This document shows, in pieces, positions 1-64,000 of a stretch of 64,000 bases of DNA (positions are counted from its first letter, which is position 1; each line of letters opens with the position of its first letter). A program made the translations under genes and the position numbers. Under the pieces are notes generated by a model. The model was not told the origin of the DNA. It searched no databases and saw only the letters and a list, made by a program, of their open reading frames with translations. Source of the DNA: Candidatus Epulonipiscium viviparus (lineage in GTDB: Bacteria; Bacillota; Clostridia; Lachnospirales; Cellulosilyticaceae); the NCBI RefSeq assembly GCF_030708075.1, contig NZ_CP117982.1:248001-312000 (forward strand). Reading direction: 5' to 3'.

Positions 1-1579
1 ATGCTCCGTACTGATAGACTGGGCCATGCTCACTAAAGTTGATTAATGTGGTTGCAGTGGTGGCACGCGCCATAGTTACAGGACCATAAACAGCAATATT
101 GGTGAGCCCAACATCTGGCAAGAATCTTGCAATATCACTGCCTTTTGTAGCTAAATAAGATACTGGAGTTTCTAAGATTCCCTCGTTTTGTAGACCAATC
201 AATTCTTCAAAAACTTCGGCATTTGCAGAAGCATCAGAAGCATAAGGTTCTACTGTTTTTGGAATATTTCCAGTAACCAAAATTTTTCCGCCAGCGGCAA
301 CGTACTTCTTGATCTCCTCACCTGCAGCTGCGCCTATATAAGCAAGCTCGGGGATAATCAATACTTTATAGTTATTTAAATATTGAGGGAGATCTTCATC
401 GAATAGAACATGAGCTGCTAACCCCGCACTTAAGACGCACTGATACACTCCGGCTATTGTGTCTTGACTAACTTTCCAGCTCTTATTATCTGCGCGAGTA
501 TTTTCAGGGCTAGAAAGAATGGCGACATCAGCATAAGAAATAATATCTTTCACTTTCGAATGAATGCTTGCTCCATATTCAAACATCTTGGCAATATTCT
601 TCATGGCTTCGATATCTGGAGTGGCTGTATCGGCATGTACAATATCACCTGCAATTAGCATGCTATTCATGGCGGCACAGACAGCTGCGTCGGTGTATAG
701 CGTTTCGAGAGGCCTAGAATTGAAATGCCCCCATCCTCTCATTCGCTGAATATTCATATCAGAAGTAACGCCCCTAAATGCTGTGTACGCAAGGCTCAAC
801 GAAATATTTAGTCCTGAATGATCTGGTTGTGGGTCATAGGTTATGAAATCTTCATGCTGAGGTTTAGGTAAGCTCCATTGAAGGCATCCAACTATGTCGG
901 CACCAACCGTAAGCCGCGAATCTATTTCTTTGAGTGCCAGACTGACATCGTTGATAAATTTCCAAATTATGTCTGTTCGCCATCGATTATTTGCTCTGGT
1001 TGCGCTCCCGAAAGGTAGGTTCGATATTTGGGCGAAGGCTTCTTGGCATCTGTCGCAGTAACAAACATCGTTCATCATGCCGTATAACCCGTCAATCCAA
1101 ATTCCGTTAATATCATAGTTTGTTGCACACTCAATAATCATAGCCAACGTATTATCATAAATAAAATTGCCAGTCGGGCAAGGTGTATAAGTTTTAAGAT
1201 CTTGCTTTTTGTTGAGATAATAAGTTTTGTCGAGTCTTTGTGCTGCCCAACCAAAATTTTTGTCGCGCTCCATTTGATAAGTAGATATATGGCTTGTAGA
1301 AAAATAAGCAGTAACATCAATATTTTCTGCACGAAGAGCCTTTACTATATCTCCAAACAAGTCTCGTTTCATATTTGGATGCGGCACTCCAATTTTAGTA
1401 GGAAAGTAAGCAAAACCGTAACCACACCTGGCAAAAACGGTAACTGATTCCGCACCAGATGCTTTGATGGTTGCAACATATTTATCGATATCCAAGCTAT
1501 TGCCTACTGCCAAAATATTTTCGGGAGTGTGCATATCGAGATGCAATTTTTTTATAATCTGATGATATGTTTTATTCAA
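1..1579 (-). CDS. Glycosyl-hydrolase-like protein (GHL6/GH42-like), 3' end beyond the left edge
   Basis: An open frame of 526 codons with no stop runs off the left edge. The first residues contain HLDMHTPE, followed by an apparent TIM-barrel region with GIWIDGLYG and a paired-cysteine motif CYCDRCQEAF. This order resembles the 'hypothetical glycosyl hydrolase 6' families that carry a GH42-type trimerisation domain; the last visible third (KVLIIPELAYIG, YVAAGGKILVTG) fits that trimerisation or glutamine-amidotransferase-like fold. It is probably a cytoplasmic exo-glycosidase, since no signal peptide is seen. The start is TTG at 1579, chosen because an AGGAG lies nine bases upstream and the conserved HLDMH motif begins only 11 residues in. 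Substrate unknown. Family assignment is from memory of motifs and is moderate. Confidence 0.7.
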   Translation of the reverse strand, partial: MNKTYHQIIKKLHLDMHTPENILAVGNSLDIDKYVATIKASGAESVTVFARCGYGFAYFPTKIGVPHPNMKRDLFGDIVKALRAENIDVTAYFSTSHISTYQMERDKNFGWAAQRLDKTYYLNKKQDLKTYTPCPTGNFIYDNTLAMIIECATNYDINGIWIDGLYGMMNDVCYCDRCQEAFAQISNLPFGSATRANNRWRTDIIWKFINDVSLALKEIDSRLTVGADIVGCLQWSLPKPQHEDFITYDPQPDHSGLNISLSLAYTAFRGVTSDMNIQRMRGWGHFNSRPLETLYTDAAVCAAMNSMLIAGDIVHADTATPDIEAMKNIAKMFEYGASIHSKVKDIISYADVAILSSPENTRADNKSWKVSQDTIAGVYQCVLSAGLAAHVLFDEDLPQYLNNYKVLIIPELAYIGAAAGEEIKKYVAAGGKILVTGNIPKTVEPYASDASANAEVFEELIGLQNEGILETPVSYLATKGSDIARFLPDVGLTNIAVYGPVTMARATTATTLINFSEHGPVYQYGA

Positions 1580-1662
1580 AGTTGATTGCTCCTTTTTATT
1601 CCAAATTGGTAATAATAACCGCATTATAGCATAATGAAATAGGCAATACAAGTTTCTATGTA

Positions 1663-1699
1663 CAAAAAAAACTCCATCACTATAGTAGTAACAGAGTTT
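1663..1699 (-). terminator. Rho-independent terminator after the DUF4430 gene
   Basis: On the minus strand AAACTC pairs with GAGTTT across a partly paired interior and is followed by a run of T. It sits just past the stop of the gene at 1705-2205. Confidence 0.55.
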
Positions 1700-1704
1700 A
1701 TGCA

Positions 1705-2205
1705 TCAATTAGTACCTATATCTTTTCCGCCATCTTTGGTATATTTCCATTCGATTTTGTCACCTTCAACAGCTTTAATGTTGTTAGGGCTATCTTCTAT
1801 AACTTTGCCATTTACATTAAACATCCATCCGCTTGTAGTGCCATTCGCACCAGCTTTGATGCCATCAATCGCTGTTACATATAACGCATTATTTTTTCTG
1901 TTATACGTATATTCATAATCTAGATTTTTGTCGTCTAAAGCTTTTTGTAATACGGACCAAACAGTCGAATTTGCATCCACTTTTATAGAAGTTGGAGCAA
2001 TAATGTCTGTTCCGCCAATAGTTGCTCTGCTAACAGATAGAGTAACAGCATCTTTTTCGTCTGGTTGTGCTTGAGAGGTTGTTACTTCGGTTGAGGCAAC
2101 TGCAACAGCATTAGACTTAAATACTTGCATAGCAGGAACAGCATAAGCCGCATTAATAGCAATCAGTGCTCCTGTAATAATACATACACCAAGTTTTTTA
2201 CTCAT
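1705..2205 (-). CDS. Secreted DUF4430 (transcobalamin-like C-terminal domain) protein
   Basis: A 166-residue exported protein. Residues 1-23 form a signal peptide (KKLGVCIITGALIAINAAYA) without a lipobox cysteine. Residues 75-160 resemble DUF4430, the small beta domain also found at the C-terminus of transcobalamins, with landmarks TVWSVLQKAL, SGWMFNVNG and GDKIEWKYT. In Firmicutes such domains occur on cell-surface proteins and are suspected of ligand binding; no enzymatic residues are visible. The gene is flanked by hairpin terminators on both sides, so it is probably transcribed alone. No cobalamin riboswitch or B12 gene is nearby, so a B12 role should not be assumed. Confidence 0.75.
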   Translation of the reverse strand: MSKKLGVCIITGALIAINAAYAVPAMQVFKSNAVAVASTEVTTSQAQPDEKDAVTLSVSRATIGGTDIIAPTSIKVDANSTVWSVLQKALDDKNLDYEYTYNRKNNALYVTAIDGIKAGANGTTSGWMFNVNGKVIEDSPNNIKAVEGDKIEWKYTKDGGKDIGTN

Positions 2206-2320
2206 TTGTTCTTTTGCTACAAAGTGTGTAGCTTCTCCTTTTACATATTATTGACATCCTAACAATAGCAAAATCCATTTTTTGTGTCAAGGCTTATGTA
2301 CTAACAATTATATAAATATG

Positions 2321-2361
2321 AAAAAACCATCCCTACTTTTCAAACTGAAATAGGCAGGGAC
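2321..2361 (-). terminator. Terminator at the end of the aminopeptidase-lipoprotein operon
   Basis: On the minus strand TCCCTGCCTA is partly complementary to TAGGGA, followed by GGTTTTTTC. It lies just downstream of the lipoprotein stop at 2378. Confidence 0.5.
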
Positions 2362-2377
2362 AAGAGATTTTTTTTAT

Positions 2378-2914
2378 CTATCTATATATGACAGATTCTA
2401 AACCAACTGTATGATCGAATTCTGGCATAGGTTCGCCGTTATATTGAAACTGAACTCCATCGATCCACTCTCCGGGATACGCTCTTTGCAAAAAAGTTTC
2501 TTCGAGCGAGCGAACAGTAACCAATCCACCAGCAGAACCTTGGAAATAATTATACCAAGAACCTTTATCACCGTCTTGCAAATTGATTGTCACAATTTTT
2601 TTATCATCAACATTTTCAATATTTACTATATCTATTTCTAGGCCATCAAATGCCTGATCTGAAAGTATAGTCGCAAGATTGTTCATAGCAGTAAGAATAT
2701 CACCAGAATATTCCACTTTGGAACCGTCAATGGGTACATTAATCATATTGTCATAATCTAGTGTATATGCGTATAAGTCTGCTGTTTGAACACTAGGCAT
2801 AGAGACCCCTTCAATATTTTCTGTTGTGTCAACAGTAGTCGTATCATGCAGACACCCTGTTAATGCAGCGCTAAATGTAAACGCTAGTAATAATTTTGAA
2901 ATTTTCTTTTCCAT
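2378..2914 (-). CDS. Lipoprotein, possibly GerMN-domain-like
   Basis: A 178-residue predicted lipoprotein. A short charged start (MEKKISK) and hydrophobic segment lead to the lipobox LTGC, so Cys21 should be lipidated and the protein anchored outside the membrane. The remaining region (about 60-170) contains VTINLQDGD, a SAGG segment and a late VQFQYNGEP, an order that recalls the GerMN domain of GerM-type spore and germination lipoproteins. That resemblance is weak and judged by eye. The gene starts 21 bases after the aminopeptidase stop and is probably the last member of the large minus-strand operon, which also contains the sporulation genes yqfC and yqfD. Confidence 0.6.
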   Translation of the reverse strand: MEKKISKLLLAFTFSAALTGCLHDTTTVDTTENIEGVSMPSVQTADLYAYTLDYDNMINVPIDGSKVEYSGDILTAMNNLATILSDQAFDGLEIDIVNIENVDDKKIVTINLQDGDKGSWYNYFQGSAGGLVTVRSLEETFLQRAYPGEWIDGVQFQYNGEPMPEFDHTVGLESVIYR

Positions 2915-2935
2915 AAAATAAACAGTCCTTTCGAG

Positions 2936-4714
2936 CTAAATTGCTCGTGTATAATTTATAAGCCACTCGGATTCCTCGTCGGTTAAATACTTGGAAATTT
3001 TTTCGAGCACTATTTGATGGTAATTATTAAGCCAAGCCTTTTCTTTTGCAGTCAACATATCTATTTGTATAGCATCGATATCTATTGGAGCTAAAGTTAA
3101 AGTCTCGAATTTTAAAAATTGACCATATTCATTTTTGACATCTTTTTCTACAACTATTTCGTTTTCGATACGTATACCATGCGAATTTTCTATATATATC
3201 CCAGGTTCATTACTGGTAACCATACCCACTTTTAATACGCAGCTATCATTTCGTTCGGGCACTACCTTCCATCTGATGCCATTGGGACCTTCATGTACAT
3301 TTAGCAGATAGCCGATGCCATGGCCCGTACCAGATCGATAATCGATATCGAGCTCCCATATAGGACCGCGCGCCAAAATATCTAGATTAATACCAGTGGC
3401 ACCTTCTAAAAATTTTGCCATAGATAAATTAATCATACCTCGTAAGACGGCAGTAAAGTGAGTTTTTTGTATGTCAGTAACTTCGCCCAGTGCAATTGTG
3501 CGTGTAATGTCTGTTGTTCCTTCAAAATATTGTCCTCCTGAGTCTATCAAATATAGGCCTTTATTTTCAAGGGGGGTAGGGTTGGATAAATCAGTACTAT
3601 AGTGCATAAGGGCAGCGTTAGCGCCATAAGCAGAAATAGTTCCAAAACTTTCTTCTATGAAGCCATCTTGTTCAGCACGTAGTTCAAAGATTTTTTTCTG
3701 AGCATCAAGTTCTGTAATTTTAGACGTTTTTACAGTTTCTTTGATCCAATACATAAACTTGGCAATGGCAATACCATCTTTAGCATGAGCCCATCGGATA
3801 TTGTAAAGCTCGGTTTCATTTTTATGAGCTTTGAAATTTGTTGTAGGTGCAGTCATCTCGATCTTGGCAACGGTATCTGGCAAATTGAAATATAACGCAT
3901 AATTGATTTTCGCACGGTCCAGTAAAACTCTACCAGATAAAGATTTAGCAAAGTCATAAACATCGTCGTAATTTTTGATGATTATGTTATCTTTGGCAAG
4001 TACATCTACAATGGCAGCTGAGAGCTTAGCTCTGTCCACAAATAAATAAGCACAATCAAGCGTAACTACAGAATAAGCAAGAATCACTGGAAAATGTGGA
4101 ATATCATTGCCACGGATATTATATAGCCATGCAACATCATCTAATGTAGTTATAATATGCGCGGCGACATCCTTTTGTGCCATAAAGTCTCTAACACGCA
4201 CCAATTTGGAAGCTGTAGATTCTCCGGAGTATTTTTCATCCAGCAAAAATGCTGTGCCTGCAGGCAAGCTGGGTCTATCCTCCCAAAATGTAGCTACCAA
4301 ATCTAGATCATATCGAACAGTAGCATGCTTTTCTTCGACCGCTGTTTTTAATTCGATACCAATTTTGGCTCCAACAACGCGACCGTCAAAAGCTAGTACT
4401 TCTCCAGCCTTAATCGTGTTTTTGATATACTTAGATAATACTGGTACATCGGGTTCGCCCATTTTAAATAAAGTGATACCTGTTCCTTCTAATTGAGATT
4501 GTGCTTGAATAAAATATCTTCCATCAGTGTATAACACAGCAGAGTCTTGAGTAATAACAAGCTCTCCGGCCGACCCAGTAAAATTTGAAATATACTTTCT
4601 AACTTGAAAAAAAGCTCCTACATATTCACTACTATGAAAATCAGAAGAAGGGATATAATACATATCAATACCATTCTGCTTCATAGCTTGTCGTAATTTA
4701 GTTAATTTGTCCAT
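2936..4714 (-). CDS. Xaa-Pro aminopeptidase, M24 family
   Basis: A 592-residue cytoplasmic metallopeptidase that would remove N-terminal residues preceding proline. It has the long three-domain layout of aminopeptidase P: two creatinase-like N-terminal domains (to about residue 310), then the pita-bread catalytic domain. Metal ligands are visible in order: two Asp in IDSGGQYFEGTTDITRTI, His in GTGHGIGYLLNVHEG, Glu in NEPGIYIE, and Glu in IENEIVVE. The start is set at the ATG at 4714 because the GGAGG five bases upstream is a good ribosome binding site; the in-frame ATG four codons earlier contains that site within its own first codons. It follows recO directly and is co-transcribed with it. 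Confidence 0.9.
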   Translation of the reverse strand: MDKLTKLRQAMKQNGIDMYYIPSSDFHSSEYVGAFFQVRKYISNFTGSAGELVITQDSAVLYTDGRYFIQAQSQLEGTGITLFKMGEPDVPVLSKYIKNTIKAGEVLAFDGRVVGAKIGIELKTAVEEKHATVRYDLDLVATFWEDRPSLPAGTAFLLDEKYSGESTASKLVRVRDFMAQKDVAAHIITTLDDVAWLYNIRGNDIPHFPVILAYSVVTLDCAYLFVDRAKLSAAIVDVLAKDNIIIKNYDDVYDFAKSLSGRVLLDRAKINYALYFNLPDTVAKIEMTAPTTNFKAHKNETELYNIRWAHAKDGIAIAKFMYWIKETVKTSKITELDAQKKIFELRAEQDGFIEESFGTISAYGANAALMHYSTDLSNPTPLENKGLYLIDSGGQYFEGTTDITRTIALGEVTDIQKTHFTAVLRGMINLSMAKFLEGATGINLDILARGPIWELDIDYRSGTGHGIGYLLNVHEGPNGIRWKVVPERNDSCVLKVGMVTSNEPGIYIENSHGIRIENEIVVEKDVKNEYGQFLKFETLTLAPIDIDAIQIDMLTAKEKAWLNNYHQIVLEKISKYLTDEESEWLINYTRAI

Positions 4715-4726
4715 ATAAGCCTCCAT

Positions 4727-5476
4727 TTATAAAATATTAATAAAATGCAATGTTTTAAAATCTTTATCTATATAAAACTTAGAATATTTTTCTGATACTA
4801 CGCAAAACTCCCTAATTAAATCTTTAGGCGCATCGAAATAATATAACTCTTTCAAAGGAGCATTTAAAATATAGCGTATAGCGTATATTGTTCCTATGTG
4901 AAGCTTTATTTTTTTAGTATCTCTAACACAATTATTACATAATAAGCCTCCATCTTCTATCGAAAAAGCGTAACGGGTATGCTTGTCCAAATAATGCAGA
5001 TCTGTTTCGCAATTGGTGCAGCTATAAACATTTGGTAAATATCCTAGATATTTCATAGCCCTCATTTCAAACACGAATCGAATTAGTTTAGCTGAAAGTC
5101 TATGTTTAGTGAGCTCATGTAAAGTGTATAATGTAAGTGTTAATAAATTTTTATTACTAGAGTTTTCCTGCGTAACTTCATTTAAAAATTCTGCAATAAA
5201 GCTAGCATAAGATAGAGTGGTGATATCTTGGCGTAAATTGTGGAATGACTTTATTATTTCTACATTTAACAGTTTGTATGTATCTCTAGTCTTTTTTACG
5301 CTAAAATTTCCATAAACAAACAATTGAGTGCCAGAAGCTAAACCACGGTTATAATGTTTAGCACCTTTGGCCGAAACATCAATTTTTCCAAATTTATCAC
5401 CAAAAAGGGCGATATACTTATCACCCTCTCCAACAGTAAACTCCTTAATTACAAGTGCTTTCATACTTAAAATCAT
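4727..5476 (-). CDS. recO: DNA repair protein RecO
   Basis: A 249-residue RecO, which loads RecA onto SSB-coated single-stranded DNA with RecR in recombinational repair. The N-terminal OB-fold is seen in KALVIKEFTVGEGDKYI and GKIDVSAKGAKH; the C-terminal helical domain carries a zinc knuckle, CTNC followed by CNNC (roughly residues 155-185). The position directly after era and the yqzL-like gene is the classic Firmicutes order. The ATG touches the stop of the yqzL-like gene (TAAATG), indicating translational coupling. An in-frame Met at codon 5 is a possible alternative start. Confidence 0.93.
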   Translation of the reverse strand: MILSMKALVIKEFTVGEGDKYIALFGDKFGKIDVSAKGAKHYNRGLASGTQLFVYGNFSVKKTRDTYKLLNVEIIKSFHNLRQDITTLSYASFIAEFLNEVTQENSSNKNLLTLTLYTLHELTKHRLSAKLIRFVFEMRAMKYLGYLPNVYSCTNCETDLHYLDKHTRYAFSIEDGGLLCNNCVRDTKKIKLHIGTIYAIRYILNAPLKELYYFDAPKDLIREFCVVSEKYSKFYIDKDFKTLHFINIL

Positions 5477-5593
5477 TTAGTCACCATCTTCTTCATCCTC
5501 ATCTTTTTTATTTTCACTATTTTCATGTTCTTTGTAGGCTAAGTAATTCTCAATACTTCCAGTGTCTGTAAAATCTTTCCAATAGTCTGCCAT
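5477..5593 (-). CDS. YqzL-like small protein between era and recO
   Basis: A 38-residue protein with an excellent ribosome binding site (AAGGAGGAGTATTCTT before ATG). It begins MADYWKDFTDTGSIENYLAY and ends in a strongly acidic tail (DEDEEDGD). The W-x-x-F-x-x-TG-x-I-x-x-Y-L pattern matches what I recall of the YqzL family, short proteins of unknown function lying between era and recO in Bacillus and relatives. The stop abuts the recO start. The gene position and motif together support the assignment; the function is not known. Confidence 0.8.
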   Translation of the reverse strand: MADYWKDFTDTGSIENYLAYKEHENSENKKDEDEEDGD

Positions 5594-5686
5594 AAGAATA
5601 CTCCTCCTTCATAACCATAAAATATTACACTGCGTTAAGATAGGATGCACAATTTTATATTATAAAATACAGGAACTTTTTGGGAA

Positions 5687-6598
5687 TCATTCCAGTAAAT
5701 TCTCTTTACTATACCCGTAATTTTTTAGTAAAAACTCACTATCGCGCCAATTTTTCTTGACTTTAACCCAAAGGCTTAAAAAAATCTTTGAACCCAATAA
5801 ACGTTCAATATCGCGTCTAGCATGAGTTCCGATACTTTTTATCATTTGACCATTTTTACCAATAATAATTTTTTTATGAGCATCACGTTCGCAGATTATA
5901 GTGGCTTCTATATCTACCATATCACTTTTATCACGCTTGCGCATTGAGCTAATTTCTATGGCAATGCCGTGAGGTATTTCTTTGTCTAAAAGATGCAAAG
6001 CTTTTTCGCGAATTAATTCTGCCACAAGCTGTCTTTCTGGTTCATCTGTAATCATATCTTCTGGAAAAAACTTTGGTCCAGCTGGAAGATATTTTGAAAT
6101 GCAGTGGATAAGCGCATCTACGTTGGTTCCTTCGTAAGCAGAAATCGGAATCACTTCTGCAAAATCCATAGAATCTTTGTAGCATTCAATGCTATCTATT
6201 ACTTCTTGCGGATCTTTTCCGTCTATTTTATTGATGCATAAAAATACAGCAGAATTGACAGACTTCAGTTTTGAAATGATTTCTTCATCTAATTTTCCGA
6301 TTCGCGTATCTGTTTCTATTAAAAATAAAATGATATCAACTTCATTTAGTGTAGTGTGGGCAGCTTTAACCATAAACTTTCCGAGCTCTGTGTTTGGCGT
6401 ATGGATTCCTGGTGTATCTATAAAGACGGCCTGAAAATCGTTTGTGGTAAGAATAGTACGCACCTGGTGTCTAGTAGTTTGAGGCTTGTTAGACATGATA
6501 GCAATCTTTTCACCCACTAATCTGTTCATAAGTGTTGATTTACCAACATTGGCGCGCCCTATTATGGAAATAAATCCCGATTTAAACTCTTTTTTCAT
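5687..6598 (-). CDS. era: GTPase Era
   Basis: A 303-residue Era GTPase that binds the 3' end of 16S rRNA and acts in 30S subunit maturation. The G domain shows G1 GRANVGKST, G3 DTPGI, G4 NKID and G5 ISAYEG; the C-terminal KH domain carries the RNA-binding segment IIIGKNGQMIKSIG. Length is typical. An AGGAG lies six bases before the ATG. It follows ybeY by 12 bases, so the two 16S-maturation genes are co-transcribed. Confidence 0.96.
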   Translation of the reverse strand: MKKEFKSGFISIIGRANVGKSTLMNRLVGEKIAIMSNKPQTTRHQVRTILTTNDFQAVFIDTPGIHTPNTELGKFMVKAAHTTLNEVDIILFLIETDTRIGKLDEEIISKLKSVNSAVFLCINKIDGKDPQEVIDSIECYKDSMDFAEVIPISAYEGTNVDALIHCISKYLPAGPKFFPEDMITDEPERQLVAELIREKALHLLDKEIPHGIAIEISSMRKRDKSDMVDIEATIICERDAHKKIIIGKNGQMIKSIGTHARRDIERLLGSKIFLSLWVKVKKNWRDSEFLLKNYGYSKENLLE

Positions 6599-6610
6599 TT
6601 TTTTCTCCTA

Positions 6611-7072
6611 TTATCTAGTAATTTTAAGTGTTTCTAAAACACAATCTTGCTTAGCAAACATGATTATTTCATCGTCTTCTGTCATATGATCATAGCCCAA
6701 TAGATGAAAGCAACTATGAGCAATTAAAAAGCAAATTTCTCTTGCCAAAGAATGATTATAAGCTACAGCTTGCTCCTTTGCAATATCTAAGCATATGATA
6801 ATATCGCCAAGAATTACTACGTCTGCAGAATCTACAAACTCTGATTGCGCTTCAAATTGAGGAAAAGATAGAACATCAGTGTCTCTATCTATTTCTCGAA
6901 AATCACGGTTAATAGTTTTTATAGTTTCTTTATCAACTATACTAAGACTGATTTCGATATCATTTGATATATTTTCTAATTTTAAACATTCTTCTATAAC
7001 TTCTATAATCTTTTGCTCGAGCTTTGGCTCAAGAACAAATAAACCTTCTTGGTCATCTATATCAATGTGCAT
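6611..7072 (-). CDS. ybeY: Endoribonuclease YbeY
   Basis: A 153-residue single-domain metal-dependent RNase involved in 16S rRNA 3'-end maturation and ribosome quality control. The diagnostic zinc motif H-x3-H-x5-H is present near the C-terminus (HSCFHLLGYDH), preceded by the conserved DVLSFPQ segment. The start codon immediately follows the stop of pgpH (TAAATG), indicating coupled translation. Confidence 0.94.
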   Translation of the reverse strand: MHIDIDDQEGLFVLEPKLEQKIIEVIEECLKLENISNDIEISLSIVDKETIKTINRDFREIDRDTDVLSFPQFEAQSEFVDSADVVILGDIIICLDIAKEQAVAYNHSLAREICFLIAHSCFHLLGYDHMTEDDEIIMFAKQDCVLETLKITR

Positions 7073-9154
7073 TTACTTTTTTTCCTTCTTTTCTGGGTAT
7101 TCTATTCTTTCGTGATACATAGCGTTTAAAGTTCTGGTGAAGCTTTGTATAATCTTTTCTATATCTGATAAAAATAAATTACATTCACTAAGCTCTCCTA
7201 TATCAAGTTGCTGTTTAACCATTTTGCGAACAAGATCTTCTATAGTAAAATCTGGACCCAATTTATTTTGCATAGAGCGAGTCGTAGCTTCTATAATATC
7301 TGCTAGCATTACAAGAGCCGCTTCCTTAGTTTGTGGTCTTGGACCTGGATATGTGAAATCTTCTTCCTTGATGTTTTCTGTACCAGTATTCTGAGCTTTT
7401 ATATAGAAGTATTGCATAACGCTACATCCGTGATGCTGTAAAATCATATCTTTTACACATTCTGGTAAATTGTATTTAGCAGCAATTTCAACGCCCGTTG
7501 TTACATGTGAAATAATGATGTTGGCGCTAGATCGAGGATCGAGTGAATCATGTGGGTTTCTGGATCCTTGATTTTCTTTAAAATAATTACCACAAGTGAG
7601 CTTACCAATATCGTGATAATAGCCACCAACGCGAGCTAGTAAGGCATTGGCTCCAATTTCATCAGCCGCTGTTTCGGCTAAATTGCCAACCAATAAACTA
7701 TGATGATATGTTCCTGTGGCTTCTAATAGTAGTCGCTTTAAAATTGGTTGATTTGGATTTGTAAGTTCTAGTAATTGAAACCGAGTTACAAAATGAAATG
7801 CGCTTTCCCATAGAGGTAAGCTTCCACCCACTAAAATTACAGAAAAGACTCCAATACCAACAGCGATTAGCATATTGTAAGCTAAATTGATGGTAAGCGG
7901 CATATCAATTAGTAATACCATCGCAATATACACGCTACCATATATAATTCCCAAAAAGCCTGCAACTTTGATCATATCTTTTCGTTCAATCATTTTTACA
8001 ATAATAAAGACACTCATAATCCCTGTAATAAATTGATACAAGATGGTAGTCATGTCAGCTTTATACATAAGAGAATAGACTACTAAAATTACAAAATGAA
8101 ATACACAAGCAATTTCTTTATTTAGAAGTAAAGCAATTATCATAGCTCCTATAGCAAGAGGGAATTGAATAAATTGTAGCCCTAGCATAAGTCTTGCCAC
8201 TATTAGCATCATAATATACAATACAAATAATAAATTTTGTCCTTCTGGAGTTAAAAACGATTTAAAAGCCGTCACTCGCAAAAATGATATAACAAACACA
8301 TAAAGAATGAGTATCATAATAAAAACGCCAATATATGGAACAAAATTATCAATATTATTGGTGCCTATAATACCACTGTCAATTAGTAATTGATAGGATT
8401 CTTCTGTTATTTTACTTCCTTTTCCAATAATTTTTTCGCCTTCTTCGACCATAACTGCAGGGACACTAGATCTTTTAATATGGCGAGCCTCTTCGGTGGC
8501 GTCTTTATCTAAAACTAAATTTGTTACAAGTTGATTATCTATTATATTGTTAACTAAAGTTTGATAAACTGGCGATATACCAAATTCTAATATCATAGAG
8601 TTTATATCAAGCTTTTCGAGATCTTCTGCAGAAACGCCCTTATTATTATATATCTGTTTAAACAGAGCCAGTATTCGCTCTTCTATTTGAGCTAACGTTT
8701 CAGGCGGAATATTCAATAGCATTTCATACTGACTATTAACAAGTGATAAATGAGATTTTTGTTGTAATATTTGTGAGTAGTTTATATTTGTGGCAATATA
8801 ATTTATTCTAAGTTGTTTTTGAACAGAATCAGGAATCTCTAAAGGAGGGTATTGCATCATAGCAATAATCTCCTCTGTATAATTAAATAATGATTCTGTA
8901 TCTGATAGTATATTTTGTAAAACTTGTTCATCGATCATATATATATCATCTACTGAATTTGCTGCCAATTGTTTATTATGTTCCGTTAATTTTGTATTTT
9001 CGAATTTAAACGGAGCAAAAAAATCCGTAGGTACAACACTACCTATCTGGAATTCTGATTTTCTATCGAATAAATTTCCAGTCACTACTGCTAAAAACGT
9101 GAACGCCATACTCAGCCAAATAAATATTGCCCTGGTATTTGATTCCTTTTTCAT
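7073..9154 (-). CDS. pgpH: PgpH/YqfF-type cyclic-di-AMP phosphodiesterase (7TMR-HD)
   Basis: A 693-residue membrane protein of the 7TMR-HDED/HD class; the PgpH homologue in Listeria degrades c-di-AMP. Order: an N-terminal membrane anchor, a large extracellular domain (about 40-270), seven membrane helices (about 275-470), then a cytoplasmic HD domain. HD landmarks are HHSLLVGNLAE, YYHDIGKL and a later HH pair (ILQHHG). The position between phoH and ybeY matches yqfF of Bacillus. It is the likely c-di-AMP turnover enzyme here; no cyclase gene is in the window. Confidence 0.92.
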   Translation of the reverse strand: MKKESNTRAIFIWLSMAFTFLAVVTGNLFDRKSEFQIGSVVPTDFFAPFKFENTKLTEHNKQLAANSVDDIYMIDEQVLQNILSDTESLFNYTEEIIAMMQYPPLEIPDSVQKQLRINYIATNINYSQILQQKSHLSLVNSQYEMLLNIPPETLAQIEERILALFKQIYNNKGVSAEDLEKLDINSMILEFGISPVYQTLVNNIIDNQLVTNLVLDKDATEEARHIKRSSVPAVMVEEGEKIIGKGSKITEESYQLLIDSGIIGTNNIDNFVPYIGVFIMILILYVFVISFLRVTAFKSFLTPEGQNLLFVLYIMMLIVARLMLGLQFIQFPLAIGAMIIALLLNKEIACVFHFVILVVYSLMYKADMTTILYQFITGIMSVFIIVKMIERKDMIKVAGFLGIIYGSVYIAMVLLIDMPLTINLAYNMLIAVGIGVFSVILVGGSLPLWESAFHFVTRFQLLELTNPNQPILKRLLLEATGTYHHSLLVGNLAETAADEIGANALLARVGGYYHDIGKLTCGNYFKENQGSRNPHDSLDPRSSANIIISHVTTGVEIAAKYNLPECVKDMILQHHGCSVMQYFYIKAQNTGTENIKEEDFTYPGPRPQTKEAALVMLADIIEATTRSMQNKLGPDFTIEDLVRKMVKQQLDIGELSECNLFLSDIEKIIQSFTRTLNAMYHERIEYPEKKEKK

Positions 9155-9175
9155 TTGAACACCCCAAACTTAATG

Positions 9176-10141
9176 CTATTTTTTTGGACCATTGAGATAA
9201 AGTTCATATGCGTCAACAATTTTTTGTACTATAGGGTGTCTAATTACATCATTTCTATCTAAATGACACATCCCAATACCGCTAACATTGCTAAGAACTT
9301 TATAAGCTTCAAACAATCCGCTATGTTGATTACTAGGCAAATCGATTTGAGTCATATCCCCAGTAACAACGGTTTTTGAATTAAATCCTAATCTTGTTAA
9401 AAACATTTTCATCTGTTGAGGAGTTGTATTTTGAGCTTCGTCTAAAACGATAAAAGCATTATTTAGTGTACGTCCTCTCATATATGCAAGAGGAGCAACT
9501 TCTATAAGTCCCTTTTCCATATTTTTATCAAAATTTTCTGGTCCCATAATTTCAAATAATGCGTCATAAAGAGGTCTTAAATAGGGATCAACCTTGCTTT
9601 GCAAATCTCCAGGTAAAAATCCAAGTTTTTCACCCGCTTCTATAGCAGGTCGTGTTAGGATGATTTTACTAACTTCGCCACGTTTAAAACTATCGACTGC
9701 CATCGCCATCGCAAGATAAGTTTTGCCTGTTCCGGCAGGACCCATTCCAAATACGACCATGTTTTTTTTGATAAGTTCTACATATTTTTGTTGACCACTT
9801 GTTTTTGCTTTGATTGGCTTTCCTTGATAAGTAAGAGTTACCACGTTTTGATTCACATGTGTTAAATCTTCTTGACGATTTTTTGTAATGGCTCCCAAAG
9901 TGTAATCAACTAGCTGCTCATCAATTTGATCACCTTGTTCTGCAAAGTGTATAAGTTCTTTTATAACATTACTTGCGAGTTTAACGTTTGTTGTTTCGCC
10001 TAAAATTTTAATACTTTCACCGCGCATTACAAATGTAACATCTAGTTCTTTCTCTATTTTTACGATGTTACCATCCATATTTCCGAAAATTACAGATACA
10101 TGATTGGTTGGTATATTAATTTTCTTCTCAATTCCTGCCAT
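9176..10141 (-). CDS. phoH: PhoH family ATPase (PhoH-like, YqfE/PhoH)
   Basis: A 321-residue PhoH-type P-loop ATPase with an N-terminal KH-like region. Walker A is GMGPAGTGKT, Walker B FIVLDEAQN, and the conserved segment DPYLRPLYDAL lies between them. PhoH proteins are linked to RNA metabolism through their operon with ybeY; the exact activity is uncertain. The ATG at 10141 is preferred to the GTG six bases upstream because the GGAG then lies at a normal distance of eight bases. Twenty-one bases separate it from pgpH downstream. Confidence 0.93.
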   Translation of the reverse strand: MAGIEKKINIPTNHVSVIFGNMDGNIVKIEKELDVTFVMRGESIKILGETTNVKLASNVIKELIHFAEQGDQIDEQLVDYTLGAITKNRQEDLTHVNQNVVTLTYQGKPIKAKTSGQQKYVELIKKNMVVFGMGPAGTGKTYLAMAMAVDSFKRGEVSKIILTRPAIEAGEKLGFLPGDLQSKVDPYLRPLYDALFEIMGPENFDKNMEKGLIEVAPLAYMRGRTLNNAFIVLDEAQNTTPQQMKMFLTRLGFNSKTVVTGDMTQIDLPSNQHSGLFEAYKVLSNVSGIGMCHLDRNDVIRHPIVQKIVDAYELYLNGPKK

Positions 10142-10162
10142 ATTCACTGCTCCTATTCTACG

Positions 10163-11386
10163 TTAACTTAATTGAGGTGATGCGAGACTCATTTGGGGCT
10201 CGCTATTTATTGGTTGCTCTATGCTGATATCTTCTTCTACTATAGCATTTAATACACCATATACAACACCATCTACTGTGCTATAAGACATTTCTTTGGC
10301 TATTATTTTACCAGTTTGACCGATTTTTTTCAACAAATTATCATTTAACGCTCCTTCTAGTTTATCAATAATTTCTGTTTCTGTCCTGGTAGTTATTTGT
10401 TTTGTATACGGAACTTGATCTGTACGTATCCAATAAAACGGAAGAGGAAACATACTGGTAAGTTTTAATTGATTTATTGTAACTAATGTATCTATATTTT
10501 CAGTGAACTCGTCTTTAGTACCTAAATTAAATTGAGTATCAAAAAGTTTTATACTATAGGTTGTCTTATAATCTGCTAAATATACTTTTTGATCTTTATC
10601 TAGTGGCAAAGAGGCTTCTAATGTGTATGGCGTTCTTGCCACTATGGCGGCATCTGCATTTACATAATAAGCGTCTATTACCAAGTCGCTTTCTAACGTA
10701 ACTACTCCAGTAACCAATATATCACCCTTTTTAACGGTATCTCCTTTTTTTACAAGAGGAGTTCCCGAATTTGTGGCAATATATGTAATAATTCCATCTC
10801 TGGTTGCAACGATATTGGTAGGCTCAGTTTCGTTATGTATTATGGGTTTTGGCACAGCTTCCGTAATTTGAACATTAAGTTTTGTGCCTTGAAAACTAAT
10901 TCCAGTCCATAATATTTCATTATGTTGATTAATTAAGTATTGTTCTGCTTCTCTAAGATTTAACTTACTTTTTAAAACTCCGGTAGTATAACCGCCTTCT
11001 CTTAATGTTTGGATGATATCAGTTTCCTCGAGAATATCATTTCCTTCAATTTCTACAAGCCACACAAAAGAAGTTAAAAACCAAAAGAAAGCTACAAATG
11101 CAACGCCCCCTATTATAAACACACTTCTTTTTCTATATTTAAAATTAATAAATGGTAGACCACATTTTTCTAAGATTGAAATTCGGCATTTAGCACGAAA
11201 TACAATGGCTTTTAACTCTTTAAATCCATCCATAGAAGTTTTTAAAACAACTTTATTACCATCAGACTGAGCGTCCCAAAAATAAATGCCTTGATTTAGT
11301 GCTCCATTTAGTAGTTTTTCGATCCGTTCTCCACTGATTTCTACTATAACGTATCCTTTTAAATAATTCCATAAGTATACAAACAT
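10163..11386 (-). CDS. yqfD: Sporulation protein YqfD
   Basis: A 407-residue membrane protein of the YqfD family, expressed in the mother cell during sporulation in Bacillus and linked to the spore cortex and coat programme. One membrane helix at about residues 90-112 (IIGGVAFVAFFWFLTSFVW) follows a cytoplasmic N-terminal part. The large extracytoplasmic part has family landmarks ITEAVPKP and a biotinyl-lipoyl-like segment PLVKKGDTVKKGDILVTGVV. It pairs with yqfC directly upstream, which is good evidence that the organism forms endospores. Confidence 0.93.
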   Translation of the reverse strand: MFVYLWNYLKGYVIVEISGERIEKLLNGALNQGIYFWDAQSDGNKVVLKTSMDGFKELKAIVFRAKCRISILEKCGLPFINFKYRKRSVFIIGGVAFVAFFWFLTSFVWLVEIEGNDILEETDIIQTLREGGYTTGVLKSKLNLREAEQYLINQHNEILWTGISFQGTKLNVQITEAVPKPIIHNETEPTNIVATRDGIITYIATNSGTPLVKKGDTVKKGDILVTGVVTLESDLVIDAYYVNADAAIVARTPYTLEASLPLDKDQKVYLADYKTTYSIKLFDTQFNLGTKDEFTENIDTLVTINQLKLTSMFPLPFYWIRTDQVPYTKQITTRTETEIIDKLEGALNDNLLKKIGQTGKIIAKEMSYSTVDGVVYGVLNAIVEEDISIEQPINSEPQMSLASPQLS

Positions 11387-11416
11387 CTTTTATCTTCCTC
11401 CTTGTTTTGGGGAGTG

Positions 11417-11707
11417 TTAATTTAAATTTACTCCAGATATTTTACCTCGTATTACTATTTCTTCTTTGGTCATACTTTTGGCTAACAAATTTTTTCCTAT
11501 GATAGAAATAACACCAATCTTGGTTTTAAGTCTAATAATCTCTTGGTTATATTCTATTATACTAGAAAAATTTTCAACTCGTAGGTTATCTTCACCAATG
11601 ATAGTTATTAGGGGGAGTCCAATTATTGATTCTTCTACTCCATCGATTGATGATATAAAGTTTTTAAACGTTTTGGTTAGTTCTTTTATTGTTAACCGTT
11701 GGCTCAT
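11417..11707 (-). CDS. yqfC: Sporulation protein YqfC
   Basis: A 96-residue YqfC-family protein, the conserved partner of YqfD in spore formers. The sequence matches the family in ITIIGEDNLRVENFSSIIEYN and the terminal repeat of short beta strands (IRLKTKIGVISIIGKNL, IVIRGKISGV). Biochemical function is unknown. It is the first gene of the long minus-strand operon that continues to about position 2378; the next upstream gene on this strand ends 151 bases away. Confidence 0.9.
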   Translation of the reverse strand: MSQRLTIKELTKTFKNFISSIDGVEESIIGLPLITIIGEDNLRVENFSSIIEYNQEIIRLKTKIGVISIIGKNLLAKSMTKEEIVIRGKISGVNLN

Positions 11708-11858
11708 AACTTTCCCCTTTCAATACATATTATGCTATATTTAGGACAAGTATTCAAATTAAAATTTATTCCCTTAACTAATTAATACTTATTCCTAAAA
11801 ATCCAAACATATACTAAAAAATACTTTGGAATGCATAAATAGCACCCCAAAATCGAAT

Positions 11859-13736
11859 TTATTTATGATTTTTGATCTCTTTTTGAATCTTCTTTAACGC
11901 TTTTTTAGAACCTCGTGCGATATCTCGTTCTTGCTTACGAATTTTGAAGTCTACAAATAAACTATCTATGTCATAGCCGTCTGGATACAATTTATCTGCT
12001 GCGACAATAAGTTTAATTCGTTTGTCATATTCTTTGATAATTTCACCATTATCTTCTATAAAGACCGCAACATTTCTTTCCTTATCTTGTCCTTGATAAA
12101 CAATACCTTCTATATTTTTATCGAGAAGCAATACTTTGTCTCCCTTTTGGAACTCGACGGTTGTGTATTCAATTTCTATCTTCTTGACTTTGCGTTCTAT
12201 TTTTTCGAAATTGTAGTTTTTATCTTTAATGTATCCTGCAGCTCTTTCGATAACATGATTTGGTACACCCATTTTTTGGGAAATATATAGCGCATTACTT
12301 TTTCCGGATTTTCCTATTACTAATTTATATAATGGCTCAAGAGTTTCTTCGTTGAATTCCATTTTAGCAGTATTAAAATCGGGGTGAGATTTGCTATAAT
12401 TTTTAATTTCGCCATAATGAGTAGTGACAATAATAGTAGTTTGCTTTTTATACAACTCTTCCAAGATGGCAATGGCAAGTGCCGCTCCTTCGTTTGGATC
12501 TGTTCCACTGCCTAATTCGTCTAATAATACTAGTGTTTGTTTATCGGCTTGCTTTATGATTGTCGCAAGGTTTTTTATATGCGACGAAAATGTACTTAAT
12601 GAATTTTCAAGGCTCTGATTATCTCCAATGTCTACAAAAATTTTTGAATAGATAGCAATATGACTATTGTCTTTGGCAGGAATAAATAATCCAAGTTGAG
12701 TCATGATTGTCAATAGGCCAACCGTCTTAAGCACTACAGTTTTTCCGCCAGCATTTGGTCCCGTTATTGCTAATGCGCTGTAGGTATCTCCGATTTCTAG
12801 ATCAAGCGGTATAACATTTCCTTCTAATAGCGGATGTTTTCCTGCAATAATTTTTGTATATCCATCAACGTTGATTTTCGGCATTGCTGCATCTATGGCT
12901 ATAGCGTACTTACCCTTAGCAAAAATTAAATCATATTCTGCAATGACTTCGACATTAAGTTTAATTTCTTGTAATTTAGAATTAACAATCTCTGTCAGCA
13001 TTGCTAGTATTTTATATTCTTCTAATTCTTCTTCAGCTTTTAGTGAAATTAGAGCAGAAGTGTGTTTCTGAATAATTTGAGGTTCTATAAAAATAGTATT
13101 TCCTTTATTGGATTTATCTATTTGTGTACCAGTTACCTGATTTTTATACGCTGCTTTTACTTGAATAGTAAAACGATCTTGGCGTTTTGTAATAATAGTA
13201 CTTTCTAAATATTTTTTATTTATAGTTATAAATTTTTGTAATTTTTCTTCTATTTTGCTTTGTTCGATATCTATATGGCGACGTATACGTTTAAGTTCTT
13301 TCGACGCATTGATATCAACTCTACCTTTTGTAATACTTTGATTTATATCGTCTTCAATATTTTTCAAGGCAGTAAGAGATTTGGAATAACTCGCTAAAAT
13401 AGGTGTGTATGCTTCTTTATCTGCAAAAAAGTTTATCACCTTTCGAACTCCATATAAAAAGTCACTTATTTGAACAAGGTTTGAACAATCTAAAACTATT
13501 CCTTTTTCTACTTGTTCTATAATATTTTGAATATTTCCAACACCCTGTAGTGGAATAGTATTTGCAAGCAAACTGATTGCTTCTTTTGTTTCGTCTAAGC
13601 GCTTTTGCACCACTTTAATATATGGACTCGGCGACAGTGTGTCGATTAACATCTTGCCTAAAGAACTTGTTGCATAAGTTTTTAAATGTTCTATCAACCT
13701 ATCATATTCTAATTTATTTTTTATATTCTCATTCAT
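11859..13736 (-). CDS. MutS2-type ATPase lacking the C-terminal Smr nuclease domain
   Basis: A 625-residue MutS2-family ATPase. Order: N-terminal core and lever helices (SSLGKMLID, KRLDETKEAISLL), long helical clamp, then an ABC-type ATPase with Walker A ITGPNAGGKTVVLK, signature ENSLSTFSSH, and Walker B LVLLDELGSGTDPNEG. A KOW-like beta segment follows (FQKGDKVLLL). Typical MutS2 is about 780 residues and ends in an Smr domain; here the protein stops with a basic tail (KKALKKIQKEIKNHK). It may act on branched DNA or collided ribosomes like MutS2, but without the usual nuclease/RNA-binding tail. The ATG at 13736 is preferred because AGGAGC precedes it; an in-frame start 15 codons earlier lies inside the rpsU terminator. 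Confidence 0.88.
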   Translation of the reverse strand: MNENIKNKLEYDRLIEHLKTYATSSLGKMLIDTLSPSPYIKVVQKRLDETKEAISLLANTIPLQGVGNIQNIIEQVEKGIVLDCSNLVQISDFLYGVRKVINFFADKEAYTPILASYSKSLTALKNIEDDINQSITKGRVDINASKELKRIRRHIDIEQSKIEEKLQKFITINKKYLESTIITKRQDRFTIQVKAAYKNQVTGTQIDKSNKGNTIFIEPQIIQKHTSALISLKAEEELEEYKILAMLTEIVNSKLQEIKLNVEVIAEYDLIFAKGKYAIAIDAAMPKINVDGYTKIIAGKHPLLEGNVIPLDLEIGDTYSALAITGPNAGGKTVVLKTVGLLTIMTQLGLFIPAKDNSHIAIYSKIFVDIGDNQSLENSLSTFSSHIKNLATIIKQADKQTLVLLDELGSGTDPNEGAALAIAILEELYKKQTTIIVTTHYGEIKNYSKSHPDFNTAKMEFNEETLEPLYKLVIGKSGKSNALYISQKMGVPNHVIERAAGYIKDKNYNFEKIERKVKKIEIEYTTVEFQKGDKVLLLDKNIEGIVYQGQDKERNVAVFIEDNGEIIKEYDKRIKLIVAADKLYPDGYDIDSLFVDFKIRKQERDIARGSKKALKKIQKEIKNHK

Positions 13737-13751
13737 AACTGCTCCTATTGT

Positions 13752-13791
13752 AAAAAAAAATAAGTCCCACACCAAAAACATGAGGGACCTA
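13752..13791 (-). terminator. Rho-independent terminator after rpsU
   Basis: On the minus strand AGGTCCC pairs with GGGACTT around a short loop, followed by nine T. It lies between the rpsU stop and the mutS2-like gene, so much rpsU transcription should end here. Confidence 0.8.
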
Positions 13792-13799
13792 TTCTTAAA

Positions 13800-13979
13800 C
13801 TAAAATTGTCTATTTTTTTTGCGTGCTGCTTCTGATTTCTTTTTGCGTTTCACACTAGGTTTTTCATAATGTTCTCTTTTGCGAATTTCTTGCATTATTC
13901 CAGCTTTTGCACAGTTTCTTTTGAAACGACGAAGAGCGCTATCTAAAGATTCATTTTCGCGAACAGTAACCTCTGACAT
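13800..13979 (-). CDS. rpsU: 30S ribosomal protein bS21
   Basis: A 59-residue ribosomal protein bS21. The translation [20 protein letters not shown] continues with [20 protein letters not shown] and a lysine-arginine-rich tail, which is the complete conserved family sequence. An AGGGGAG lies upstream of the ATG, and a strong promoter is found at 14058-14086. A terminator follows directly. Confidence 0.97.
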
Positions 13980-14057
13980 ATATTTTCACTCCCCTCCGGT
14001 TGCGGCATTGTGCTTTTAGCATATCTTACGGAGAATTTTTTTAAAGCACTATACAGC

Positions 14058-14086
14058 ATTATACGTGAAAAACCGGATTTAGTCAA
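14058..14086 (-). promoter_or_regulatory. Sigma-A promoter for rpsU
   Basis: On the minus strand TTGACT (14081-14086) and TATAAT (14058-14063) are separated by exactly 17 bases. Transcription would start near 14051, giving a leader of about 70 bases before rpsU. The rest of the 420-base gap up to ppk holds only AT-rich sequence and the ppk terminator. Confidence 0.75.
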
Positions 14087-14353
14087 TAGATAAATTAATT
14101 AATTTATAAAAACAATTGTAAAATTATGTAAAAATAACCAAAATAGTCTTTATTAGTATTACAATTATAATAAATATTTTATAAATTATTGTCATCTAGT
14201 TCTCAGTTACAAAAGATATGACTCATGCTACCGCAGCTGATGCGAAAGTTACGTATATACTTAGTATGACGATTACTATAATTACTACATGCGTGTCGTA
14301 TGAAAATTTGAATTTTGCCTGTATTTATTCTACAGTAACTATCTCAGTATAAA

Positions 14354-14394
14354 TATCAAAAGGTACACTAGAGCAATAAAACTCAGGCGTACCC
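14354..14394 (-). terminator. Terminator after ppk1
   Basis: On the minus strand GGTACGCCTGAG pairs imperfectly with CTCTAGTGTACC across an eight-base loop, followed by TTTTG. It directly follows the ppk1 stop. Confidence 0.6.
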
Positions 14395-14400
14395 TTTAAT

Positions 14401-16461
14401 TTAGTAAGGTAATTCTTGCCCAGCATTTTTGTAGGCCTCGTTAATAAAATATATTTGAGAGTCCATGGCATCATCGAATTCTTTGCGCACATATTCTCCG
14501 GCTGAAGTCATAAATCTGGCTTTTGTATTATCTTTTAGCATCACTTCTAGAGTTTCATAAATATGGTTTTTGATTTTGCTATCATAAATAGGCGCAGCGA
14601 CTTCAACACGTTTTTCCAAATTTCGGGGCATACAATCTGCAGACGAAATATAGATTTGCATATCATCAGGTTGTCCAAATACATACAATCTGGAGTGCTC
14701 TAAAAATCTACCCACAATACTAGTAATGTAAATATTTTCACTAGAATCTTTAATATTTGGTAACAAACAAGATATTCCGCGTATAATCAAATCAATTTTG
14801 ACACCTGCTCTAGAAGCTTTTACAAGCGCATCGATGATATCTGATTCTGTCAGAGAATTCATTTTCATAATAATACGACCGTTTTGAGTTTGATGTTGCT
14901 TTTCAATTTCTCTATCGATTAGTAAAATTAACTTATTTTTGAAGGCAAACGGTGAGACAACAATACATTTATACGTTCCATTTAAATTTTCTGTAGGGAT
15001 ATTCTTAAAAAAGCTATCAATATCTTGCCCGATATTTTGATCAGCAGTCATAAGAGAAAGGTCCGTATAAACTTTGGCCGTAACTTCATTATAATTTCCT
15101 GTTCCAATTTGAGAAATATAAGTAATTTCGCCAGAATCTTCCATAAACGAAATTAAACAGACTTTTGAATGAACCTTAAAGTATTCAAGTCCAAATATGA
15201 CGGTACATCCTGCTTCTTTTAATTTCTCAAACCAATTGATGTTGTTGCTTTCATCAAATCTGGCCCGAAGCTCCATAATTACAAATACACTTTTGCCATT
15301 TTCGGCAGCTCGGCATAAATAATCCACGATTCTTGTTTTGGGGGCCATTCTATAAATTGTAATTTTAATAGATATAACTTTTGGGTCACTTGCAGCTTCT
15401 TTTAGCAGTTTTAAGAATGGCATGATGCTTTCGTATGGATAAGATAGCAATAGATCTTGGTCCCGAATTTGTTTCATTATGGATTGATTAATATCAATAT
15501 TGGGTGATAGCTGCGCCGATATTTTTTTATATGTGATTTTTTCTACAATATCTTTTGGTAACATCTTAAATAAATCTGACACATAGCTAAAATCCATTGG
15601 ACTGCTAGTAATTAAAAAATACTTCTCAGGCAATTTTAACGATTTTTTTAAAAGCTTCATGGTTTCTTTTTCCAAATCATTTGATAGCTCTAATCGCACC
15701 GGAGCCAGTCGACCACGTTTGCGCAGCAATGATTTAATATGATCGACGTAATCTTCGTCTTCATCGTTTATTTCTTCATCTAAATTGATATCAGCATTTC
15801 GAGTTAACCTAATTATACTCGAGTCTAACATCGTAAACTTTTTAAATAGTTTATGAGCAAATTTCAATATCACATATTCTGTTAATATATATCTAGTTTT
15901 TTCTGGATTGAGATATATGATTTTGGGATAATTAGAAGGGAAGGTTATAATGCCATGTTTAATTTTATTTTCTTTTTGCAGTCGCAAAATAATCGCTTGC
16001 ATATTGTTATATAACTGCGGAAACGGTGAATGCTTGCTTACAATTGCCGGAGACAAAATAGGTGTTAGATGCTCGTTAAAATATGCCTTCACTGTTTCCA
16101 TTTCTTCTTTGTTTAAATCTTTAATTTCCAGACCATGGATGCTGTAATCCTTTAGCTGCGTATTAACATCACGATAAATGCTATCCCTTTTTTTGTAGAG
16201 ATAGCCTAATTTGAGATATATAGCATTCAGTTGATCTTCTGCCGTCATTCCGGTTTTGTCTTTTTTATTTGCATCTGTTATCAGTTGGTCAAACAGTCCT
16301 CCAACGCGAATCATCACAAATTCATCTAGATTATTAGAAAATATTGAAATAAATTTTAATCTTTCTCCTATTGGAACAGTCTTATCATCTGCTTCATCTA
16401 AAACCCTATCATTGAAATTTAACCAAGATAATTCCCTATTTTGCATGTAGTTTCTAGTCAT
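14401..16461 (-). CDS. ppk1: Polyphosphate kinase 1
   Basis: A 686-residue PPK1 that reversibly transfers the terminal phosphate of ATP to polyphosphate. The N-terminal domain begins with the family motif NRELSWLNFNDRVLDEA; the two phospholipase-D-like C-terminal domains carry the phosphorylated-histidine motif HSKVCLI and the second histidine motif HSRLYVFGQ. Length is typical. The ATG at 16461 is chosen because GGAGGAG stands seven bases upstream; it overlaps the end of the exopolyphosphatase gene by eight bases. The pair makes a polyphosphate synthesis and degradation operon. Confidence 0.95.
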   Translation of the reverse strand: MTRNYMQNRELSWLNFNDRVLDEADDKTVPIGERLKFISIFSNNLDEFVMIRVGGLFDQLITDANKKDKTGMTAEDQLNAIYLKLGYLYKKRDSIYRDVNTQLKDYSIHGLEIKDLNKEEMETVKAYFNEHLTPILSPAIVSKHSPFPQLYNNMQAIILRLQKENKIKHGIITFPSNYPKIIYLNPEKTRYILTEYVILKFAHKLFKKFTMLDSSIIRLTRNADINLDEEINDEDEDYVDHIKSLLRKRGRLAPVRLELSNDLEKETMKLLKKSLKLPEKYFLITSSPMDFSYVSDLFKMLPKDIVEKITYKKISAQLSPNIDINQSIMKQIRDQDLLLSYPYESIMPFLKLLKEAASDPKVISIKITIYRMAPKTRIVDYLCRAAENGKSVFVIMELRARFDESNNINWFEKLKEAGCTVIFGLEYFKVHSKVCLISFMEDSGEITYISQIGTGNYNEVTAKVYTDLSLMTADQNIGQDIDSFFKNIPTENLNGTYKCIVVSPFAFKNKLILLIDREIEKQHQTQNGRIIMKMNSLTESDIIDALVKASRAGVKIDLIIRGISCLLPNIKDSSENIYITSIVGRFLEHSRLYVFGQPDDMQIYISSADCMPRNLEKRVEVAAPIYDSKIKNHIYETLEVMLKDNTKARFMTSAGEYVRKEFDDAMDSQIYFINEAYKNAGQELPY

Positions 16462-17356
16462 AGATTTCTCCTCCAAGCTGATGATACAAATATCCTTCGC
16501 GTAAGCCAAAATTACTAACTATAATTTTTTTTGCACTTATATATTTCGTAATTTCCTTAGCTATAATTAGACCAGGGATAGTAGTGTGCAGTCTTTCGGG
16601 TGCAACTTTTAGTATCAAATTAGTGCTTGCTTTTTTGTATTCTTGTATAAATTCTAATAAATTATATAACTCAGCTGTATCAAAAAATTTTCCTTTGACA
16701 CCATATTTTCTAGCACACATTTTTTTTATTGTACGAAGAGAACCTCCTATTCCTAATATCGTATCAATGCGTTTATTTTGAATAAATTCTACGTCTTGTA
16801 GAAGATTGCGGACATGTTCACACATAGATTTTTGCTCTTTTTTATTGGGTATAATATCATTAACAAACATTGAATATAGAGATAAAGATCCTATTGGCAA
16901 GCTAATGCAGTCAACTTCCTGCCCATCTACATATTCTAACAATTCGGTGCTTCCACCACCAATATCGATAAGTAGACCTGTTTTTAACTTATTGCTTTTT
17001 GAGGCTCCCAAAAACCCCAGCTCAGCCTCCATTTTGCCAGATAGTAAATCTATCTCAAAGCCTGTTCGTTTTTCAATTTCAGCAACCACCTCGACGCTGT
17101 TTGTAACATTTCTAAGAGATGCGGTTGAAAATACAAATAATTGTTTCACATTGATAATCGATAACGTATTCTTAAACATATTGAGTGCATTTGAAGCTAT
17201 ATTAACCCCAGATTGAGTTAGTTCTCCGTTTTTGCGATATCCTGCTAACCCAACAGTTTCTTTAGTATTTAATAAACGTACAAAATCATTGCCCTCTTTA
17301 CGGTAAATACATAATCTAATAGTGTTAGACCCTAAATCTATAACTGCATACTCCAT
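16454..17356 (-). CDS. ppx: Exopolyphosphatase / Ppx-GppA family phosphatase
   Basis: A 300-residue Ppx/GppA protein of the ASKHA fold, the short form without the C-terminal HD domain. Phosphate-binding motifs are AVIDLGSNTIRLCIY at the start and LLIDIGGGSTELLEY in the middle; GIGGSLRT follows. It would cleave terminal phosphate from polyphosphate or act on pppGpp. It overlaps and is co-transcribed with ppk1. The ATG at 17356 has a GGGAG nine bases upstream; a GTG two codons earlier would be too close to it. Confidence 0.92.
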   Translation of the reverse strand: MEYAVIDLGSNTIRLCIYRKEGNDFVRLLNTKETVGLAGYRKNGELTQSGVNIASNALNMFKNTLSIINVKQLFVFSTASLRNVTNSVEVVAEIEKRTGFEIDLLSGKMEAELGFLGASKSNKLKTGLLIDIGGGSTELLEYVDGQEVDCISLPIGSLSLYSMFVNDIIPNKKEQKSMCEHVRNLLQDVEFIQNKRIDTILGIGGSLRTIKKMCARKYGVKGKFFDTAELYNLLEFIQEYKKASTNLILKVAPERLHTTIPGLIIAKEITKYISAKKIIVSNFGLREGYLYHQLGGEIYD

Positions 17357-17430
17357 TTTCACTCACTCCCTTTGGTTGTATTTTGCGTAATTCATTGCGT
17401 TCTTATCCATAAAATTTTTTATTATGAATA

Positions 17431-17469
17431 CAAAATTAAAAGCAACCACAAGTGAAAGTTTGCGGTTGC
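17431..17469 (-). terminator. Strong terminator after the 42-residue TrpB-like mini-gene
   Basis: On the minus strand GCAACC and GGTTGC close a hairpin with further pairing of GCAAA with the interior, followed by TTTTAATTTTG. It begins 11 bases past the stop codon of the mini-gene. Confidence 0.8.
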
Positions 17470-17479
17470 TCATGTTTTT

Positions 17480-17608
17480 CTATAAATTAGGTAGATTTGG
17501 TAAGCCCGTCTGCATATAATTGAGACAATTCATATCAGCTCTCAGGTTATACCATGGCTTTGGCATTTCATCTTCTTCTAGATAGATTTTATATGGTATT
17601 GTTGCCAT
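17480..17608 (-). CDS. 42-residue TrpB N-terminal-like mini-gene
   Basis: Translates to a 42-residue protein starting MATIPYKIYLEEDEMPKPWY and continuing NLRADM. This matches the first 26 or so residues of TrpB2-type tryptophan synthase beta chains (pattern ...KIYL-x-E-x-E-MP-x-x-WYN-x-RADM...), after which similarity ends and a stop is reached at QTGLPNLPNL. No other trp gene is in the window and no frame resumes the enzyme downstream. A promoter (17655-17683), an AGAAGG ribosome site and a strong terminator flank it, so it should be expressed as a unit. It is either a truncated trpB remnant or a retained micro-gene; no catalytic residues remain. Confidence 0.65.
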   Translation of the reverse strand: MATIPYKIYLEEDEMPKPWYNLRADMNCLNYMQTGLPNLPNL

Positions 17609-17654
17609 TTTTTTCCTTCTAAATTTGTTATTAGCCACTTAATCGACTAACGGG

Positions 17655-17683
17655 ACTATATCATATGCCCCGAAAATGAACAA
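17655..17683 (-). promoter_or_regulatory. Promoter of the TrpB-like mini-gene
   Basis: On the minus strand TTGTTC (17678-17683) and TATAGT (17655-17660) are 17 bases apart, about 40 bases before the mini-gene start. Confidence 0.5.
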
Positions 17684-17783
17684 GGTGAAAGCACAACTTT
17701 TTTCAATTACGTACATACATGTGAATAACTTACGTAATATCGGGTATACTTTGCCATATATTGCAAGGTATGGAGGACGAATT

Positions 17784-18695
17784 ATGAAACTCTTAATTTA
17801 TATAATTACATTTATAATGATTGCTCCAAATTTATTAGCAAAGCCTGTAATTAAACGCACCGAATTTTTGAGAAATACATTTGTAACAATTGCCGTTTAT
17901 GATGACAGACATGAAGAGGTTATCGATAGTTGTTTTGCTCTCTTACACTCACTAGATGATAAGCTGATTCAACAAACCTCTCTTGTAGACAAAGAGCTCT
18001 CGCCAGAAATTTTTTATCTAATAGAAAGAGGACTCTATTATAGCAATTTAACAAAAGGCGCCTTTGACATTACTATCGCACCTCTCAGTACATTATGGCA
18101 AAGAGGAGTTCCAACAAATCCAGAAATATTAGCAGCTCTCAATTTGGTAAATTATAAAAATGTATTCGTAAATAAGGCTGCTCGCACTGTAACTTTTCAA
18201 TACGAAAATATGCAATTAGATTTTAATAGCATTGCAAAAGGATATCTAACAGATTTAGTCTGTCAGGAGTTACAAATGGCTGGTGTTGAAGACGCTCTCA
18301 TTAATATTGGAGGCAATATATATGTTATAGGCAGCAAAAACATTGCAATATACATTCAAGATCCATTTGCACACGTCGGCGAAGCTTTTGCTGCCATATT
18401 TTTAAACAATGAATCGATGGTAACTTCCGAAGTTTATGACCAAACATACATTTTAAATACCAAAACAGGATACCCACTTGTCAATAACTTAGCAAGTGTT
18501 AGTGTTATTGGTATCAATTCTTTAGAGTGTGACTGCTTATCCACTGCTGCCTTTGCCATGGGGCTCGAAGATGGTCTCAATTTTATAGAAAGTTTGCCTG
18601 CAACAGAAGCGATTTTTGTGACCAAAGACAAAAAAGTTTTCACAACTTCCGGAATCACTCTAAACATTATTAACCCCAATTATGAGCTACACTAA
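17784..18695 (+). CDS. apbE: FAD:protein FMN transferase (ApbE family)
   Basis: A 303-residue ApbE-type flavin transferase, which attaches FMN to threonine in extracytoplasmic domains of redox proteins. Residues 1-20 form a signal peptide ending LLA; unlike most family members there is no lipobox cysteine, so the protein may be secreted or anchored by an uncleaved helix. Family motifs: GAFDITIAPLSTLW, DFNSIAKGYLTD, ALINIGGNIYVIG and the Mg-binding CDCLSTAAFAMG. The ATG at 17784 has GGAGG in good position and starts the signal peptide. No Rnf, Nqr or FMN-bind target gene is in the window. Confidence 0.9.
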   Translation: MKLLIYIITFIMIAPNLLAKPVIKRTEFLRNTFVTIAVYDDRHEEVIDSCFALLHSLDDKLIQQTSLVDKELSPEIFYLIERGLYYSNLTKGAFDITIAPLSTLWQRGVPTNPEILAALNLVNYKNVFVNKAARTVTFQYENMQLDFNSIAKGYLTDLVCQELQMAGVEDALINIGGNIYVIGSKNIAIYIQDPFAHVGEAFAAIFLNNESMVTSEVYDQTYILNTKTGYPLVNNLASVSVIGINSLECDCLSTAAFAMGLEDGLNFIESLPATEAIFVTKDKKVFTTSGITLNIINPNYELH

Positions 18696-18750
18696 TCTGG
18701 TAAATTAGACAAAACATTTTTACAAACTAAAATTTTTAGGAGGAATTTAC

Positions 18751-19836
18751 ATGCAAAGATATTTTAACTTTTCAGCAGGGCCAAGTATGCTTCCATTAGA
18801 AGTATTAGAGGAAGCGCAGAAAGAATTTGTTTGCTATGCAGATAGCGGAATGTCTGTAATGGAAATGAGTCATCGCTCAAAAGTTTATGAGGATATAATT
18901 TTTACTGCAGAAACTAATTTACGCGAATTGATGCACATTCCAGATAACTATAGCGTAATGTTTTTACAAGGAGGAGCAAGCACACAATTTGCTATGGTAC
19001 CGCTAAACTTGCTCGTTGGTTCCAAAAAAGCTGATTATGTCAATACGGGGCAGTGGAGCAAAAGGGCCATTGCAGAAGCCAAGAAATATGGTTCGGTTAA
19101 TGTTGTTGCCTCTTCTGAAGATACGGTTTTTAACCATATTCCAGCTTTGCCTGCAACGATTTTTGATAAAGATGCAGATTACGTATATTTAACTCTGAAT
19201 AATACCATTTATGGAACGCATATACCAAATGATAAATTGCCAGATACAAACGGCGTGCCTTTGGTTGGAGATATGAGCTCAAATATTTTGGCTGAGCCAT
19301 ACGATATTTCTAAATTCGGAATCGTGTTTGCAGGTGCGCAAAAAAATCTTGGACCAGCAGGGGTAACTATCGCCATCGTACGCAATGACCTGATCGGCAA
19401 GCACCAAGATATCACTCCAACAATGTTGCAATATAGCACGCATGCAGCCGAAAAGTCTTTGTATAACACCCCGCCAACATACTCCATATACTTTGCAGGA
19501 TTGGTATTTAAGTGGGCTAAAAAATTGGGCGGCATCGACTATATGTATGCGCTCAACAAGAAAAAAGCTGCTATTTTATATGATTATTTAGACAACAGCA
19601 AATTGTTTAAAGGTACTGTTAGACCTGAAGATAGATCGTTGATGAATGTTCCGTTTGTTTTGCCAACAAAAGAATTAGATGCTAAATTTATCAAGCAAGC
19701 CGAGTCCTTGGGGTTTGTCAATTTAAAAGGTCACAGAACAGTTGGCGGAATGAGGGCTTCTATCTATAATGCCATGCCAATAGAAGGTGTAGAAAAGTTA
19801 GTTGCGCTTATGAAAACTTTTGAGGAGGAAAATTAA
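18751..19836 (+). CDS. serC: Phosphoserine aminotransferase
   Basis: A 361-residue class V aminotransferase that converts 3-phosphohydroxypyruvate and glutamate to phosphoserine. It starts with the family hallmark YFNFSAGPSMLP and has VMEMSHRSKVYE, the cofactor segment FLQGGASTQFAMVP and the PLP lysine in GIVFAGAQKNLGPAG. A GGAGG precedes the ATG. Its stop touches the serA start (TAAATG), so the two serine-biosynthesis steps are co-expressed. Confidence 0.96.
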   Translation: MQRYFNFSAGPSMLPLEVLEEAQKEFVCYADSGMSVMEMSHRSKVYEDIIFTAETNLRELMHIPDNYSVMFLQGGASTQFAMVPLNLLVGSKKADYVNTGQWSKRAIAEAKKYGSVNVVASSEDTVFNHIPALPATIFDKDADYVYLTLNNTIYGTHIPNDKLPDTNGVPLVGDMSSNILAEPYDISKFGIVFAGAQKNLGPAGVTIAIVRNDLIGKHQDITPTMLQYSTHAAEKSLYNTPPTYSIYFAGLVFKWAKKLGGIDYMYALNKKKAAILYDYLDNSKLFKGTVRPEDRSLMNVPFVLPTKELDAKFIKQAESLGFVNLKGHRTVGGMRASIYNAMPIEGVEKLVALMKTFEEEN

Positions 19837-21000
19837 ATGTTCAATATTCTGACATTAAATGAAATTTCTAATAAAGGTACTGATAAATTAAAAAATACAG
19901 ATTTTGTTGTCACGCCCGATGCTCTTGCTCCGGAAGCAATCATGGTTAGAAGCGCATCAATGCATAATATGGAATTAGCCCCTAATTTGCTAGCGATATC
20001 TCGTGCTGGGGCTGGGACAAATAATATTCCAATCGAAAAATGTACCGAACAAGGAATTGTCGTATTTAACACTCCCGGAGCTAATGCAAACGCTGTAAAA
20101 GAGCTGACACTGGCTGGCTTATTGCTAGCGTCGCGCGAAATTATTGCGGGTACAACATGGACACAAACGTTAGCTGCCGAAGCCGACATAGCTGCAGTTG
20201 TAGAAAAGGGCAAGAAAGCATTTATTGGACCGGAAATATCTGGTAAAACGCTTGTGGTAGCTGGTCTTGGAGCCATCGGAGTTCTAGTTGCTAACGCTGC
20301 GTTATCGCTGGGTTTAAAAGTAATTGGCTATGATCCATATCTATCTGTTACCTCTGCGCTCCTCATAAATAATGGTGTAAAAATCGTAGAAAATCTGGAC
20401 AAAGCAATTGGTCAAGCAGATTATCTTACACTACATGTTCCGTATCAGGCCTCTACCAAATATATGTTCAATCAAGCGATGTTCGAAAAAATTAAACCTG
20501 GCTGTAGAATTTTAAACTTTTCAAGAGGAGAATTAGTAGACAACACGGCATTAATCGCTGCGTTAAACCTTGGCATCGTTGCCAAATACGTAACAGATTT
20601 TCCAACAGCCGAGCTGCTCAATCTTCAAAATGTAATCTGCATTCCTCACTTGGGCGCATCAACTCCAGAAAGCGAAGAAAACTGTGCCGAAATGGCTGCA
20701 ACAGAATTAGCCGCATTTCTAAAATATGGTGTCATCAAAAATTCTGTAAACTTCCCAACGTGCGAATCGCCATATATCAATAAGCCACGCATCACACTGA
20801 TCCATAAAAACATTCCGAAAATGGTTGGTCAGGTCACCAATATTCTTGCAGATGAAAATTTGAACATCGACAATATGATCAACAAATCTCGCGGCGAAAT
20901 AGCATACACATTGGTAGATCTTGACAGCCTCAACGATGCGCCAAAAATAATCTCGCTATTGGAGCAGATTCCAGGAATGGTAAAAGTCAGATTAATCTAA
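19837..21000 (+). CDS. serA: D-3-phosphoglycerate dehydrogenase with short ACT domain
   Basis: A 387-residue D-isomer-specific 2-hydroxyacid dehydrogenase, the first step of serine synthesis. Substrate residues appear in RAGAGTNNIP, the NAD-binding fold in VVAGLGAIGVLVANAA, and the catalytic Arg/Glu/His in NFSRGELVD and IPHLGASTPESEEN. The C-terminal 75 residues form an ACT domain (ITLIHKNIPKMVGQVTNILA), a possible serine feedback site. GAGGAGG lies at the end of serC and serves this start. The last 345 bases are repeated in degraded form immediately downstream. Confidence 0.95.
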   Translation: MFNILTLNEISNKGTDKLKNTDFVVTPDALAPEAIMVRSASMHNMELAPNLLAISRAGAGTNNIPIEKCTEQGIVVFNTPGANANAVKELTLAGLLLASREIIAGTTWTQTLAAEADIAAVVEKGKKAFIGPEISGKTLVVAGLGAIGVLVANAALSLGLKVIGYDPYLSVTSALLINNGVKIVENLDKAIGQADYLTLHVPYQASTKYMFNQAMFEKIKPGCRILNFSRGELVDNTALIAALNLGIVAKYVTDFPTAELLNLQNVICIPHLGASTPESEENCAEMAATELAAFLKYGVIKNSVNFPTCESPYINKPRITLIHKNIPKMVGQVTNILADENLNIDNMINKSRGEIAYTLVDLDSLNDAPKIISLLEQIPGMVKVRLI

Positions 21001-21490
21001 AAAGTAGCTAATGGATTTGATGTCATCGCAACTGGCGCAAAAGTTGGTGATGCGAAATTTGATGCAATAATAAAAGCAGCCATAGACACCGTTGTGAAAG
21101 GTGCTACAACTGCAAAAACTGCTGAAGCTGCAGTGCTAGAAGTCGCATCAACTCCAGAAAGCGAAGAAAACTGTGCCGAAATGGTGGCAACAGAATTAGC
21201 CGCATTTCTAAAATATGGTGTCATCAAAAATTCTGTAAACTCCCCAACGTGCGAATCGCCATGATGATCTTGACAGCCTCAACGATGCGCCAAAAATAAT
21301 CTCGCTGTTGGAGCAAATTTCAGGAATGGTAAAAGTCAGATTAATCTAAAAAGTAGCTAATGGATTTGATGTCATCGCAACTGGTGCAAAAGTTGGTGAT
21401 GCGAAATTTGATGCAATAATAAAAGCAGCCATAGACACCGTTGTGAAAGGTGCTACAACTGCAAAAACTGCCGAAGCTACAGCGATAAAA
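21001..21490 (+). pseudogene. Degraded tandem copy of the serA 3' end
   Basis: Directly after the serA stop comes a 140-base stretch that stays open in the serA frame (VANGFDVIATGAKVGDAKFD...). At 21144 the sequence returns to the serA tail (matching from 20655), with an internal loss of about 140 bases after GAATCGCCAT; it then repeats the serA stop (21347-21349) and the same 140-base stretch (to about 21486). The first unit is 489 bases, a multiple of three. Copies differ at only a few positions, so the duplication is fairly recent. The protein made from the 140-base segment is not recognised. No start codon with a ribosome site is seen. Confidence 0.8.
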
Positions 21491-21528
21491 ATTGTAATAA
21501 ATATTATGTGCTCGCCAAAATTCAAAGG

Positions 21529-22635
21529 CTACTCTTCGAATTTTATAATTTCGCCCAGCTCAGCCGATTTGAATGCTGTTTCCATAACGCGCATAACTCT
21601 CATAACTTGATCTGGCTTTACGATTTGAGTTTCTTTGCCTTCGATCGTTGCAATAACATTTGCGTAAAATTCTTTGATGTTCCCCCATTTTATTGGAAGG
21701 GTTTCAGACACGGTGGTTTCTCTTGTTCGAGGAGCCATGGTTTTGGTAAGTCCTGCGGCAGTAACAATAGGGGTTGCATCGTTTTTAGTTTTATCTGTGA
21801 TTCTAGTAACGTCAGCATCCTTGCCACCTCCGCCAAGTTTATCGATACGCAATGCTCCTTCGGTTCCCAACACATACCAGCGTGGCAAATCGATAAAATT
21901 TGCAGTGGCAACTTCGAGTAGAGCGCTAAGGCCGTTTTTAAATGTCATAATCATCCTAAAGCCATCATCTACTTCGTCGTTAGTTACGTGTTGCATAGTT
22001 GCGTAAATGGTATCGATCTCATCATCAACTATCATTAGCAATTGATCAATAATGTGAACGCCCCAATCGAGCATCATACCCCCGCCATTTTCTTTTTTGC
22101 CTCTCCAATCTCCCGGAATGCCGCGCGAGCCATGAATTCTAGACTGAATTTCGAAAACATCACCCAAAATTCCTTCGTTATAAGCATTTTTAACGGTCAA
22201 AAAATCTCCGTCCCATCTTCTATTTTGGTGAACCACAAAAACATTTCCAGTTCTTTTGGACGCATCAATCATTGCCTGCAAATCAACTGAAGAAATTGTG
22301 ACAGGCTTTTCGCAAACGGCATGTTTACCGGCCTCGAGTGCACGAATAACTACATCTCTATGAACATCATTTGGAGTTGCACATAAAATAATATCGATTT
22401 GATCATCAGCAAGCATGGCCTCAAAAGAATCATAAGCAACCAAACCTTCTGCATTAGCTTCATCTAATCTTTTTCTATCTATATCAAAAATTCCTTTTAT
22501 TTCAATGCCTAATGGGTTTGTTATCTCTGCAGCGGCATTTTTTTGGTTAGCATTACCAGTTTGAATTAATCTTTTATGCCAATGAGCCATTCCGCCATAT
22601 CCAACAATTCCCATTTTATATATTTTATTATTCAT
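21529..22635 (-). CDS. Gfo/Idh/MocA family oxidoreductase
   Basis: A 368-residue NAD(P)-dependent sugar or inositol dehydrogenase-type protein. The Rossmann motif is GIVGYGGMAHWH; the family motif CEKPVTIS (with the EKP lysine) is near residue 105; the C-terminal domain shows GGGMMLDWGVHIIDQLL with the usual catalytic D-x-x-x-H spacing. The substrate cannot be read from sequence. A GGTGA lies before the ATG. The gene is followed on the same strand by nothing for serine metabolism; it faces the serA duplication. The TIM-barrel epimerase upstream (22710-23510) is a natural partner. Confidence 0.9.
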   Translation of the reverse strand: MNNKIYKMGIVGYGGMAHWHKRLIQTGNANQKNAAAEITNPLGIEIKGIFDIDRKRLDEANAEGLVAYDSFEAMLADDQIDIILCATPNDVHRDVVIRALEAGKHAVCEKPVTISSVDLQAMIDASKRTGNVFVVHQNRRWDGDFLTVKNAYNEGILGDVFEIQSRIHGSRGIPGDWRGKKENGGGMMLDWGVHIIDQLLMIVDDEIDTIYATMQHVTNDEVDDGFRMIMTFKNGLSALLEVATANFIDLPRWYVLGTEGALRIDKLGGGGKDADVTRITDKTKNDATPIVTAAGLTKTMAPRTRETTVSETLPIKWGNIKEFYANVIATIEGKETQIVKPDQVMRVMRVMETAFKSAELGEIIKFEE

Positions 22636-22709
22636 AGAATCACCTTTCTATTATATAAAATTTTAGTGCATGAATTTGTTTGATTAATTAATTTTTTAGC
22701 AGAAAGTTT

Positions 22710-23510
22710 TTAGAATATCAGTTTTTTCATATAATCAATAGTAAATTGAACTCCTTTATCGCCTAGTTCATCTTTCCAAGTTGGAGAATGCGGTTCTATA
22801 CTTAACGTTCTATTATATCCTAGTTTGTATAAGAGAGCAAAAAACTTGGGCCAATCAGTTTGGTCAAGACCAGCTGGTGGATCATCGTATCGTTTTCCGT
22901 CAATGGTTAAACTGCCTTTTAGATGAATATGAATAATTCTTGAGCCCCATTTCGCCATTTCATGAAGATAATCGCCACCATCATAAATACAATGAGACGG
23001 ATCATATTTGATATATAAATCTTTAATATTTGACAAAATTGCGGACCAGGCCGGATCACAAACAATATAGTTATTCCATCTGCAGTTGTATACTGCAATC
23101 TTGATATCTTTTTCTTTGGCATAAGCAATTAATGTATGAAAATAAAAAATGGTATCTCGATAATTATCAAAGAGAGAATGTTCGCTAATATAATTGCAAC
23201 CAGTGACATAAATTTCGCTACCCAATGTTTTTGCAGCATCAATAAGAGCTTTATCAATATCAAGTTCAGCTGAATTAATTTTGCCATTTGGTAAAATTTT
23301 AAAACCACCCCATCGACCCACAGATCCAACTTCAAGTTTAGCAGAATTCAAATTGTTTTTAATTTCGGTGATTTGACTTAAAAATTGTGTATGGCTATCT
23401 GGTACATTTTCGTTATAATTTATACAAAATTCGACAAATTCTAAATTTTTATTTTTAATATTATTTAAATTTTCTAATGTATAATTATTAGTAATAATCC
23501 CTAATTTCAT
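22710..23510 (-). CDS. Sugar phosphate isomerase/epimerase (AP-endonuclease-2-like TIM barrel)
   Basis: A 266-residue TIM-barrel protein of the xylose-isomerase-like/IolE type. Metal-ligand landmarks are visible late in the barrel: YDPSHCIYDGG, IIHIHLKGS and LSIEPHSPTW (Glu and His). These families isomerise or epimerise sugars and inositols. It lies 74 bases before the Gfo/Idh gene on the same strand, so the two probably act in one sugar-derivative pathway. A CDS start at the ATG gives the usual N-terminal KLGIITNN strand. Confidence 0.85.
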   Translation of the reverse strand: MKLGIITNNYTLENLNNIKNKNLEFVEFCINYNENVPDSHTQFLSQITEIKNNLNSAKLEVGSVGRWGGFKILPNGKINSAELDIDKALIDAAKTLGSEIYVTGCNYISEHSLFDNYRDTIFYFHTLIAYAKEKDIKIAVYNCRWNNYIVCDPAWSAILSNIKDLYIKYDPSHCIYDGGDYLHEMAKWGSRIIHIHLKGSLTIDGKRYDDPPAGLDQTDWPKFFALLYKLGYNRTLSIEPHSPTWKDELGDKGVQFTIDYMKKLIF

Positions 23511-23627
23511 ACGTAACGATCAGTCCTTTCAAATAAATATAAGTCCAATGATTATACCCAAATATTGTAACATCGATTAAATAAGATGTAAATAGTATAA
23601 GCAATATAAATAGAAAATTTTGGTTAA

Positions 23628-25913
23628 TTACAGGAGAAATTTGGATTTGATATTTGGAAACTTAACCGCAACGCGATCTTCAAATTCTTCAAAATATTTA
23701 TTTGCAGTGACAATTTCTAGATTAACTACTTTATTATAATTAGGCTTATCATTAGGTATTTCGGTTATTTTAAAAATCACATTCTCACTGTCGGCCTTAT
23801 CTAAAATACCCTCCAACACAGAGGAATCAAATACTAAGCTCACAAATTTAGTTTTGATTTCCAGAATAGCATTTTTGGTTATCATCAAACTTTTTAACAA
23901 ATCAAAATCCATTTCTAACTTGATGCCAAGAGTAACATTATTGGTGGTGGTAACATCTACAATTACTTTTGGAATGGCAGAGTTAAAGAGAGCGGTCTGA
24001 ACCATTTTTGTAACTGCAGTAATAACCTCTGTAGCTTCCAATAAGATATGAGGAATTTTAGTATGTTGATTTGGAGAAAGTTCGATCATAAGTTCTGCCG
24101 CATCTTGCGTATTGAGAGAGTTATGAATTTTAAGCAGATAATCGAACTGAGGAGACATTTTTTTTGATGGATCTTTTTTGTCTCTATCAAATTCATAAGT
24201 CGCCGTATCGTTAATTACAATTTCTGGAAATTCTGTAATTAATCCATTGTCGAGCTCTTCTTCTAAGACAGCGCTTAATAATTCTAGGACCTCAATTCTC
24301 AATGCTTCTTTTACGTCTTCTGTTATTAAATCAGACTCTATTATAATGGTGGTGTCCGTAACCGCAGCATCCTCTTGCATAAAAGTTAAGGATTTTATTA
24401 CCGAAATCAATTTTTCACGCGTTTCTTCATTATTAAATAGTAGAGCTTCAATTTCTAAATTTTCTAAATAATCCAGTGTTCCGAGTACTTCAATTCCTTC
24501 GGCTAATGCCGTATTTCCTACCAAATTTAAATCAGCTAAATTATCGCAATATTCCACAACAGAAATATCGACCAGTGATTTGTTATCAGCCAGATTAAGC
24601 TTTTTTAAAATTGCGGCTTGCGCTAAGGCATCGATTGCGCGAGCACCAGAAGATGTTGCAAGCATTTCTGTATTATCGTATCCAAGCTCCATTAATTCTG
24701 AATGTGTCAAAAAATCACCTAGCATATTTTGGCTTAAATCTAAGGTTACTAACTGACTAATTGCCGAGTGTAGTTCCGAAAAAAGAATACTTTTAATTTG
24801 ATTATTATTAACGCTTAACTCAGATAATGAAGTAAAACCGAATAAATCCAACACTTTGATATTATTGTTGTTTATGCTCAATTTTTTTAAATGCGGCAAC
24901 TTACTTAATGCGTGAATGTCTTGGATATGATTGTCATCTAGATTTATATATGTTAATTCTGTTGCATATTGAAGTCCGTCAAGTTTTTGAATACCCTTGC
25001 CTATTGCTTCAAATTCACCTGAAAGTGAGTTCAAATTTTGTATACTTGTTTCACCATTGGCATTAAATTCTATAGACGGGTATATAGTAACTATTGCCTG
25101 ACGCAGCGCCACATCGGGAACTTGAACTAAACTTGTTGTAGCTGCTTTTTTCATCATTAAATCCTCCTCACATTGATGAGATAAAATATTTGCCAAAATT
25201 ATGTTATCAGCAGTTATTGGGGCTGTTGCAGTTCCCACGGCAATATTGGCTTCAAAATCTGTCATTGATGCAGCAATAGCTTTTTCGGTTGAATTAATTT
25301 CTATGGCAGTCGCCTCAGCATCGTGGGCAACTGTTTCAGCCGATGCTATAGTATCAGAAAGATCGATATGTGCTAATATAGGAACATACTGTTTATACGT
25401 AGGTAGATCATAACCGTTATCGCTAGCAATAATGTTAGCAATTAATTTTTTTGCATTAGTAATTTTGGATATTAGATTACCCTTGTCTACAGTCTGTCCT
25501 AATTTTTTCAAAGATATAAATTCGGCCTGAGCTTTTTTGAGTAGATCCGTACTATTTGATTGTGATGCACACTCTATGGCATACAGAAAGTTATGTTTAG
25601 CAATAGGGGGCACCCAATATTGAGTAGGCAATACATCAGCCCCAGCAGCAGTAGAACTAACGATAGATTCAGCTAAGGTTTGAGCAGCACTGACCAATGT
25701 ATTCATTTCAGAAGTTTGGATATATAACGATGGACATTCAATAAATAAAATTTCTGACTTTGCAGAATTATATCGTTCAATTTTGGGGATAGCTGCGGTA
25801 GATATTTTAGAAGCATCAGTCGTCGTTGCATCTTTAGAGGAATATAAATAAGCGTAAACTGGTAAAGTGGATGAAACCACCAACGTTGCGAGTAATATTT
25901 TTTGCAATCTCAT
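23628..25913 (-). CDS. Secreted leucine-rich-repeat protein
   Basis: A 761-residue exported protein. Residues 1-21 are a signal peptide (MRLQKILLATLVVSSTLPVYA). Residues about 60-270 are alanine- and helix-rich; 275-310 resemble the cap seen before internalin-type repeats (VPDVALRQAIVTIYP); 310-490 carry several 22-residue leucine-rich repeats (LTYINLDDNHIQDIHALSKL, LKKLSINNNNIKVLDLFGF). The last 250 residues are of unknown fold. No LPXTG, SLH or GW anchor is seen, so the protein is probably released or held by an unrecognised domain. A role in adhesion or polymer binding is only a guess. The gene stands alone between two sugar loci. Confidence 0.82.
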   Translation of the reverse strand: MRLQKILLATLVVSSTLPVYAYLYSSKDATTTDASKISTAAIPKIERYNSAKSEILFIECPSLYIQTSEMNTLVSAAQTLAESIVSSTAAGADVLPTQYWVPPIAKHNFLYAIECASQSNSTDLLKKAQAEFISLKKLGQTVDKGNLISKITNAKKLIANIIASDNGYDLPTYKQYVPILAHIDLSDTIASAETVAHDAEATAIEINSTEKAIAASMTDFEANIAVGTATAPITADNIILANILSHQCEEDLMMKKAATTSLVQVPDVALRQAIVTIYPSIEFNANGETSIQNLNSLSGEFEAIGKGIQKLDGLQYATELTYINLDDNHIQDIHALSKLPHLKKLSINNNNIKVLDLFGFTSLSELSVNNNQIKSILFSELHSAISQLVTLDLSQNMLGDFLTHSELMELGYDNTEMLATSSGARAIDALAQAAILKKLNLADNKSLVDISVVEYCDNLADLNLVGNTALAEGIEVLGTLDYLENLEIEALLFNNEETREKLISVIKSLTFMQEDAAVTDTTIIIESDLITEDVKEALRIEVLELLSAVLEEELDNGLITEFPEIVINDTATYEFDRDKKDPSKKMSPQFDYLLKIHNSLNTQDAAELMIELSPNQHTKIPHILLEATEVITAVTKMVQTALFNSAIPKVIVDVTTTNNVTLGIKLEMDFDLLKSLMITKNAILEIKTKFVSLVFDSSVLEGILDKADSENVIFKITEIPNDKPNYNKVVNLEIVTANKYFEEFEDRVAVKFPNIKSKFLL

Positions 25914-26004
25914 ATGTACTTACTCTCCTTTTCTAAAATTTAAAAATAAATATGTAATAATTAATGCTATCATGATTGTTGAATAGTGTCAATATATATT
26001 AAAA

Positions 26005-26051
26005 GCAAATAAAAAAGAAGCTAATACGGCAATAAAATTCGCAGTAGCTTC
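26005..26051 (-). terminator. Terminator after the alpha-galactosidase gene
   Basis: On the minus strand GAAGCTA and TAGCTTC close a hairpin with extra internal pairing, followed by TTTTTTATTTG. Confidence 0.8.
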
Positions 26052-26069
26052 TCAATGTAGTTTATAGAT

Positions 26070-28283
26070 TTAAATTGCTTCAAACACATAAATTTGTGAA
26101 GTAAAATCTCCCTTATCGGTGCCGGAAGTATATTTACCTTCAAAGTTATCTGATTGAGTTAATCCAGTAAATTCCGTTTCTAGAATCATTCCAACATTCA
26201 TCAATTCATCGCCATAGTAATTTTTGTTATTGCAAGAATATTCTGTGGCAGAATTTAAACCGACTAAATTAATTTTTTTGATTGATGGATTTGGCGATGC
26301 TAAAATTTTGTAATAGCCTAAAATGGCCGTTGATTTATCTGCGGAAACAACTAACCAGCAATAAAAATTGCCTTGTGATAATCTATAAAAATCACCTAAT
26401 TGAATAACATCCTGATATTTTTTAAAAAACGTGATCTGTTCCTTAACCTGTTCTAATTCGGCGGCAGAAATTTTATTTAAATCTAGTTCATAGCCAAAGG
26501 TTCCAAAATAAGCGACATCTGCACGCATTTTTAAACTAGTGACTCTATCTACTTGGTGATTTGGAACTGCAGCAACATGGCTACCCATCGATACAATAGG
26601 ATATAGCATAGATGTGCCATATTGGATGTGTAATCTCTCGACAGCATCTGTATTGTCGGAAGCCCAGGCCTGGGGAGCATAATATAGCATTCCGGCATCA
26701 AATCGGGCACCTCCAGATGCGCAAGATTCAAACAATATCTCTGGAAATCTAGCAATTAGTCTATCGTATAAGCTATATACCCCCAAAATATATCGATGGA
26801 AGAATTCTTTTTGGCAAGCAGCAGTTAGTGAGTGGCTAAATGCTTCTGTAATATTGCGATTCATGTCCCATTTGATATATGCAATATTGGCGGTATCAAT
26901 AATTTCGCACATTTTATTAAAGATACAGTCTACCACTTCGGTTCTACTAAAATCCAATACATATTGATTTCTACCATACGAGGATTTTCTATTTGGCGTT
27001 GCGATAGCATAGTCTGGATGAGTAGCATAAAGTTCGCTAATTTCATTAACCATCTCTGGTTCGAACCACAATCCAAAATCTAATCCCATAGCATTAATTT
27101 TTTCGGAGAGTCCTTTGATACCGTTTGGCAATTTTTCTAAATATACCGACCAATCTCCTAATGAAGTGGAATCGTTATCTCGTTTTCCGAACCACCCATC
27201 GTCGAGTACAAATAGTTCGATTCCGGCAGCTTTTGCAGTTGCTGCAATTTTCAAAATGCTTTCTTCGTTAAAGTCAAAATATGTTGCCTCCCAATTATTA
27301 ATTAAGATAGGACGACTTTTTTGTTTGTACTTGCCACGCATTAGATTATTTCTAAACAAATTGTGAAAATTTTGACTCATTTTATTTAGACCCGAATCGC
27401 TATAGACCAGAACGGCTTCTGGGGTGTCAAACTTTTCGCCAGCCAATAATGTCCAATTGAATTCGAACGGATTAATGCCCATCAAAACACGAGTAACATC
27501 ATACGCATCTACTTCCACTTGGGCTAAAAAGTTGCCACTATAAATTAAAGTGAATCCATACGCTTCTCCAGCAGTTTCAGTAGTTTGGGGGCGTTTGAGT
27601 GCAATAAAAGGATTGTGCATAGCACTGCTGGCACCTCGACTGCTAGCAACAGACTGAATACCCGAAGTAATTTTACGAGTAGAGATATGACGTTCTCGAG
27701 CCCAAGCTCCATCTAAAGTAATCATTTCAAAATTACTATCATATAAATCGAGACTAGCGGACATTGCGCGTTCTATTCTTAAAGGCTTTGTAGAGATATT
27801 GATAAACGCAGTACTGCGAACTATTGCCGCTATATCAGAAAATACATGATAACGTAAAAGTACTTTTAAGCCGATCACATCATCTTGTAAAGTGATCTCC
27901 AAAGTTTCAACGTTATTACCATAAGTGGATGGTAGACCCGTAATAGCATCTTTTCCATTTTTTATGATGTGAGATTTGTAAACAAGGTCTGTAATAGAAC
28001 TACCGTTATCGGCAACAACTTGATACGCAGGATCACGATAATCGCCTGTACCATAGCTTGGATATTCTTGTTTTAGGACCTCCAACGAAAAATCGAGATC
28101 ACCTTTAAAGACACACGGAGCAAGACTGGTGCCTTTTTCTACTAACAAATGATCGAAGTCATCACGATGTCTAATCTTTTTTCCAAAGTATAATTGTCCA
28201 AGATGATTATTTTTTAAAATCTTAATTATATAACTCACATCATCATTATAAATATGAAAAGTGTTATTACTAAACTGAATCAC
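26070..28283 (-). CDS. Alpha-galactosidase, GH36
   Basis: A 737-residue cytoplasmic GH36 alpha-galactosidase that removes terminal alpha-1,6-galactose from raffinose-type oligosaccharides. The N-terminal beta-supersandwich is followed by a barrel with FVLDDGWFGKRDND, the nucleophile in YIKWDMNRNI, the stretch ESCASGGARFD and the acid/base aspartate in WASDNTDA. No signal peptide. The start is uncertain: a GTG at 28283 gives the family-like N-terminus VIQFSNNTFHIYN and has AAGGGA upstream; another GTG at 28322 would add 13 hydrophobic residues. It lies downstream of the symporter and LacI genes on the same strand. Confidence 0.93.
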   Translation of the reverse strand: MIQFSNNTFHIYNDDVSYIIKILKNNHLGQLYFGKKIRHRDDFDHLLVEKGTSLAPCVFKGDLDFSLEVLKQEYPSYGTGDYRDPAYQVVADNGSSITDLVYKSHIIKNGKDAITGLPSTYGNNVETLEITLQDDVIGLKVLLRYHVFSDIAAIVRSTAFINISTKPLRIERAMSASLDLYDSNFEMITLDGAWARERHISTRKITSGIQSVASSRGASSAMHNPFIALKRPQTTETAGEAYGFTLIYSGNFLAQVEVDAYDVTRVLMGINPFEFNWTLLAGEKFDTPEAVLVYSDSGLNKMSQNFHNLFRNNLMRGKYKQKSRPILINNWEATYFDFNEESILKIAATAKAAGIELFVLDDGWFGKRDNDSTSLGDWSVYLEKLPNGIKGLSEKINAMGLDFGLWFEPEMVNEISELYATHPDYAIATPNRKSSYGRNQYVLDFSRTEVVDCIFNKMCEIIDTANIAYIKWDMNRNITEAFSHSLTAACQKEFFHRYILGVYSLYDRLIARFPEILFESCASGGARFDAGMLYYAPQAWASDNTDAVERLHIQYGTSMLYPIVSMGSHVAAVPNHQVDRVTSLKMRADVAYFGTFGYELDLNKISAAELEQVKEQITFFKKYQDVIQLGDFYRLSQGNFYCWLVVSADKSTAILGYYKILASPNPSIKKINLVGLNSATEYSCNNKNYYGDELMNVGMILETEFTGLTQSDNFEGKYTSGTDKGDFTSQIYVFEAI

Positions 28284-28328
28284 AGTAATCAATCCCTTCG
28301 TTGTTAAAAATAAAAAGACCACAGTATG

Positions 28329-28460
28329 TTGTGATCTTAGATTAAATTAATGGTTGAATGCTTCATTAGTGTGAATGAAACTACAAATAGTATAGCAGAA
28401 ATATGCAAATAATGTATACCCCCATCCCATACCAATTGTGTAAATTCGCGGACCAATCGC
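28329..28460 (-). pseudogene. Remnant of a second symporter gene
   Basis: Bases 28383-28444 are about 90% identical to 28783-28844 inside the adjacent symporter gene, exactly 400 bases apart. Read on the minus strand the fragment encodes FTQLVWDGGIHYLHIS followed by a diverged continuation, and most differences from the live gene are synonymous. Similarity fades on both sides and a stop follows, so this is the debris of a paralogous symporter rather than a simple slip duplication. Confidence 0.65.
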
Positions 28461-28469
28461 TTAATTACA

Positions 28470-30191
28470 TTAATTTTCCAATGTTGCATCATTCGATTTA
28501 GGACATTTGTTAAAAATTTTGTCTGCTATAAATCCGCCTGCAGCACAGATCACAGCCAATGCAGCCAAATAGCTAAGTGTATCTGCTCCGATACCGCCTT
28601 CTCTCGCTAAGCCAACTTTAGAAAATACTACGTACATTCCAATCATTACAAAAATTACAAAACCACTAAATAAATAGCGCGATTTCCAAGGAGTCAAATC
28701 TACAGCATTACTAACAGGTATTTCGTATGGCTTTTCTGTAGGATATTTTTTGCCTATCGCTAGCATCATCGCACAAGAAATAACAAATAGTATACCAGAG
28801 ATGTGTAGATAATGTATACCTCCATCCCATACCAATTGTGTAAACCCATAAGTGGTTACAAAAAATGTAATAGCAATTTTGGCAGCAATAGGAGGAACTC
28901 GCTTGGTTACATAGCCCATGAATATTATTGTAAAGATCGGAACATTAAAGAAGCCGTTAATGGTCTGTAAATAATCAAATAATCCTGCAGGTGCATTTAA
29001 AATAAAGGGGGCAACAAACATCGAGATTAGAGCTACAATTAAGGCAAATATCTTACCTACTTTAATAAGTTCTGTTTCTGAGACTTCTCTTTTTGTTGCA
29101 GGTTTGTAAATATTTAGAGCAAATAACGTAGAAGCGCTATTGAGAACGCTGTTAAATGTGCTTAAAATTGCTCCCATCATTGCAGCTGCAAATAATCCGA
29201 CCAAAAAATCAGGCAATACCATGCTTACAAGCAAAGGATATACAGTATCTGTATTAGAAATACTGGAACCCAAAATTTGAAATGCAATAATTCCGGGAAT
29301 AATAACCATGATAGGAGTGAGTACTTTTAGCAACCCAGCAAAGATTACTCCTTTTTGTGCCTCTTTGAGATTTTTGGCACCTAACGCACGTTGAATAATA
29401 GCTTGATCAGTCCCCCAATAATATAAATTAACTAAAAATAGCCCTGTAAATATTGTTGAAAACGGAAGTGGATCTGTATTAGAACCAATAGAATTAAGTT
29501 TTTCTGGCGAGTGTTCTATAAAAGATGTGAATCCTTCGACAAAATGACCATCGCCCAAAAAGAAAATACCAAATATTGGAACTAACAATCCTCCGATAAC
29601 TAATGCAATTCCGTTGATAGTATCAGAGATAGCAACAGCTTTTAGCCCTCCAAATATTGCATAGATGGACCCGATAACACCTATAACCCATACCATAATC
29701 CATATTGATTGAACATAGGTTATGCCAAATATTTCAGAGACGTTAAAAATTTGACCCATAGCGACTGCGCCAGAATATAAAGTGATAGGTAACATATTTA
29801 TTATGTAGCTAATTAAAAATAAAATTGTGACAAATTGTTTAGTGCCATTATCAAATCTTGACTGAATAAAATCTGGAATTGTAGTAATACCTTGCTTTAG
29901 ATATCGTGGAACTAAAAATATTGCAATTAAAACTAATACGAGCCCGGAGGCAACTTCCCAACCCATAACTGACATATTAGCCGAATAAGCTTGACCTGAC
30001 ATTCCAACAAAACTTGCTGCACTTAGATTAGTAAGTAATAATGATCCTGCAATAACCCCGCCCGTTAAACTTCGTCCACCAAGAAAGTATCCATCGCTAG
30101 TATCAAGTGTATCATTTTTAGTTTTTGAATAAGTAATCCATCCTACTATACCCGAAAAAATTATAAATGAGACCAAAATCATAATATTCAT
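28470..30191 (-). CDS. Sodium:solute symporter (SSS family, SglT-like)
   Basis: A 573-residue integral membrane transporter with about 14 helices, of the SSS/SLC5 family that couples Na+ entry to sugar, myo-inositol or similar uptake. Typical family segments are GGRSLTGGVIAGSLLLTNLSA near the start (in two parts), AIFGGLKAVAISDTINGI and WGTDQAIIQRALGAKNLKEA, which contains the signature Q-x-x-x-x-R-x-L-x-A-K region. GAGGAG precedes the ATG. It lies 34 bases after the lacI-type gene and ahead of the alpha-galactosidase, so alpha-galactosides or galactose are plausible substrates. Confidence 0.92.
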   Translation of the reverse strand: MNIMILVSFIIFSGIVGWITYSKTKNDTLDTSDGYFLGGRSLTGGVIAGSLLLTNLSAASFVGMSGQAYSANMSVMGWEVASGLVLVLIAIFLVPRYLKQGITTIPDFIQSRFDNGTKQFVTILFLISYIINMLPITLYSGAVAMGQIFNVSEIFGITYVQSIWIMVWVIGVIGSIYAIFGGLKAVAISDTINGIALVIGGLLVPIFGIFFLGDGHFVEGFTSFIEHSPEKLNSIGSNTDPLPFSTIFTGLFLVNLYYWGTDQAIIQRALGAKNLKEAQKGVIFAGLLKVLTPIMVIIPGIIAFQILGSSISNTDTVYPLLVSMVLPDFLVGLFAAAMMGAILSTFNSVLNSASTLFALNIYKPATKREVSETELIKVGKIFALIVALISMFVAPFILNAPAGLFDYLQTINGFFNVPIFTIIFMGYVTKRVPPIAAKIAITFFVTTYGFTQLVWDGGIHYLHISGILFVISCAMMLAIGKKYPTEKPYEIPVSNAVDLTPWKSRYLFSGFVIFVMIGMYVVFSKVGLAREGGIGADTLSYLAALAVICAAGGFIADKIFNKCPKSNDATLEN

Positions 30192-30225
30192 TTTATTGTT
30201 TCCTCCTCTTTTATTTTGAATACAT

Positions 30226-31239
30226 TTAATAATTAATTTTTTTTACACTACCTCTCTCCACTAAATATGGGCAACAAGTTTCATGAACACTTTCGCTAAT
30301 ATTAAATAACAAATCTACACTACTCTTTCCGATTGCTTTTAACGATACCATCATTGTCGTTAAATCTAGATTAAACCAATCAATAAAGTTTAAATTATCA
30401 AAGCCTATAATGGATATATTTTCGGGAATATTTAATTTCAATTCTTTTAAAGCTTTTATTACTCCGAGAGCCATAATGTCGTTTGCAGCAAAGATAGCAG
30501 AGGGGGTATGATTTGTAAGATAATCTTTGGTTTCTGCATAAGCAATATCTTCACGATATAATCCTGCAATGACCTGAGTGTTTAGATTGTGTTCTAGCAT
30601 AGCTTTAATATATCCTTGTTTGCGTTCAATAGAAGATAGTCTATCATCGCCTGCTACATGCAAAATATTGGTATGACCATAAGAGATTAAATGTTTTGTT
30701 GCTATATATCCTCCTAAAATATTATCGGTGTTAACTACTTTAATTTTGTTGTGCGCATCCTCTGTAAGAGTAATTTGGTCAATTAATACTATATTATATT
30801 TTTGAGCGAGTTCTTGTAATATTTGAAGTTGATATGGAAATCCGATAAAAATTCCACCTGCAATAATTCTTGAAGTAAAATAATCTTCGATTAGATCGTA
30901 TTCTTGTGGGGTGTTGATAATGTTAACTAAAGCAGTGTGATTATATTCTTTAAGAGTATTAATAATAACAGAAAGTACAGTCATATTGTATGGAGAATTG
31001 ATTCCGATCCATTTATCTGGACTGACTGTAGTATTTATATCTGCAATAAATACTCCGATTATATTAGGTGTTTTGCCAACCAGCGTTCTGGCAAAATGAT
31101 TTGGTTTGTATCCATATTCATCAATAACTTTTTGAACTTTGATTCTCGTATCCTCTGTTACGTTGGAATAATTATTGATAACACGAGAAACGGTACTACG
31201 TGAAACATTAGCAAGTTGTGCAATTTGTTTTGTAGTCAT
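30226..31239 (-). CDS. LacI-family transcriptional regulator
   Basis: A 337-residue LacI/GalR repressor. The helix-turn-helix and hinge are TTKQIAQLANVSRSTVSRVI and the following YKPNHFARTL; the C-terminal periplasmic-binding-like domain has PSAIFAANDIMALGV and ISIIGFDN, which are standard family landmarks. A strong AGGAGG is present. It heads the symporter unit and probably controls it together with the alpha-galactosidase; a palindromic operator candidate overlaps its leader at 31261-31270. Confidence 0.94.
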   Translation of the reverse strand: MTTKQIAQLANVSRSTVSRVINNYSNVTEDTRIKVQKVIDEYGYKPNHFARTLVGKTPNIIGVFIADINTTVSPDKWIGINSPYNMTVLSVIINTLKEYNHTALVNIINTPQEYDLIEDYFTSRIIAGGIFIGFPYQLQILQELAQKYNIVLIDQITLTEDAHNKIKVVNTDNILGGYIATKHLISYGHTNILHVAGDDRLSSIERKQGYIKAMLEHNLNTQVIAGLYREDIAYAETKDYLTNHTPSAIFAANDIMALGVIKALKELKLNIPENISIIGFDNLNFIDWFNLDLTTMMVSLKAIGKSSVDLLFNISESVHETCCPYLVERGSVKKINY

Positions 31240-31260
31240 ATTTACACCTCCTTTTGGATA

Positions 31261-31312
31261 AACACGTGTTCATTTAATATATTTATTGTATCATGTAAAA
31301 AAATACATTCAA
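31261..31312 (-). promoter_or_regulatory. lacI-type gene promoter with palindromic operator
   Basis: On the minus strand TTGAAT (31307-31312) and TACAAT (31285-31290) are 16 bases apart. Just downstream lies the perfect palindrome AACACGTGTT (31261-31270), with the central CpG that LacI-family operators usually have. A repressor there would block transcription of its own gene and the symporter. The operator role is inferred. Confidence 0.5.
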
Positions 31313-31482
31313 GCATGAAAATGCATAAAAATATAAAATAAAAATTATTCGATATAACCAGTGTAGTTGTTTAAAATATATATTTATGTACAACATTTCT
31401 AAAAAAAAAGTAAATTGCGATCAAAACATTATAACTCTTATGTATCAAGGGATTAAAAAAACATAAAAATTCATTTTATGAG

Positions 31483-31516
31483 AACATTTCGCGAAACGCG
31501 TGTTTTACGAAATGTT
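31483..31516. repeat. Long inverted repeat with an operator-like centre
   Basis: AACATTTCGCGAAAC and GTTTTACGAAATGTT form a 15-base inverted repeat with two mismatches around GCGT. The centre AAACGCGTGTTT resembles the palindrome AACACGTGTT at 31261. No T run follows, so it is not an obvious terminator. The rest of the 345-base gap 31240-31584 is AT-rich with the lacI promoter and a terminator. Confidence 0.6.
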
Positions 31517-31545
31517 TAGCTTCACAACTAGTCCTAATTTTAAGC

Positions 31546-31572
31546 ACAAAAAAAGCGAGAATTTTCTCTCGC
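31546..31572 (-). terminator. Terminator after the PH-domain gene
   Basis: On the minus strand GCGAGAG pairs with CTCGC around AAAATT and is followed by TTTTTTTG, 13 bases beyond the stop. Confidence 0.8.
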
Positions 31573-31584
31573 GTATATTTTGCT

Positions 31585-32337
31585 TTAAAACAATTTTCTA
31601 AATATATTATCGAAATTGTTACTCTCAATACCATTAATACTTTTAAGGTCCTCAAACTTCATTCCGGCATAATTTACTCGTAGACATAAAGTTCTTTTGC
31701 ACTGGTTAATAATATTTTTCTTGATTTGAATGCTATCAATTTCTCCTAACTTAATAATTGTTATGCGTTTGACTAATATTCCTCTAGATAAATAGAGCAT
31801 TGTGTTAGACATACCATAAAATGTAGTATTATATATTAACTTATGTGTAGGACTTATTCTTTTCTTTTCATCTACAAAATCAAATTCTGAAAAAAAGGTG
31901 TAAATTACGCCAAAAACTTCATTGAATGGTAAAACAGGAAATATAACATTGATTTTCTCATCTGCTTCATCTACTCCTATTATACTAATCGAAATTGTAG
32001 CTTTATTAAATAACCTAAAAATGGGAGTTTGACTAATATGAACTGCTGATATTCTTTCTTTATTAATTATTCCACTTTGAGTATTTAGTAGTCCCGAATG
32101 TACAGTTATAATTTCTTCTTGTTGATCTATTCTAAAATCATAGAATTTAACTAGGTTCCATAAACAACTAAGCACCTTAATTAATATAATAAATAGCAAC
32201 AAAGCTATAACCTGGGTCATAGGAGTATCTAATATTACTTCGAATCCAATATTATATCCCAGCACCAATAGTGATAATATAACACTGAGATTAACCACTA
32301 GTGTACTATAAAATAAATGCAAATTGCTTTTATCCAC
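31585..32337 (-). CDS. Bacterial PH-domain membrane protein (YdbS/YdbT-like), probably the C-terminal part of a split gene
   Basis: A 250-codon frame with two membrane helices (about residues 10-30 and 42-65) followed by a bPH2-type domain: FYDFRIDQQEEIITVHSGLL, then the conserved INKERISAVHISQTPIFRLF. This is the layout of the later half of YdbT-like proteins. The only start is a GTG lacking a convincing ribosome site, and the frame overlaps by 40 bases the end of the small membrane frame at 32298-32498, which has a very good ribosome site. A frameshift near 32300-32340 joining the two is likely. Function of the family is poorly known. Confidence 0.7.
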   Translation of the reverse strand: MDKSNLHLFYSTLVVNLSVILSLLVLGYNIGFEVILDTPMTQVIALLLFIILIKVLSCLWNLVKFYDFRIDQQEEIITVHSGLLNTQSGIINKERISAVHISQTPIFRLFNKATISISIIGVDEADEKINVIFPVLPFNEVFGVIYTFFSEFDFVDEKKRISPTHKLIYNTTFYGMSNTMLYLSRGILVKRITIIKLGEIDSIQIKKNIINQCKRTLCLRVNYAGMKFEDLKSINGIESNNFDNIFRKLF

Positions 32338-32498
32338 ATAAATACAAATATACCTATTATCAACATCAGTATATGTAGATTTGTTAGTTGTATTTTATCT
32401 AATATAAACTGATAGCTAACTAATAGTATTATTGATAGCATAATTGCAGTACTGGTATTTTTTATTAATAAATATCTTAACATCTGATTATTCATCAT
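32298..32498 (-). CDS. Small membrane protein, likely N-terminal part of the PH-domain protein
   Basis: A 66-residue frame with two membrane helices (TAIMLSIILLVSYQFIL and LHILMLIIGIFVFMWIKAI). GAGGAG stands correctly before ATG-ATG. It ends within the beginning of the next frame, shifted by one reading frame. Joined, the two would make a four-helix protein ending in a bPH2 domain, so this is probably one gene broken by a frameshift, or a pair made by coupled translation. Confidence 0.5.
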   Translation of the reverse strand: MMNNQMLRYLLIKNTSTAIMLSIILLVSYQFILDKIQLTNLHILMLIIGIFVFMWIKAICIYFIVH

Positions 32499-32626
32499 AA
32501 TTCTCCTCTACCCTAAAATTACTTTTCTTTAATTGACGCACGTTACATTGTACTCGCTACATCTAATGTATTCAGACACCATATACTTTATTATTTATTA
32601 TCTTTTTTATATTGTAGTATATTTTT

Positions 32627-32654
32627 TAAAGTTTTCAAATATCGGTGTCGATAT
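32627..32654 (+). promoter_or_regulatory. Sigma-D (sigma-28)-like promoter of the first flagellin-like gene
   Basis: TAAAGTTT (32627-32634) matches the sigma-28 -35 element and GTCGATAT (32647-32654) matches GCCGATAA at six of eight positions, with a 12-base spacer. The flagellin-like gene starts 52 bases later. Confidence 0.6.
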
Positions 32655-32705
32655 ATATGCTAGAGTTTATTTTTATACTCAAATACATTTTAGGAGGGGT
32701 TATTT

Positions 32706-33473
32706 ATGGCAATAAACTCAATTACAGGCTTTCAATCCTCTATTAACAATCCTCAAAATCAAAACATCAATAGAACAAGAGAACTTCAACGAGAACGCGA
32801 AGAAAGAAACGAAGAACTTTCAACCGGAAAAAAGGTTAATGAAGCAGCAGACAATCCTGCAGTTATGGCAATAGCCACTAAAATGGTATCAGCATATATT
32901 GGATTAAATGCACAAAGTAATAATATCGAATCCGAAATGAGTCGTTCTAATGTTGCCGATGGTGCTTTGAGTGATTCTCAAGCTACTTTATCTCGGATGA
33001 ACGAACTTGCACTTCAAGCCAATAACGGAATTTTAACTGATGAAGATCGGTCCTATATTCAGATGGAAATGGATCAACTAGGGGAACAATTAGGATCAAT
33101 TTCTAAAAATACAGAATTTAATACCAAAGCCGTATTTGATGAAGAAGGTATTGATTTCAGTGAAGATACTTTAGGTTCATTTAGTGTTGATGTGACAGAT
33201 CCTAATGCACTTAGCCAAATTCGTGGAATGTCTTCTGCTGTTAGTTCGATGCAAGCCGAAGTAGGAGCAGACTACAATGCAAATGAATCAGAAGTAAGAT
33301 CTAATAATATTACTGCAGAAAATACCATGGCTGCTGTTAGCCAAATGCAGGATACAGATTATGCCGAATCCACTAGTGCAATACTTAAAAACAATTTATT
33401 AGATCAATATAGGTTACAAATGCAAAGTCAAATGCAAACTCAAATGATAAATCAGATGAGCATTATGCTGTAA
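32706..33473 (+). CDS. Flagellin-like protein
   Basis: A 255-residue protein with both conserved ends of flagellin and almost no variable middle. The N-terminal D0/D1 region shows LSTGKKVNEAADNPAVMAIA, DGALSDSQATLSRMNELALQ (flagellin landmarks); the C-terminal helix shows AENTMAAVSQMQDTDYAEST and ends in a glutamine/methionine-rich MQSQMQTQMINQMSIML. Typical flagellins have a longer middle and end in LLR. It may be a minor filament or cap-adjacent subunit, or a surface fibre subunit. AGGAGG precedes the ATG and a sigma-D-like promoter lies upstream. No other flagellar structural gene is in the window. Confidence 0.85.
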   Translation: MAINSITGFQSSINNPQNQNINRTRELQREREERNEELSTGKKVNEAADNPAVMAIATKMVSAYIGLNAQSNNIESEMSRSNVADGALSDSQATLSRMNELALQANNGILTDEDRSYIQMEMDQLGEQLGSISKNTEFNTKAVFDEEGIDFSEDTLGSFSVDVTDPNALSQIRGMSSAVSSMQAEVGADYNANESEVRSNNITAENTMAAVSQMQDTDYAESTSAILKNNLLDQYRLQMQSQMQTQMINQMSIML

Positions 33474-33528
33474 TTTGAATCAACTTGTAAATTTGTAAAT
33501 ATATTTTTGTAAACGTACAGTAATTTAC

Positions 33529-33556
33529 TAAATTATTTTAACTACTTCACCGATAT
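33529..33556 (+). promoter_or_regulatory. Sigma-D-like promoter of the second flagellin-like gene
   Basis: TAAATTAT (33529-33536) and ACCGATAT (33549-33556) have the same 12-base spacing as the promoter of the upstream paralogue. The start codon is 49 bases later. Confidence 0.55.
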
Positions 33557-33604
33557 ATATATTAGATTTATGTACTAAGGTACAAAAAAGTTAGGAGGAT
33601 AATT

Positions 33605-34357
33605 ATGGCACTTGGTCTAAATTCCGATATGAATTATTCTATACAAAACAATGACAGAAATGCTGATCGTGCTACTGCACAAATTCGAGAAATTCAACAA
33701 AATCTTGAAGAGCGACGTCAAGAACAGGCCACCGCAGAAGCATTACCGCAATCAGCTAATATTCCCACCGGACTCTCTGTAGGATCTAGAATGGTATCCG
33801 CTTATATTGGATTAACTGTCGAAACTTCAAATGTAGAAAGCCAAAACGAGAATTACACTTCTGATAATAGTGCTTTAAACACCACTCAAACCGCAACTAA
33901 CACGGCTCAGAATTTTACATTAACTCAAAATAATATTTTAACTATTCAGCCACCCGAAGATACCACTAGTTTATATACTACCGAAGAAGAAGAAGATGCC
34001 TTGGCTTTATACGAAGACACTCCTTCTCCTCAAGAGGAACTAGAAGCTAGAATCATTGAATCACGTGCAGAAAGAGAAGCAGAACAAGAAGCACTTACCA
34101 GTGAAAGAGAAGCAGAACTTAACGCACAACAAGCTGAAACATCTCAAGAAATTAGCGAAATGCAGGAAGAGACACTTGAAGAAAATATTAATGCTGAAAA
34201 TATAGCTGCCACCGCTAATACTAATGCCACTACTGCAGCAACCAGTACAACATTAAAAACCAATTTATTAGATCAATATAGATTTCAAATGCAATCTCGT
34301 TGGCAAACTTCTGCTATGAACATGATGAATCAAATGTCTACTTTATTTAATGTTTAA
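33605..34357 (+). CDS. Divergent flagellin-like paralogue with acidic coiled-coil middle
   Basis: A 250-residue paralogue of the preceding gene. Shared pieces are SRMVSAYIGL near residue 60 and the C-terminal LKTNLLDQYRFQMQSRWQ with NQMSTLF at the end. The usual flagellin D1 motifs are worn down to repeated T/N/Q residues, and the middle (about 125-205) is an acidic E/R/A/Q-rich helix (ESRAEREAEQEALTSEREAE) likely to form a coiled coil. It has its own AGGAGG site and sigma-D-like promoter, so it is a separate transcription unit ending at a terminator. A filament-associated or structural role is inferred only from the paralogy. Confidence 0.7.
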   Translation: MALGLNSDMNYSIQNNDRNADRATAQIREIQQNLEERRQEQATAEALPQSANIPTGLSVGSRMVSAYIGLTVETSNVESQNENYTSDNSALNTTQTATNTAQNFTLTQNNILTIQPPEDTTSLYTTEEEEDALALYEDTPSPQEELEARIIESRAEREAEQEALTSEREAELNAQQAETSQEISEMQEETLEENINAENIAATANTNATTAATSTTLKTNLLDQYRFQMQSRWQTSAMNMMNQMSTLFNV

Positions 34358-34364
34358 GTTCAAG

Positions 34365-34390
34365 AAGGGCAGAACTTTTGCCCTTTTTTA
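34365..34390 (+). terminator. Terminator between the flagellin-like gene and hemW
   Basis: AAGGGC and GCCCTT close a hairpin followed by TTTTTA. It can also serve the convergent hemW gene, whose stop lies inside it. Confidence 0.85.
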
Positions 34391-35512
34391 TAAAAAGCTT
34401 GCAAATACAGTATTCGATATATCTATTCCAAAATTTGTAAGATAAATATTTGTTTCATTTTCTATTAAAGCTTTTTCGTTTTTCCATTTATTTATTTCAT
34501 ATCCATAAATTTCTTCAATATTTTTACCATACCTATTTTTAAAATCTTTTTTACATATTCCTCTAATCATTCTTAGTCCCAAAAACATAAATTCTTCCAT
34601 ACTCATTTTGTTTGTTATAACATCTTCTTCTTTTATAATATCTGTGCCGTGATCTATTCCTTGTATATATTTTTTCAAATCATCTGTGTTTGTATATCTT
34701 ATATTATTTAAATATCCACTAGCACCCAACCCTACACCAATATATTCATCTAATGTCCAATAGAGAATATTGTGTTTACATTTATACCCATTTTTAGCCC
34801 AATTCGATATTTCATATTGAAAAAATCCATATGAACTTAATATTTCTTTTGCAGTAGCATACATTTGTCTATCTACATCTTCAGATGTAATTAAAAATAA
34901 TCCATTCTTGTAATCATTATAGAGCTTTGTATTTTTTTCTAAAATCAGCGCATATGCTGAAATATGTGTAATAGGATACTGACTGACCCTTGCAAGAGTG
35001 CATTTCCAATCATGCAAAGTTTGAGACGGCAATGCAAACATTAAATCTGTATTTATATTTGTAATCCCTATGCCTAATAAATCATTAATGGTATTTTCCC
35101 AATCTTCAAAAGTGTGAATTCTGCCTATTTTTTTTAACAAATTATTGCACGAACTCTGTAATCCTAAACTGACTCTATTTATACTCGTATTTTTAATTAT
35201 TTGCAAATGTGATTTAGTTAAAGTTCCCGGATTTACTTCTATTGTCCATTCTATATCTTTATCTAAAATAAAATTATCTTCAATTACTTCACAAATTTTA
35301 CTCAATAAATTTACCGATAAAGCAGTAGGAGTTCCACCACCTATAAAAATAGTATTGATTTTTCGTTTAACTTTCCTACTATATCTTTTTAATTCTTCAA
35401 CTAAAGCACTGACATATACATCTTCTAACGAATTATCTGCAATTGATAAAAAATCACAATAATAACATTTTGATTGACAAAATGGTATGTGAACGTATAA
35501 TCCTGTATTCAT
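34388..35512 (-). CDS. hemW: Radical SAM HemW-like protein
   Basis: A 374-residue radical SAM protein of the HemN/HemW group. The cluster motif C-x3-C-x2-C is in HIPFCQSKCYYCDF; the SAM-binding glycine segment IFIGGGTPTAL and the EVNPGT segment follow. HemW proteins are now seen as heme chaperones rather than coproporphyrinogen oxidases. The start is uncertain: the ATG at 35512 begins right at the conserved NTGLYVHIPFC, while in-frame ATGs at 35554 and 35530 would add up to 14 unusual residues; none has a strong ribosome site. Confidence 0.9.
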   Translation of the reverse strand: MNTGLYVHIPFCQSKCYYCDFLSIADNSLEDVYVSALVEELKRYSRKVKRKINTIFIGGGTPTALSVNLLSKICEVIEDNFILDKDIEWTIEVNPGTLTKSHLQIIKNTSINRVSLGLQSSCNNLLKKIGRIHTFEDWENTINDLLGIGITNINTDLMFALPSQTLHDWKCTLARVSQYPITHISAYALILEKNTKLYNDYKNGLFLITSEDVDRQMYATAKEILSSYGFFQYEISNWAKNGYKCKHNILYWTLDEYIGVGLGASGYLNNIRYTNTDDLKKYIQGIDHGTDIIKEEDVITNKMSMEEFMFLGLRMIRGICKKDFKNRYGKNIEEIYGYEINKWKNEKALIENETNIYLTNFGIDISNTVFASFL

Positions 35513-35576
35513 CGTCGCAACTCTTTTCATTTTCTTATTTATAAGTGTAGACATTTTTTTTTAATTATATGCAATT

Positions 35577-38500
35577 ATGTTTAAAAAAATTTTTTCATGG
35601 TCATACTACAAAAAAAAACAGAAATGGAATAAAACCGTGAATAAAAATTATTTAGGATTTGTATTTGAATTAGGATTTAACATGGGAATCGCATCATGCC
35701 TAGAAGAAAAAATGAAAAACGAAGTTAAAATTCATCTTAAGGATGAATCTTATATACGATCTGCAGTATATTCAACTTATACAAAAGACATCACTGATGT
35801 TAACGAACAAAATCTAATAAAGCAAAATATAGACTATCTGTTATTTAAAGGAATACTTTCTGGAAAAAATTTCTTTAAAGAATGGTTAAAAACCAAGGTT
35901 CATGATCGAGAATACAAATTGGAATATTTTCAAGCTAATTTTAAAAATGTATTTGGTCAATTCAATCAACAAGACCAAAAAGAGTATTTTATTAATTCTC
36001 TAGAAACTCAACTTCAAATAAAGTTAAATGTTACAGAACGAGAATCATTATTTTTTAAAGGACAAGTTTTACGTGCCGATACTATAATTTTAATTTCTGT
36101 CAGTCAAAAATACTATTTATGCGTAGTAGATAATGCCATTAGTGTCAGCCATATCCAAGATTATTCAAACTTAGAAAATATAAAAAAAATTTTTCAGCAT
36201 TCTATTTATTCACAAGTCAGCAAAAGTCAATTTAGTAATCTAGCAATAGATGGTGTAGATATTTCTGATATGAATATTTCTGAATTACTCAATAATTATA
36301 TGATTGGATTAGCATCAAAAGAGAAACCTTTATTAAAAATGATTCAAGCCGGTAGTTATGCCTATAATTTTATCAAATTATTATTTACTAAAACTACTAT
36401 ACAACATCTCACAAATATATGTATCGTTGGATATACAGATTCAGAAGTTTGTAGTTGTAATTTAACAGATAGTCAAATAGATATTTTAGAAACTTGTTTT
36501 AAACATTATTATTATTCAGATAAACAACATAAAACAACTACATTTGAAGATAAAAATAAAGACTTATTTAGTAGAGTTAGATCTAATTTCAAACAATTTT
36601 TCAAGTTGGACGAAAATACATTAAATAAACTTGTTAATTTTAAACCGGTATCGTTCACAGAAACATTTGATGATTTTCAAAATACAGCTGCAAAGTATAC
36701 ATTTGAAGAAGACACAGATACCCTGAGAAACATTCATGCAAAACAAATTTCAAAGTATATTGCAAATAAAGATGTTCAACTATTATTTTTAACTGGAAAT
36801 CCAGGAATTGGAAAAACTACTGCAATTGTAGAATATCTCAAAAAAGAAGAGGGATTTTTATTTTTATACTTAAGTCCTAGAACTCAAGTAAATAATGATA
36901 TATTAGAAAAGTTTTTAAATAATAATAAATTATACACTGACGATGCTGTATATTTAACAGCAAATAGTCAAGAAGAAAAAAATATTAATGGAGTAAATTT
37001 TTTAGCATCTAATCCTGAAAAATATATATCTGTTAAAAGTGATATTACTTTTTTACCTATTGATAATAAGAAAAAAATTTTATATTCGACGACGAAATTC
37101 AAGGAGCATAATGATACAATTTTTTCTAAAGCTGCAGAACATAATTTAGGTGTGTTATCCAAACTGACAAAAGCTATTAATTGTGTAATTTCCAATAACT
37201 TAAGCAATAAAATTATATCAACAGCTTGTATTCAATCCCTACGAAAATGTTCAAGCGGAAAATCAACAGCAACGCATATCAAAACTATATTCGATACATT
37301 TTATAACGAAAATACACGTCAAGTAAAAAATTTTGATAACTTTGCTATAAAATTTCAAAATGTAATTATAATGGTAGATGAAATAACAGGTGATGGTGCC
37401 GGAATAGCGTTCTTGGATAATTTAATTAAATTAGTTTATCGACAAATTTATGACGCTATACCGCACAATGAAAAACATAAAGTAAATTTCAAAATACTTG
37501 TAGCAGATGCTTCTATTACCAACATAAAAGTCATTGAACAACACTTTAGAAATAGTCTTGGTGATAATAGTAAAATATATTTCAACAAAAATAAACAATC
37601 AAACAAAGAATTAGAAATATTTAACTTTCAATTTAGAAATAAATATAATTCTATCTGTATTAACACTAATTCTTATCCTGCTAATAAGTTATCTATAGAA
37701 TACGATTTATTACTCCAGACTTGTTTTGTCCCAGATGTATCTACTATATCTACCAATATAAATAATAATAATCTCAATGATAAGATAAGTAATGAAGCAA
37801 TCGATATTATCGCTTCTAAAAGAGCCAAACAAGTTATTATATATATACAAAATTTAAATAGATTAGCACAAATTTCAGAGATAATGAATATTAAGTATTT
37901 AAAAAAATTTGGTACACAAATGATTAAAAATACAGACTATATTATTATTAATTCTATTTTATCTGATGCAGAAAAAGCCAATGTACTCAAATATAAAGAT
38001 CAAGTTAAATTTGTATTAATGACATCTTCAGCTAGTAGAGGTATCTCTTTTCCAAATACCACTCGAATACTAATAGATGTACCTAATTTTAATATTGAAC
38101 ACAATTTAATGGAAATTTTACAATTAATATATAGAGGCAGAGGTGGTAACCTTGATTTTACAACAAAATATTTAAAATTTTTTATCAACGATACGATTTT
38201 TTTCAATGATTCTTTGGATAGTACTAGGATTCAAAAATCTTTGATAGGATTATTTACCATGCTAATAATAATCAAAATCGCTATTTTAACACGAATTTAT
38301 GGCAGTACTAAATTTAAAAATCAAAATATTTCATTAATACCAACCGGTGAAAAAGCAATAGACTCATCTTCAACCAGTCTAATTGAAACATTAAGTTCTT
38401 TAATTATACAATTAAAACGAGCTTATCGCAGAGATCTAACCAATAAGAATCTTGAAAATATAATTCATCAATTAACAGAAACTTTTTCTTCTATTAGTAT

Positions 38501-39158
38501 CCATACTCAAGGAGAAATTTTTAATAATACTTCATTAAAGAAAATTCAAAATAATTTTCATACTGTATGGGATAATGGTATGGACAAATTATTAGATTTT
38601 AACCCTTTGATAGAACCTATTATTTTAGGAGATTTAATGATTTTTCCACTTAAATGTAGCATAGAGAGTTTTTTGCATTTTAACAATGAAATTATTCGAA
38701 AACAATTTATAGACAATAATTTACGTGAACAACTTCTAGAACAGATTCAATATAATGACAATATACCAAATACTATAAAAAAAGACTTAAACACAGCATT
38801 AGATACATTAATCCATGTGTATACAAGTAATATATCTAAAAAACTTCAAGATATTACTTGTAATGATTCAATGTTTATAGCTATGCCTATCATAGGTATT
38901 TTTACTTTTTCAGAATTTGAAGCTTTTACCGAAAATACACTAACAAATAACAGAAATACATTTAAACAATTATTGTATTCTTATTTAAGATCTCATTATA
39001 ATATAACTGGTGTATTACCTATATCCAGTAATTACGAGAATGTCCCTTATATACTTTTTAAAAGCAACAACTTACAAGCTATTCGCAACAAAATATATAA
39101 TGACAGATATATTTTCTGTTCAAGAGAATTAAATTTATTGAATTTACTTTTAATATAA
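35577..39158 (+). CDS. Unrecognised 1193-residue helicase-like P-loop protein
   Basis: I do not recognise this family. Visible motifs: Walker [10 protein letters not shown] (407-415); Walker B IIMVDEIT (Asp601-Glu602); a motif-V-like segment [13 protein letters not shown] (815-827); and a motif-VI-like QLIYRGRGG (849-857). That order and spacing fit a superfamily-2-type helicase or translocase with two RecA-like lobes (about 400-870). The first 390 residues contain RADTIILI (Asp168) then LCVVDNA (Asp185), which faintly recalls a PD-(D/E)xK nuclease core with the last lysine lost. The final 320 residues are helical. No membrane segments or signal peptide. No Shine-Dalgarno precedes the ATG; an alternative start is Met36 (35682) with AGGA upstream. 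It stands alone between hemW (divergent) and a chemoreceptor. Confidence 0.75.
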
Positions 39159-39267
39159 TGCACAACAATTCAACATAGCCAAAAAAATAATACTTTTCCA
39201 TTGTATTTTTTCCAAAATTAGTATAATATATATATGTATTAAAAAAATATTAATAAGGAGGAATACA

Positions 39268-41400
39268 ATGAATAAAAACAAGAAACTAGCCTTTACATTA
39301 GCAAAGCTAATTGGATTAGTACAAACTATTGTGTTAATTGTTCTAATTATAGTAGTCTCTGTTCAAGTTTCAAATTCAAGTTCGAGAGAAATTTCATCCA
39401 GATTTAATACTACAGCTGAACTTAATGCTACTAAAGTACAAAACATTCTAGATTCTGCATTTAATTTATTAAACGATTTACAACATTATATTATTCGTAC
39501 ATATGAAGACTATAACGAACCTCTTATGATTGAAGGAAAATCAAGTCCTAATAATAATTGGAGTTCTATATTAAACGAATATATTTCTGCTGAAAATTAC
39601 ACTGCTGAAAATTATTTTTTACACACCGCTTGGAGTGCTATTGAATATAATGAAAATTTGAGCGGATTTGGGCTTTACTTTGAACCATATGCATTTGATT
39701 CAACTCAGGAAATATATGCATTTGAAGTTTACGGTGAGCAGGCACACAATAATACTGCAATTATAATAGATGAATATTCAGATTATGCAAATAAGGATTT
39801 TTATATTATGTCTAAAAATACAGGGAAAACATATATTACTAATCCTAAATTAATAAATAATCAATTAGTTATTACGGTATCACTTCCTATTATGTATCAA
39901 AATCAATTTAAAGGTGCTTTAGCTGTTGATATTGATATTCAGGCTTTTTCAAAAACTAAAATTAATAGTTCAACTTATCAAACATTATTTTCTGCTGTCT
40001 GTGATAATAACTGGACTATAATTTATGATTCAATGACAAATGATAGCATAGGATTAAATGTACGTGATTACGTATCAGAGGAAGATGTAATAGAATGGAC
40101 AAATTTAGCTGCACAAAATCGTCCTTTTTCTCTTGTTACAGACTCTCTTAACGATATGGGGTATGAAGACAACGCATCTCAACAAAGATATTTATATCCT
40201 GTTCGTGCTGGAGATAATATTTGGTGGGCTCATGTCGAAATTGATCGAGATGAAATGCTCAGTTCTTCAACCAATCTTACTATCACAATTATTGTAATTT
40301 CATTTATATCATTGGTAATTTTAATAATGTTCATTATATATTTATTAACTCGATCACTTAAGCCTTTAACTTCACTTCTAGCAGCAGCAGATCAAATGTC
40401 TAATGGTAATTTAGACCTCAAACTAAATATACACACTAACGATGAAGTCGGTCAACTTGGAACTGCATTTATTAAAATGAGTAATATATTACAAACAATG
40501 ATTCAAGACATTCAATTTATACTTTCCGAAATGGCAAAAGGAGATTTTACGGTTACAAAGAAAACTAAAGCAAATTATATTGGTGCATTTGCTCCAATTA
40601 AATCTTCATTACTCGAAATAGGTGATGTGCTAAGCAATACCTTATCGAATATATCTTCTGCTGCTCTAGAGGTCAGTAATGGCGCTGAGGAAATTGCCAC
40701 TGGTGCAACAGAACTTGCTGACGGAACGGTCGAACAAAGTAAAATTATTCAACATTTTAGTACTTCTACCGAAAATATCGCAACCTTAATTAAAGATTCT
40801 GTAGTCAACGTACAAGAAACCGCTAAAATTTCTCAAGAAGCAAAATCTAAAGCTGATAAAGGCACTCAAATTATGGAAAACATGTTAATTTCTATGAATA
40901 CTATTAATCAATCTAGTCACACAATTTCTACTGTACTAAAAACTGTTGAAAGTATTGCTGGACAAACCAATCTTCTTGCATTAAATGCAGCAATAGAAGC
41001 AGCGCGCGCAGGAGAAGCTGGAAAAGGGTTTGCTGTTGTTGCAAGCGAAATTAGAGAATTAGCAAATCGTAGTAGTGAAACCGTAAAAGAAATTGATGAT
41101 ATAATTAAAGTGAGTATAAGCGATGTTTCTAAAGGACAAAAAATGGCTAATCAAACTTCTGAGAGTCTACATGATATTGTAGAAACTATTGCACAAACCA
41201 GTGCTCTTGCAGTTATTCTATTAGAAGCTGCTGCTCAACAACAAACTAGCATAGAAGAACTTTTAGCAGGAACCAAACAAATTGCTCATCTAATTCAATC
41301 AAGCTCTAGTACAGCTGAAGAAAGTGCCGCTGTAAGTGAAGAATTAGCTGCACAAGCTGAGCATTTAACCAGTATGATGCAATTTTTTAAAGTAGATTAA
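39268..41400 (+). CDS. Methyl-accepting chemotaxis protein with dCache-like sensor
   Basis: A 710-residue chemoreceptor. A membrane helix at about 12-35 is followed by a large extracellular Cache-type sensor (to about 335; [12 protein letters not shown] and [10 protein letters not shown] are typical), a second helix ([20 protein letters not shown]), a HAMP domain, and a cytoplasmic signalling rod with the hairpin tip [20 protein letters not shown] and [13 protein letters not shown] near residues 565-600. Ligand unknown. A GGAGG precedes the ATG. With the flagellin-like genes it suggests a motile cell. Confidence 0.94.
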
Positions 41401-41485
41401 TATAACGCAGCCTTAATTTATTCATCCTCATTTACAGTAACTATGGCATATATAAAAAATAATTAGTAGTTTTTCCTAAAAATAG

Positions 41486-41514
41486 TTGTATATTTTCAGT
41501 ACTTGTATTAAAAT
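41486..41514 (+). promoter_or_regulatory. Possible promoter of the xyl operon
   Basis: TTGTAT (41486-41491) and TAAAAT (41509-41514) are 17 bases apart, 46 bases before xylA. No XylR-type gene or clear operator is visible in the gap 41401-41559. Confidence 0.4.
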
Positions 41515-41559
41515 AAAAATACCTTTATGGTAAATTTTATAATTAATGGAGGCAATAAA

Positions 41560-42876
41560 ATGGTTAATGGACTTACCAATATACCACCAGTCAAATTTGA
41601 AGGACGAGATAGTAAAAAAGCTCTAAGCTTCAAATATTATAATCCTGACGAAATGATTCAAGGCAAAAAAATGAAAGATTATCTTAAATTTGCAATGAGT
41701 TACTGGCACACTTTGTGCGGAGATGGTACAGATCCTTTTGGATCCAGTACAATTGATAGAGATTATAGCGGTCAAACCCCGATGGAAAAAGCAAAAACAA
41801 AGGCCGATGTTGCCTTTGCTCTTATGCAAATTCTTGGCATAGAATATTTTTGCTTTCACGACTTGGATATTGCACCTACTGGAAACAGTCTGAAAGAATT
41901 GAAAAATAATTTAATAGAAATAACAGACTATATCAAAGGATTAATGGATAAAACCGGTATCAAGTTACTCTGGGGTACTGCTAATTGTTTTAGTCATCCT
42001 CGTTATATGAATGGTGCAGGGACTTCACCACAAGCTGATATTTTTGCATGTGCTGCAGCACAAATAAAAAATGCTATAGATGCAACGATCAAACTCGGTG
42101 GAACAGGATATGTATTTTGGGGTGGTCGTGAGGGATATGAAACTTTACTAAATACTAATATGGAAATTGAACTTGACAATATGGCAAAGCTAATGCACAT
42201 GGCCGTTGATTATGCTCGTTCCAAAGGATTTACAGGAGATTTCTATATTGAACCAAAACCAAAAGAACCTACAAAGCATCAATATGATTTCGATGTTGCA
42301 ACCGTTGTTGGATTTTTAAGAAAATATGGTTTAGATAAAGATTTTAAAATGAATATTGAAGCAAACCATGCAACTCTTGCAGGGCATACATTCCAACATG
42401 AGCTTAATGTTGCTAGAGTAAATAATGTATTTGGTTCCATTGATGCCAATCAAGGCGATCTTCTGCTTGGCTGGGATACTGATCAATTCCCTACAAACGT
42501 TTATGACACAACACTTTGTATGTTAGAAGTTATTAAAGCAGGCGGATTTACAAATGGTGGATTAAACTTTGATGCAAAAGTTAGGCGAGCATCATATACT
42601 ATGGAAGATATCATTTTAGCTTATATTTCAGGTATGGACACATTTGCACTCGGTCTAAAAATTGCCAATAAGATTATAGAAGATGGTAGAATTGATGAAT
42701 TTGTATCCAGAAGATACGCAAGTTATAAAACTGGAATTGGGGCCGACATTATTGCTGGTAGAACAAATCTTGAAGAACTTGAAAAATATGCACTTGAATT
42801 GCCTCCTGTTGAACCTCATCCTGGTAAACAAGAATATCTTGAAGCAGTGTTCAATAATGTAATGTTTACGGTTTAA
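41560..42876 (+). CDS. xylA: Xylose isomerase
   Basis: A 438-residue class II xylose isomerase that converts D-xylose to D-xylulose with two divalent metals. Landmarks: catalytic His in [22 protein letters not shown], the metal-binding Glu and Lys in [31 protein letters not shown], and the metal-binding [19 protein letters not shown]. The ATG at 41560 has GGAGG seven bases upstream and gives the family length; an in-frame ATG 11 codons earlier lacks a site. First gene of xylA-GH43-xylB. Confidence 0.97.
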
Positions 42877-42885
42877 TAAATACTA

Positions 42886-42913
42886 TCAAGGTTCAAGTCT
42901 TCTTGCACCTTGA
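42886..42913 (+). promoter_or_regulatory. Intergenic mRNA hairpin between xylA and the GH43 gene
   Basis: TCAAGGTTCAAG pairs with CTTGCACCTTGA with one mismatch around the loop TCTT. No T run follows, so it is more likely a processing or stabilising hairpin that lets xylA be made in excess than a terminator. Confidence 0.55.
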
Positions 42914-42940
42914 ATATCAATTCTTTTGGAGGAGTTTTCT

Positions 42941-44419
42941 ATGAACCCAATATTATCTGGATTTTATCCAGATCCATCTATATGCAGAGCAAACGACACA
43001 TTTTATATGGTAACTAGTACCTTTGAATATTTTCCTAGTGTCCCAATATTTAAAAGTAAAAACTTAATCAATTGGGAACAAATTGGTCACTGCATATCAA
43101 ATGAAAATTATGTAAAACTTACTAATTCTAAAATTAGTGGTGGAATTTTTGCTCCTACCATTCGATATCACAATGAAATATTTTATATGATAACAACTGA
43201 TGTTTCTGGAATTGGTAACTTTTTTGTAACTGCGACAAATCCTGCAGGACCTTGGAGTGAACCTATTCGAGTAGATTTTAAAGGCATTGATCCTAGCTTA
43301 TATTTTGAAGGTGAAGATGTTTATTGTAATACAACCGGAATAGACAAAAATGGTAATCGCGGAATTCAGATGGCTAAAATTGATATCAAAACAGGACAAT
43401 GTCTTGAAGAAAAACATTTTTTATGGACAGGTACTGGCGGAATATATCCAGAAGGAGCTCATATTTATAAACATGGCAACAAATATTACCTGCTTGTTGC
43501 TGAAGGCGGAACATCAATGGGGCATATGGAAACCATTGCTTATGCAGATAATATATATGGTCCTTACGAATCCAATCCTGCAAATCCAATCTTAACTCAT
43601 AGAAATGTAGAAAGTAATATTCAAGGTACTGGTCATATGGATATAGTTGAAGCTGCTGATGGAAAGTTTTTTGCAGTATTTTTAGCCTTTAGATTAACAG
43701 AAAGCTATTTTCATCATCTTGGACGAGAAACATTTGTTGCACCTGTTACATGGAAAAAAAATGAATTTCCTATAATTAATGATAACAAACCTATTACTAC
43801 CGAAATTGATATATCTCAATTTCCAGCAATACCAACTATTGTAAACAAAAGCTTCATAGATACTTTTTCAACTTCTCAATTAGACTTTAAATATAATTTT
43901 TTGCGTAAACCTTCATCTGTAAAGTATGAAATCAACAACGGTTTAATATTATATGGTAATAATATTTCAATAAACGAAATTAGTACTCCAGCATTTATCG
44001 GATTTAGACAAACTGAATTTAATGTAGAAATATTTTTTCACATAAAAGCCGAAATGCAGCTTGATGATTTTTGTGGTGTTACAGTATTTTATAATAGCAC
44101 ACGACACTTTGATTTATGCATAAGTAAGAAGTCTATTTGGCTAAAAAAAGTATTTGATGATATTAAAGAAGTTTCCTTTGAAACAAATACAACTGAAACA
44201 AATATAGTTTTATATATAAAAGCAGATGAATTTAAATATTATTTTGGATTTGGAGATACTGAACAAACCGCTGCTAATAACATTGTGGCAACAGGACTCA
44301 CAAGACATGTTTCAACTGAAGTAGCTAAGATTACCTACACTGGAGTATATCTTGGAATGTTTGTTGAAGGCAGTTTAGAAAGTAAAATGACTGTTACAAA
44401 AATTAAATATAATGCATAG
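42941..44419 (+). CDS. Glycoside hydrolase family 43 (beta-xylosidase / arabinofuranosidase)
   Basis: A 492-residue GH43 enzyme. The five-blade propeller shows the catalytic base in SGFYPDPSICRANDTFYM, the pKa-modulating Asp in GIDPSLYF, and the acid Glu in YPEGAHIYK. The C-terminal 180 residues form the beta-sandwich accessory domain of GH43 xylosidases. No signal peptide, so it cleaves imported xylo-oligosaccharides to xylose (or arabinose side chains) for xylA. The ATG at 42941 has GGAGGAG upstream; the in-frame ATG five codons earlier overlaps it. The stop is nine bases from xylB. Confidence 0.93.
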   Translation: MNPILSGFYPDPSICRANDTFYMVTSTFEYFPSVPIFKSKNLINWEQIGHCISNENYVKLTNSKISGGIFAPTIRYHNEIFYMITTDVSGIGNFFVTATNPAGPWSEPIRVDFKGIDPSLYFEGEDVYCNTTGIDKNGNRGIQMAKIDIKTGQCLEEKHFLWTGTGGIYPEGAHIYKHGNKYYLLVAEGGTSMGHMETIAYADNIYGPYESNPANPILTHRNVESNIQGTGHMDIVEAADGKFFAVFLAFRLTESYFHHLGRETFVAPVTWKKNEFPIINDNKPITTEIDISQFPAIPTIVNKSFIDTFSTSQLDFKYNFLRKPSSVKYEINNGLILYGNNISINEISTPAFIGFRQTEFNVEIFFHIKAEMQLDDFCGVTVFYNSTRHFDLCISKKSIWLKKVFDDIKEVSFETNTTETNIVLYIKADEFKYYFGFGDTEQTAANNIVATGLTRHVSTEVAKITYTGVYLGMFVEGSLESKMTVTKIKYNA

Positions 44420-44428
44420 GAGCGAGAT

Positions 44429-45952
44429 ATGGAATATATTTTAGGCGTTGATCTTGGAACAAGCGGAACTAAAACAGTTTTATTTAATAAGGCGGGTATT
44501 AAAATTGCATCTAGCACTGTAGAATATGAATTATTTACACCTAAAAATGGCTGGGCAGAACAGAATCCTGATGATTGGTTAAGTGCAACTATTACTACTA
44601 TTAGAGATGTTATAACAAAATCTGGTGTTGCAGCAACTGATATCAAAGGATTGGGAATTTCTGGTCAAATGCATGGACTTGTAATGGTTGATAAAAATGG
44701 TACTGTTATTAGAAATGCCATTCTATGGTGTGATGGTAGAACTGGCAAAGAATGTGCAGAAATAACTACAAAAATCGGAAAAGAACGATTAATTGAAATC
44801 TCTGCTAATCCAGCTCTTACAGGTTTCACTGCTGGCAAGGTTGTATGGGTTCAAAAACATGAACCTGACAACTATGCTAAGTGTCATAAAATGATGCTTC
44901 CAAAAGATTATATTCGGTTTAAACTTACTGGAAATTATGGAGCTGAAGTTTCTGATGCTTCTGGGACTAATTTATTTGATATTAATACTAAGCAGTGGTC
45001 CAAAGAAATTTTAGATAATTTAGATATTGATATAAATTTATTACCAGAAGTGAAAGATTCTGTAGATATTGCGGGTAATATTACAAAAGAAATTGCAAAG
45101 CAAACTGGACTTAGTACAAACACCATTGTATGTTATGGAGCAGCAGATAATGCCGCCGCTGCAATAGGAACGGGCGTTGTATCTACAGGCAAAGCTTTTA
45201 CTACAATAGGAACTAGTGGTGTAATTTTTGTTCATTCAGACAAACCTTTGATTGACAAAAAAGGTAGAATTCATACTTTCTGTTCTGCAGTTCCTAATAA
45301 ATATACTCTAATGAGCTGTACATTATCTGCTGGAATGTCATTAAAATGGTTTAGAGACAATTTATGTAGTGATGAAATCAATGTTGCTAAGAATCTTGAA
45401 AAAGATAGTTATGAACTAATTAATGAAGGGGTTGCTAACATTCCGATCGGTTCTGATAAATTGATATTTTTACCTTACTTGATGGGAGAACGTTCACCTA
45501 TTCTTGACGAAAAAGCTAGAGGTGTATTTTTTGGATTAAATACCATTCACACTAAATATCATATGTTACGAGCGCTTATGGAAGGTGTTATGTTTTCTCA
45601 ATGGCAATGTCTAAATGTAATGAGGGAACTAGGAGTTAAAACTAATCTTATGTATGCTTGTGGTGGGGGTGCAAAAAGTCCAATTTGGCGCACAATGATG
45701 GCTGATATGTATAATATAGATGTTACCACAGTTAAAAACGAGGAGGGACCAGCGTTGGGTGTTGCAATTCTTGCCGCAGTTGCTTGTAACATGTATGAAA
45801 ATATAGAAATTGCTTGTGATACTATGGTGAAAATTAAAGAAAAGATTTCTCCTATTACTAATAATCATTTAGATTATATAAAATATTATGAAATTTATAC
45901 ACACCTATATCCAGCGCTGATAGCAAGTTTTGCCAAATTAAATGATATATAA
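44429..45952 (+). CDS. xylB: Xylulokinase
   Basis: A 507-residue FGGY-family kinase that phosphorylates D-xylulose to xylulose 5-phosphate. ATP-binding phosphate-1 motif LGVDLGTSGTKTVLF, substrate segment GISGQMHGLVM, catalytic Asp in ILWCDGRT, and late FGGY motifs GGGAKSPIWRTMMAD and VKNEEGPALGVAILAA. AGGAGCG precedes the ATG. Last gene of the xylose operon. Confidence 0.96.
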   Translation: MEYILGVDLGTSGTKTVLFNKAGIKIASSTVEYELFTPKNGWAEQNPDDWLSATITTIRDVITKSGVAATDIKGLGISGQMHGLVMVDKNGTVIRNAILWCDGRTGKECAEITTKIGKERLIEISANPALTGFTAGKVVWVQKHEPDNYAKCHKMMLPKDYIRFKLTGNYGAEVSDASGTNLFDINTKQWSKEILDNLDIDINLLPEVKDSVDIAGNITKEIAKQTGLSTNTIVCYGAADNAAAAIGTGVVSTGKAFTTIGTSGVIFVHSDKPLIDKKGRIHTFCSAVPNKYTLMSCTLSAGMSLKWFRDNLCSDEINVAKNLEKDSYELINEGVANIPIGSDKLIFLPYLMGERSPILDEKARGVFFGLNTIHTKYHMLRALMEGVMFSQWQCLNVMRELGVKTNLMYACGGGAKSPIWRTMMADMYNIDVTTVKNEEGPALGVAILAAVACNMYENIEIACDTMVKIKEKISPITNNHLDYIKYYEIYTHLYPALIASFAKLNDI

Positions 45953-45976
45953 AAATTTATTTTAATTTTGTACACA

Positions 45977-46013
45977 ACTTTAAGGCAGATGATAGTTGTA
46001 CTTGCCTTAAAGT
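45977..46013. terminator. Hairpin between convergent genes xylB and the papain-like gene
   Basis: ACTTTAAGGCA and TGCCTTAAAGT are a perfect 11-base inverted repeat around a 15-base loop. A T-rich stretch is weak on both sides, but the place between two converging genes fits a bidirectional terminator. Confidence 0.6.
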
Positions 46014-46019
46014 CTATAA

Positions 46020-47099
46020 TTAACCAAATAATGTTATTTTTTTGACCAGAATCAGTTTCCTATCATAATCTAGTTCCACTAAATCAGTAGGTTTAATACT
46101 TTCACTTTTATTTTCAAAATATTCAGCATCTGCATACTGTAACAACAAGTATACAAACTGTGAACAATACATAATATTTGATTTTGGCTTATATGATTGT
46201 TTAGAGAATAATCCTAATAAATTATAAGCACTTCCACTTAAATTTATTTCTCGAATCTTATCAATCATTTTTTGCTTTTGTTCTTTACTAACCTCTAATT
46301 TATATACATAAATAGAAGAATCTTCCTTTTTTAATAAATATTCTATCATTTCTGCATTTAATCCCGGTGGATTTATATATTCACCTCCATTATAACTTAT
46401 TAAAGTATTAAGTTTACTATCAAATGCAATAGATACATGATTATAAGTTTTATGCGTTTTAATTGAAATAACTTTACTGGTTGGACTTCCAGTATCAGAA
46501 AGAACTATATAAATATGGTTATCTTGTATACTTTCTTCCAATTTTTTTAAATATTTTTCATTAAGAGTCCCTTCATTTATATATGAAAAAAAACTATTTC
46601 TTTTAACCTGTTCAATAACTTCTTCAATAACTTCTTTGGTTAAAACTTCTTTAGAATTTTTTAAAAATTCTATTTTATTGGATAAAATTTGATTAAATTC
46701 TTCTATCTTATCAAAGGACAAAAAGGACAAATTTGAATTTCGTTCTACATTAATATCAGAAAAAATATAAACTTTATCTAAGTTCAAATCCAATATTTCT
46801 TTTAAATAAAACGAAAAACCTAAAAATAAATATGAAATTAGCATGGTCATTTTTCCTACTATAAAATCTGTGCCATTTAAAATAAAAATACAATAGCAAA
46901 CTTGAAGTGTTATTAGTGTCATATATGCTATAACAGTTAGTAATCTTTTCAGATTACTCTTAGATATGAAAATCATGTATGCTGTCAATAGCAAGTCAAT
47001 AAATATATAAACTAAGCAAGAAGTTATTGGTCCATTAAATGATAATAAACAAATAGAGATTATTATTAAATTAAGTTTAAAAATTTGCCACTTCAACAT
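46020..47099 (-). CDS. Membrane protein with permuted papain-like (YiiX/YebB-type) domain
   Basis: A 359-residue protein. Residues 1-105 hold three or four membrane helices; a helical linker (120-195) leads to a domain with HIYIVLSDTGSPTSKVI, then YNHVSIAFD (His221) and later MYCSQFVYLL (Cys312). A histidine before the cysteine, with the CSQFV motif, is typical of the circularly permuted NlpC/P60 or YiiX-like papain group. Such proteins are thought to act as peptidases or acyltransferases on cell-envelope substrates; the substrate here is unknown. The topology puts the catalytic domain next to the membrane. It is transcribed alone. Confidence 0.72.
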   Translation of the reverse strand: MLKWQIFKLNLIIISICLLSFNGPITSCLVYIFIDLLLTAYMIFISKSNLKRLLTVIAYMTLITLQVCYCIFILNGTDFIVGKMTMLISYLFLGFSFYLKEILDLNLDKVYIFSDINVERNSNLSFLSFDKIEEFNQILSNKIEFLKNSKEVLTKEVIEEVIEQVKRNSFFSYINEGTLNEKYLKKLEESIQDNHIYIVLSDTGSPTSKVISIKTHKTYNHVSIAFDSKLNTLISYNGGEYINPPGLNAEMIEYLLKKEDSSIYVYKLEVSKEQKQKMIDKIREINLSGSAYNLLGLFSKQSYKPKSNIMYCSQFVYLLLQYADAEYFENKSESIKPTDLVELDYDRKLILVKKITLFG

Positions 47100-47304
47100 G
47101 ATATCCCCCCTAACTCTATTTTATCATGTTAAGTAATATACTGCAATATAGGCTTATACTATCAAATTATAAAAAATATATATTTATAATATTAGAAATT
47201 AACACTAAGATATTTTTTCATATTTATCAAACAGGAGTCAATGTATTTTAAATTGAATACACAAAAAATGTAATAAAATATACAAAAATTTAACAATAAA
47301 TTTA

Positions 47305-47333
47305 TTGACAAATCTAATTTTATAGTATATAAT
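47305..47333 (+). promoter_or_regulatory. Sigma-A promoter of the SRP RNA
   Basis: A consensus TTGACA (47305-47310) and a consensus TATAAT (47328-47333) are separated by 17 bases; transcription would start at about 47340, exactly where the RNA's 5' pairing strand begins. The rest of the 240-base gap 47100-47304 is AT-rich with nothing recognised. Confidence 0.85.
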
Positions 47334-47339
47334 CAAGAC

Positions 47340-47612
47340 AATTCTGTGCTAGCTGGGGAGGTAGCGGTGCCCTGTACTTGCAACCCGCTAGAGCAAGAGT
47401 GATGCTTTGTCTGCGGCAGTTGTTTGTTTGGTCTGCCCCTGAAAAGTGGTGTTGAGAGTTCAGTCTTACGCAATAAGTGCTTATGAACCGTGTCAGGTCT
47501 TGACGGAAGCAGCACTAAGTAAGTTTATTTATGTGCCGTAAGGGTGCTGGATTTGAGCTAACTGTCAGGGTAACGCTTGTGAATTGCTGTCAAAGCAAAG
47601 TGCACAGAATTA
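47340..47612 (+). ncRNA. ffs: Large Firmicutes-type signal recognition particle RNA
   Basis: About 270 bases. The ends ATTCTGTGC and GCACAGAAT pair with each other. The Ffh-binding helix 8 is recognisable in GTGTCAGGTCTTGACGGAAG followed by CAGCAC, with the conserved GGAAGCAGCA. The length shows the Bacillus/Clostridium form that includes the Alu domain. It scaffolds Ffh for co-translational membrane targeting. A consensus promoter and a terminator flank it, and it lies just before secA. Confidence 0.93.
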
Positions 47613-47617
47613 TACAT

Positions 47618-47643
47618 AACATGTCTTGGGCATGTTTTTTTTT
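47618..47643 (+). terminator. Terminator of the SRP RNA
   Basis: ACATG and CATGT close a seven-base loop followed by nine T. Confidence 0.8.
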
Positions 47644-47730
47644 GCTTAAATATCTAAAAAGGTTATAAAAATGGCCATTTTGGAAAAATTAAATAATAGC
47701 ACATAAAGTATAATAGAAGAAGGTGAAATT

Positions 47731-50301
47731 TTGAAAGGTATAGTAGAAAAAATTTTTGGTACTCACTCTCAAAGAGAGTTAAAACGAATAGAACCTATTT
47801 TACAAAAAATTGAATCATATGATGAAGAAATGCAAGCATTAAGTGACGATGAATTAAAAGCTAAAACTGAAGAATTCAAAGAACGAATACAAAATGGTGA
47901 ATCACTAGACCATTTGATGCCAGAAGCATATGCTGTCTGTCGTGAAGCAAGCGTTCGTGCATTGGGCATGAAACATTATCCAGTGCAGCTCATTGGTGGA
48001 ATTATTTTACACTATGGACGTATTGCCGAAATGAGAACTGGTGAAGGAAAAACTTTAGTTGCAACATTACCAGCATATCTTAATGCTCTTAGCGGAAAAG
48101 GAGTGCATGTTGTTACGGTAAACGATTATCTAGCAAGTCGTGATGCGGCTGAAATGGGTGTATTATATAATTATCTTGGTTTGAGTGTAGGATGTATTTT
48201 AAGTAATATGGATAACAACAAACGCCGTGAAGCTTATGGTTGTGATATAACTTATGGTACAAATAATGAATATGGTTTTGATTATTTAAGAGACAACATG
48301 GTTTTATATGCAAAAGACATGGTTCAACGTGAATTAAACTATGCTCTTATAGATGAAGTGGATTCTGTTTTAGTCGATGAAGCTAGAACTCCATTAATTA
48401 TTTCTGGTCAAGGTGCAAAATCCACTCATCTTTATAAAGCTGCAGATATTTTTGTGCGTAGATTAAAAAAAGGACAATTGCTTAGCGATGAATCTACTAT
48501 GGCGACATTAATGCGCGAAGAAATCGAAGAAGAGGGAGATTATATCGTAGATGAAAAACAACGATCCGTAACTCTAACTTTAGAAGGTGTAAAAAAAGCT
48601 GAACAATATTTTGGTATCGAAAATTTAGCTGATCCCAATAATATGGAAATTCAACATCACATCACTATAGCGCTAAAAGCTCACAATTTGATGCATCTTG
48701 AAAAAGATTATATTGTGAATGAAAAAGAAGAAATTGTAATTGTAGATGATCATACCGGTCGATTAATGGATGGTCGAAGATATTCAGACGGGCTTCATCA
48801 AGCAATAGAAGCAAAAGAAAATGTAGAAGTAAAAAAAGAAAGTAAAACATTGGCAACAATAACTTTCCAAAACTTTTTTAATCGATATTCTAAAAAATCT
48901 GGAATGACTGGTACAGCTTTAACAGAAGAAAGTGAATTTAGAGAAATTTATGGCATGGATGTTATTGTTATTCCTACCAATAAACCTATTCTTAGAATTG
49001 ATCATCCAGATGTTGTATATACAACAGAAGCTGGAAAATACAAGTCTATTATAGAAGATGTTAAAGAGTCCGTTATCAAAGGTCAACCTGTATTAGTAGG
49101 TACTGTAACTATCGATATTTCAGAACATTTGAGTAAATTATTAACTAAAGAAGGTATAAAACATCAAGTTTTAAATGCCAAATATCATCAACAAGAAGCT
49201 GAAATTGTTGCTCAAGCTGGCAAAAAAAATTCTGTCACAATTGCAACTAACATGGCTGGACGTGGTACTGATATAAAATTAGAAGAAGGTGTCCCTGAGC
49301 TTGGCGGTCTTAAGATTATTGGTACAGAACGACATGAATCTCGACGTATTGATAATCAATTAAGAGGACGTTCTGGTCGTCAAGGTGACCCCGGAGAATC
49401 GCGCTTTTATTTAGCATTAGAAGATAATTTAATGCGTTTATTTATGCCTGAAAGTACCCTTAAAATGTTTAATTCTCTCGGTATTCCAGATGATGAACCT
49501 ATTACACATGGTATTATGACTAAAGCCATTGAGCGTGCTCAAACAAAAGTAGAATCAAATAACTATGGTATTCGTAAACATCTCTTGGAATATGATCGAA
49601 TTATGAATGAGCAAAGAGAATTAATTTATGGGGAGCGTTATAAAGTTTTAACCCAAGACAATATCCGTGAAAACATTATGAACATGACTCGTGACGTAAT
49701 TGATCAAGCAGTAGAGAATGCAACTGCTGGATTAGAGTATCCGGAAGACTGGGATTTGGCAAAACTTATGGAATATCTCAATGCTATTATTCCTTATGAT
49801 AATTTAACATTCACTTCTGAAGAACAAAAAGATTTATCTGAGAAAAAATTAAAAGATTTGTTATTTGAAAAAGCGGAAGAAATTTATAAATTTAAAGAGG
49901 AAAATATCGGTGAACAAATGCGCGAAAATGAACGTGTTATGTTACTGCGAGTTATTGATCAAAAATGGATGGATCACCTTGATAATATCGAACAAGTGCG
50001 TCAAGGAATAAATTTACATGCCTATGGTCAACGTAATCCATTAGTAGAATATAAATATATAAGCTTTGATATGTTTGAGGAAATGACTGACAATATTAAG
50101 CAAGATACTGTTAAAGCTGTCTTCCACATCCCAATGCAAACTAATAGAGAAATTAAAAGAGAGTCTGTTTTTAAAAATGTCATTACCAATATACAAGATA
50201 ATAGTACTCCAAAAACTCCAGCTAAAGCGGAAAAAATAAATAGAAATGATACCTGTCCTTGTGGCAGTGGCAAAAAATACAAAAATTGTTGTGGACAATA
50301 G
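47731..50301 (+). CDS. secA: Preprotein translocase ATPase SecA
   Basis: An 856-residue SecA, the motor of Sec export. N-terminus [19 protein letters not shown]; Walker [12 protein letters not shown]; Walker [18 protein letters not shown]; second ATPase lobe with [14 protein letters not shown] and the arginine-finger region [15 protein letters not shown]; and a C-terminal SEC-C zinc tail [13 protein letters not shown]. The start codon is TTG at 47731, preceded by AAGGTG, and gives the family N-terminus. Typical length. Confidence 0.97.
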
Positions 50302-50359
50302 TTTTTAAATAAAAATCATAGACATTAAAAGTATAGTATGGCGTATAAATGAGGTTATT

Positions 50360-51127
50360 ATGGATAAAATTATAGGAAGTAATATGATTTTTTACGACGA
50401 AGTTGAATCTACAAATCAAATTGCAAAAGAATTAATAAAAACTAGCAATATTCAAAGCGGAGCCATTATTATAGCAGATACACAAACTTCAGGCAAAGGA
50501 AGACTCGGTCGTAGTTGGTCCTCACCAAAAGGTGAGGGAATCTTTATGAGCATAGTCGTATGTCCAACTTTAGCGATAAATCAAATTCCAAAATTAACAT
50601 TAATATCTGGATTGGCTATGTGTCATACACTTAAAAATATATGTGGTAGTAACGACACTCGTATAAAATGGCCAAATGATATATTAATTAATGAAAAAAA
50701 AGTTTGTGGAATATTGTGTGAATTGGTCGGAAATAATACTGGAAAAAATTTCATTATTATTGGAATTGGCGTAAATGTAAATCAAACTACTTTTCCATCT
50801 ACGCTTCCTTATGCCACATCTTTACGTTTAGAATATAAAGTCGAGTTTTCTAGACAAAGAATAATAGATGAATTTGCAAAAATATTTGATGAAATGTATA
50901 AAACATATCTGATTGAAAAAAATCTTTCTCCTTTTATCAAAGACTATGCTAATTTATGTATAAATACAGGAAAAAAAGTATATGTAAATACAGAAAATAC
51001 AACTGAGATAGTTACTGTTGAAAAAATTAATGAAGAAGGATTTTTAGAAGTGATTGATATGTATGGGAATAAACATGAAATTCAAAGTGGAGAAGTTTCA
51101 GTACGAGGTATTTATGGTTATGTATAA
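50360..51127 (+). CDS. birA: Biotin-[acetyl-CoA-carboxylase] ligase, without repressor domain
   Basis: A 255-residue biotin protein ligase that makes biotinyl-AMP and attaches biotin to carboxylase carrier proteins. The ATP/biotin loop GKGRLGRSWSSPKGEG, the substrate segment IKWPNDILINEKKVCGIL and the C-terminal SH3-like domain are present. It lacks the N-terminal DNA-binding domain of the bifunctional BirA, so it does not act as a repressor. It lies 58 bases after secA. Confidence 0.93.
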   Translation: MDKIIGSNMIFYDEVESTNQIAKELIKTSNIQSGAIIIADTQTSGKGRLGRSWSSPKGEGIFMSIVVCPTLAINQIPKLTLISGLAMCHTLKNICGSNDTRIKWPNDILINEKKVCGILCELVGNNTGKNFIIIGIGVNVNQTTFPSTLPYATSLRLEYKVEFSRQRIIDEFAKIFDEMYKTYLIEKNLSPFIKDYANLCINTGKKVYVNTENTTEIVTVEKINEEGFLEVIDMYGNKHEIQSGEVSVRGIYGYV

Positions 51128-51135
51128 TTAAGTTT

Positions 51136-51170
51136 AAAATGCTGAATCAGTAATATATTCAGCATTTTTT
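51136..51170. terminator. Bidirectional terminator between birA and a convergent small gene
   Basis: AAAATGCTGAAT and ATTCAGCATTTT form a perfect stem with T runs on both strands. Confidence 0.9.
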
Positions 51171-51176
51171 ATGTAT

Positions 51177-51521
51177 CTATTTTTTAAAAATTTCTATATT
51201 GTCTGCACTTTCGCCCCAATATAAAGTACGACCTTCTAATTCATAATACATATCCACAGATATGTCACCTACTATGTATAGCATTTTAGTTGGAGATAAA
51301 ATTTCATAATATGCATATTTTGGATTAGTACCTACCCTAACATTACCGTTTTTTTCAAATTTTATATTTTCATTGGTACTAGTAGAAGTCCATTCGCCTA
51401 ACAACTGTGGATTAAAATATTTATATGCAAAATTAATTGTTATACCAAGCGTCAATAATATAGCGATTAAACATCCTCCAACTAATATGTATATTTTTTG
51501 ATTTTTTAGATTGATTTTCAT
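51177..51521 (-). CDS. Small single-pass membrane protein with extracytoplasmic domain
   Basis: A 114-residue protein. A membrane helix at about 11-33 (ILVGGCLIAILLTLGITINF) is followed by a short beta-rich outer domain starting LLGEWTSTSTNENIKFEKNG, which resembles small lipocalin-like or DUF-type modules that begin with a LxGxW motif. AGGAGG lies before the ATG. No function is known to me. It shares a bidirectional terminator with birA. Confidence 0.72.
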   Translation of the reverse strand: MKINLKNQKIYILVGGCLIAILLTLGITINFAYKYFNPQLLGEWTSTSTNENIKFEKNGNVRVGTNPKYAYYEILSPTKMLYIVGDISVDMYYELEGRTLYWGESADNIEIFKK

Positions 51522-51600
51522 TTGTAAGTTCCTCCTAAATACATTAAAAAATATTTTAAAGGTATTATACTATAAAAAATATGATTTTTCAATAGGTATT

Positions 51601-51723
51601 TTATAAAGGAGCCATAACAAAAATGGCTCTACTGGCATTCGATTTGACTATTTCTCCTTTATCCACGTGAGGCTGTATAAAAAAAAGTGCTAGTGTTAGT
51701 ATAACTGCTAAACATTTTTTCAT
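51601..51723 (-). CDS. 40-residue secreted peptide precursor
   Basis: A very short gene with a near-perfect ribosome site (AAGGAGGATAACAA before ATG). The product starts MKKCLAVILTLALFFIQPHV, a clear signal sequence, and leaves about 20 residues (DKGEIVKSNASRAIFVMAPL). A hairpin GAGCCAT/ATGGCTC overlaps the stop codon and may terminate transcription. Size and layout are like exported signalling-peptide precursors (Phr type), but no Rap-like receptor is nearby. A small secreted protein of other use is equally possible. Confidence 0.6.
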   Translation of the reverse strand: MKKCLAVILTLALFFIQPHVDKGEIVKSNASRAIFVMAPL

Positions 51724-51823
51724 TTGTTATCCTCCTTGTGTTTAAACATATGCCTATAATTAGTCTAACCTTTTTTTTGTTTTTTATTGTAGTAATCTTT
51801 TGACAATTATTTTATAATGGTAT

Positions 51824-51852
51824 TTGACAACTTTAAAGAATACCTTTAAAGT
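51824..51852 (+). promoter_or_regulatory. Promoter-like element with a perfect inverted repeat
   Basis: TTGACA (51824-51829) is followed after 17 bases by TAAAGT (51847-51852). The spacer and -10 are covered by a perfect inverted repeat, ACTTTAAAG, five bases, CTTTAAAGT (51830-51852), which could be an operator. It lies 120 bases before the GGDEF/EAL gene. Confidence 0.5.
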
Positions 51853-51972
51853 ATATATAACTACAGCATTCAGTTAAATTTTGAACTTGAAAACTATATT
51901 TTATATAAATTTATCTGCATATGTGGTATAATAAGGTATATTATTAATATTTTGAGAAAGGATTAATACTTT

Positions 51973-54669
51973 ATGAACAATAACGAATCAAACGCTTTAA
52001 GAAATGCTTTTGCAGTTGGAGATAATTTCTTAAATACATTGCCTGAGAAAATGCTAATAAACATAATCGCCAATTTATCTGACGACTCTATATTTGTACT
52101 TGATGTTCATACGTCTCTTATACAATATTATGGAAACTATTTTAATACTGAGCTTGGATCAAATAAAAGGTCTATACCTCTTGGATATGAGGCTAAAGAA
52201 GGTTTAGTTCATGAGGATGATACAGAATTATATTTAAAGCTTATTAGAAATATGCAAAAGGGGCGCTATGAAGAATTAGATATCCGATATTTAATTCCAA
52301 ACGGAACCTATGAATACTATACTTCTTCTTATCAACCCATATATGATAAAAATGGAGATTTAAACTTTGTAATTGGAAAGACTATAAATATAAATAAAGA
52401 AAAAATGTCTAGTGATGAATTTCGACTAGATCTTTTAACTGGCTGCTTTAATAAAGTCAGTGCCGAGCAAATGATTGCATCAAAATTAACAGAAAAGAAA
52501 GAATTAAAACATGCTCTTTTTATACTAGATATAGATAATTTTAAGGTCATTAATGATTCCTTTGGGCATTTATTTGGTGATGATGTTTTAAAAGAAGTTG
52601 CAAAGGATTTGAAAAAATTATTTAGAAGCAATGATGTCATTGCAAGAATAGGAGGAGATGAATTTGTTATTTTCTTAGAAAATGTTCCAAATGTTGATTT
52701 ACTTGTTGCACGTAGTACAAAAATTATTGATGCGCTTAATAAGCATTATTCAAATGGAGACAACGTTTATGAAATTTCAGCTAGTATTGGTGTCGCTCAA
52801 TACCCTGAAGCTGGAACCACATACCGACAAATCTTAAAATCTGCTAATGATGCATTATCTCTTGCAAAAAATAATGGTAAAAAACGTTTTGTATTTTCCA
52901 CTGACCCAATTGCTCATACAAAAGTCATGTCTCCTCTTAGATTTGAGACTAATGACATTATTGCTGGATTATATTTTGATCATGACTTAATTTCCTCTGT
53001 TTTCAATATTTTATACGAAACAGGTTGTGAATTATCTAGTATTAATTCAGCACTTCGATTGATAGCACAAAAATATAATGCTGATAGATGTTATATTTTA
53101 GAAACATTTGATGAAGGTGAAACATACCATGCAACTTACGAGTGGTGTAGAAAAAATGTTGTTCGAAAACTTAGCTCACATTCACATGTTGATGTTTCAG
53201 TATTAGAGGATTTATTTCTTGCTTCTCATAATGGTATGATTTATTCAAAAGATTTTTATGCAACATTTAGAAACTATGGTGATTTTGAAAAAAGCACTTA
53301 CCAAGGTACACACTCTTTTTTACACTCTCAAATAAAAAAAGAAACTTACGTGAAATTTATACTTGGTATAGATGACTGCTCATTGCCTAGAGTTTGGACA
53401 GCCAAAGAAGTAAATACTCTACAATATATGTCTAAAATAATCTCTCTAATGATTGAATCATCAACCCTTGTATCTGAACTTAATCACTTAAATTATTATG
53501 ATCCATTAACGCATGTAAAAAATCGTAATAGCTATCGTGATACTATGCAAGATATTAATAAGTTTGATATTACATCTTTAGGTGTTGTATATATCGACAT
53601 TAAAGGACTAAGTTCAATTAATTATGCACGAGGTACAACCTTTGGAGACGAAATTTTAGTTAGAGTAGCAAATCTTTTAGAGACTATCTTCGGTAATAAT
53701 GTTTATCGCGTAGGAGGAGATGAATTTGTTGTTATAGTTCAAAATGTCAGTGAAGATGTTTTTGAAAACAAGGTACAACTCCTTGATGGAAAAGGTCGTG
53801 AAGAAAAGGACTATAAATTATCCATAGGATATACCTGGAATAGACATATTGAAACACATGATGAACAAATCAATTCTCTTTCCCATAATAAATATAGCCT
53901 AATTTTAACTAAGGGGCTAGAGTCCGAAATAGCAGAAGGCAAATTTGTTGTTTTCTTGCAACCTCAAATTGACATGCAAACCGATGATGTTACTAGTGCA
54001 GAAGCATTAATTAGGCGAAAATACGCAGATGGTCGTATCCAGCCTCCTATTATGTTTATCCCATTCTATGAAAAAGAAGGTATTATTTCTAGAATTGACC
54101 TTTTTGTACTAGATACTGTCTGCAAAGCTATAAATGAATGGAAAGAAATTCGACCTGACAAAGAATATAAAGTCTCTGTAAACTGTTCTCGTTCCACTAT
54201 TACGGAAGATGATATCGTAGATAGATTTGCTCAGGTTTGCCAAAAAAATGGCGTTTCACCTTCTTTAATTGTTATTGAAATAACTGAAACTATTAATTCT
54301 ACAAATAACCTTAGGTTATCAGAAATTATTTCTAATTTTATAGAAGCTGGATTCTTAGTTTCTCTCGACGATTTTGGAAGCGGATATTCAAATCTTTCTA
54401 CTTTTGTAAAATCTCGTTTCGACGAATTAAAAATTGATATGCAACTAACAAACAATCTACACCGTGATGAAAAGTCTAAAGTCTTGACCGAAGTCGCTCT
54501 TAATCTATGCGAAAGACTTGATGGCTTAACTTCTGTTGCAGAAGGAATAGAAACCAAAGAACAATATGATATTTTAAAACAAATGAATTGTGTAAAAGGT
54601 CAAGGATATTATTTCGACAAACCAATGCCTATAAATGAATTTACAGATAAGTATGTGCGTTTATCTTAA
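51973..54669 (+). CDS. Cyclic-di-GMP signalling protein: PAS-like, GGDEF, GAF-like, GGDEF, EAL
   Basis: An 898-residue cytoplasmic protein (no membrane helices). Residues 15-140 look like a PAS sensor (FVLDVHTSLIQYYG); the first GGDEF is intact at 227-231 (RIGGDEFVIFL); 330-500 look GAF-like; a second GGDEF at 581-585 (RVGGDEFVVIV) is also intact in motif; the EAL domain starts at EALIRR (677) and keeps SVNCS, EITETI, DDFGSGYS (799-806) and AEGIET, so hydrolysis is plausible. The protein could both make and break c-di-GMP in response to two inputs. A terminator follows. Confidence 0.92.
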   Translation: MNNNESNALRNAFAVGDNFLNTLPEKMLINIIANLSDDSIFVLDVHTSLIQYYGNYFNTELGSNKRSIPLGYEAKEGLVHEDDTELYLKLIRNMQKGRYEELDIRYLIPNGTYEYYTSSYQPIYDKNGDLNFVIGKTININKEKMSSDEFRLDLLTGCFNKVSAEQMIASKLTEKKELKHALFILDIDNFKVINDSFGHLFGDDVLKEVAKDLKKLFRSNDVIARIGGDEFVIFLENVPNVDLLVARSTKIIDALNKHYSNGDNVYEISASIGVAQYPEAGTTYRQILKSANDALSLAKNNGKKRFVFSTDPIAHTKVMSPLRFETNDIIAGLYFDHDLISSVFNILYETGCELSSINSALRLIAQKYNADRCYILETFDEGETYHATYEWCRKNVVRKLSSHSHVDVSVLEDLFLASHNGMIYSKDFYATFRNYGDFEKSTYQGTHSFLHSQIKKETYVKFILGIDDCSLPRVWTAKEVNTLQYMSKIISLMIESSTLVSELNHLNYYDPLTHVKNRNSYRDTMQDINKFDITSLGVVYIDIKGLSSINYARGTTFGDEILVRVANLLETIFGNNVYRVGGDEFVVIVQNVSEDVFENKVQLLDGKGREEKDYKLSIGYTWNRHIETHDEQINSLSHNKYSLILTKGLESEIAEGKFVVFLQPQIDMQTDDVTSAEALIRRKYADGRIQPPIMFIPFYEKEGIISRIDLFVLDTVCKAINEWKEIRPDKEYKVSVNCSRSTITEDDIVDRFAQVCQKNGVSPSLIVIEITETINSTNNLRLSEIISNFIEAGFLVSLDDFGSGYSNLSTFVKSRFDELKIDMQLTNNLHRDEKSKVLTEVALNLCERLDGLTSVAEGIETKEQYDILKQMNCVKGQGYYFDKPMPINEFTDKYVRLS

Positions 54670-54696
54670 TCTATTGAATAAACAAATTGATTTTTT

Positions 54697-54730
54697 AGCT
54701 CTTTCTCTTTTTTAGAGGAGGAGCTTTTTT
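54697..54730 (+). terminator. Terminator after the GGDEF/EAL gene
   Basis: AGCTC and GAGCT close a hairpin that also pairs CTC with GAG inside, followed by six T. Confidence 0.75.
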
Positions 54731-54753
54731 GGAACAAGCAGTCAAATAATACA

Positions 54754-54782
54754 TTGACAACGATATTATATTTCATTATAAT
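54754..54782 (+). promoter_or_regulatory. Consensus sigma-A promoter of the HsdM-HsdS-like gene
   Basis: TTGACA (54754-54759) and TATAAT (54777-54782) at 17-base spacing, 65 bases before the start codon. A full consensus promoter suggests steady, strong expression. Confidence 0.8.
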
Positions 54783-54847
54783 AGTAATCAATATACTAAC
54801 TAATATAATGTTATTACTATATACTTAAAATTTAAGGAGGCGATTTT

Positions 54848-56662
54848 TTGAATACACAAAACATTTTAAATATTATGAATATTCAACTTAACGAAGTTTC
54901 AGAGCAAGAAAGTCTAAGTAATACTATTTTATTATTACTCGTGACCCGCGAAGCAGATGAAACAATAATTTCTAAATTAACTATAGCAAATGAATCAGAT
55001 ATACCCATTTTATTAAAAGAAATATTTCATTCAGTTGCAATGAATGAATTTTTACGTTTACCTATACAATATTTAAGCAAAACTAATTTAAATAATGAGA
55101 CAATAAAAAAAATTTTTACCGATATAAATCATTGGAAATTAAATAAAACTCAATATACTGAGGCAATCAATTATGTTTTTACAATTATAGAACGTACATT
55201 GCCTATATACAGTACACCTTCATACATTAATGAATTATTAATTAAATTACTGGAGCCTATAGGCGGAACTTTTTATTCAGGTACTTTAGGTATTGCATCT
55301 ACTATGATTATGGCATATCAATACGCTGCTTATCTTGGAAATACTTTAGAAATTTACGGTCAAGAAATTAATTTACAAATCTACGCGCTTGCAGTTATTA
55401 GATTATACGTCAATGGAATCTCATCACATCATATATTAGCATCTGATATGCTTACTTCTCCTATAATTAACAATTTTGACTATATTGCAATACACCCTCC
55501 TGCTAACATTGAATGGAAAGATAAGCAATCTCAAATTATCGACAGACCAGATTTATATAGTTTTGGATTTCCTCAAGTTACTACTTCTGATTGGCTTTTT
55601 TTATCACTAGCATTAAAATTACTAAATAAAACCGGTAAAGCAGTAGTACTTACCCCTGTGGGTTCTTTATTTAGAACCGGAATGGAAGAAAAGCTTAGAA
55701 CTAGAGTTATTTATTGTGATTATATAGAAGCAATTATAGAACTTCCAGAAAGAATCGTTACAAATTCATCTACTAATTTCGCTATAATAATATTTAACAA
55801 GAATAAATCTATCAAATTAAAAAATTCGATTCAATTCATTGATGCTACACAATTATATGAATCTCAAAAACGTGCTAAAAGAGCTTTAAGTATAGATAAT
55901 ATAAATGAAATAGTAAATATTTATAAATCTCAAACAGATATTGTTAACCTTAGCACAATTGTTTCTTTAACTAATCTTCGGTCTTCCAATATTTTGCCTA
56001 GTAAATATGTAACCAAAACTTCGTTTTTAAGTAATATTTATGGTGAAATTAAATTATCTATGCCCAATATAGTTTCAAACAAGACTTTAGATGATGTAGG
56101 AATTTTTTTCAGAGGCATAAATATTTTACGTAGTTATCTCCAAAATCCAAATGGTGATTTTCGAGTTATTAACCTTGCTAATGTAGAAGACGGAGAAATT
56201 AATATGGCAACTTTAACAACATATGAAGTAGATAATCGTGCTAGATTAGATATGTACCGTGTTCAAGAAGGTAATTTGATTATTTCAAATAGAGGGACCT
56301 TAAAGATATGTATAGTTCCAAAACATAAAGGCAATTTATTAATTTCCCAAAATTTTATAGGTCTTAGATTGCATAAAGGATATAATCCAGAATATATTAA
56401 ACAATTTTTACAAAGTCCTTTAGGAGAATATCTTATTAATACAAAAAGAGCAGGTAGCGCATCCCAAATAATTAATATCCGAGATTTAAAAGAAATTCCA
56501 TTTATTGAACCATTAACTCAAAATCAAACCGAAATTATAGACTCATATAATACTAAACAACAACAAATAGTCACTAAAATTGAAAAATTAGAATTAGAAT
56601 TATTAACTATGAGAAATAAATTATATGACCAAATGGGAATTTCAAAATTTTTTCAACTATAA
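54848..56662 (+). CDS. Fusion of a degenerate HsdM-like methyltransferase with an HsdS-like target recognition domain
   Basis: A 604-residue protein. The first 330 residues follow the type I N6-adenine methyltransferase fold: TPSYINELLIKLLEPIGGTF, YGQEINLQIYALAVIRLYVNG, and DYIAIHPPAN. The SAM motif, normally DPACGSGG, reads SGTLGIAS (144-151), and the catalytic NPPF reads HPPA (216-219), so methyl transfer is doubtful. Residues 365-575 resemble a single HsdS target-recognition domain (NLIISNRGTLKICIV, LKEIPFIEPLTQNQTEII), ending in a coiled-coil helix. No HsdR or nuclease gene is adjacent. Start is TTG at 54848 with AAGGAGG; expression from a consensus promoter. It may be a sequence-specific DNA-binding factor; that is inference. 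Confidence 0.82.
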   Translation: MNTQNILNIMNIQLNEVSEQESLSNTILLLLVTREADETIISKLTIANESDIPILLKEIFHSVAMNEFLRLPIQYLSKTNLNNETIKKIFTDINHWKLNKTQYTEAINYVFTIIERTLPIYSTPSYINELLIKLLEPIGGTFYSGTLGIASTMIMAYQYAAYLGNTLEIYGQEINLQIYALAVIRLYVNGISSHHILASDMLTSPIINNFDYIAIHPPANIEWKDKQSQIIDRPDLYSFGFPQVTTSDWLFLSLALKLLNKTGKAVVLTPVGSLFRTGMEEKLRTRVIYCDYIEAIIELPERIVTNSSTNFAIIIFNKNKSIKLKNSIQFIDATQLYESQKRAKRALSIDNINEIVNIYKSQTDIVNLSTIVSLTNLRSSNILPSKYVTKTSFLSNIYGEIKLSMPNIVSNKTLDDVGIFFRGINILRSYLQNPNGDFRVINLANVEDGEINMATLTTYEVDNRARLDMYRVQEGNLIISNRGTLKICIVPKHKGNLLISQNFIGLRLHKGYNPEYIKQFLQSPLGEYLINTKRAGSASQIINIRDLKEIPFIEPLTQNQTEIIDSYNTKQQQIVTKIEKLELELLTMRNKLYDQMGISKFFQL

Positions 56663-56700
56663 ATATTTTTTTTCCTTATTACACAAAGGTCGGAAAATTT

Positions 56701-57933
56701 TTAATATACACTTTCTTCGCGTACTATTTCTACCGCACGTCTTAATTTATCTAAATTTCCATGTATATTATAAATATCTCTAAATATAAATTCTGCTTTA
56801 CAATTATTTTTTCGTATAATATCCATAGAAATTTTTATATATTTTCTGAATGCTTCTTCATCAAAAGATTTTTCAGCTCCCAAAAAACAGGGGGGAATTT
56901 GCTTAGAATATATAATTCCTCTTTGAGAGAGTCTTGGTGCAATAAATTGTTCATCACATAACGCAGAAACAGAAACTTTACGTAAGTTTTTTATTTGATC
57001 TATATTATTTTCCCAAAAATTACTAATAGGTTCACGACAGCCATAGTATATCATTCCAAACTCTTCAGCAACACGTTTGGTTTCTGGCAATATAAACTCC
57101 TTAAATACTTTTGATGATACCTCAAAAAATTCTTGAGCATTTATATGACCCCATGTATCACTACTTTTTACAATTCCATTAAATCCCTGCTGCGGGAGTT
57201 CATGACTAAAACAATAACTACCACCTATATAATTATTTTTATTATTCAAACATATACAACGTTCATGTTCTTGAAACCTCAGTAACCTGATAGTATCATT
57301 TGCTAAAAATGTCATTAAATTTTTAAATTCTTCAGGTTCTCTTGTGATTGAATAAAACATATTATCTCGACCTAATAACTCCAATGCTTGTTGTGTTAAA
57401 CTACAATTCCAATGATTAGTTGTATTTACTGGAACTACATCTAAAATATCTCCTAAAATATTTTGAATTTTATGCTTCTTAACTTTCAGAGCTTGTTGTT
57501 TATATGTATAGTTACTAAATGAAAGTTTTTGAAAATCTTGTTTCAAAGATCCCAAATGAGGTTTGATATAAAAATTTTGACCATCAAATGAACATATTTT
57601 ATGACTATCTAATCCATATCTTAATCCCTCTATTTCAAATTTTAGAGGATAATAGTTAGGAACTATTTTATCATCACCAAACAGATTATATGGAATAATA
57701 TTCCTTAAAAGTTCCTCTTCTATTTCTCTCGTTAAAATATTTTCACAGAATAAATCAGGTGAAATATCTTTCCAAAAAGTTAACTCTTCCATTACAATCA
57801 TTGGTATATCTCCTTTTAATTCATTATGTGCATACCAACGGTCTGTTTTTTCTGCCATGATAGGCAAATTAGCTAGTTCCCGCTGTTCTTTTGCCAGCAT
57901 ACGTAAATACTCACGTTCCCGTTTATTAACCAT
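56701..57933 (-). CDS. Uroporphyrinogen-decarboxylase-like (URO-D/MtaA superfamily) protein
   Basis: A 410-residue cytoplasmic protein that I place loosely in the URO-D/corrinoid methyltransferase superfamily because of its size, the barrel-like order, DTWGHINAQEFFEVS and the late cysteine segment YYGCREPISNFW, which recalls a metal-binding site in MtaA/CmuA-type enzymes. It is not a heme-pathway HemE. The ATG at 57933 has GGAGG in good position; the in-frame ATG eight codons earlier has none. It lies beside the glycyl-radical locus and behind the GntR gene's terminator, so it may have its own promoter. Its substrate is unknown. Confidence 0.6.
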   Translation of the reverse strand: MVNKREREYLRMLAKEQRELANLPIMAEKTDRWYAHNELKGDIPMIVMEELTFWKDISPDLFCENILTREIEEELLRNIIPYNLFGDDKIVPNYYPLKFEIEGLRYGLDSHKICSFDGQNFYIKPHLGSLKQDFQKLSFSNYTYKQQALKVKKHKIQNILGDILDVVPVNTTNHWNCSLTQQALELLGRDNMFYSITREPEEFKNLMTFLANDTIRLLRFQEHERCICLNNKNNYIGGSYCFSHELPQQGFNGIVKSSDTWGHINAQEFFEVSSKVFKEFILPETKRVAEEFGMIYYGCREPISNFWENNIDQIKNLRKVSVSALCDEQFIAPRLSQRGIIYSKQIPPCFLGAEKSFDEEAFRKYIKISMDIIRKNNCKAEFIFRDIYNIHGNLDKLRRAVEIVREESVY

Positions 57934-58078
57934 ATAATCCCTCCATTTATAACACACTTTATTACAATACAGTTATATGTTAAATATAATTTTACATATA
58001 TAATGATTTATAAATTTATATTTCAATAAATTTATTTTTTATATAAATATTATATAATACATATTATTTTTCTGCAAC

Positions 58079-58106
58079 AAAAAAGACCTAGTTATATAGG
58101 TCTTTT
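58079..58106 (-). terminator. Terminator after the GntR-type gene
   Basis: On the minus strand AAAGACCTA and TAGGTCTTT close a hairpin around TATAAC, followed by more T. It begins at the stop codon. Confidence 0.85.
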
Positions 58107-58855
58107 CATTCCATTCTTATCGTAACATTAAAACTACTTCTATCTCCTCGATATCTAGCAATAGAATATTCTATAGGAACACCTTCTTTATTTTTACCTA
58201 CTGTATAAAAAAGTTGTATAGGCTTCCCTTTTTTTATATCTAATAATTTCATGTCTTGCTCATTTGCTTCAGTTACTTCAATTCTTCTAGTTACTTGTAC
58301 AACTCTAGTGTCCAAATTTAATGATAAAAGATCATATAAACTTTCTTTTTCCATCTTGTACTTAATCAAAAATGAGCATCTCTCAAATGGTAAATATGTG
58401 ATAATAGTAACTATAGGTTCTCCATCTACCATACGTCTACGATGCATATATAATATATCTGCTCCATTTGCTAAATTCAAAACTTGTGCAATATACGATG
58501 TAGCTTTAATTTTTTTAAATCCCAGAATTTCAGTTGTTGGAATTTTGCCAAGTCTTTGCATCTCACTATTGAAGCTTTCTATTTGTTGTACAAAAACATG
58601 ATGCAGTTTCTGTTTTGCAACAATAGTCCCTTTTCCTTTTTGACGTGTCAAATAACCCTCTCTGACCAAATCAAGCACTGCTTGCCGTACAGTAGTACGA
58701 CTTATATTATACATGTTACTCAATTCGAGTTCAGTGGGAATCATTGTACCAACAGGATAAAAGTTTGATTCTATATCGCTCAGTAGAATTTGTTTTAATT
58801 GATAAAACATAGGAATAGGTGCTAATTTGTCAATGGTTTTGGTTTGTTTATCCAA
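58106..58855 (-). CDS. GntR-family (HutC/UTRA) transcriptional regulator
   Basis: A 249-residue regulator. The winged helix-turn-helix is in residues 15-80 (LELSNMYNISRTTVRQAVLD, LTRQKGKGTIV); the C-terminal UTRA ligand-binding domain (95-245) has MHRRRMVDGEPIVTIITYLP and ends EYSIARYRGDRSSF. HutC-type regulators sense sugars, sugar phosphates or small metabolites. It is divergent from the glycyl-radical operon (253 bases apart), so it is the likely local regulator. A promoter with TTGATT and TAATAT at 58890-58918 lies upstream. Confidence 0.93.
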   Translation of the reverse strand: MDKQTKTIDKLAPIPMFYQLKQILLSDIESNFYPVGTMIPTELELSNMYNISRTTVRQAVLDLVREGYLTRQKGKGTIVAKQKLHHVFVQQIESFNSEMQRLGKIPTTEILGFKKIKATSYIAQVLNLANGADILYMHRRRMVDGEPIVTIITYLPFERCSFLIKYKMEKESLYDLLSLNLDTRVVQVTRRIEVTEANEQDMKLLDIKKGKPIQLFYTVGKNKEGVPIEYSIARYRGDRSSFNVTIRME

Positions 58856-58889
58856 AAAAATATCTCCCTTCTACTAGATAGTAAATGTA

Positions 58890-58918
58890 ATATTATCTTA
58901 TATTTCATCGAAAATCAA
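58890..58918 (-). promoter_or_regulatory. Promoter of the GntR-type gene
   Basis: On the minus strand TTGATT (58913-58918) and TAATAT (58890-58895) are 17 bases apart. An imperfect palindrome GATAGTA...TATTATC overlaps the -10 (58877-58897). Confidence 0.5.
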
Positions 58919-59035
58919 GATAACAACGTAGATAGCCAAAATCTTTATACATCTATGTTAAAAATATTTCATAAAAAACATCTATATGTATTCTAATAAA
59001 TATTAAAAAAATCAAAAAAAATTTATAAAAAGCTA

Positions 59036-59082
59036 TTGACATAACACAAAAATGCTGGTATCATAATGTTGTAACATTGATA
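59036..59082 (+). promoter_or_regulatory. Promoter and palindromic operator of the glycyl-radical operon
   Basis: TTGACA (59036-59041) and TATCAT (59059-59064) are 17 bases apart. Immediately after lies AATGTTGTAACATT (59065-59078), a perfect six-base inverted repeat with a two-base centre; the flanks TATCA and TGATA extend the symmetry. It overlaps the expected start of transcription and is the natural site for the divergent GntR-type regulator. Confidence 0.65.
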
Positions 59083-59108
59083 CATAAAATTTGTATAGGA
59101 GGTAACTA

Positions 59109-59975
59109 ATGACAGGAATAATTTTTAATATACAGCGTTTTAGTACTAGTGATGGACCCGGAATCAGAACTACAATTTTTTTTAAGGGCTGTAACTTAAG
59201 ATGTCAATGGTGCCACAATCCTGAATCTTATATTCCAACAATACAATTAATGTGGAATAGCGAGCAATGCGTCTCTTGTGACGCATGTACTATAAACTGT
59301 CCTAGCAGTATACCACACAACAATCGCATAAACAACCAAAAATGTCAAAATTGTGGAAAATGTGTCGATGCTTGTTTATATAGGGCATTAACAATATCAG
59401 GTGAAGAAAAATCTTCTGATGAATTAGTTGCCTTAGTAAAAAAAGATATGATATATTATAAAAATTCTGGCGGAGGACTCACTCTATCTGGAGGAGAAGT
59501 TTTACTGCAATCTGATTTTGCTGCAGACATTTTTAAAAAAACTAAAGAGCTTAATATACATAACTCACTTGATACGGCTCTTAATGTACCTTTTCATAAT
59601 ATAAAAAAAGTTTTGCCATATACTGATTTAGTTTTGCTCGATTTAAAATTAATGAATTCTCATAAACATCATAAATATACAGCCGTTAAAAATGAACTAA
59701 TACTAGATAATTCACGACGTCTTTTCGACACTGGGATTGAAGTCCATATACGTGTTCCAGTAATTAAAAATATAAATGATAGTATAGAAAATATGCATAC
59801 TTTACTAGATTTTATCGAAGGATATGATAATGTCACGAAAGTCGAATTGCTACCTTATCATGATATGGGCATCAACAAATCCAATATGATCGGCATAGAA
59901 AGCACAACATTTGAGCCACCCCTACAAAATTGCCTAAATGAGCTAAAAATGCTAATTAAAACAAGGAGGTCATAG
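59109..59975 (+). CDS. Glycyl radical enzyme activase (radical SAM)
   Basis: A 288-residue radical SAM activase that abstracts the glycine hydrogen of its partner enzyme. The N-terminal IQRFSTSDGPGIRTTIFFKG leads into the cluster motif CNLRCQWC; two further 4Fe-4S motifs follow (CVSCDACTINC and CQNCGKCVDAC), as in activases of dehydratase-type glycyl radical enzymes but not of pyruvate formate-lyase. GGGLTLSGGEVLLQ is the SAM-binding GGE segment. AGGAGG precedes the ATG. The stop is four bases from the enzyme gene. Confidence 0.95.
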   Translation: MTGIIFNIQRFSTSDGPGIRTTIFFKGCNLRCQWCHNPESYIPTIQLMWNSEQCVSCDACTINCPSSIPHNNRINNQKCQNCGKCVDACLYRALTISGEEKSSDELVALVKKDMIYYKNSGGGLTLSGGEVLLQSDFAADIFKKTKELNIHNSLDTALNVPFHNIKKVLPYTDLVLLDLKLMNSHKHHKYTAVKNELILDNSRRLFDTGIEVHIRVPVIKNINDSIENMHTLLDFIEGYDNVTKVELLPYHDMGINKSNMIGIESTTFEPPLQNCLNELKMLIKTRRS

Positions 59976-59978
59976 TTA

Positions 59979-62279
59979 ATGGACTCAATTTTAGAAAAAA
60001 AGATAGAAGCTTTATTTGGACGTTCTGTAAAAGAAACTTTTATGGAACGAATACAATATACGTTTGAAACCGAATTTATGTTTGCAAATGACAGCTTTGC
60101 AGTTAAATATGGAAAAACTTTATATCATATTTTAGATAATATTTCGGTTGTTCTAGAAGATGATATGAAAATCGTTGGTTGTGTTAAAGTACGTATACCC
60201 AAAGATTCCGAAGTCGAGGAAATCTTAAAAGTATATCATCGCTGGTGGGATATGTCTGTTGAAGATCGATTTAAAAAGGTCGCTTTCTATTATACAAATG
60301 GATGGTTAAAATGTCGCCCATATTGGTTTGCTAGCTTTGGTCATCTTGGCATAGATTATGAGGACCTAGTGTTCAATGGATATGATTCTATCATAAAACG
60401 TGCACAAACTAGATTAACTAAAAGTTGCAATGAAAAGCAACAAGAGTTTTTAAACGGCATAATTATTTCTATTCAAGCATTGAGCAATTTTTATGAGCGT
60501 TATGCTACTGCAGCTGTGGCTGCGGGCAAAATTGATCTTGCCGATGATCTAAAAACTATAGCGCATCAACCTGCCAAAACATTCAAACAAGCATTACAGC
60601 ATATTTGGTTAAACACATTAGTGCTACAAAAAGTTTCAGGATGCGGAGTTTTAAATTTTAGTAGATTAGATAAATATCTACAACCGTTATATGATCAAGA
60701 TATCAAGGCTGGCATTTTAACTCGCGAAGAAGCCTTAAACTTAGTTGAAGAATTCTATTTTAGAAACAACGAAATGATGGCTCAAACTGATCATATGTCT
60801 GAAGAAACTGCCGGCACCAAGGATACTCTTGAATTAGCATTCGATGACCCTAACTATTTAACACTTGGAGGAATAAATGCAGATGGGACTTCCGCAGTAT
60901 GTGAACTTTCTTATATAATGCTAGAAGCTGCAAATGAAATGCGTCTTCGAAATCCATTTATTGTTGTACGATACCATGAAGGAATTGCTGAAGACTTTTG
61001 GAAATTGTGTGCTAAAGCCATGCGAAACAATGCGACAGTCGTAGTATATAATGACGAAACTATGATCCCAGCATTAAAATATCACAATATTTCTGCACCT
61101 GAAGTGTATGATTATGGATTTTGGGGATGCAACGATCCCAATATTGCTGCCTATGAAGGCGGACTTCGACAACTGTGGATGAATATGGCTAAACCTTTAG
61201 AGCTTGCTTTGCATCAAGGTGATTATCCATTAGAGCCTAAAAAAGAAGAAGATGTAGCCAAAGAATGTGCGTGGAGCATCGAAGACCGCATGATGGGAAT
61301 AATGATAGGTCCATATTATGGAATTAAAACCAAGCCTGCTAACGAAATCAACTCTATGGAAGAATTTCTAAAAATCTTTGAAATACAATTCGATCATCTC
61401 ATTTCAGAATTTCGAAAAGGTTTCGAAGCAGATTTTATTATTGAACAACACGAAACTATTGGCAAGATGCGCATTGAAGATTGCTTCTTAAAAGGAACCA
61501 TTGAAAATGCAGTCACTTGGACAGAAGGCGGAACCAAATATCATAAAATTGTAGCGCAAGGCTGCGGTCTTGCAACTGTTATTAATGCATTATATATAAT
61601 TGAAAAAGTAGTCTTCGATGAAAAGCTTTTAACATTAGAAGAACTTGCAACAATGATGCGTAATAACTACGAGGGCAATGAACATTGGCGTTTAAAATTT
61701 AAGAACAAATATCCAAAATTTGGTAACGATATTGATGAAGTTGATAAATATGCTCAAATTATAACTGATATATTCATGCGTATAATAGCAAAACACAATG
61801 GCCCTGAATATCTATATCAATTTTGGCCCACATATTCAACCGATAGAGCATTTACAATTATGGGTGAACATGTCGGAGCAACTCCAGATGGACGTCTAGC
61901 TCGAGAGCCTATTAGTGAAAATCAATCGCCTGCTGATGGAAGCGATCTTGAAGGTGTAACTGCTATGTTAAATTCTCTTAGCAAAGTACCTTTCAACCGC
62001 ATCACAGGCGGACCATTAAACTTAAGGCTTCATCCAACAGTTGCCGCAGGAGATAAAGGTATTGATACTGTCGCCGCATTATTAAAAACTTATATGCAAA
62101 AAGGAGGAATGCAGCTTCAACTCAATGTCATCGATGCGGAAACCTTAAAACTTGCACAGGAAAATCCAGATAAATACCGCAGTTTATGTGTTCGAGTAAC
62201 AGGGTATAGTGCATTTTTTGTTGAAATGGGTAAAAAAGCTCAAGATGAATTAATTCATCGTACGCAACATCAAATTTAA
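59979..62279 (+). CDS. Glycyl radical enzyme with a Cys-Asn-Asp active-site motif
   Basis: A 766-residue glycyl radical enzyme. The C-terminal radical site is RVTGYSAFF with Gly742, 25 residues from the end. The thiyl cysteine is Cys384 in YGFWGCNDPNIAAYEGG. Pyruvate formate-lyase has two adjacent cysteines and the known dehydratases and C-N or C-S lyases have GC-x-E; here the residue is Asp386 (GCND), so I cannot place it in a characterised subgroup. Neighbours (activase, Zn dehydrogenase, FGGY kinase, GntR) point to anaerobic breakdown of a polyol, sugar acid or related compound. No encapsulation peptide or shell gene is seen, so it is probably cytosolic. Confidence 0.9.
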   Translation: MDSILEKKIEALFGRSVKETFMERIQYTFETEFMFANDSFAVKYGKTLYHILDNISVVLEDDMKIVGCVKVRIPKDSEVEEILKVYHRWWDMSVEDRFKKVAFYYTNGWLKCRPYWFASFGHLGIDYEDLVFNGYDSIIKRAQTRLTKSCNEKQQEFLNGIIISIQALSNFYERYATAAVAAGKIDLADDLKTIAHQPAKTFKQALQHIWLNTLVLQKVSGCGVLNFSRLDKYLQPLYDQDIKAGILTREEALNLVEEFYFRNNEMMAQTDHMSEETAGTKDTLELAFDDPNYLTLGGINADGTSAVCELSYIMLEAANEMRLRNPFIVVRYHEGIAEDFWKLCAKAMRNNATVVVYNDETMIPALKYHNISAPEVYDYGFWGCNDPNIAAYEGGLRQLWMNMAKPLELALHQGDYPLEPKKEEDVAKECAWSIEDRMMGIMIGPYYGIKTKPANEINSMEEFLKIFEIQFDHLISEFRKGFEADFIIEQHETIGKMRIEDCFLKGTIENAVTWTEGGTKYHKIVAQGCGLATVINALYIIEKVVFDEKLLTLEELATMMRNNYEGNEHWRLKFKNKYPKFGNDIDEVDKYAQIITDIFMRIIAKHNGPEYLYQFWPTYSTDRAFTIMGEHVGATPDGRLAREPISENQSPADGSDLEGVTAMLNSLSKVPFNRITGGPLNLRLHPTVAAGDKGIDTVAALLKTYMQKGGMQLQLNVIDAETLKLAQENPDKYRSLCVRVTGYSAFFVEMGKKAQDELIHRTQHQI

Positions 62280-62300
62280 TTTGTAGGAGGCAATTTTAAT

Positions 62301-63320
62301 ATGAAAAGTTTTATAGTAGAAAAAGACGGTAAAATGAGAATTGGTGAAGTTTCAAATCCAGTTATATCTTCCACTCAGGCATTAGTAAAAACTATTGCTT
62401 GTGGAATGTGTGGTACAGATATTAAATTGATTCACCGAACATTTAAGGGTTTTCCAGAAGATGTTTATCCTATAACTTTAGGACACGAAGGCGTTGGTGA
62501 AGTTATAGAAGTTGGCACAGACGTCAAAGGCTATAAAATTGGAGATAAAGTTCTTTTGCCATTTGCAACATCAGAAGGATACGGATCTGGTTGGGGAGCT
62601 CTCAGTGAATATGCAGTGGTCGATGATGTCAAAGCATTTCCCAAAGGTGAGGAGCCAGTATGGGGATTCGCACAAACTGTTCTTCCTGACGACATTGATC
62701 CCGTTGATGCTGTCATGCTTGTAACATTTAGGGAAGTGCTAAGTAGTATTAGATATTTTGACATCAAAGCTGCAAATTCAATTGTTGTGTTTGGGTGCGG
62801 ACCTGTCGGATCAACATTTATCAAATTTTTATCACTTACAGGTGTAAAAAATATTATTGCAGTAGATATCTTTGACGACAAATTAGAAATCGCTAAATCC
62901 ATCGGGGCTACACATACTATTAACAGTAAAGATCAAGATTTAGCTGCCGCTGTTCGTGCTATTTATCCAGATGGAGTAGATTTCGTATTAGATGCAGTAG
63001 GTCTTCCATTTATTGTAAATCAAGCAATGGCATTAATTAATGACCGCGGAGCTGTGCTTTGCTATGGAGTTCCTGAAAAAGAAGAAATTACCATTGATTT
63101 TAGTAAAGCTTCTTACAATTTTAGAGTTATATATCAACAAATGCCTAGAAAAGACGAAGAAGGTGCCGCAACCGATCAAGTTCTCGAGTGGGTTAGAAAT
63201 GGGCAGCTAGTAATTAAAGATTTTATCTCTGATTATTTTAAATTTGAAGACAGCGTTGAAGCATATGAAAAATTATTAGCACGTAAAATCCTAAAAAAAG
63301 GCATTATAACTTACAATTAA
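62301..63320 (+). CDS. Zinc-dependent medium-chain dehydrogenase
   Basis: A 339-residue MDR-family alcohol or polyol dehydrogenase. Catalytic zinc ligands are in ACGMCGTDIKLIH (Cys) and LGHEGVGEVIEVG (His-Glu); the four-cysteine structural zinc lobe is absent. The NAD(P) fold shows VVFGCGPVGSTFIKFLS, with an acidic residue at the end of the second strand (AVDIF), favouring NAD. It probably oxidises an alcohol made or used by the glycyl radical enzyme, or the polyol that becomes the kinase substrate. AGGAGG precedes the ATG; 21 bases follow the enzyme stop. Confidence 0.9.
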   Translation: MKSFIVEKDGKMRIGEVSNPVISSTQALVKTIACGMCGTDIKLIHRTFKGFPEDVYPITLGHEGVGEVIEVGTDVKGYKIGDKVLLPFATSEGYGSGWGALSEYAVVDDVKAFPKGEEPVWGFAQTVLPDDIDPVDAVMLVTFREVLSSIRYFDIKAANSIVVFGCGPVGSTFIKFLSLTGVKNIIAVDIFDDKLEIAKSIGATHTINSKDQDLAAAVRAIYPDGVDFVLDAVGLPFIVNQAMALINDRGAVLCYGVPEKEEITIDFSKASYNFRVIYQQMPRKDEEGAATDQVLEWVRNGQLVIKDFISDYFKFEDSVEAYEKLLARKILKKGIITYN

Positions 63321-63332
63321 AAGGAGATCATT

Positions 63333-64000
63333 ATGTATTTAATAGCTCATGATATTGGAACTTCTGGTAATAAAGCAACTCTTTTTTCTGTAGACGGAAA
63401 ACTCATTACTAGTGTAACTCATGCCTATAATACTCATTATTTTAACGAAACTTGGGTTGAACAAGATGCTAATGATTGGTGGAATGCCGTTTGTATCACC
63501 ACTCGCTCCTTAATTGCAGATGCACAAATTGACCCAACTGAGATTGCTGCAGTCAGCTTTAGTGGCCAAATGATGGGCGCCTTATGCGTTGATAAATCTG
63601 GTAATCCGTTACGACCATCCATTATATGGGCGGATCAACGTGCAACAGCTCAATCAGATCAAATCGCAAAACAAATTACACAGCGAGATTTTTATCATAT
63701 AGTTGGTCATAGAAATACACCATCATATGGACTACAAAAGTTGATGTGGATTCGTGATAATGAACCAGATATTTATGCAAAAACTTATAAAGTATTAAAT
63801 GCTAAAGACTTTATAGTTCTCAAACTAACTAATCAATTTTACACTGAACCTTCTGATGCAAACAGTATGGCTTGTTTTGACTTAAACACCTGGGAATGGT
63901 CAGATAAAATTCTTGCTGCTGCAAAAATAAGTAAAGATAAATTTCCAGAAATTAAGCCATCCACTTTTGTTGCAGGAGGTGTAACCAAAGATGCTGCCAT
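63333..64000 (+). CDS. FGGY-family carbohydrate kinase, 3' end beyond the right edge
   Basis: The first 222 codons of an FGGY kinase, cut by the window. The phosphate-binding motif is AHDIGTSGNKATLFS, the substrate-binding segment VSFSGQMMGALCVD, and the catalytic Asp is in SIIWADQRA. It differs clearly from xylB at 44429-45952, so it is not a copy of it; xylulose, ribulose, erythrulose or a sugar acid are all possible substrates. AAGGAG precedes the ATG, 12 bases after the dehydrogenase stop, so it is the fourth gene of the glycyl-radical operon. Confidence 0.92.
   Translation, partial: MYLIAHDIGTSGNKATLFSVDGKLITSVTHAYNTHYFNETWVEQDANDWWNAVCITTRSLIADAQIDPTEIAAVSFSGQMMGALCVDKSGNPLRPSIIWADQRATAQSDQIAKQITQRDFYHIVGHRNTPSYGLQKLMWIRDNEPDIYAKTYKVLNAKDFIVLKLTNQFYTEPSDANSMACFDLNTWEWSDKILAAAKISKDKFPEIKPSTFVAGGVTKDAA

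Follow-up and report, generated by a model that had tools for sequence, protein, structure and literature searches.

A large open frame on the forward strand of the Epulonipiscium genome, here called gene H, encodes a helicase-like protein which the first-pass annotation assigned to no recognised family and interpreted as a solitary, single-gene system. The question raised by this locus is what such a protein does and whether it does so by itself. Positions are those of the window, i.e., the whole stretch of 64,000 nucleotides that was analysed. Our results show that H is not a loner but belongs, together with a protein (P) of predicted Argonaute-like fold, to a two-gene system that has not been named.

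Locus and start of gene H

The ORF check in the window showed H as a single open frame of 1193 amino acids (35577-39158, +). The annotated start, described earlier as weak, is probably mis-set, because the homologues start near residue 23, residues 1-20 have a pLDDT below 50 in the AlphaFold2 model, and GGAA lies seven bases 5' of a GTG at 35637, which is probably the true start. The gene upstream, hemW (34388-35554, -, TIGR00539 match), is an unrelated neighbour. In another genome of the genus hemW and H are located on separate contigs (G009, C3 and C18), which shows that H has no fixed place in this genus. A sigma-70-type promoter match, perfect to the consensus TTGACA-16-TATAAT, was found at 35474-35501 (+) within the 5' end of hemW, which is on the opposite strand. 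As judged from this consensus match, H may be transcribed independently of other genes. Promoter-like sites were not in excess in the whole scan (38 found vs 34.2 +/- 5.8 in shuffles), and we roughly put the chance of one perfect match of this type at 0.02.

The SF2 motor and the C-terminal part

The two-lobe SF2 motor proposed from the letters alone was borne out by motifs, family models and predicted structure. The motor comprises residues 381-876, with the first RecA-like lobe encoded at 36717-37736 (+) and the second at 37758-38204 (+). Walker A (residues 407-415, 36795-36821), Walker B with D601-E602 (MVDEITGD, 37371-37394), the motif V sequence RGISFP (residues 821-826, 38037-38054) and motif VI (QLIYRGRG from residue 849, 38121-38144) lie where the first-pass annotation had put them, and K413, D601, E602, R821, Q849, R853 and R855 are invariant in 49/49 homologues. 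Thus H has two RecA-like lobes, Walker A, a DExx motif, motif V and an arginine-bearing motif VI, by which SF2 proteins are recognised, and its AlphaFold2 model contains an SF2 core. Pfam gave DEAD at E 3.6e-5 and Helicase_C at E 0.0015, neither of which reached the family cut-off, and the PDB sequence search gave marginal matches only, such as that of 9g44_A to the stretch around Walker A at E 0.0027. In the structure comparison the best matches of the motor were RNA helicases of the DEAH and Ski2-like types, with DNA helicases of the RecQ type scoring equally well. The C-terminal part (residues 880-1193, about 315 residues; 38214-39155, +) is mixed helix and strand and ends in a conserved ELNLLNLLL helix, in which N1186 is invariant (49/49).

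The nuclease-like N-terminal region

The region of residues 21-365 (35637-36671, +), described by its invariant motifs and the secondary structure of the model, contains the two aspartates that had been noticed before as faintly nuclease-like, and these withstood the comparison with homologues. D168 (codon 36078-36080, +) is invariant in 49/49 rows and in 12/12 of a wider set; position 185 (codon 36129-36131, +) is D in 49/49 rows, and in the wider set D in 8 and E in 4. K250, K254, Q257 and Y261 are likewise invariant in both sets (49/49 and 12/12). These motifs are similar to those of RecB-type DNA exonucleases. Two positions further on from D/E185 the rows have S or A, in rare cases Y or T, and K in 0/49 and 0/12. 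The N-terminal part had no convincing match among PDB sequences (best E 0.11), none to a nuclease family of Pfam, and no hhalign signal against PDDEXK_1, a profile-profile comparison too weak to decide. By its motifs the domain may be of RecB-like nuclease type with the canonical lysine missing. These six positions are conserved between phyla in which the proteins as a whole are only about 20% identical, and this suggests that an active site has been retained; a dead fold would be less expected. On the other hand, the lack of a (D/E)xK lysine in every row examined means that the nuclease may be dead.

Pairing of H with P

P is a protein of 950-1200 amino acids, and in relatives its gene comes first and H second in an operon of two genes. 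At 72 of 79 loci P precedes H in the same orientation, and in 57 of these the genes overlap, touch or are within 100 bp. At five of the other seven loci P is found elsewhere in the genome, and at two no P was found (L035 and L049); L035 has a broken H, and at L049 H begins at a contig end. In the genome that carries the window, P is intact over 955 amino acids at a distant site (G000:C1:2146553-2149408). The description of H as solitary is true of this locus only, since the genome has P at another site and most relatives have it immediately in front of H, and the single-gene system proposed before is not supported. In the Epulonipiscium genus g1 and the cyanobacterium G043, P and H stand apart and both are kept.

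For the 71 pairs from loci with both genes full length, the P and H distances were correlated with r = 0.977, and the maximum of 999 permutations was 0.32. In the family of the window's genome, H occurs in 6/24 genomes and P in the same six. In Cyanobacteriia, H was found in 22/290 genomes (E limit 1e-10) and P in 23/290, including all 22 (E limit 1e-5). The only common block in the compared stretches of two cyanobacterial plasmids is 6,740 bp long and 97.6% identical, beginning 32 bp before P and stopping one base past the H stop codon. Five plasmids from four host genera, each typed as conjugative, carry P with 97.8-100% identity. P and H are transferred as an exact two-gene unit. Between two Epulonipiscium genomes H has 2 synonymous and 5 non-synonymous changes and P has 5 and 8, too few for pN/pS.

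The predicted Argonaute-like fold of P

The AlphaFold2 model of P (pLDDT 85.8, pTM 0.87) matched Argonaute/PIWI entries at Foldseek ranks 1-33 (best E 2.6e-6), followed by Med13 at rank 34; 32 of these are such by title, and 4kpy, whose title names no protein, is presumably another. With VIA-align 2, 48 of the best 50 chains listed were Argonaute/PIWI by title, the titles of 4kpy and 8xih naming no protein; the best Z was 11.6, at an rmsd of 4.4 over 310 residues, and the rmsd values lay between 4.4 and 4.8 over 310-331 residues. The match covers MID-PIWI including the RNase H part, as seen in the predicted model. In the MID part, G626 is present in 48/48 rows and Q625 in 97%, QG is found in 9/9 of a wider set, and a lysine fifteen residues before QG occurs in 68% of the 48 rows. 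Among the PIWI catalytic positions, assigned by secondary structure and motif rather than by superposition, D675 is kept in 48/48 rows, YIAKAPY stands at the second site, and 95% of the rows have R888 at the last one, so that P looks catalytically impaired in most members. Three distant rows from Acinetobacter and Acetobacter have E at the last position, and Acetobacter also has D near the second site; with these acidic residues some P members could cut.

No Pfam or PADLOC model matched P, and Piwi (PF02171) was absent at E <= 1 in six P proteins. The hhalign score of the P profile against cyanobacterial pAgos was 20.3 (ten column shuffles, 16.3-19.1; probability 0.18%), which is not significant in a test of low power, in which pPIWI-RE against pAgo itself scored only 20.6. 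P is putatively Argonaute-like, linked to Argonautes solely by the fold of the predicted structure.

Distribution and genomic surroundings

The hosts of H include Epulonipiscium, filamentous cyanobacteria, Ktedonobacteria, Crocosphaera, Acinetobacter, Cupriavidus and Acetobacter. Among 341 Clostridia genomes H was found in a single one, the window's own, and its absence from the 340 others and patchy occurrence elsewhere do not fit a housekeeping helicase, nor the conserved locus in all relatives that the first-pass annotation had named as the case against itself. A phage gene is rejected as well, since neither H nor P matched any of 50,697 phage records and no match was confirmed in viral contigs. 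In the H tree phyla stay together and cyanobacterial families are largely followed, so H appears to be inherited more vertically than is usual for defence genes; H is broken in the cyanobacterial genome G164.

Homologues in defence islands had been suggested as a check, and for the chromosomal cyanobacterial copies the answer was negative. PADLOC families matched numbered 112 for 128 neighbours of H vs 216 for 128 control genes, i.e., no enrichment, the listing of families being of the top 25. This comparison drew on all H-positive cyanobacteria but G164 and G270, thus 20 of 22, with at most seven genes each, proteins above 900 amino acids being left out; 132 neighbours were chosen and four false frames inside P removed, and 145 controls were cut to 128, the second planned control stretch of G043 being nonexistent. 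Common neighbours were of the purS/purQ, fur and pheT types. Of the roles suggested for H, a mobile, DNA-processing one is likely; a defence-island position is not seen for these chromosomal copies. Acinetobacter plasmid copies lie near Fic, HigB, DUF4011, HNH and WYL genes in an uncontrolled listing.

Discussion

We consider, with a probability of roughly 0.6, that P and H form a two-component guide-directed interference system, most likely acting against plasmids or other invading DNA. A short guide strand would be held by P in the MID-PIWI cleft, and P would pair with the invading DNA; it would not cut, since most members appear to have lost catalytic positions of PIWI. P would then recruit H, which would load onto the opened DNA, translocate by its ATP-driven SF2 motor and destroy or displace the target. 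The N-terminal domain would cut if a lysine of the QxxxY helix (K250 or K254) could substitute for the missing canonical one. In Epulonipiscium the two genes have come apart, H having its own promoter-like site.

The strongest competing explanation, less probable but to be taken seriously, keeps the same complex with H as a nuclease-dead translocase: P would find the target and H would strip, unwind or block it, the destruction being left to host nucleases or replication failure. The +2 residue after D/E185 that is never lysine favours it, and for DdmDE, too, PMC12409362 leaves undecided whether the destruction is completed by host nucleases. The invariance of D168, D/E185, K250, K254, Q257 and Y261 argues against it.

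A host function in place of defence, namely upkeep of the DNA in many-copy cells of giant or filamentous bacteria by R-loop clearing, repair or copy control, is unlikely. Epulonipiscium, filamentous cyanobacteria and Ktedonobacteria, which we take to be polyploid or multicellular, are among the hosts, the branching of H agrees largely with that of the host families, and the neighbours are housekeeping genes. However, H is present in only a small fraction of Cyanobacteriia and a quarter of the family's genomes, is broken in G164, and occurs in Acinetobacter, Cupriavidus, Acetobacter and the unicellular Crocosphaera, and the pair moves as an exact block and resides on conjugative plasmids.

RNA or an RNA-DNA hybrid as the target, with H as an R-loop or RNA motor, is likewise unlikely, a reading that draws on the DEAH/Ski2-like structural matches. 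These are tied with RecQ-type ones, an SF2 core alone cannot distinguish RNA from DNA, and the N-terminal motifs resemble those of RecB-type DNA exonucleases. A precedent exists in pPIWI-RE with its DinG helicase, for which hybrid targeting was proposed (PMC3702460). That H acts alone with a merely historical link to P is very improbable, since the genomes with separated genes, which might suggest it, still keep P, the distances track each other, and P is intact in the window's genome.

The guide-directed system favoured here probably works in the manner of plasmid-killing DdmDE and of ApsAB, the Argonaute finding the DNA and the helicase-nuclease destroying it, but as a lineage of its own in which the nuclease-like domain sits at the opposite end. 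According to PMC12409362, the two genes of DdmDE encode a catalytically inactive protein of Argonaute type and an SF2 helicase to which a PD-(D/E)XK-type domain is joined, and DdmD has the helicase N-terminal and the nuclease C-terminal. P-H shares the two-gene pairing, but in H the order is reversed, which speaks against membership, the nuclease-like motifs (168-261) preceding the motor, and H has the motif VI QxxYRGRG and a long tail. DdmD- and DdmE-named PDB chains were unmatched by the H and P profiles (to E 10 and E 5, respectively) and were not among the 50 matches listed for either model, an absence that carries no weight; we assume that both were in the PDB copy searched. PADLOC gave no DdmDE-type match for H or P, a negative that would count for little if its library lacks DdmDE models.

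ApsAB likewise joins a helicase-nuclease to an Argonaute-like partner, and P has the invariant QG and the common lysine before it that recall Y[X]3K[X]nQG[X]nK, the motif in the MID part of ApsB (PMC11096173). The same source gives ApsA a C-terminal nuclease (D...DVK), Walker B DELH and motif VI QAVGRVER, whereas H has DEITGD and QLIYRGRG, and reports ApsB without an RNase H fold, whereas the P model includes that part; the motifs thus exclude H from ApsAB. The pPIWI-RE system, patchily distributed as well, has a single operon that unites a PIWI module with an SF2 helicase and with a domain of restriction-endonuclease type. It is described in PMC3702460 as a three-gene system, with the REase first, a DinG-type helicase next and pPIWI-RE last, and with conserved R and E. 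P-H consists of two genes with PIWI first and lacks a DinG-type match, the shared plasmid block is limited to P then H, and RNaseH_pPIWI_RE (PF13032) and the domains associated with it had no match in the six P proteins, so membership is rejected. Classical prokaryotic Argonautes share the predicted MID-PIWI fold, but P differs in the missing Piwi match, an N-terminus unlike that of pAgos and the fixed helicase partner.

In the literature we found no description of a P-H system. It is rather likely an undescribed interference system of the Argonaute superfamily, found in Cyanobacteria, Ktedonobacteria, Proteobacteria and giant Epulonipiscium, and, after DdmDE/ApsAB and pPIWI-RE, a third independent case in which an Argonaute was joined to an SF2 helicase-nuclease, here with the domains in reversed order and the catalytic lysine moved. 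If so, a widespread Argonaute-type system has been missed owing to the lack of a sequence model that recognises its Argonaute half, this pairing arose more than once, and a guided DNA-targeting machine of new layout becomes a candidate for the defence of filamentous and very large bacteria. In samples of Cyanobacteriia, classical Piwi was found in 21/145 genomes and pPIWI-RE (PF13032) in 3/145, so that P-H, with 22/290, occurs there about half as often as classical pAgos but outnumbers pPIWI-RE several times over.

Organization and conservation of the P-H pair

P and H form a two-gene system that is real and widespread, and its Argonaute half was previously without annotation. A scan of 84,980 species, each represented by a single genome, yielded 213 relatives of the helicase gene H, and 79 loci were kept. 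In 72 of these 79, the partner gene P lies upstream of H in the same orientation, which contradicts the first-pass annotation of H as a lone gene forming a single-gene system. Within the 72 loci, 29 pairs overlap or touch (13 of them by exactly 4 bases), 28 are separated by 1-100 bp, 11 by 101-1000 bp and four by more. Two of the other seven loci are Epulonipiscium genomes with P at another site, and in three (L041, L051, L056) P is likewise located elsewhere in the genome; P was not found for L035, where H is broken, or L049, where H begins at the contig end. Homologues of H were also present in 11 of 72,556 plasmid records, from cyanobacteria, Acinetobacter, Cupriavidus and Acetobacter, most with P as a big unannotated gene immediately upstream.

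The two genes are also present and absent together. In the family of the window's organism, H occurs in six of 24 genomes and P in the same six; they are adjacent in G012, G014 and G022 and apart in the Epulonipiscium genus. The window's own genome (G000, 3.28 Mb) carries H at C1:283577-287155 and P, an intact 955-aa ORF, at C1:2146553-2149408. H has moved within the genus: G009 carries hemW on contig C3, and its H is found on C18. The cyanobacterium G043, of the distant subgroup, is an independent instance of the split between P and H, with the genes about 330 kb apart on C1 (about 118,000-120,600 and 450,300-452,850; L187, L167). Among 290 genomes of Cyanobacteriia, H was found in 22 and P in 23, covering all 22 with H; in the extra one (G137) P is only a 116-position fragment. 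At about 2,059,792-2,063,703 of G164:C1 both genes are interrupted by many stop codons, and this copy is a decayed P-H system. Of 341 genomes sampled from the class Clostridia, only the window's own has H. P and H distances were correlated at r = 0.977 over 71 pairs (maximum 0.32 in 999 permutations), a value to which common host ancestry contributes.

Tandem copies were seen as P-H-P-H in Microcoleaceae UBA11344 (L090, 511-10683) and as P-H-P in an uncultured cyanobacterium (L081, 6083-15794), which suggests that the pair was duplicated repeatedly. In Okeania (L104, 5786-7295), three short pieces (61-73 aa) that match the model of H lie about 660 bp apart between P and a full H and look like one part of H duplicated repeatedly. 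One cyanobacterial genome (G157, C111 and C329) holds both close and distant P-H subtypes.

The H protein

H is encoded by an ORF of 1193 codons at 35577-39158 (+) and contains all the motifs named at first pass; it is 99% identical across all 1193 residues to locus L027 of Candidatus Epulonipiscium viviparus. The true start is probably GTG 35637 rather than ATG 35577, judging from the sequence and from pLDDT below 50 at residues 1-20. Pfam gave only DEAD and Helicase_C, both weak, PHROGs a single marginal match, and NCBIfam and PADLOC models none. In the predicted structure (pLDDT 83.6, pTM 0.83; alignment of 49 sequences) the SF2 core is at about 381-920, and all 50 matches listed by VIA-align 2 (Z 14.2-15.7) belong to SF2, among them helicases of the DEAH, Ski2-like, RIG-I-like and RecQ types.

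RecB-type exonucleases carry the motifs D, (D/E)xK and QxxxY. In the N-terminal part of the H model, D168 precedes the first strand of a strand pair and D185 lies within the second, followed by a helix with K250-x3-K254-x2-Q257-x3-Y261. D168, K250, K254, Q257 and Y261 are invariant in 49/49 rows and 12/12 of a wider set; position 185 is acidic throughout (D in 49/49; D in eight and E in four of the wider set). The usual (D/E)xK lysine is missing from every H row examined; a lysine of the helix may stand in for it, or else the domain would be dead.

P as a predicted Argonaute

No credible Pfam match was obtained for six P proteins scanned. A structure was predicted for the 947-aa P of Epulopiscium Nuni2H (42% identical to P of the window's genome; alignment of 48 sequences), with pLDDT 85.8 and pTM 0.87. 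Foldseek against the PDB returned 34 matches at E <= 0.001, of which ranks 1-33 come from Argonaute/PIWI entries, counting among these 4kpy, whose title names no protein. By VIA-align 2, 48 of the 50 chains listed are Argonaute/PIWI entries by title (the titles of 4kpy and 8xih name no protein), with Z 11.6 and, for 4n41_A, an rmsd of 4.4 over 310 residues. Unmatched models commonly reach a best Z of 7-8; this value, with one family filling the matches listed, exceeds that level, and by its predicted fold P is an Argonaute. Rank 34 in Foldseek came from the yeast CKM, which contains Med13, a protein that has been classed with the PIWI proteins (PMC3702460). Sequence profiles did not confirm the kinship: P against 15 cyanobacterial pAgos scored 20.3 (ten column shuffles, 16.3-19.1), and pPIWI-RE (three sequences) against pAgo just 20.6.

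In the MID part, G626, S644 and Y646 are invariant and Q625 is 97% conserved over 48 rows, with QG in 9/9 of a wider set. Of the PIWI positions, D675 ends the first strand in 48/48 rows, whereas YIAKAPY stands at the second catalytic site and R888 takes the last position in 95%. The Argonaute catalytic positions were placed on P by secondary structure, so we only infer that P is inactive; a few members may differ. The distant P proteins of Acinetobacter and Acetobacter plasmids (L012, L013, L015) have E at the last position, and the Acetobacter P has a D close to the second site, so some members of the family may be active cutters.

Mobility and descent

P was found on six plasmids, every one typed conjugative, and is 97.8-100% identical on five of them, from Trichormus, Aulosira, Microchaete and Tolypothrix. 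Stretches of about 19.6 kb from the Trichormus and Tolypothrix plasmids share DNA only at 4919-11658 in both (97.6% identity), a block beginning 32 bp ahead of P and stopping one base past the H stop. A Fischerella contig shares a longer block of 9.4 kb with the Trichormus plasmid, ending at the same H stop. P and H alone can suffice as the transferred block. An H tree of 71 sequences (a quick method, with several long branches) separates Cyanobacteriota, Chloroflexota and Bacillota with two changes in all and largely tracks cyanobacterial families; therefore inter-phylum spread looks old or rare within this sample.

Function and comparison with known systems

DdmE is an inactive pAgo with DNA guides that recruits DdmD, which has an N-terminal SF2 helicase and a C-terminal PD-(D/E)XK nuclease (PMC12409362). 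ApsA has a central helicase and a C-terminal nuclease, and its partner ApsB is Argonaute-like, with QG in the MID motif and, reportedly, no RNase H fold (PMC11096173). The pPIWI-RE system comprises three genes including a DinG-type helicase (PMC3702460). P-H would, on paper, work like these systems, but it lacks their defining features wherever they were testable. Earlier surveys record helicases in pAgo operons (PMC6299218), and a Piwi model would not recognise P. Among the papers listed by our literature search, which included six protein accessions from this family, none described P-H; its coverage left out most subscription journals and preprints. By analogy and anatomy, P would find targets by a guide and recruit H as a helicase-nuclease, as in DdmDE, with a probability of roughly 0.6.

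Points in favour of a defence role are the patchy presence, conjugative plasmids, exact-unit transfer and a layout common to proven anti-plasmid systems. Against it counts the neighbourhood of the cyanobacterial copies. The first-pass annotation had proposed scoring homologues for defence islands, and PADLOC families were not in excess among 128 genes adjoining 20 cyanobacterial copies over 128 control genes drawn from all or part of those genomes; among the recurrent neighbours are fur, pheT and purS/purQ-type genes. Fic, HigB, DUF4011, HNH and WYL genes are found close to the Acinetobacter plasmid copies, an uncontrolled observation.

In the window, a 255-aa flagellin-like protein (32706-33473) has flagellin N- and C-terminal domains almost without a middle; the 250-aa ORF beside it (33605-34357) had no family match above cut-off in Pfam or NCBIfam. 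Near P of the window's genome (L106, 3525-5922) lie two adjacent genes whose products, named by eye, are putatively a membrane protein of the MotA/TolQ type and its OmpA-type partner; G009 has such a pair close to its own P (L108).

Follow-up and report, generated by a model that had tools for sequence, protein, structure and literature searches.

A glycyl radical enzyme clade with Cys-Asn-Asp in the active-site loop, and its putative sugar or polyol operon in Candidatus Epulonipiscium viviparus

Candidatus Epulonipiscium viviparus, a giant bacterium of fish guts, encodes an oxygen-sensitive 766-residue protein that is certainly a glycyl radical enzyme (GRE), and that belongs to a clean, rare and uncharacterised clade having Gly-Cys-Asn-Asp (GCND) in the active-site loop, found in none of the curated characterised GRE families and accompanied by part of a pathway. 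GREs perform much of the carbon–heteroatom bond breaking in anaerobic guts, with a Cys-x-Glu (CXE) motif treated as the hallmark of the eliminases among them. The enzyme described here should work most like those eliminases, with 1,2-elimination as its predicted activity, although a strict CXE is absent, and it probably strips a hydroxyl from a sugar-like molecule that is thereupon split and fermented. A clade keeping Asp at this position across Epulopisciaceae, Lachnospiraceae and a Synergistaceae lineage would mark a reaction outside the functions assigned to GREs, and its link to deoxyribose-phosphate aldolase (DeoC) suggests a polyol or rare-sugar fermentation route that, to our knowledge, is on no pathway map.

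Operon layout

The source genome is a single contig (C1) of 3.28 Mb, from which the window, i.e. the whole stretch of DNA analysed, covers 64 000 nucleotides (C1:248001-312000); a copy of the GRE with 100% identity was found on contig NZ_ABEQ01000008.3 of Candidatus Epulonipiscium viviparus. The open reading frames for the activase, GRE, dehydrogenase and FGGY kinase all lie on the plus strand, spaced by 3–21 bases and with Shine-Dalgarno-like sequences upstream (Table 1). The palindrome following the predicted promoter is a candidate operator of the GntR/UTRA-family regulator, homologues of which adjoin the same operon in locus L009 (57% identity) and in the Lachnospiraceae genome G722 (48%).

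Table 1. Features of the GRE operon, in window positions unless prefixed with C1.
Feature	Position	Strand	Basis or remark
GntR/UTRA-family regulator	58106..58855	-	Divergent from operon; Pfam UTRA and GntR
Sigma-70-like promoter, TTGACA-17-TATCAT	59036..59064	+	Predicted; direct sequence reading
Imperfect palindrome ATGTTGTAACATTGATACAT, directly after -10	59066..59085	+	Direct sequence reading
GRE activase, radical SAM with two-cluster ferredoxin insert, 288 aa	59109..59975	+	TIGR02494, Cys pattern
GRE of the GCND clade, 766 aa	59979..62279	+	Pfam, curated models, alignment, tree, AF2
Cys384-Asn385-Asp386, active-site loop	61128..61136	+	Alignment, codon positions
Gly742, radical glycine of RVTGYSA	62202..62204	+	Alignment, codon positions
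One-zinc MDR dehydrogenase (MDR_A), 339 aa	62301..63320	+	Pfam ADH_N and ADH_zinc_N
FGGY kinase, 511 aa in genome	63333..64000	+	Pfam; interrupted by window edge
Later operon genes: GldA-like, GatC-type IIC, URO-D protein, DeoC, ABC transporter	C1:312872-322000		Beyond window

The activase scored 327.6 bits with TIGR02494 (cut-off 174.35) and holds, besides the radical-SAM CxxxCxxC (C28, C32, C35), two four-Cys ferredoxin sets (C54/57/60/64 and C79/82/85/89), in agreement with the ferredoxin-insert type given in the original prediction. Its assignment of the next gene to the one-zinc dehydrogenases and of the one after it to the FGGY kinases was likewise borne out, the former having just four Cys in total and thus no structural-zinc tetrad, the latter by Pfam. 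As an account of the operon this was right but incomplete, since the operon continues past the kinase with DeoC and transporters, thereby giving part of a pathway; the neighbours also support the sugar or polyol chemistry that had been suggested.

Among those later genes, the GldA-like dehydrogenase matched a glycerol dehydrogenase of solved structure at 277 bits, and the GatC-type IIC permease stands alone with no IIA or IIB beside it, an ABC transporter and the FGGY kinase being present instead. That transporter is of ribose type; after it come a symporter, assigned by eye to the GPH type, and another GldA-like enzyme. The DeoC passed its equivalog cut-off (TIGR00126, 234 bits against 117) and, because a stand-alone deoC 48% identical to the operon copy lies elsewhere in the E. 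viviparus genome, apparently represents a second, dedicated deoxyribose-phosphate aldolase. The order of the GRE, dehydrogenase, kinase, GldA-like and deoC genes is identical in Epulopiscium SCG-B11, with a DeoC of 77% identity. The Epulonipiscium operon holds no sugar-acid enzymes, no fructose-6-phosphate-aldolase-like gene and no galactose enzymes, the last of which led us to reject the use of galactosylglycerol or floridoside (galactose plus glycerol).

Family membership and the GCND clade

The features of the GRE superfamily were all found, with a PFL-like Pfam match (E 1e-97), a Gly_radical match (2e-25), the RVTGYSA glycine loop, the GCND cysteine loop and the adjoining TIGR02494 activase above its cut-off. 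Scores with the curated equivalogs HpfG, HpsG, HypD, CutC, PflD, HPAD, IAD and PFL were at most 338 bits against cut-offs of 994–1150, the best being that of the HpfG model (338 bits, cut-off 1000), and the PFL2/glycerol dehydratase subfamily TIGR01774 gave 377 bits against a cut-off of 678. Pyruvate formate-lyase was rejected as an identity by the Cys-Asn found where an adjacent Cys pair would be expected and by a score of 122 bits against 994. DHPS dehydratase was also rejected, a true HpfG (1715 bits) being present in another locus of the same genome. HpfG, far below the cut-off of which our enzyme fell, is (2S)-3-sulfopropanediol dehydratase and takes an anionic diol, so that GREs can accept charged diols.

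The GCND clade received 100/100 support in a 30-sequence tree, its stem being 1.49 changes per site long; long branches make its sister group unsure. Together with the curated models, this tree also answered whether the enzyme clusters with a characterised member, as the original prediction had asked, with none among the references tested. The clade has ten members including the E. viviparus GRE, the other nine being 46–77% identical to it and hosted by Epulopisciaceae, Lachnospiraceae and one Synergistaceae MAG: two other Epulopiscium genomes (77 and 70%), Faecalicatena contorta NLAE-zl-C134 (65%), a Eubacteriales MAG (65%, partial), G722 (59%), the Synergistaceae MAG (54%) and three genomes from a different genus within the Epulonipiscium family (46–48%). 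Sampling covered about 1,750 genomes, with members in 1 of 398 genomes from the phylum, 3 of 397 from the family of F. contorta and 7 of 24 from that of Epulonipiscium. The phylum and class sampling gave no further members, that of Synergistota only the one already found, and the phage and plasmid collections only distant GREs, all below 60% identity. GCND is invariant in all ten members and Arg397-Gln398 throughout the clade, while Glu is found at the position of Asp386 in each of 14 other aligned GREs; the glycine loop reads RVTGYS in the clade and RVAGYS or RVSGYS/RVxGYS in other GREs.

Active site and structure model

Alignment with glycerol dehydratase placed Cys384 on the catalytic Cys433, Asn385 on Val434 and Asp386 on Glu435, and because Cys384 and Asp386 coincide with Cys433 and Glu435, GCND is the active-site loop. 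The Cys384-Asn-Asp loop claimed at the outset was thereby corroborated by the open reading frames, codons, alignment and clade-wide invariance. Its description as Asn-Asp rather than x-Glu needs qualification, however, for Glu is indeed absent but the acid is not lost, CxD differing from CxE by an Asp where the Glu would stand. The CXE motif is stated to be conserved among GRE eliminases (PMC7077986); the present enzyme lacks Glu two residues past the catalytic Cys, having CND, with an acid still there. Since the acid is retained at the same position, the motif change alone need not mean a new kind of reaction. A search of open-licence literature turned up no paper that names a CxD GRE.

With the nine clade sequences alone AF2 gave a poor model (pLDDT 60), which improved upon addition of 14 other GREs and one clade member, the model from this 24-sequence alignment having a pLDDT of 88 and a pTM of 0.89. 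Its best match was glycerol dehydratase (TM 0.80, 26% identity), next came other eliminases, and the nearest sequences or folds were glycerol dehydratase, propanediol dehydratase, HplG and HypD. The best PDB matches, glycerol dehydratase (1R8W/1R9D) and propane-1,2-diol dehydratase (5I2A/5I2G, 9RCO), share the Cys loop, the Gly loop and the active-site His with our enzyme, which differs from them by Asp for Glu in the Cys loop, by changed pocket residues and by its separate clade; an identity as glycerol or propanediol dehydratase was ruled out by the pocket residues and the tree.

The roles of the pocket residues would be those suggested by alignment. His122 lies at the place of His160 in HypD (trans-4-hydroxy-L-proline dehydratase), equivalent to His164 of glycerol dehydratase, and Asp290 at that of HypD Asp339, with His160 and Asp339 both essential in HypD (PMC7077986). 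The assignment of Asp290 is tentative, because residues 270–290 were modelled with low confidence. Unlike HypD, the enzyme has neither Asp278 nor Glu436, and the HypD model gave 282 bits against a cut-off of 1100. Gly223 occupies the place of HypD Asp278, the acid serving the leaving group, and of glycerol dehydratase His281, while Val224 aligns with Ser282, Ser620 with Tyr640 and Arg397 with Asp447 or, the loop being one residue shorter, with His446. Hence His281, Asp447 and Tyr640 (1R9D numbering), which we take to bind the diol, are not kept, the aligned residues being Gly223, Arg397 and Ser620. There is also a clade-specific insertion around residues 283–290.

With the Asp278/His281 acid and Tyr640 lost, Arg397 gained and the 283–290 insertion present, the pocket is reshaped, which could mean that the enzyme is not an eliminase and that Asp386 and Arg397 take part in a different radical reaction, e.g. 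decarboxylation or carbon–carbon cleavage. A Cys-x-acid loop is found in aryl-acetate decarboxylase GREs as well. With dehydratases as the nearest matches in both sequence and fold, and with decarboxylase models scoring 210 and 198 bits against cut-offs of 1150 and 1100, we find a non-eliminase reaction decidedly improbable. Radical elimination is still most likely in view of the acid-for-acid swap (CxD for CxE) and the Arg397 in place of the diol-dehydratase Asp.

Gene contexts in relatives

The F. contorta locus encodes a two-permease ABC transporter, a dehydrogenase, a GH2, a KDPG-type aldolase, a PTE-family protein, a galactonate dehydratase (655 bits, cut-off 311), the activase, the GRE and a DgoK-like kinase. 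A galactonate-dehydratase-like gene is retained in locus L008 and occurs together with a PTE-family gene in L010. In genome G722 the Epulonipiscium dehydrogenase (70% identity), kinase (66%), GldA (70%) and regulator (48%) all have orthologues, and there are additionally a shikimate-dehydrogenase-like protein, a GPI cupin, a PTE-family protein, a KDPG aldolase and a 2-hydroxyacid dehydrogenase; the context in G583 and its relatives is similar, with a different kinase and different dehydrogenases. This five-gene block, whole or partial, was also seen without a GRE in the regions read, which rules out the GRE as its general missing dehydratase.

These contexts bear on whether the GRE might dehydrate a sugar acid or an anionic polyol, e.g. 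an aldonate, with Arg397 holding the carboxylate or phosphate and with 2-keto-3-deoxy-type intermediates or their relatives passing to KDPG/DgoA-like aldolases in most members. The clade-invariant Arg397 replacing the diol-dehydratase Asp would fit, as would the F. contorta GRE amid a galactonate dehydratase, DgoK-like kinase, KDPG-type aldolase and PTE lactonase-like gene, the galactonate-dehydratase genes of L008 and L010, and the KDPG aldolase and PTE genes of G722 and G583. We nevertheless consider this unlikely, as a conventional galactonate dehydratase is already present in F. contorta, the KDPG/PTE block is found without a GRE too, and the Epulonipiscium operon is devoid of sugar-acid enzymes.

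Using the dehydrogenase joined to the shikimate-dehydrogenase-like protein as a query against 260 Lachnospiraceae genomes, we detected homologues of the dehydrogenase in 17 genomes other than G722. Among the 16 loci read, five had a DeoC near the dehydrogenase (L082, L090, L091, L093 and L094), four of these with the FGGY kinase too, and five had a GRE within about 10 kb (L082, L093, L094, L096 and L097), the dehydrogenases of L096 and L097 being only 35% identical. These GREs were of the ACWE, GCVE and GCQE types. The probability of at least 5 of 17 loci having a GRE by chance is 0.0001–0.001, assuming 0.03–0.05 per locus, a rough guess from the few GREs per genome. These loci link GRE chemistry with the dehydrogenase and, for three of them, with DeoC as well, although several such clusters have no GRE in view; the recurring MDR_A/FGGY/DeoC association is established, as are the genes, the operon, the clade and its conserved residues.

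Proposed reaction

The explanation that we favour, although with somewhat less than even confidence, is that the GRE acts as a radical dehydratase, yielding a deoxysugar intermediate on the way to cleavage by DeoC. The operon would serve the catabolism of an imported sugar-like compound. The activase would generate the Gly742 radical, whereupon Cys384 would turn into a thiyl radical and abstract a hydrogen bound to a carbinol carbon; Asp386, with His122 behind it, would accept the hydroxyl proton, as Glu does in other eliminases, and the neighbouring hydroxyl would depart as water to leave a deoxy-aldehyde or deoxy-ketone. The FGGY kinase would phosphorylate either the substrate or the product of the GRE, DeoC would cleave a 2-deoxy-sugar phosphate to acetaldehyde and glyceraldehyde 3-phosphate, and the dehydrogenases would balance redox. 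We infer here the reaction type, the order of the steps and the derivation of the DeoC substrate from the GRE product.

A dehydratase is favoured because the closest sequences and folds are dehydratases and because the acid two residues past Cys384 and His122 are retained. The DeoC route is favoured because DeoC scored above cut-off, is kept in the SCG-B11 operon and has a second genomic copy, and independently because the Lachnospiraceae dehydrogenase relatives occur near DeoC and other GREs. Several findings count against this explanation: the loci of F. contorta (65%) and G722 (59%) have galactonate-dehydratase or KDPG-aldolase genes instead of DeoC; Gly223 appears, by alignment, at the leaving-group acid place; FGGY kinases usually accept ketoses or polyols, not 2-deoxyaldoses; and the operon DeoCs formed no supported clade of their own.

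The GRE could alternatively open the ring ether of an unphosphorylated anhydro-sugar or anhydro-alditol, with the FGGY kinase acting afterwards. Anhydro-sugars occur in red-algal diets, and a GldA-like enzyme accompanies the GCND clade in three contexts, gldA presumably lying near pflD in E. coli. There is a precedent in YbiW and PflD of E. coli, which are 1,5-anhydrohexitol-6-phosphate lyases, the deoxysugar that they form being passed to an aldolase (PMC12441222). Like those systems, the dehydratase route favoured above would have a GRE acting on a sugar-derived alditol and an aldolase downstream. Their substrate is phosphorylated by a PTS, of which the Epulonipiscium operon has the lone GatC-type IIC; it differs from them in having ABC import, an FGGY kinase and DeoC. 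Ring-ether opening seems improbable to us, the PflD model having given 290 bits against 1109, the clade being separate from PflD in the tree and the operon having no fructose-6-phosphate-aldolase-like gene; nor, as far as we know, do the clade organisms share an algal diet.

A broader proposal, which we hold to be rather doubtful, is that the members of the GCND clade are isofunctional and make up a new GRE family, which uses Asp, not Glu, together with Arg397 to deoxygenate a compound new to GREs, be it a sugar, a polyol or a sugar acid. This family would be one of several GRE families funnelling different sugars into a shared dehydrogenase/FGGY-kinase/DeoC route in gut Lachnospirales, in which radical deoxygenation precedes the deoxyribose-phosphate aldolase step. 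Substrates may differ between sub-clades, and the simplest guess for E. viviparus would be a polyol such as a pentitol, either free or phosphorylated.

Further glycyl radical enzymes

The second glycyl radical enzyme (GRE) of E. viviparus was identified as HpfG, at 1715 bits against a cut-off of 1000, and its locus, where a GH31 and a transaldolase-like protein are encoded beside it, together with an activase and an iron-type ADH, is likely to be a sulfoquinovose/DHPS locus. HpfG-dependent sulfoglycolysis in Epulopiscium is mentioned in PMC11489063.

Another GRE, having an FGCTEF loop and giving no NCBIfam match at the threshold applied, is found in Epulopiscium SCG-B11 immediately 3′ of a fructose-type PTS gene and 5′ of the regulator of the studied operon. 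An unusual type has A-C-W-E in place of G-C-x-E, with a Gly loop of RVWGWSG, and is adjoined by DeoC and a dehydrogenase resembling MDR_A, the one-zinc enzyme of the operon; GREs with a G-G-C-Q-E loop adjoin an activase as well as a dehydrogenase that resembles MDR_A distantly.

Locations of the features (L numbers, loci outside the window)
Feature	Location	Strand
HpfG locus (L014)	genome C1:2510001-2528000	
FGCTEF GRE	L009:1886-4216; L060	
A-C-W-E GREs	L082:5478-7556; L093:15264-17618	
G-G-C-Q-E GREs	L096:6657-8903; L097:10559-12850	
Lachnospiraceae block	L031:12721-15870; L027:14646-17941; L077:8982-13249; others	
418-aa protein	window 56701-57957	(-)
604-aa protein	window 54848-56662	(+)

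Other genes

The recurring Lachnospiraceae block, which looks like a sugar pathway, encodes a shikimate-dehydrogenase-like protein (without a Pfam match), a GPI cupin, a PTE-family protein, KDPG aldolase and a 2-hydroxyacid dehydrogenase. The 418-residue protein matched neither Pfam nor NCBIfam; judged by eye, it is reminiscent of URO-D/methyltransferase-like proteins, and it is separate from the URO-D protein of the operon past the window edge. The 604-residue protein joins in a single chain a part resembling the type I restriction subunit HsdM and, following it, an HsdS-like specificity part.
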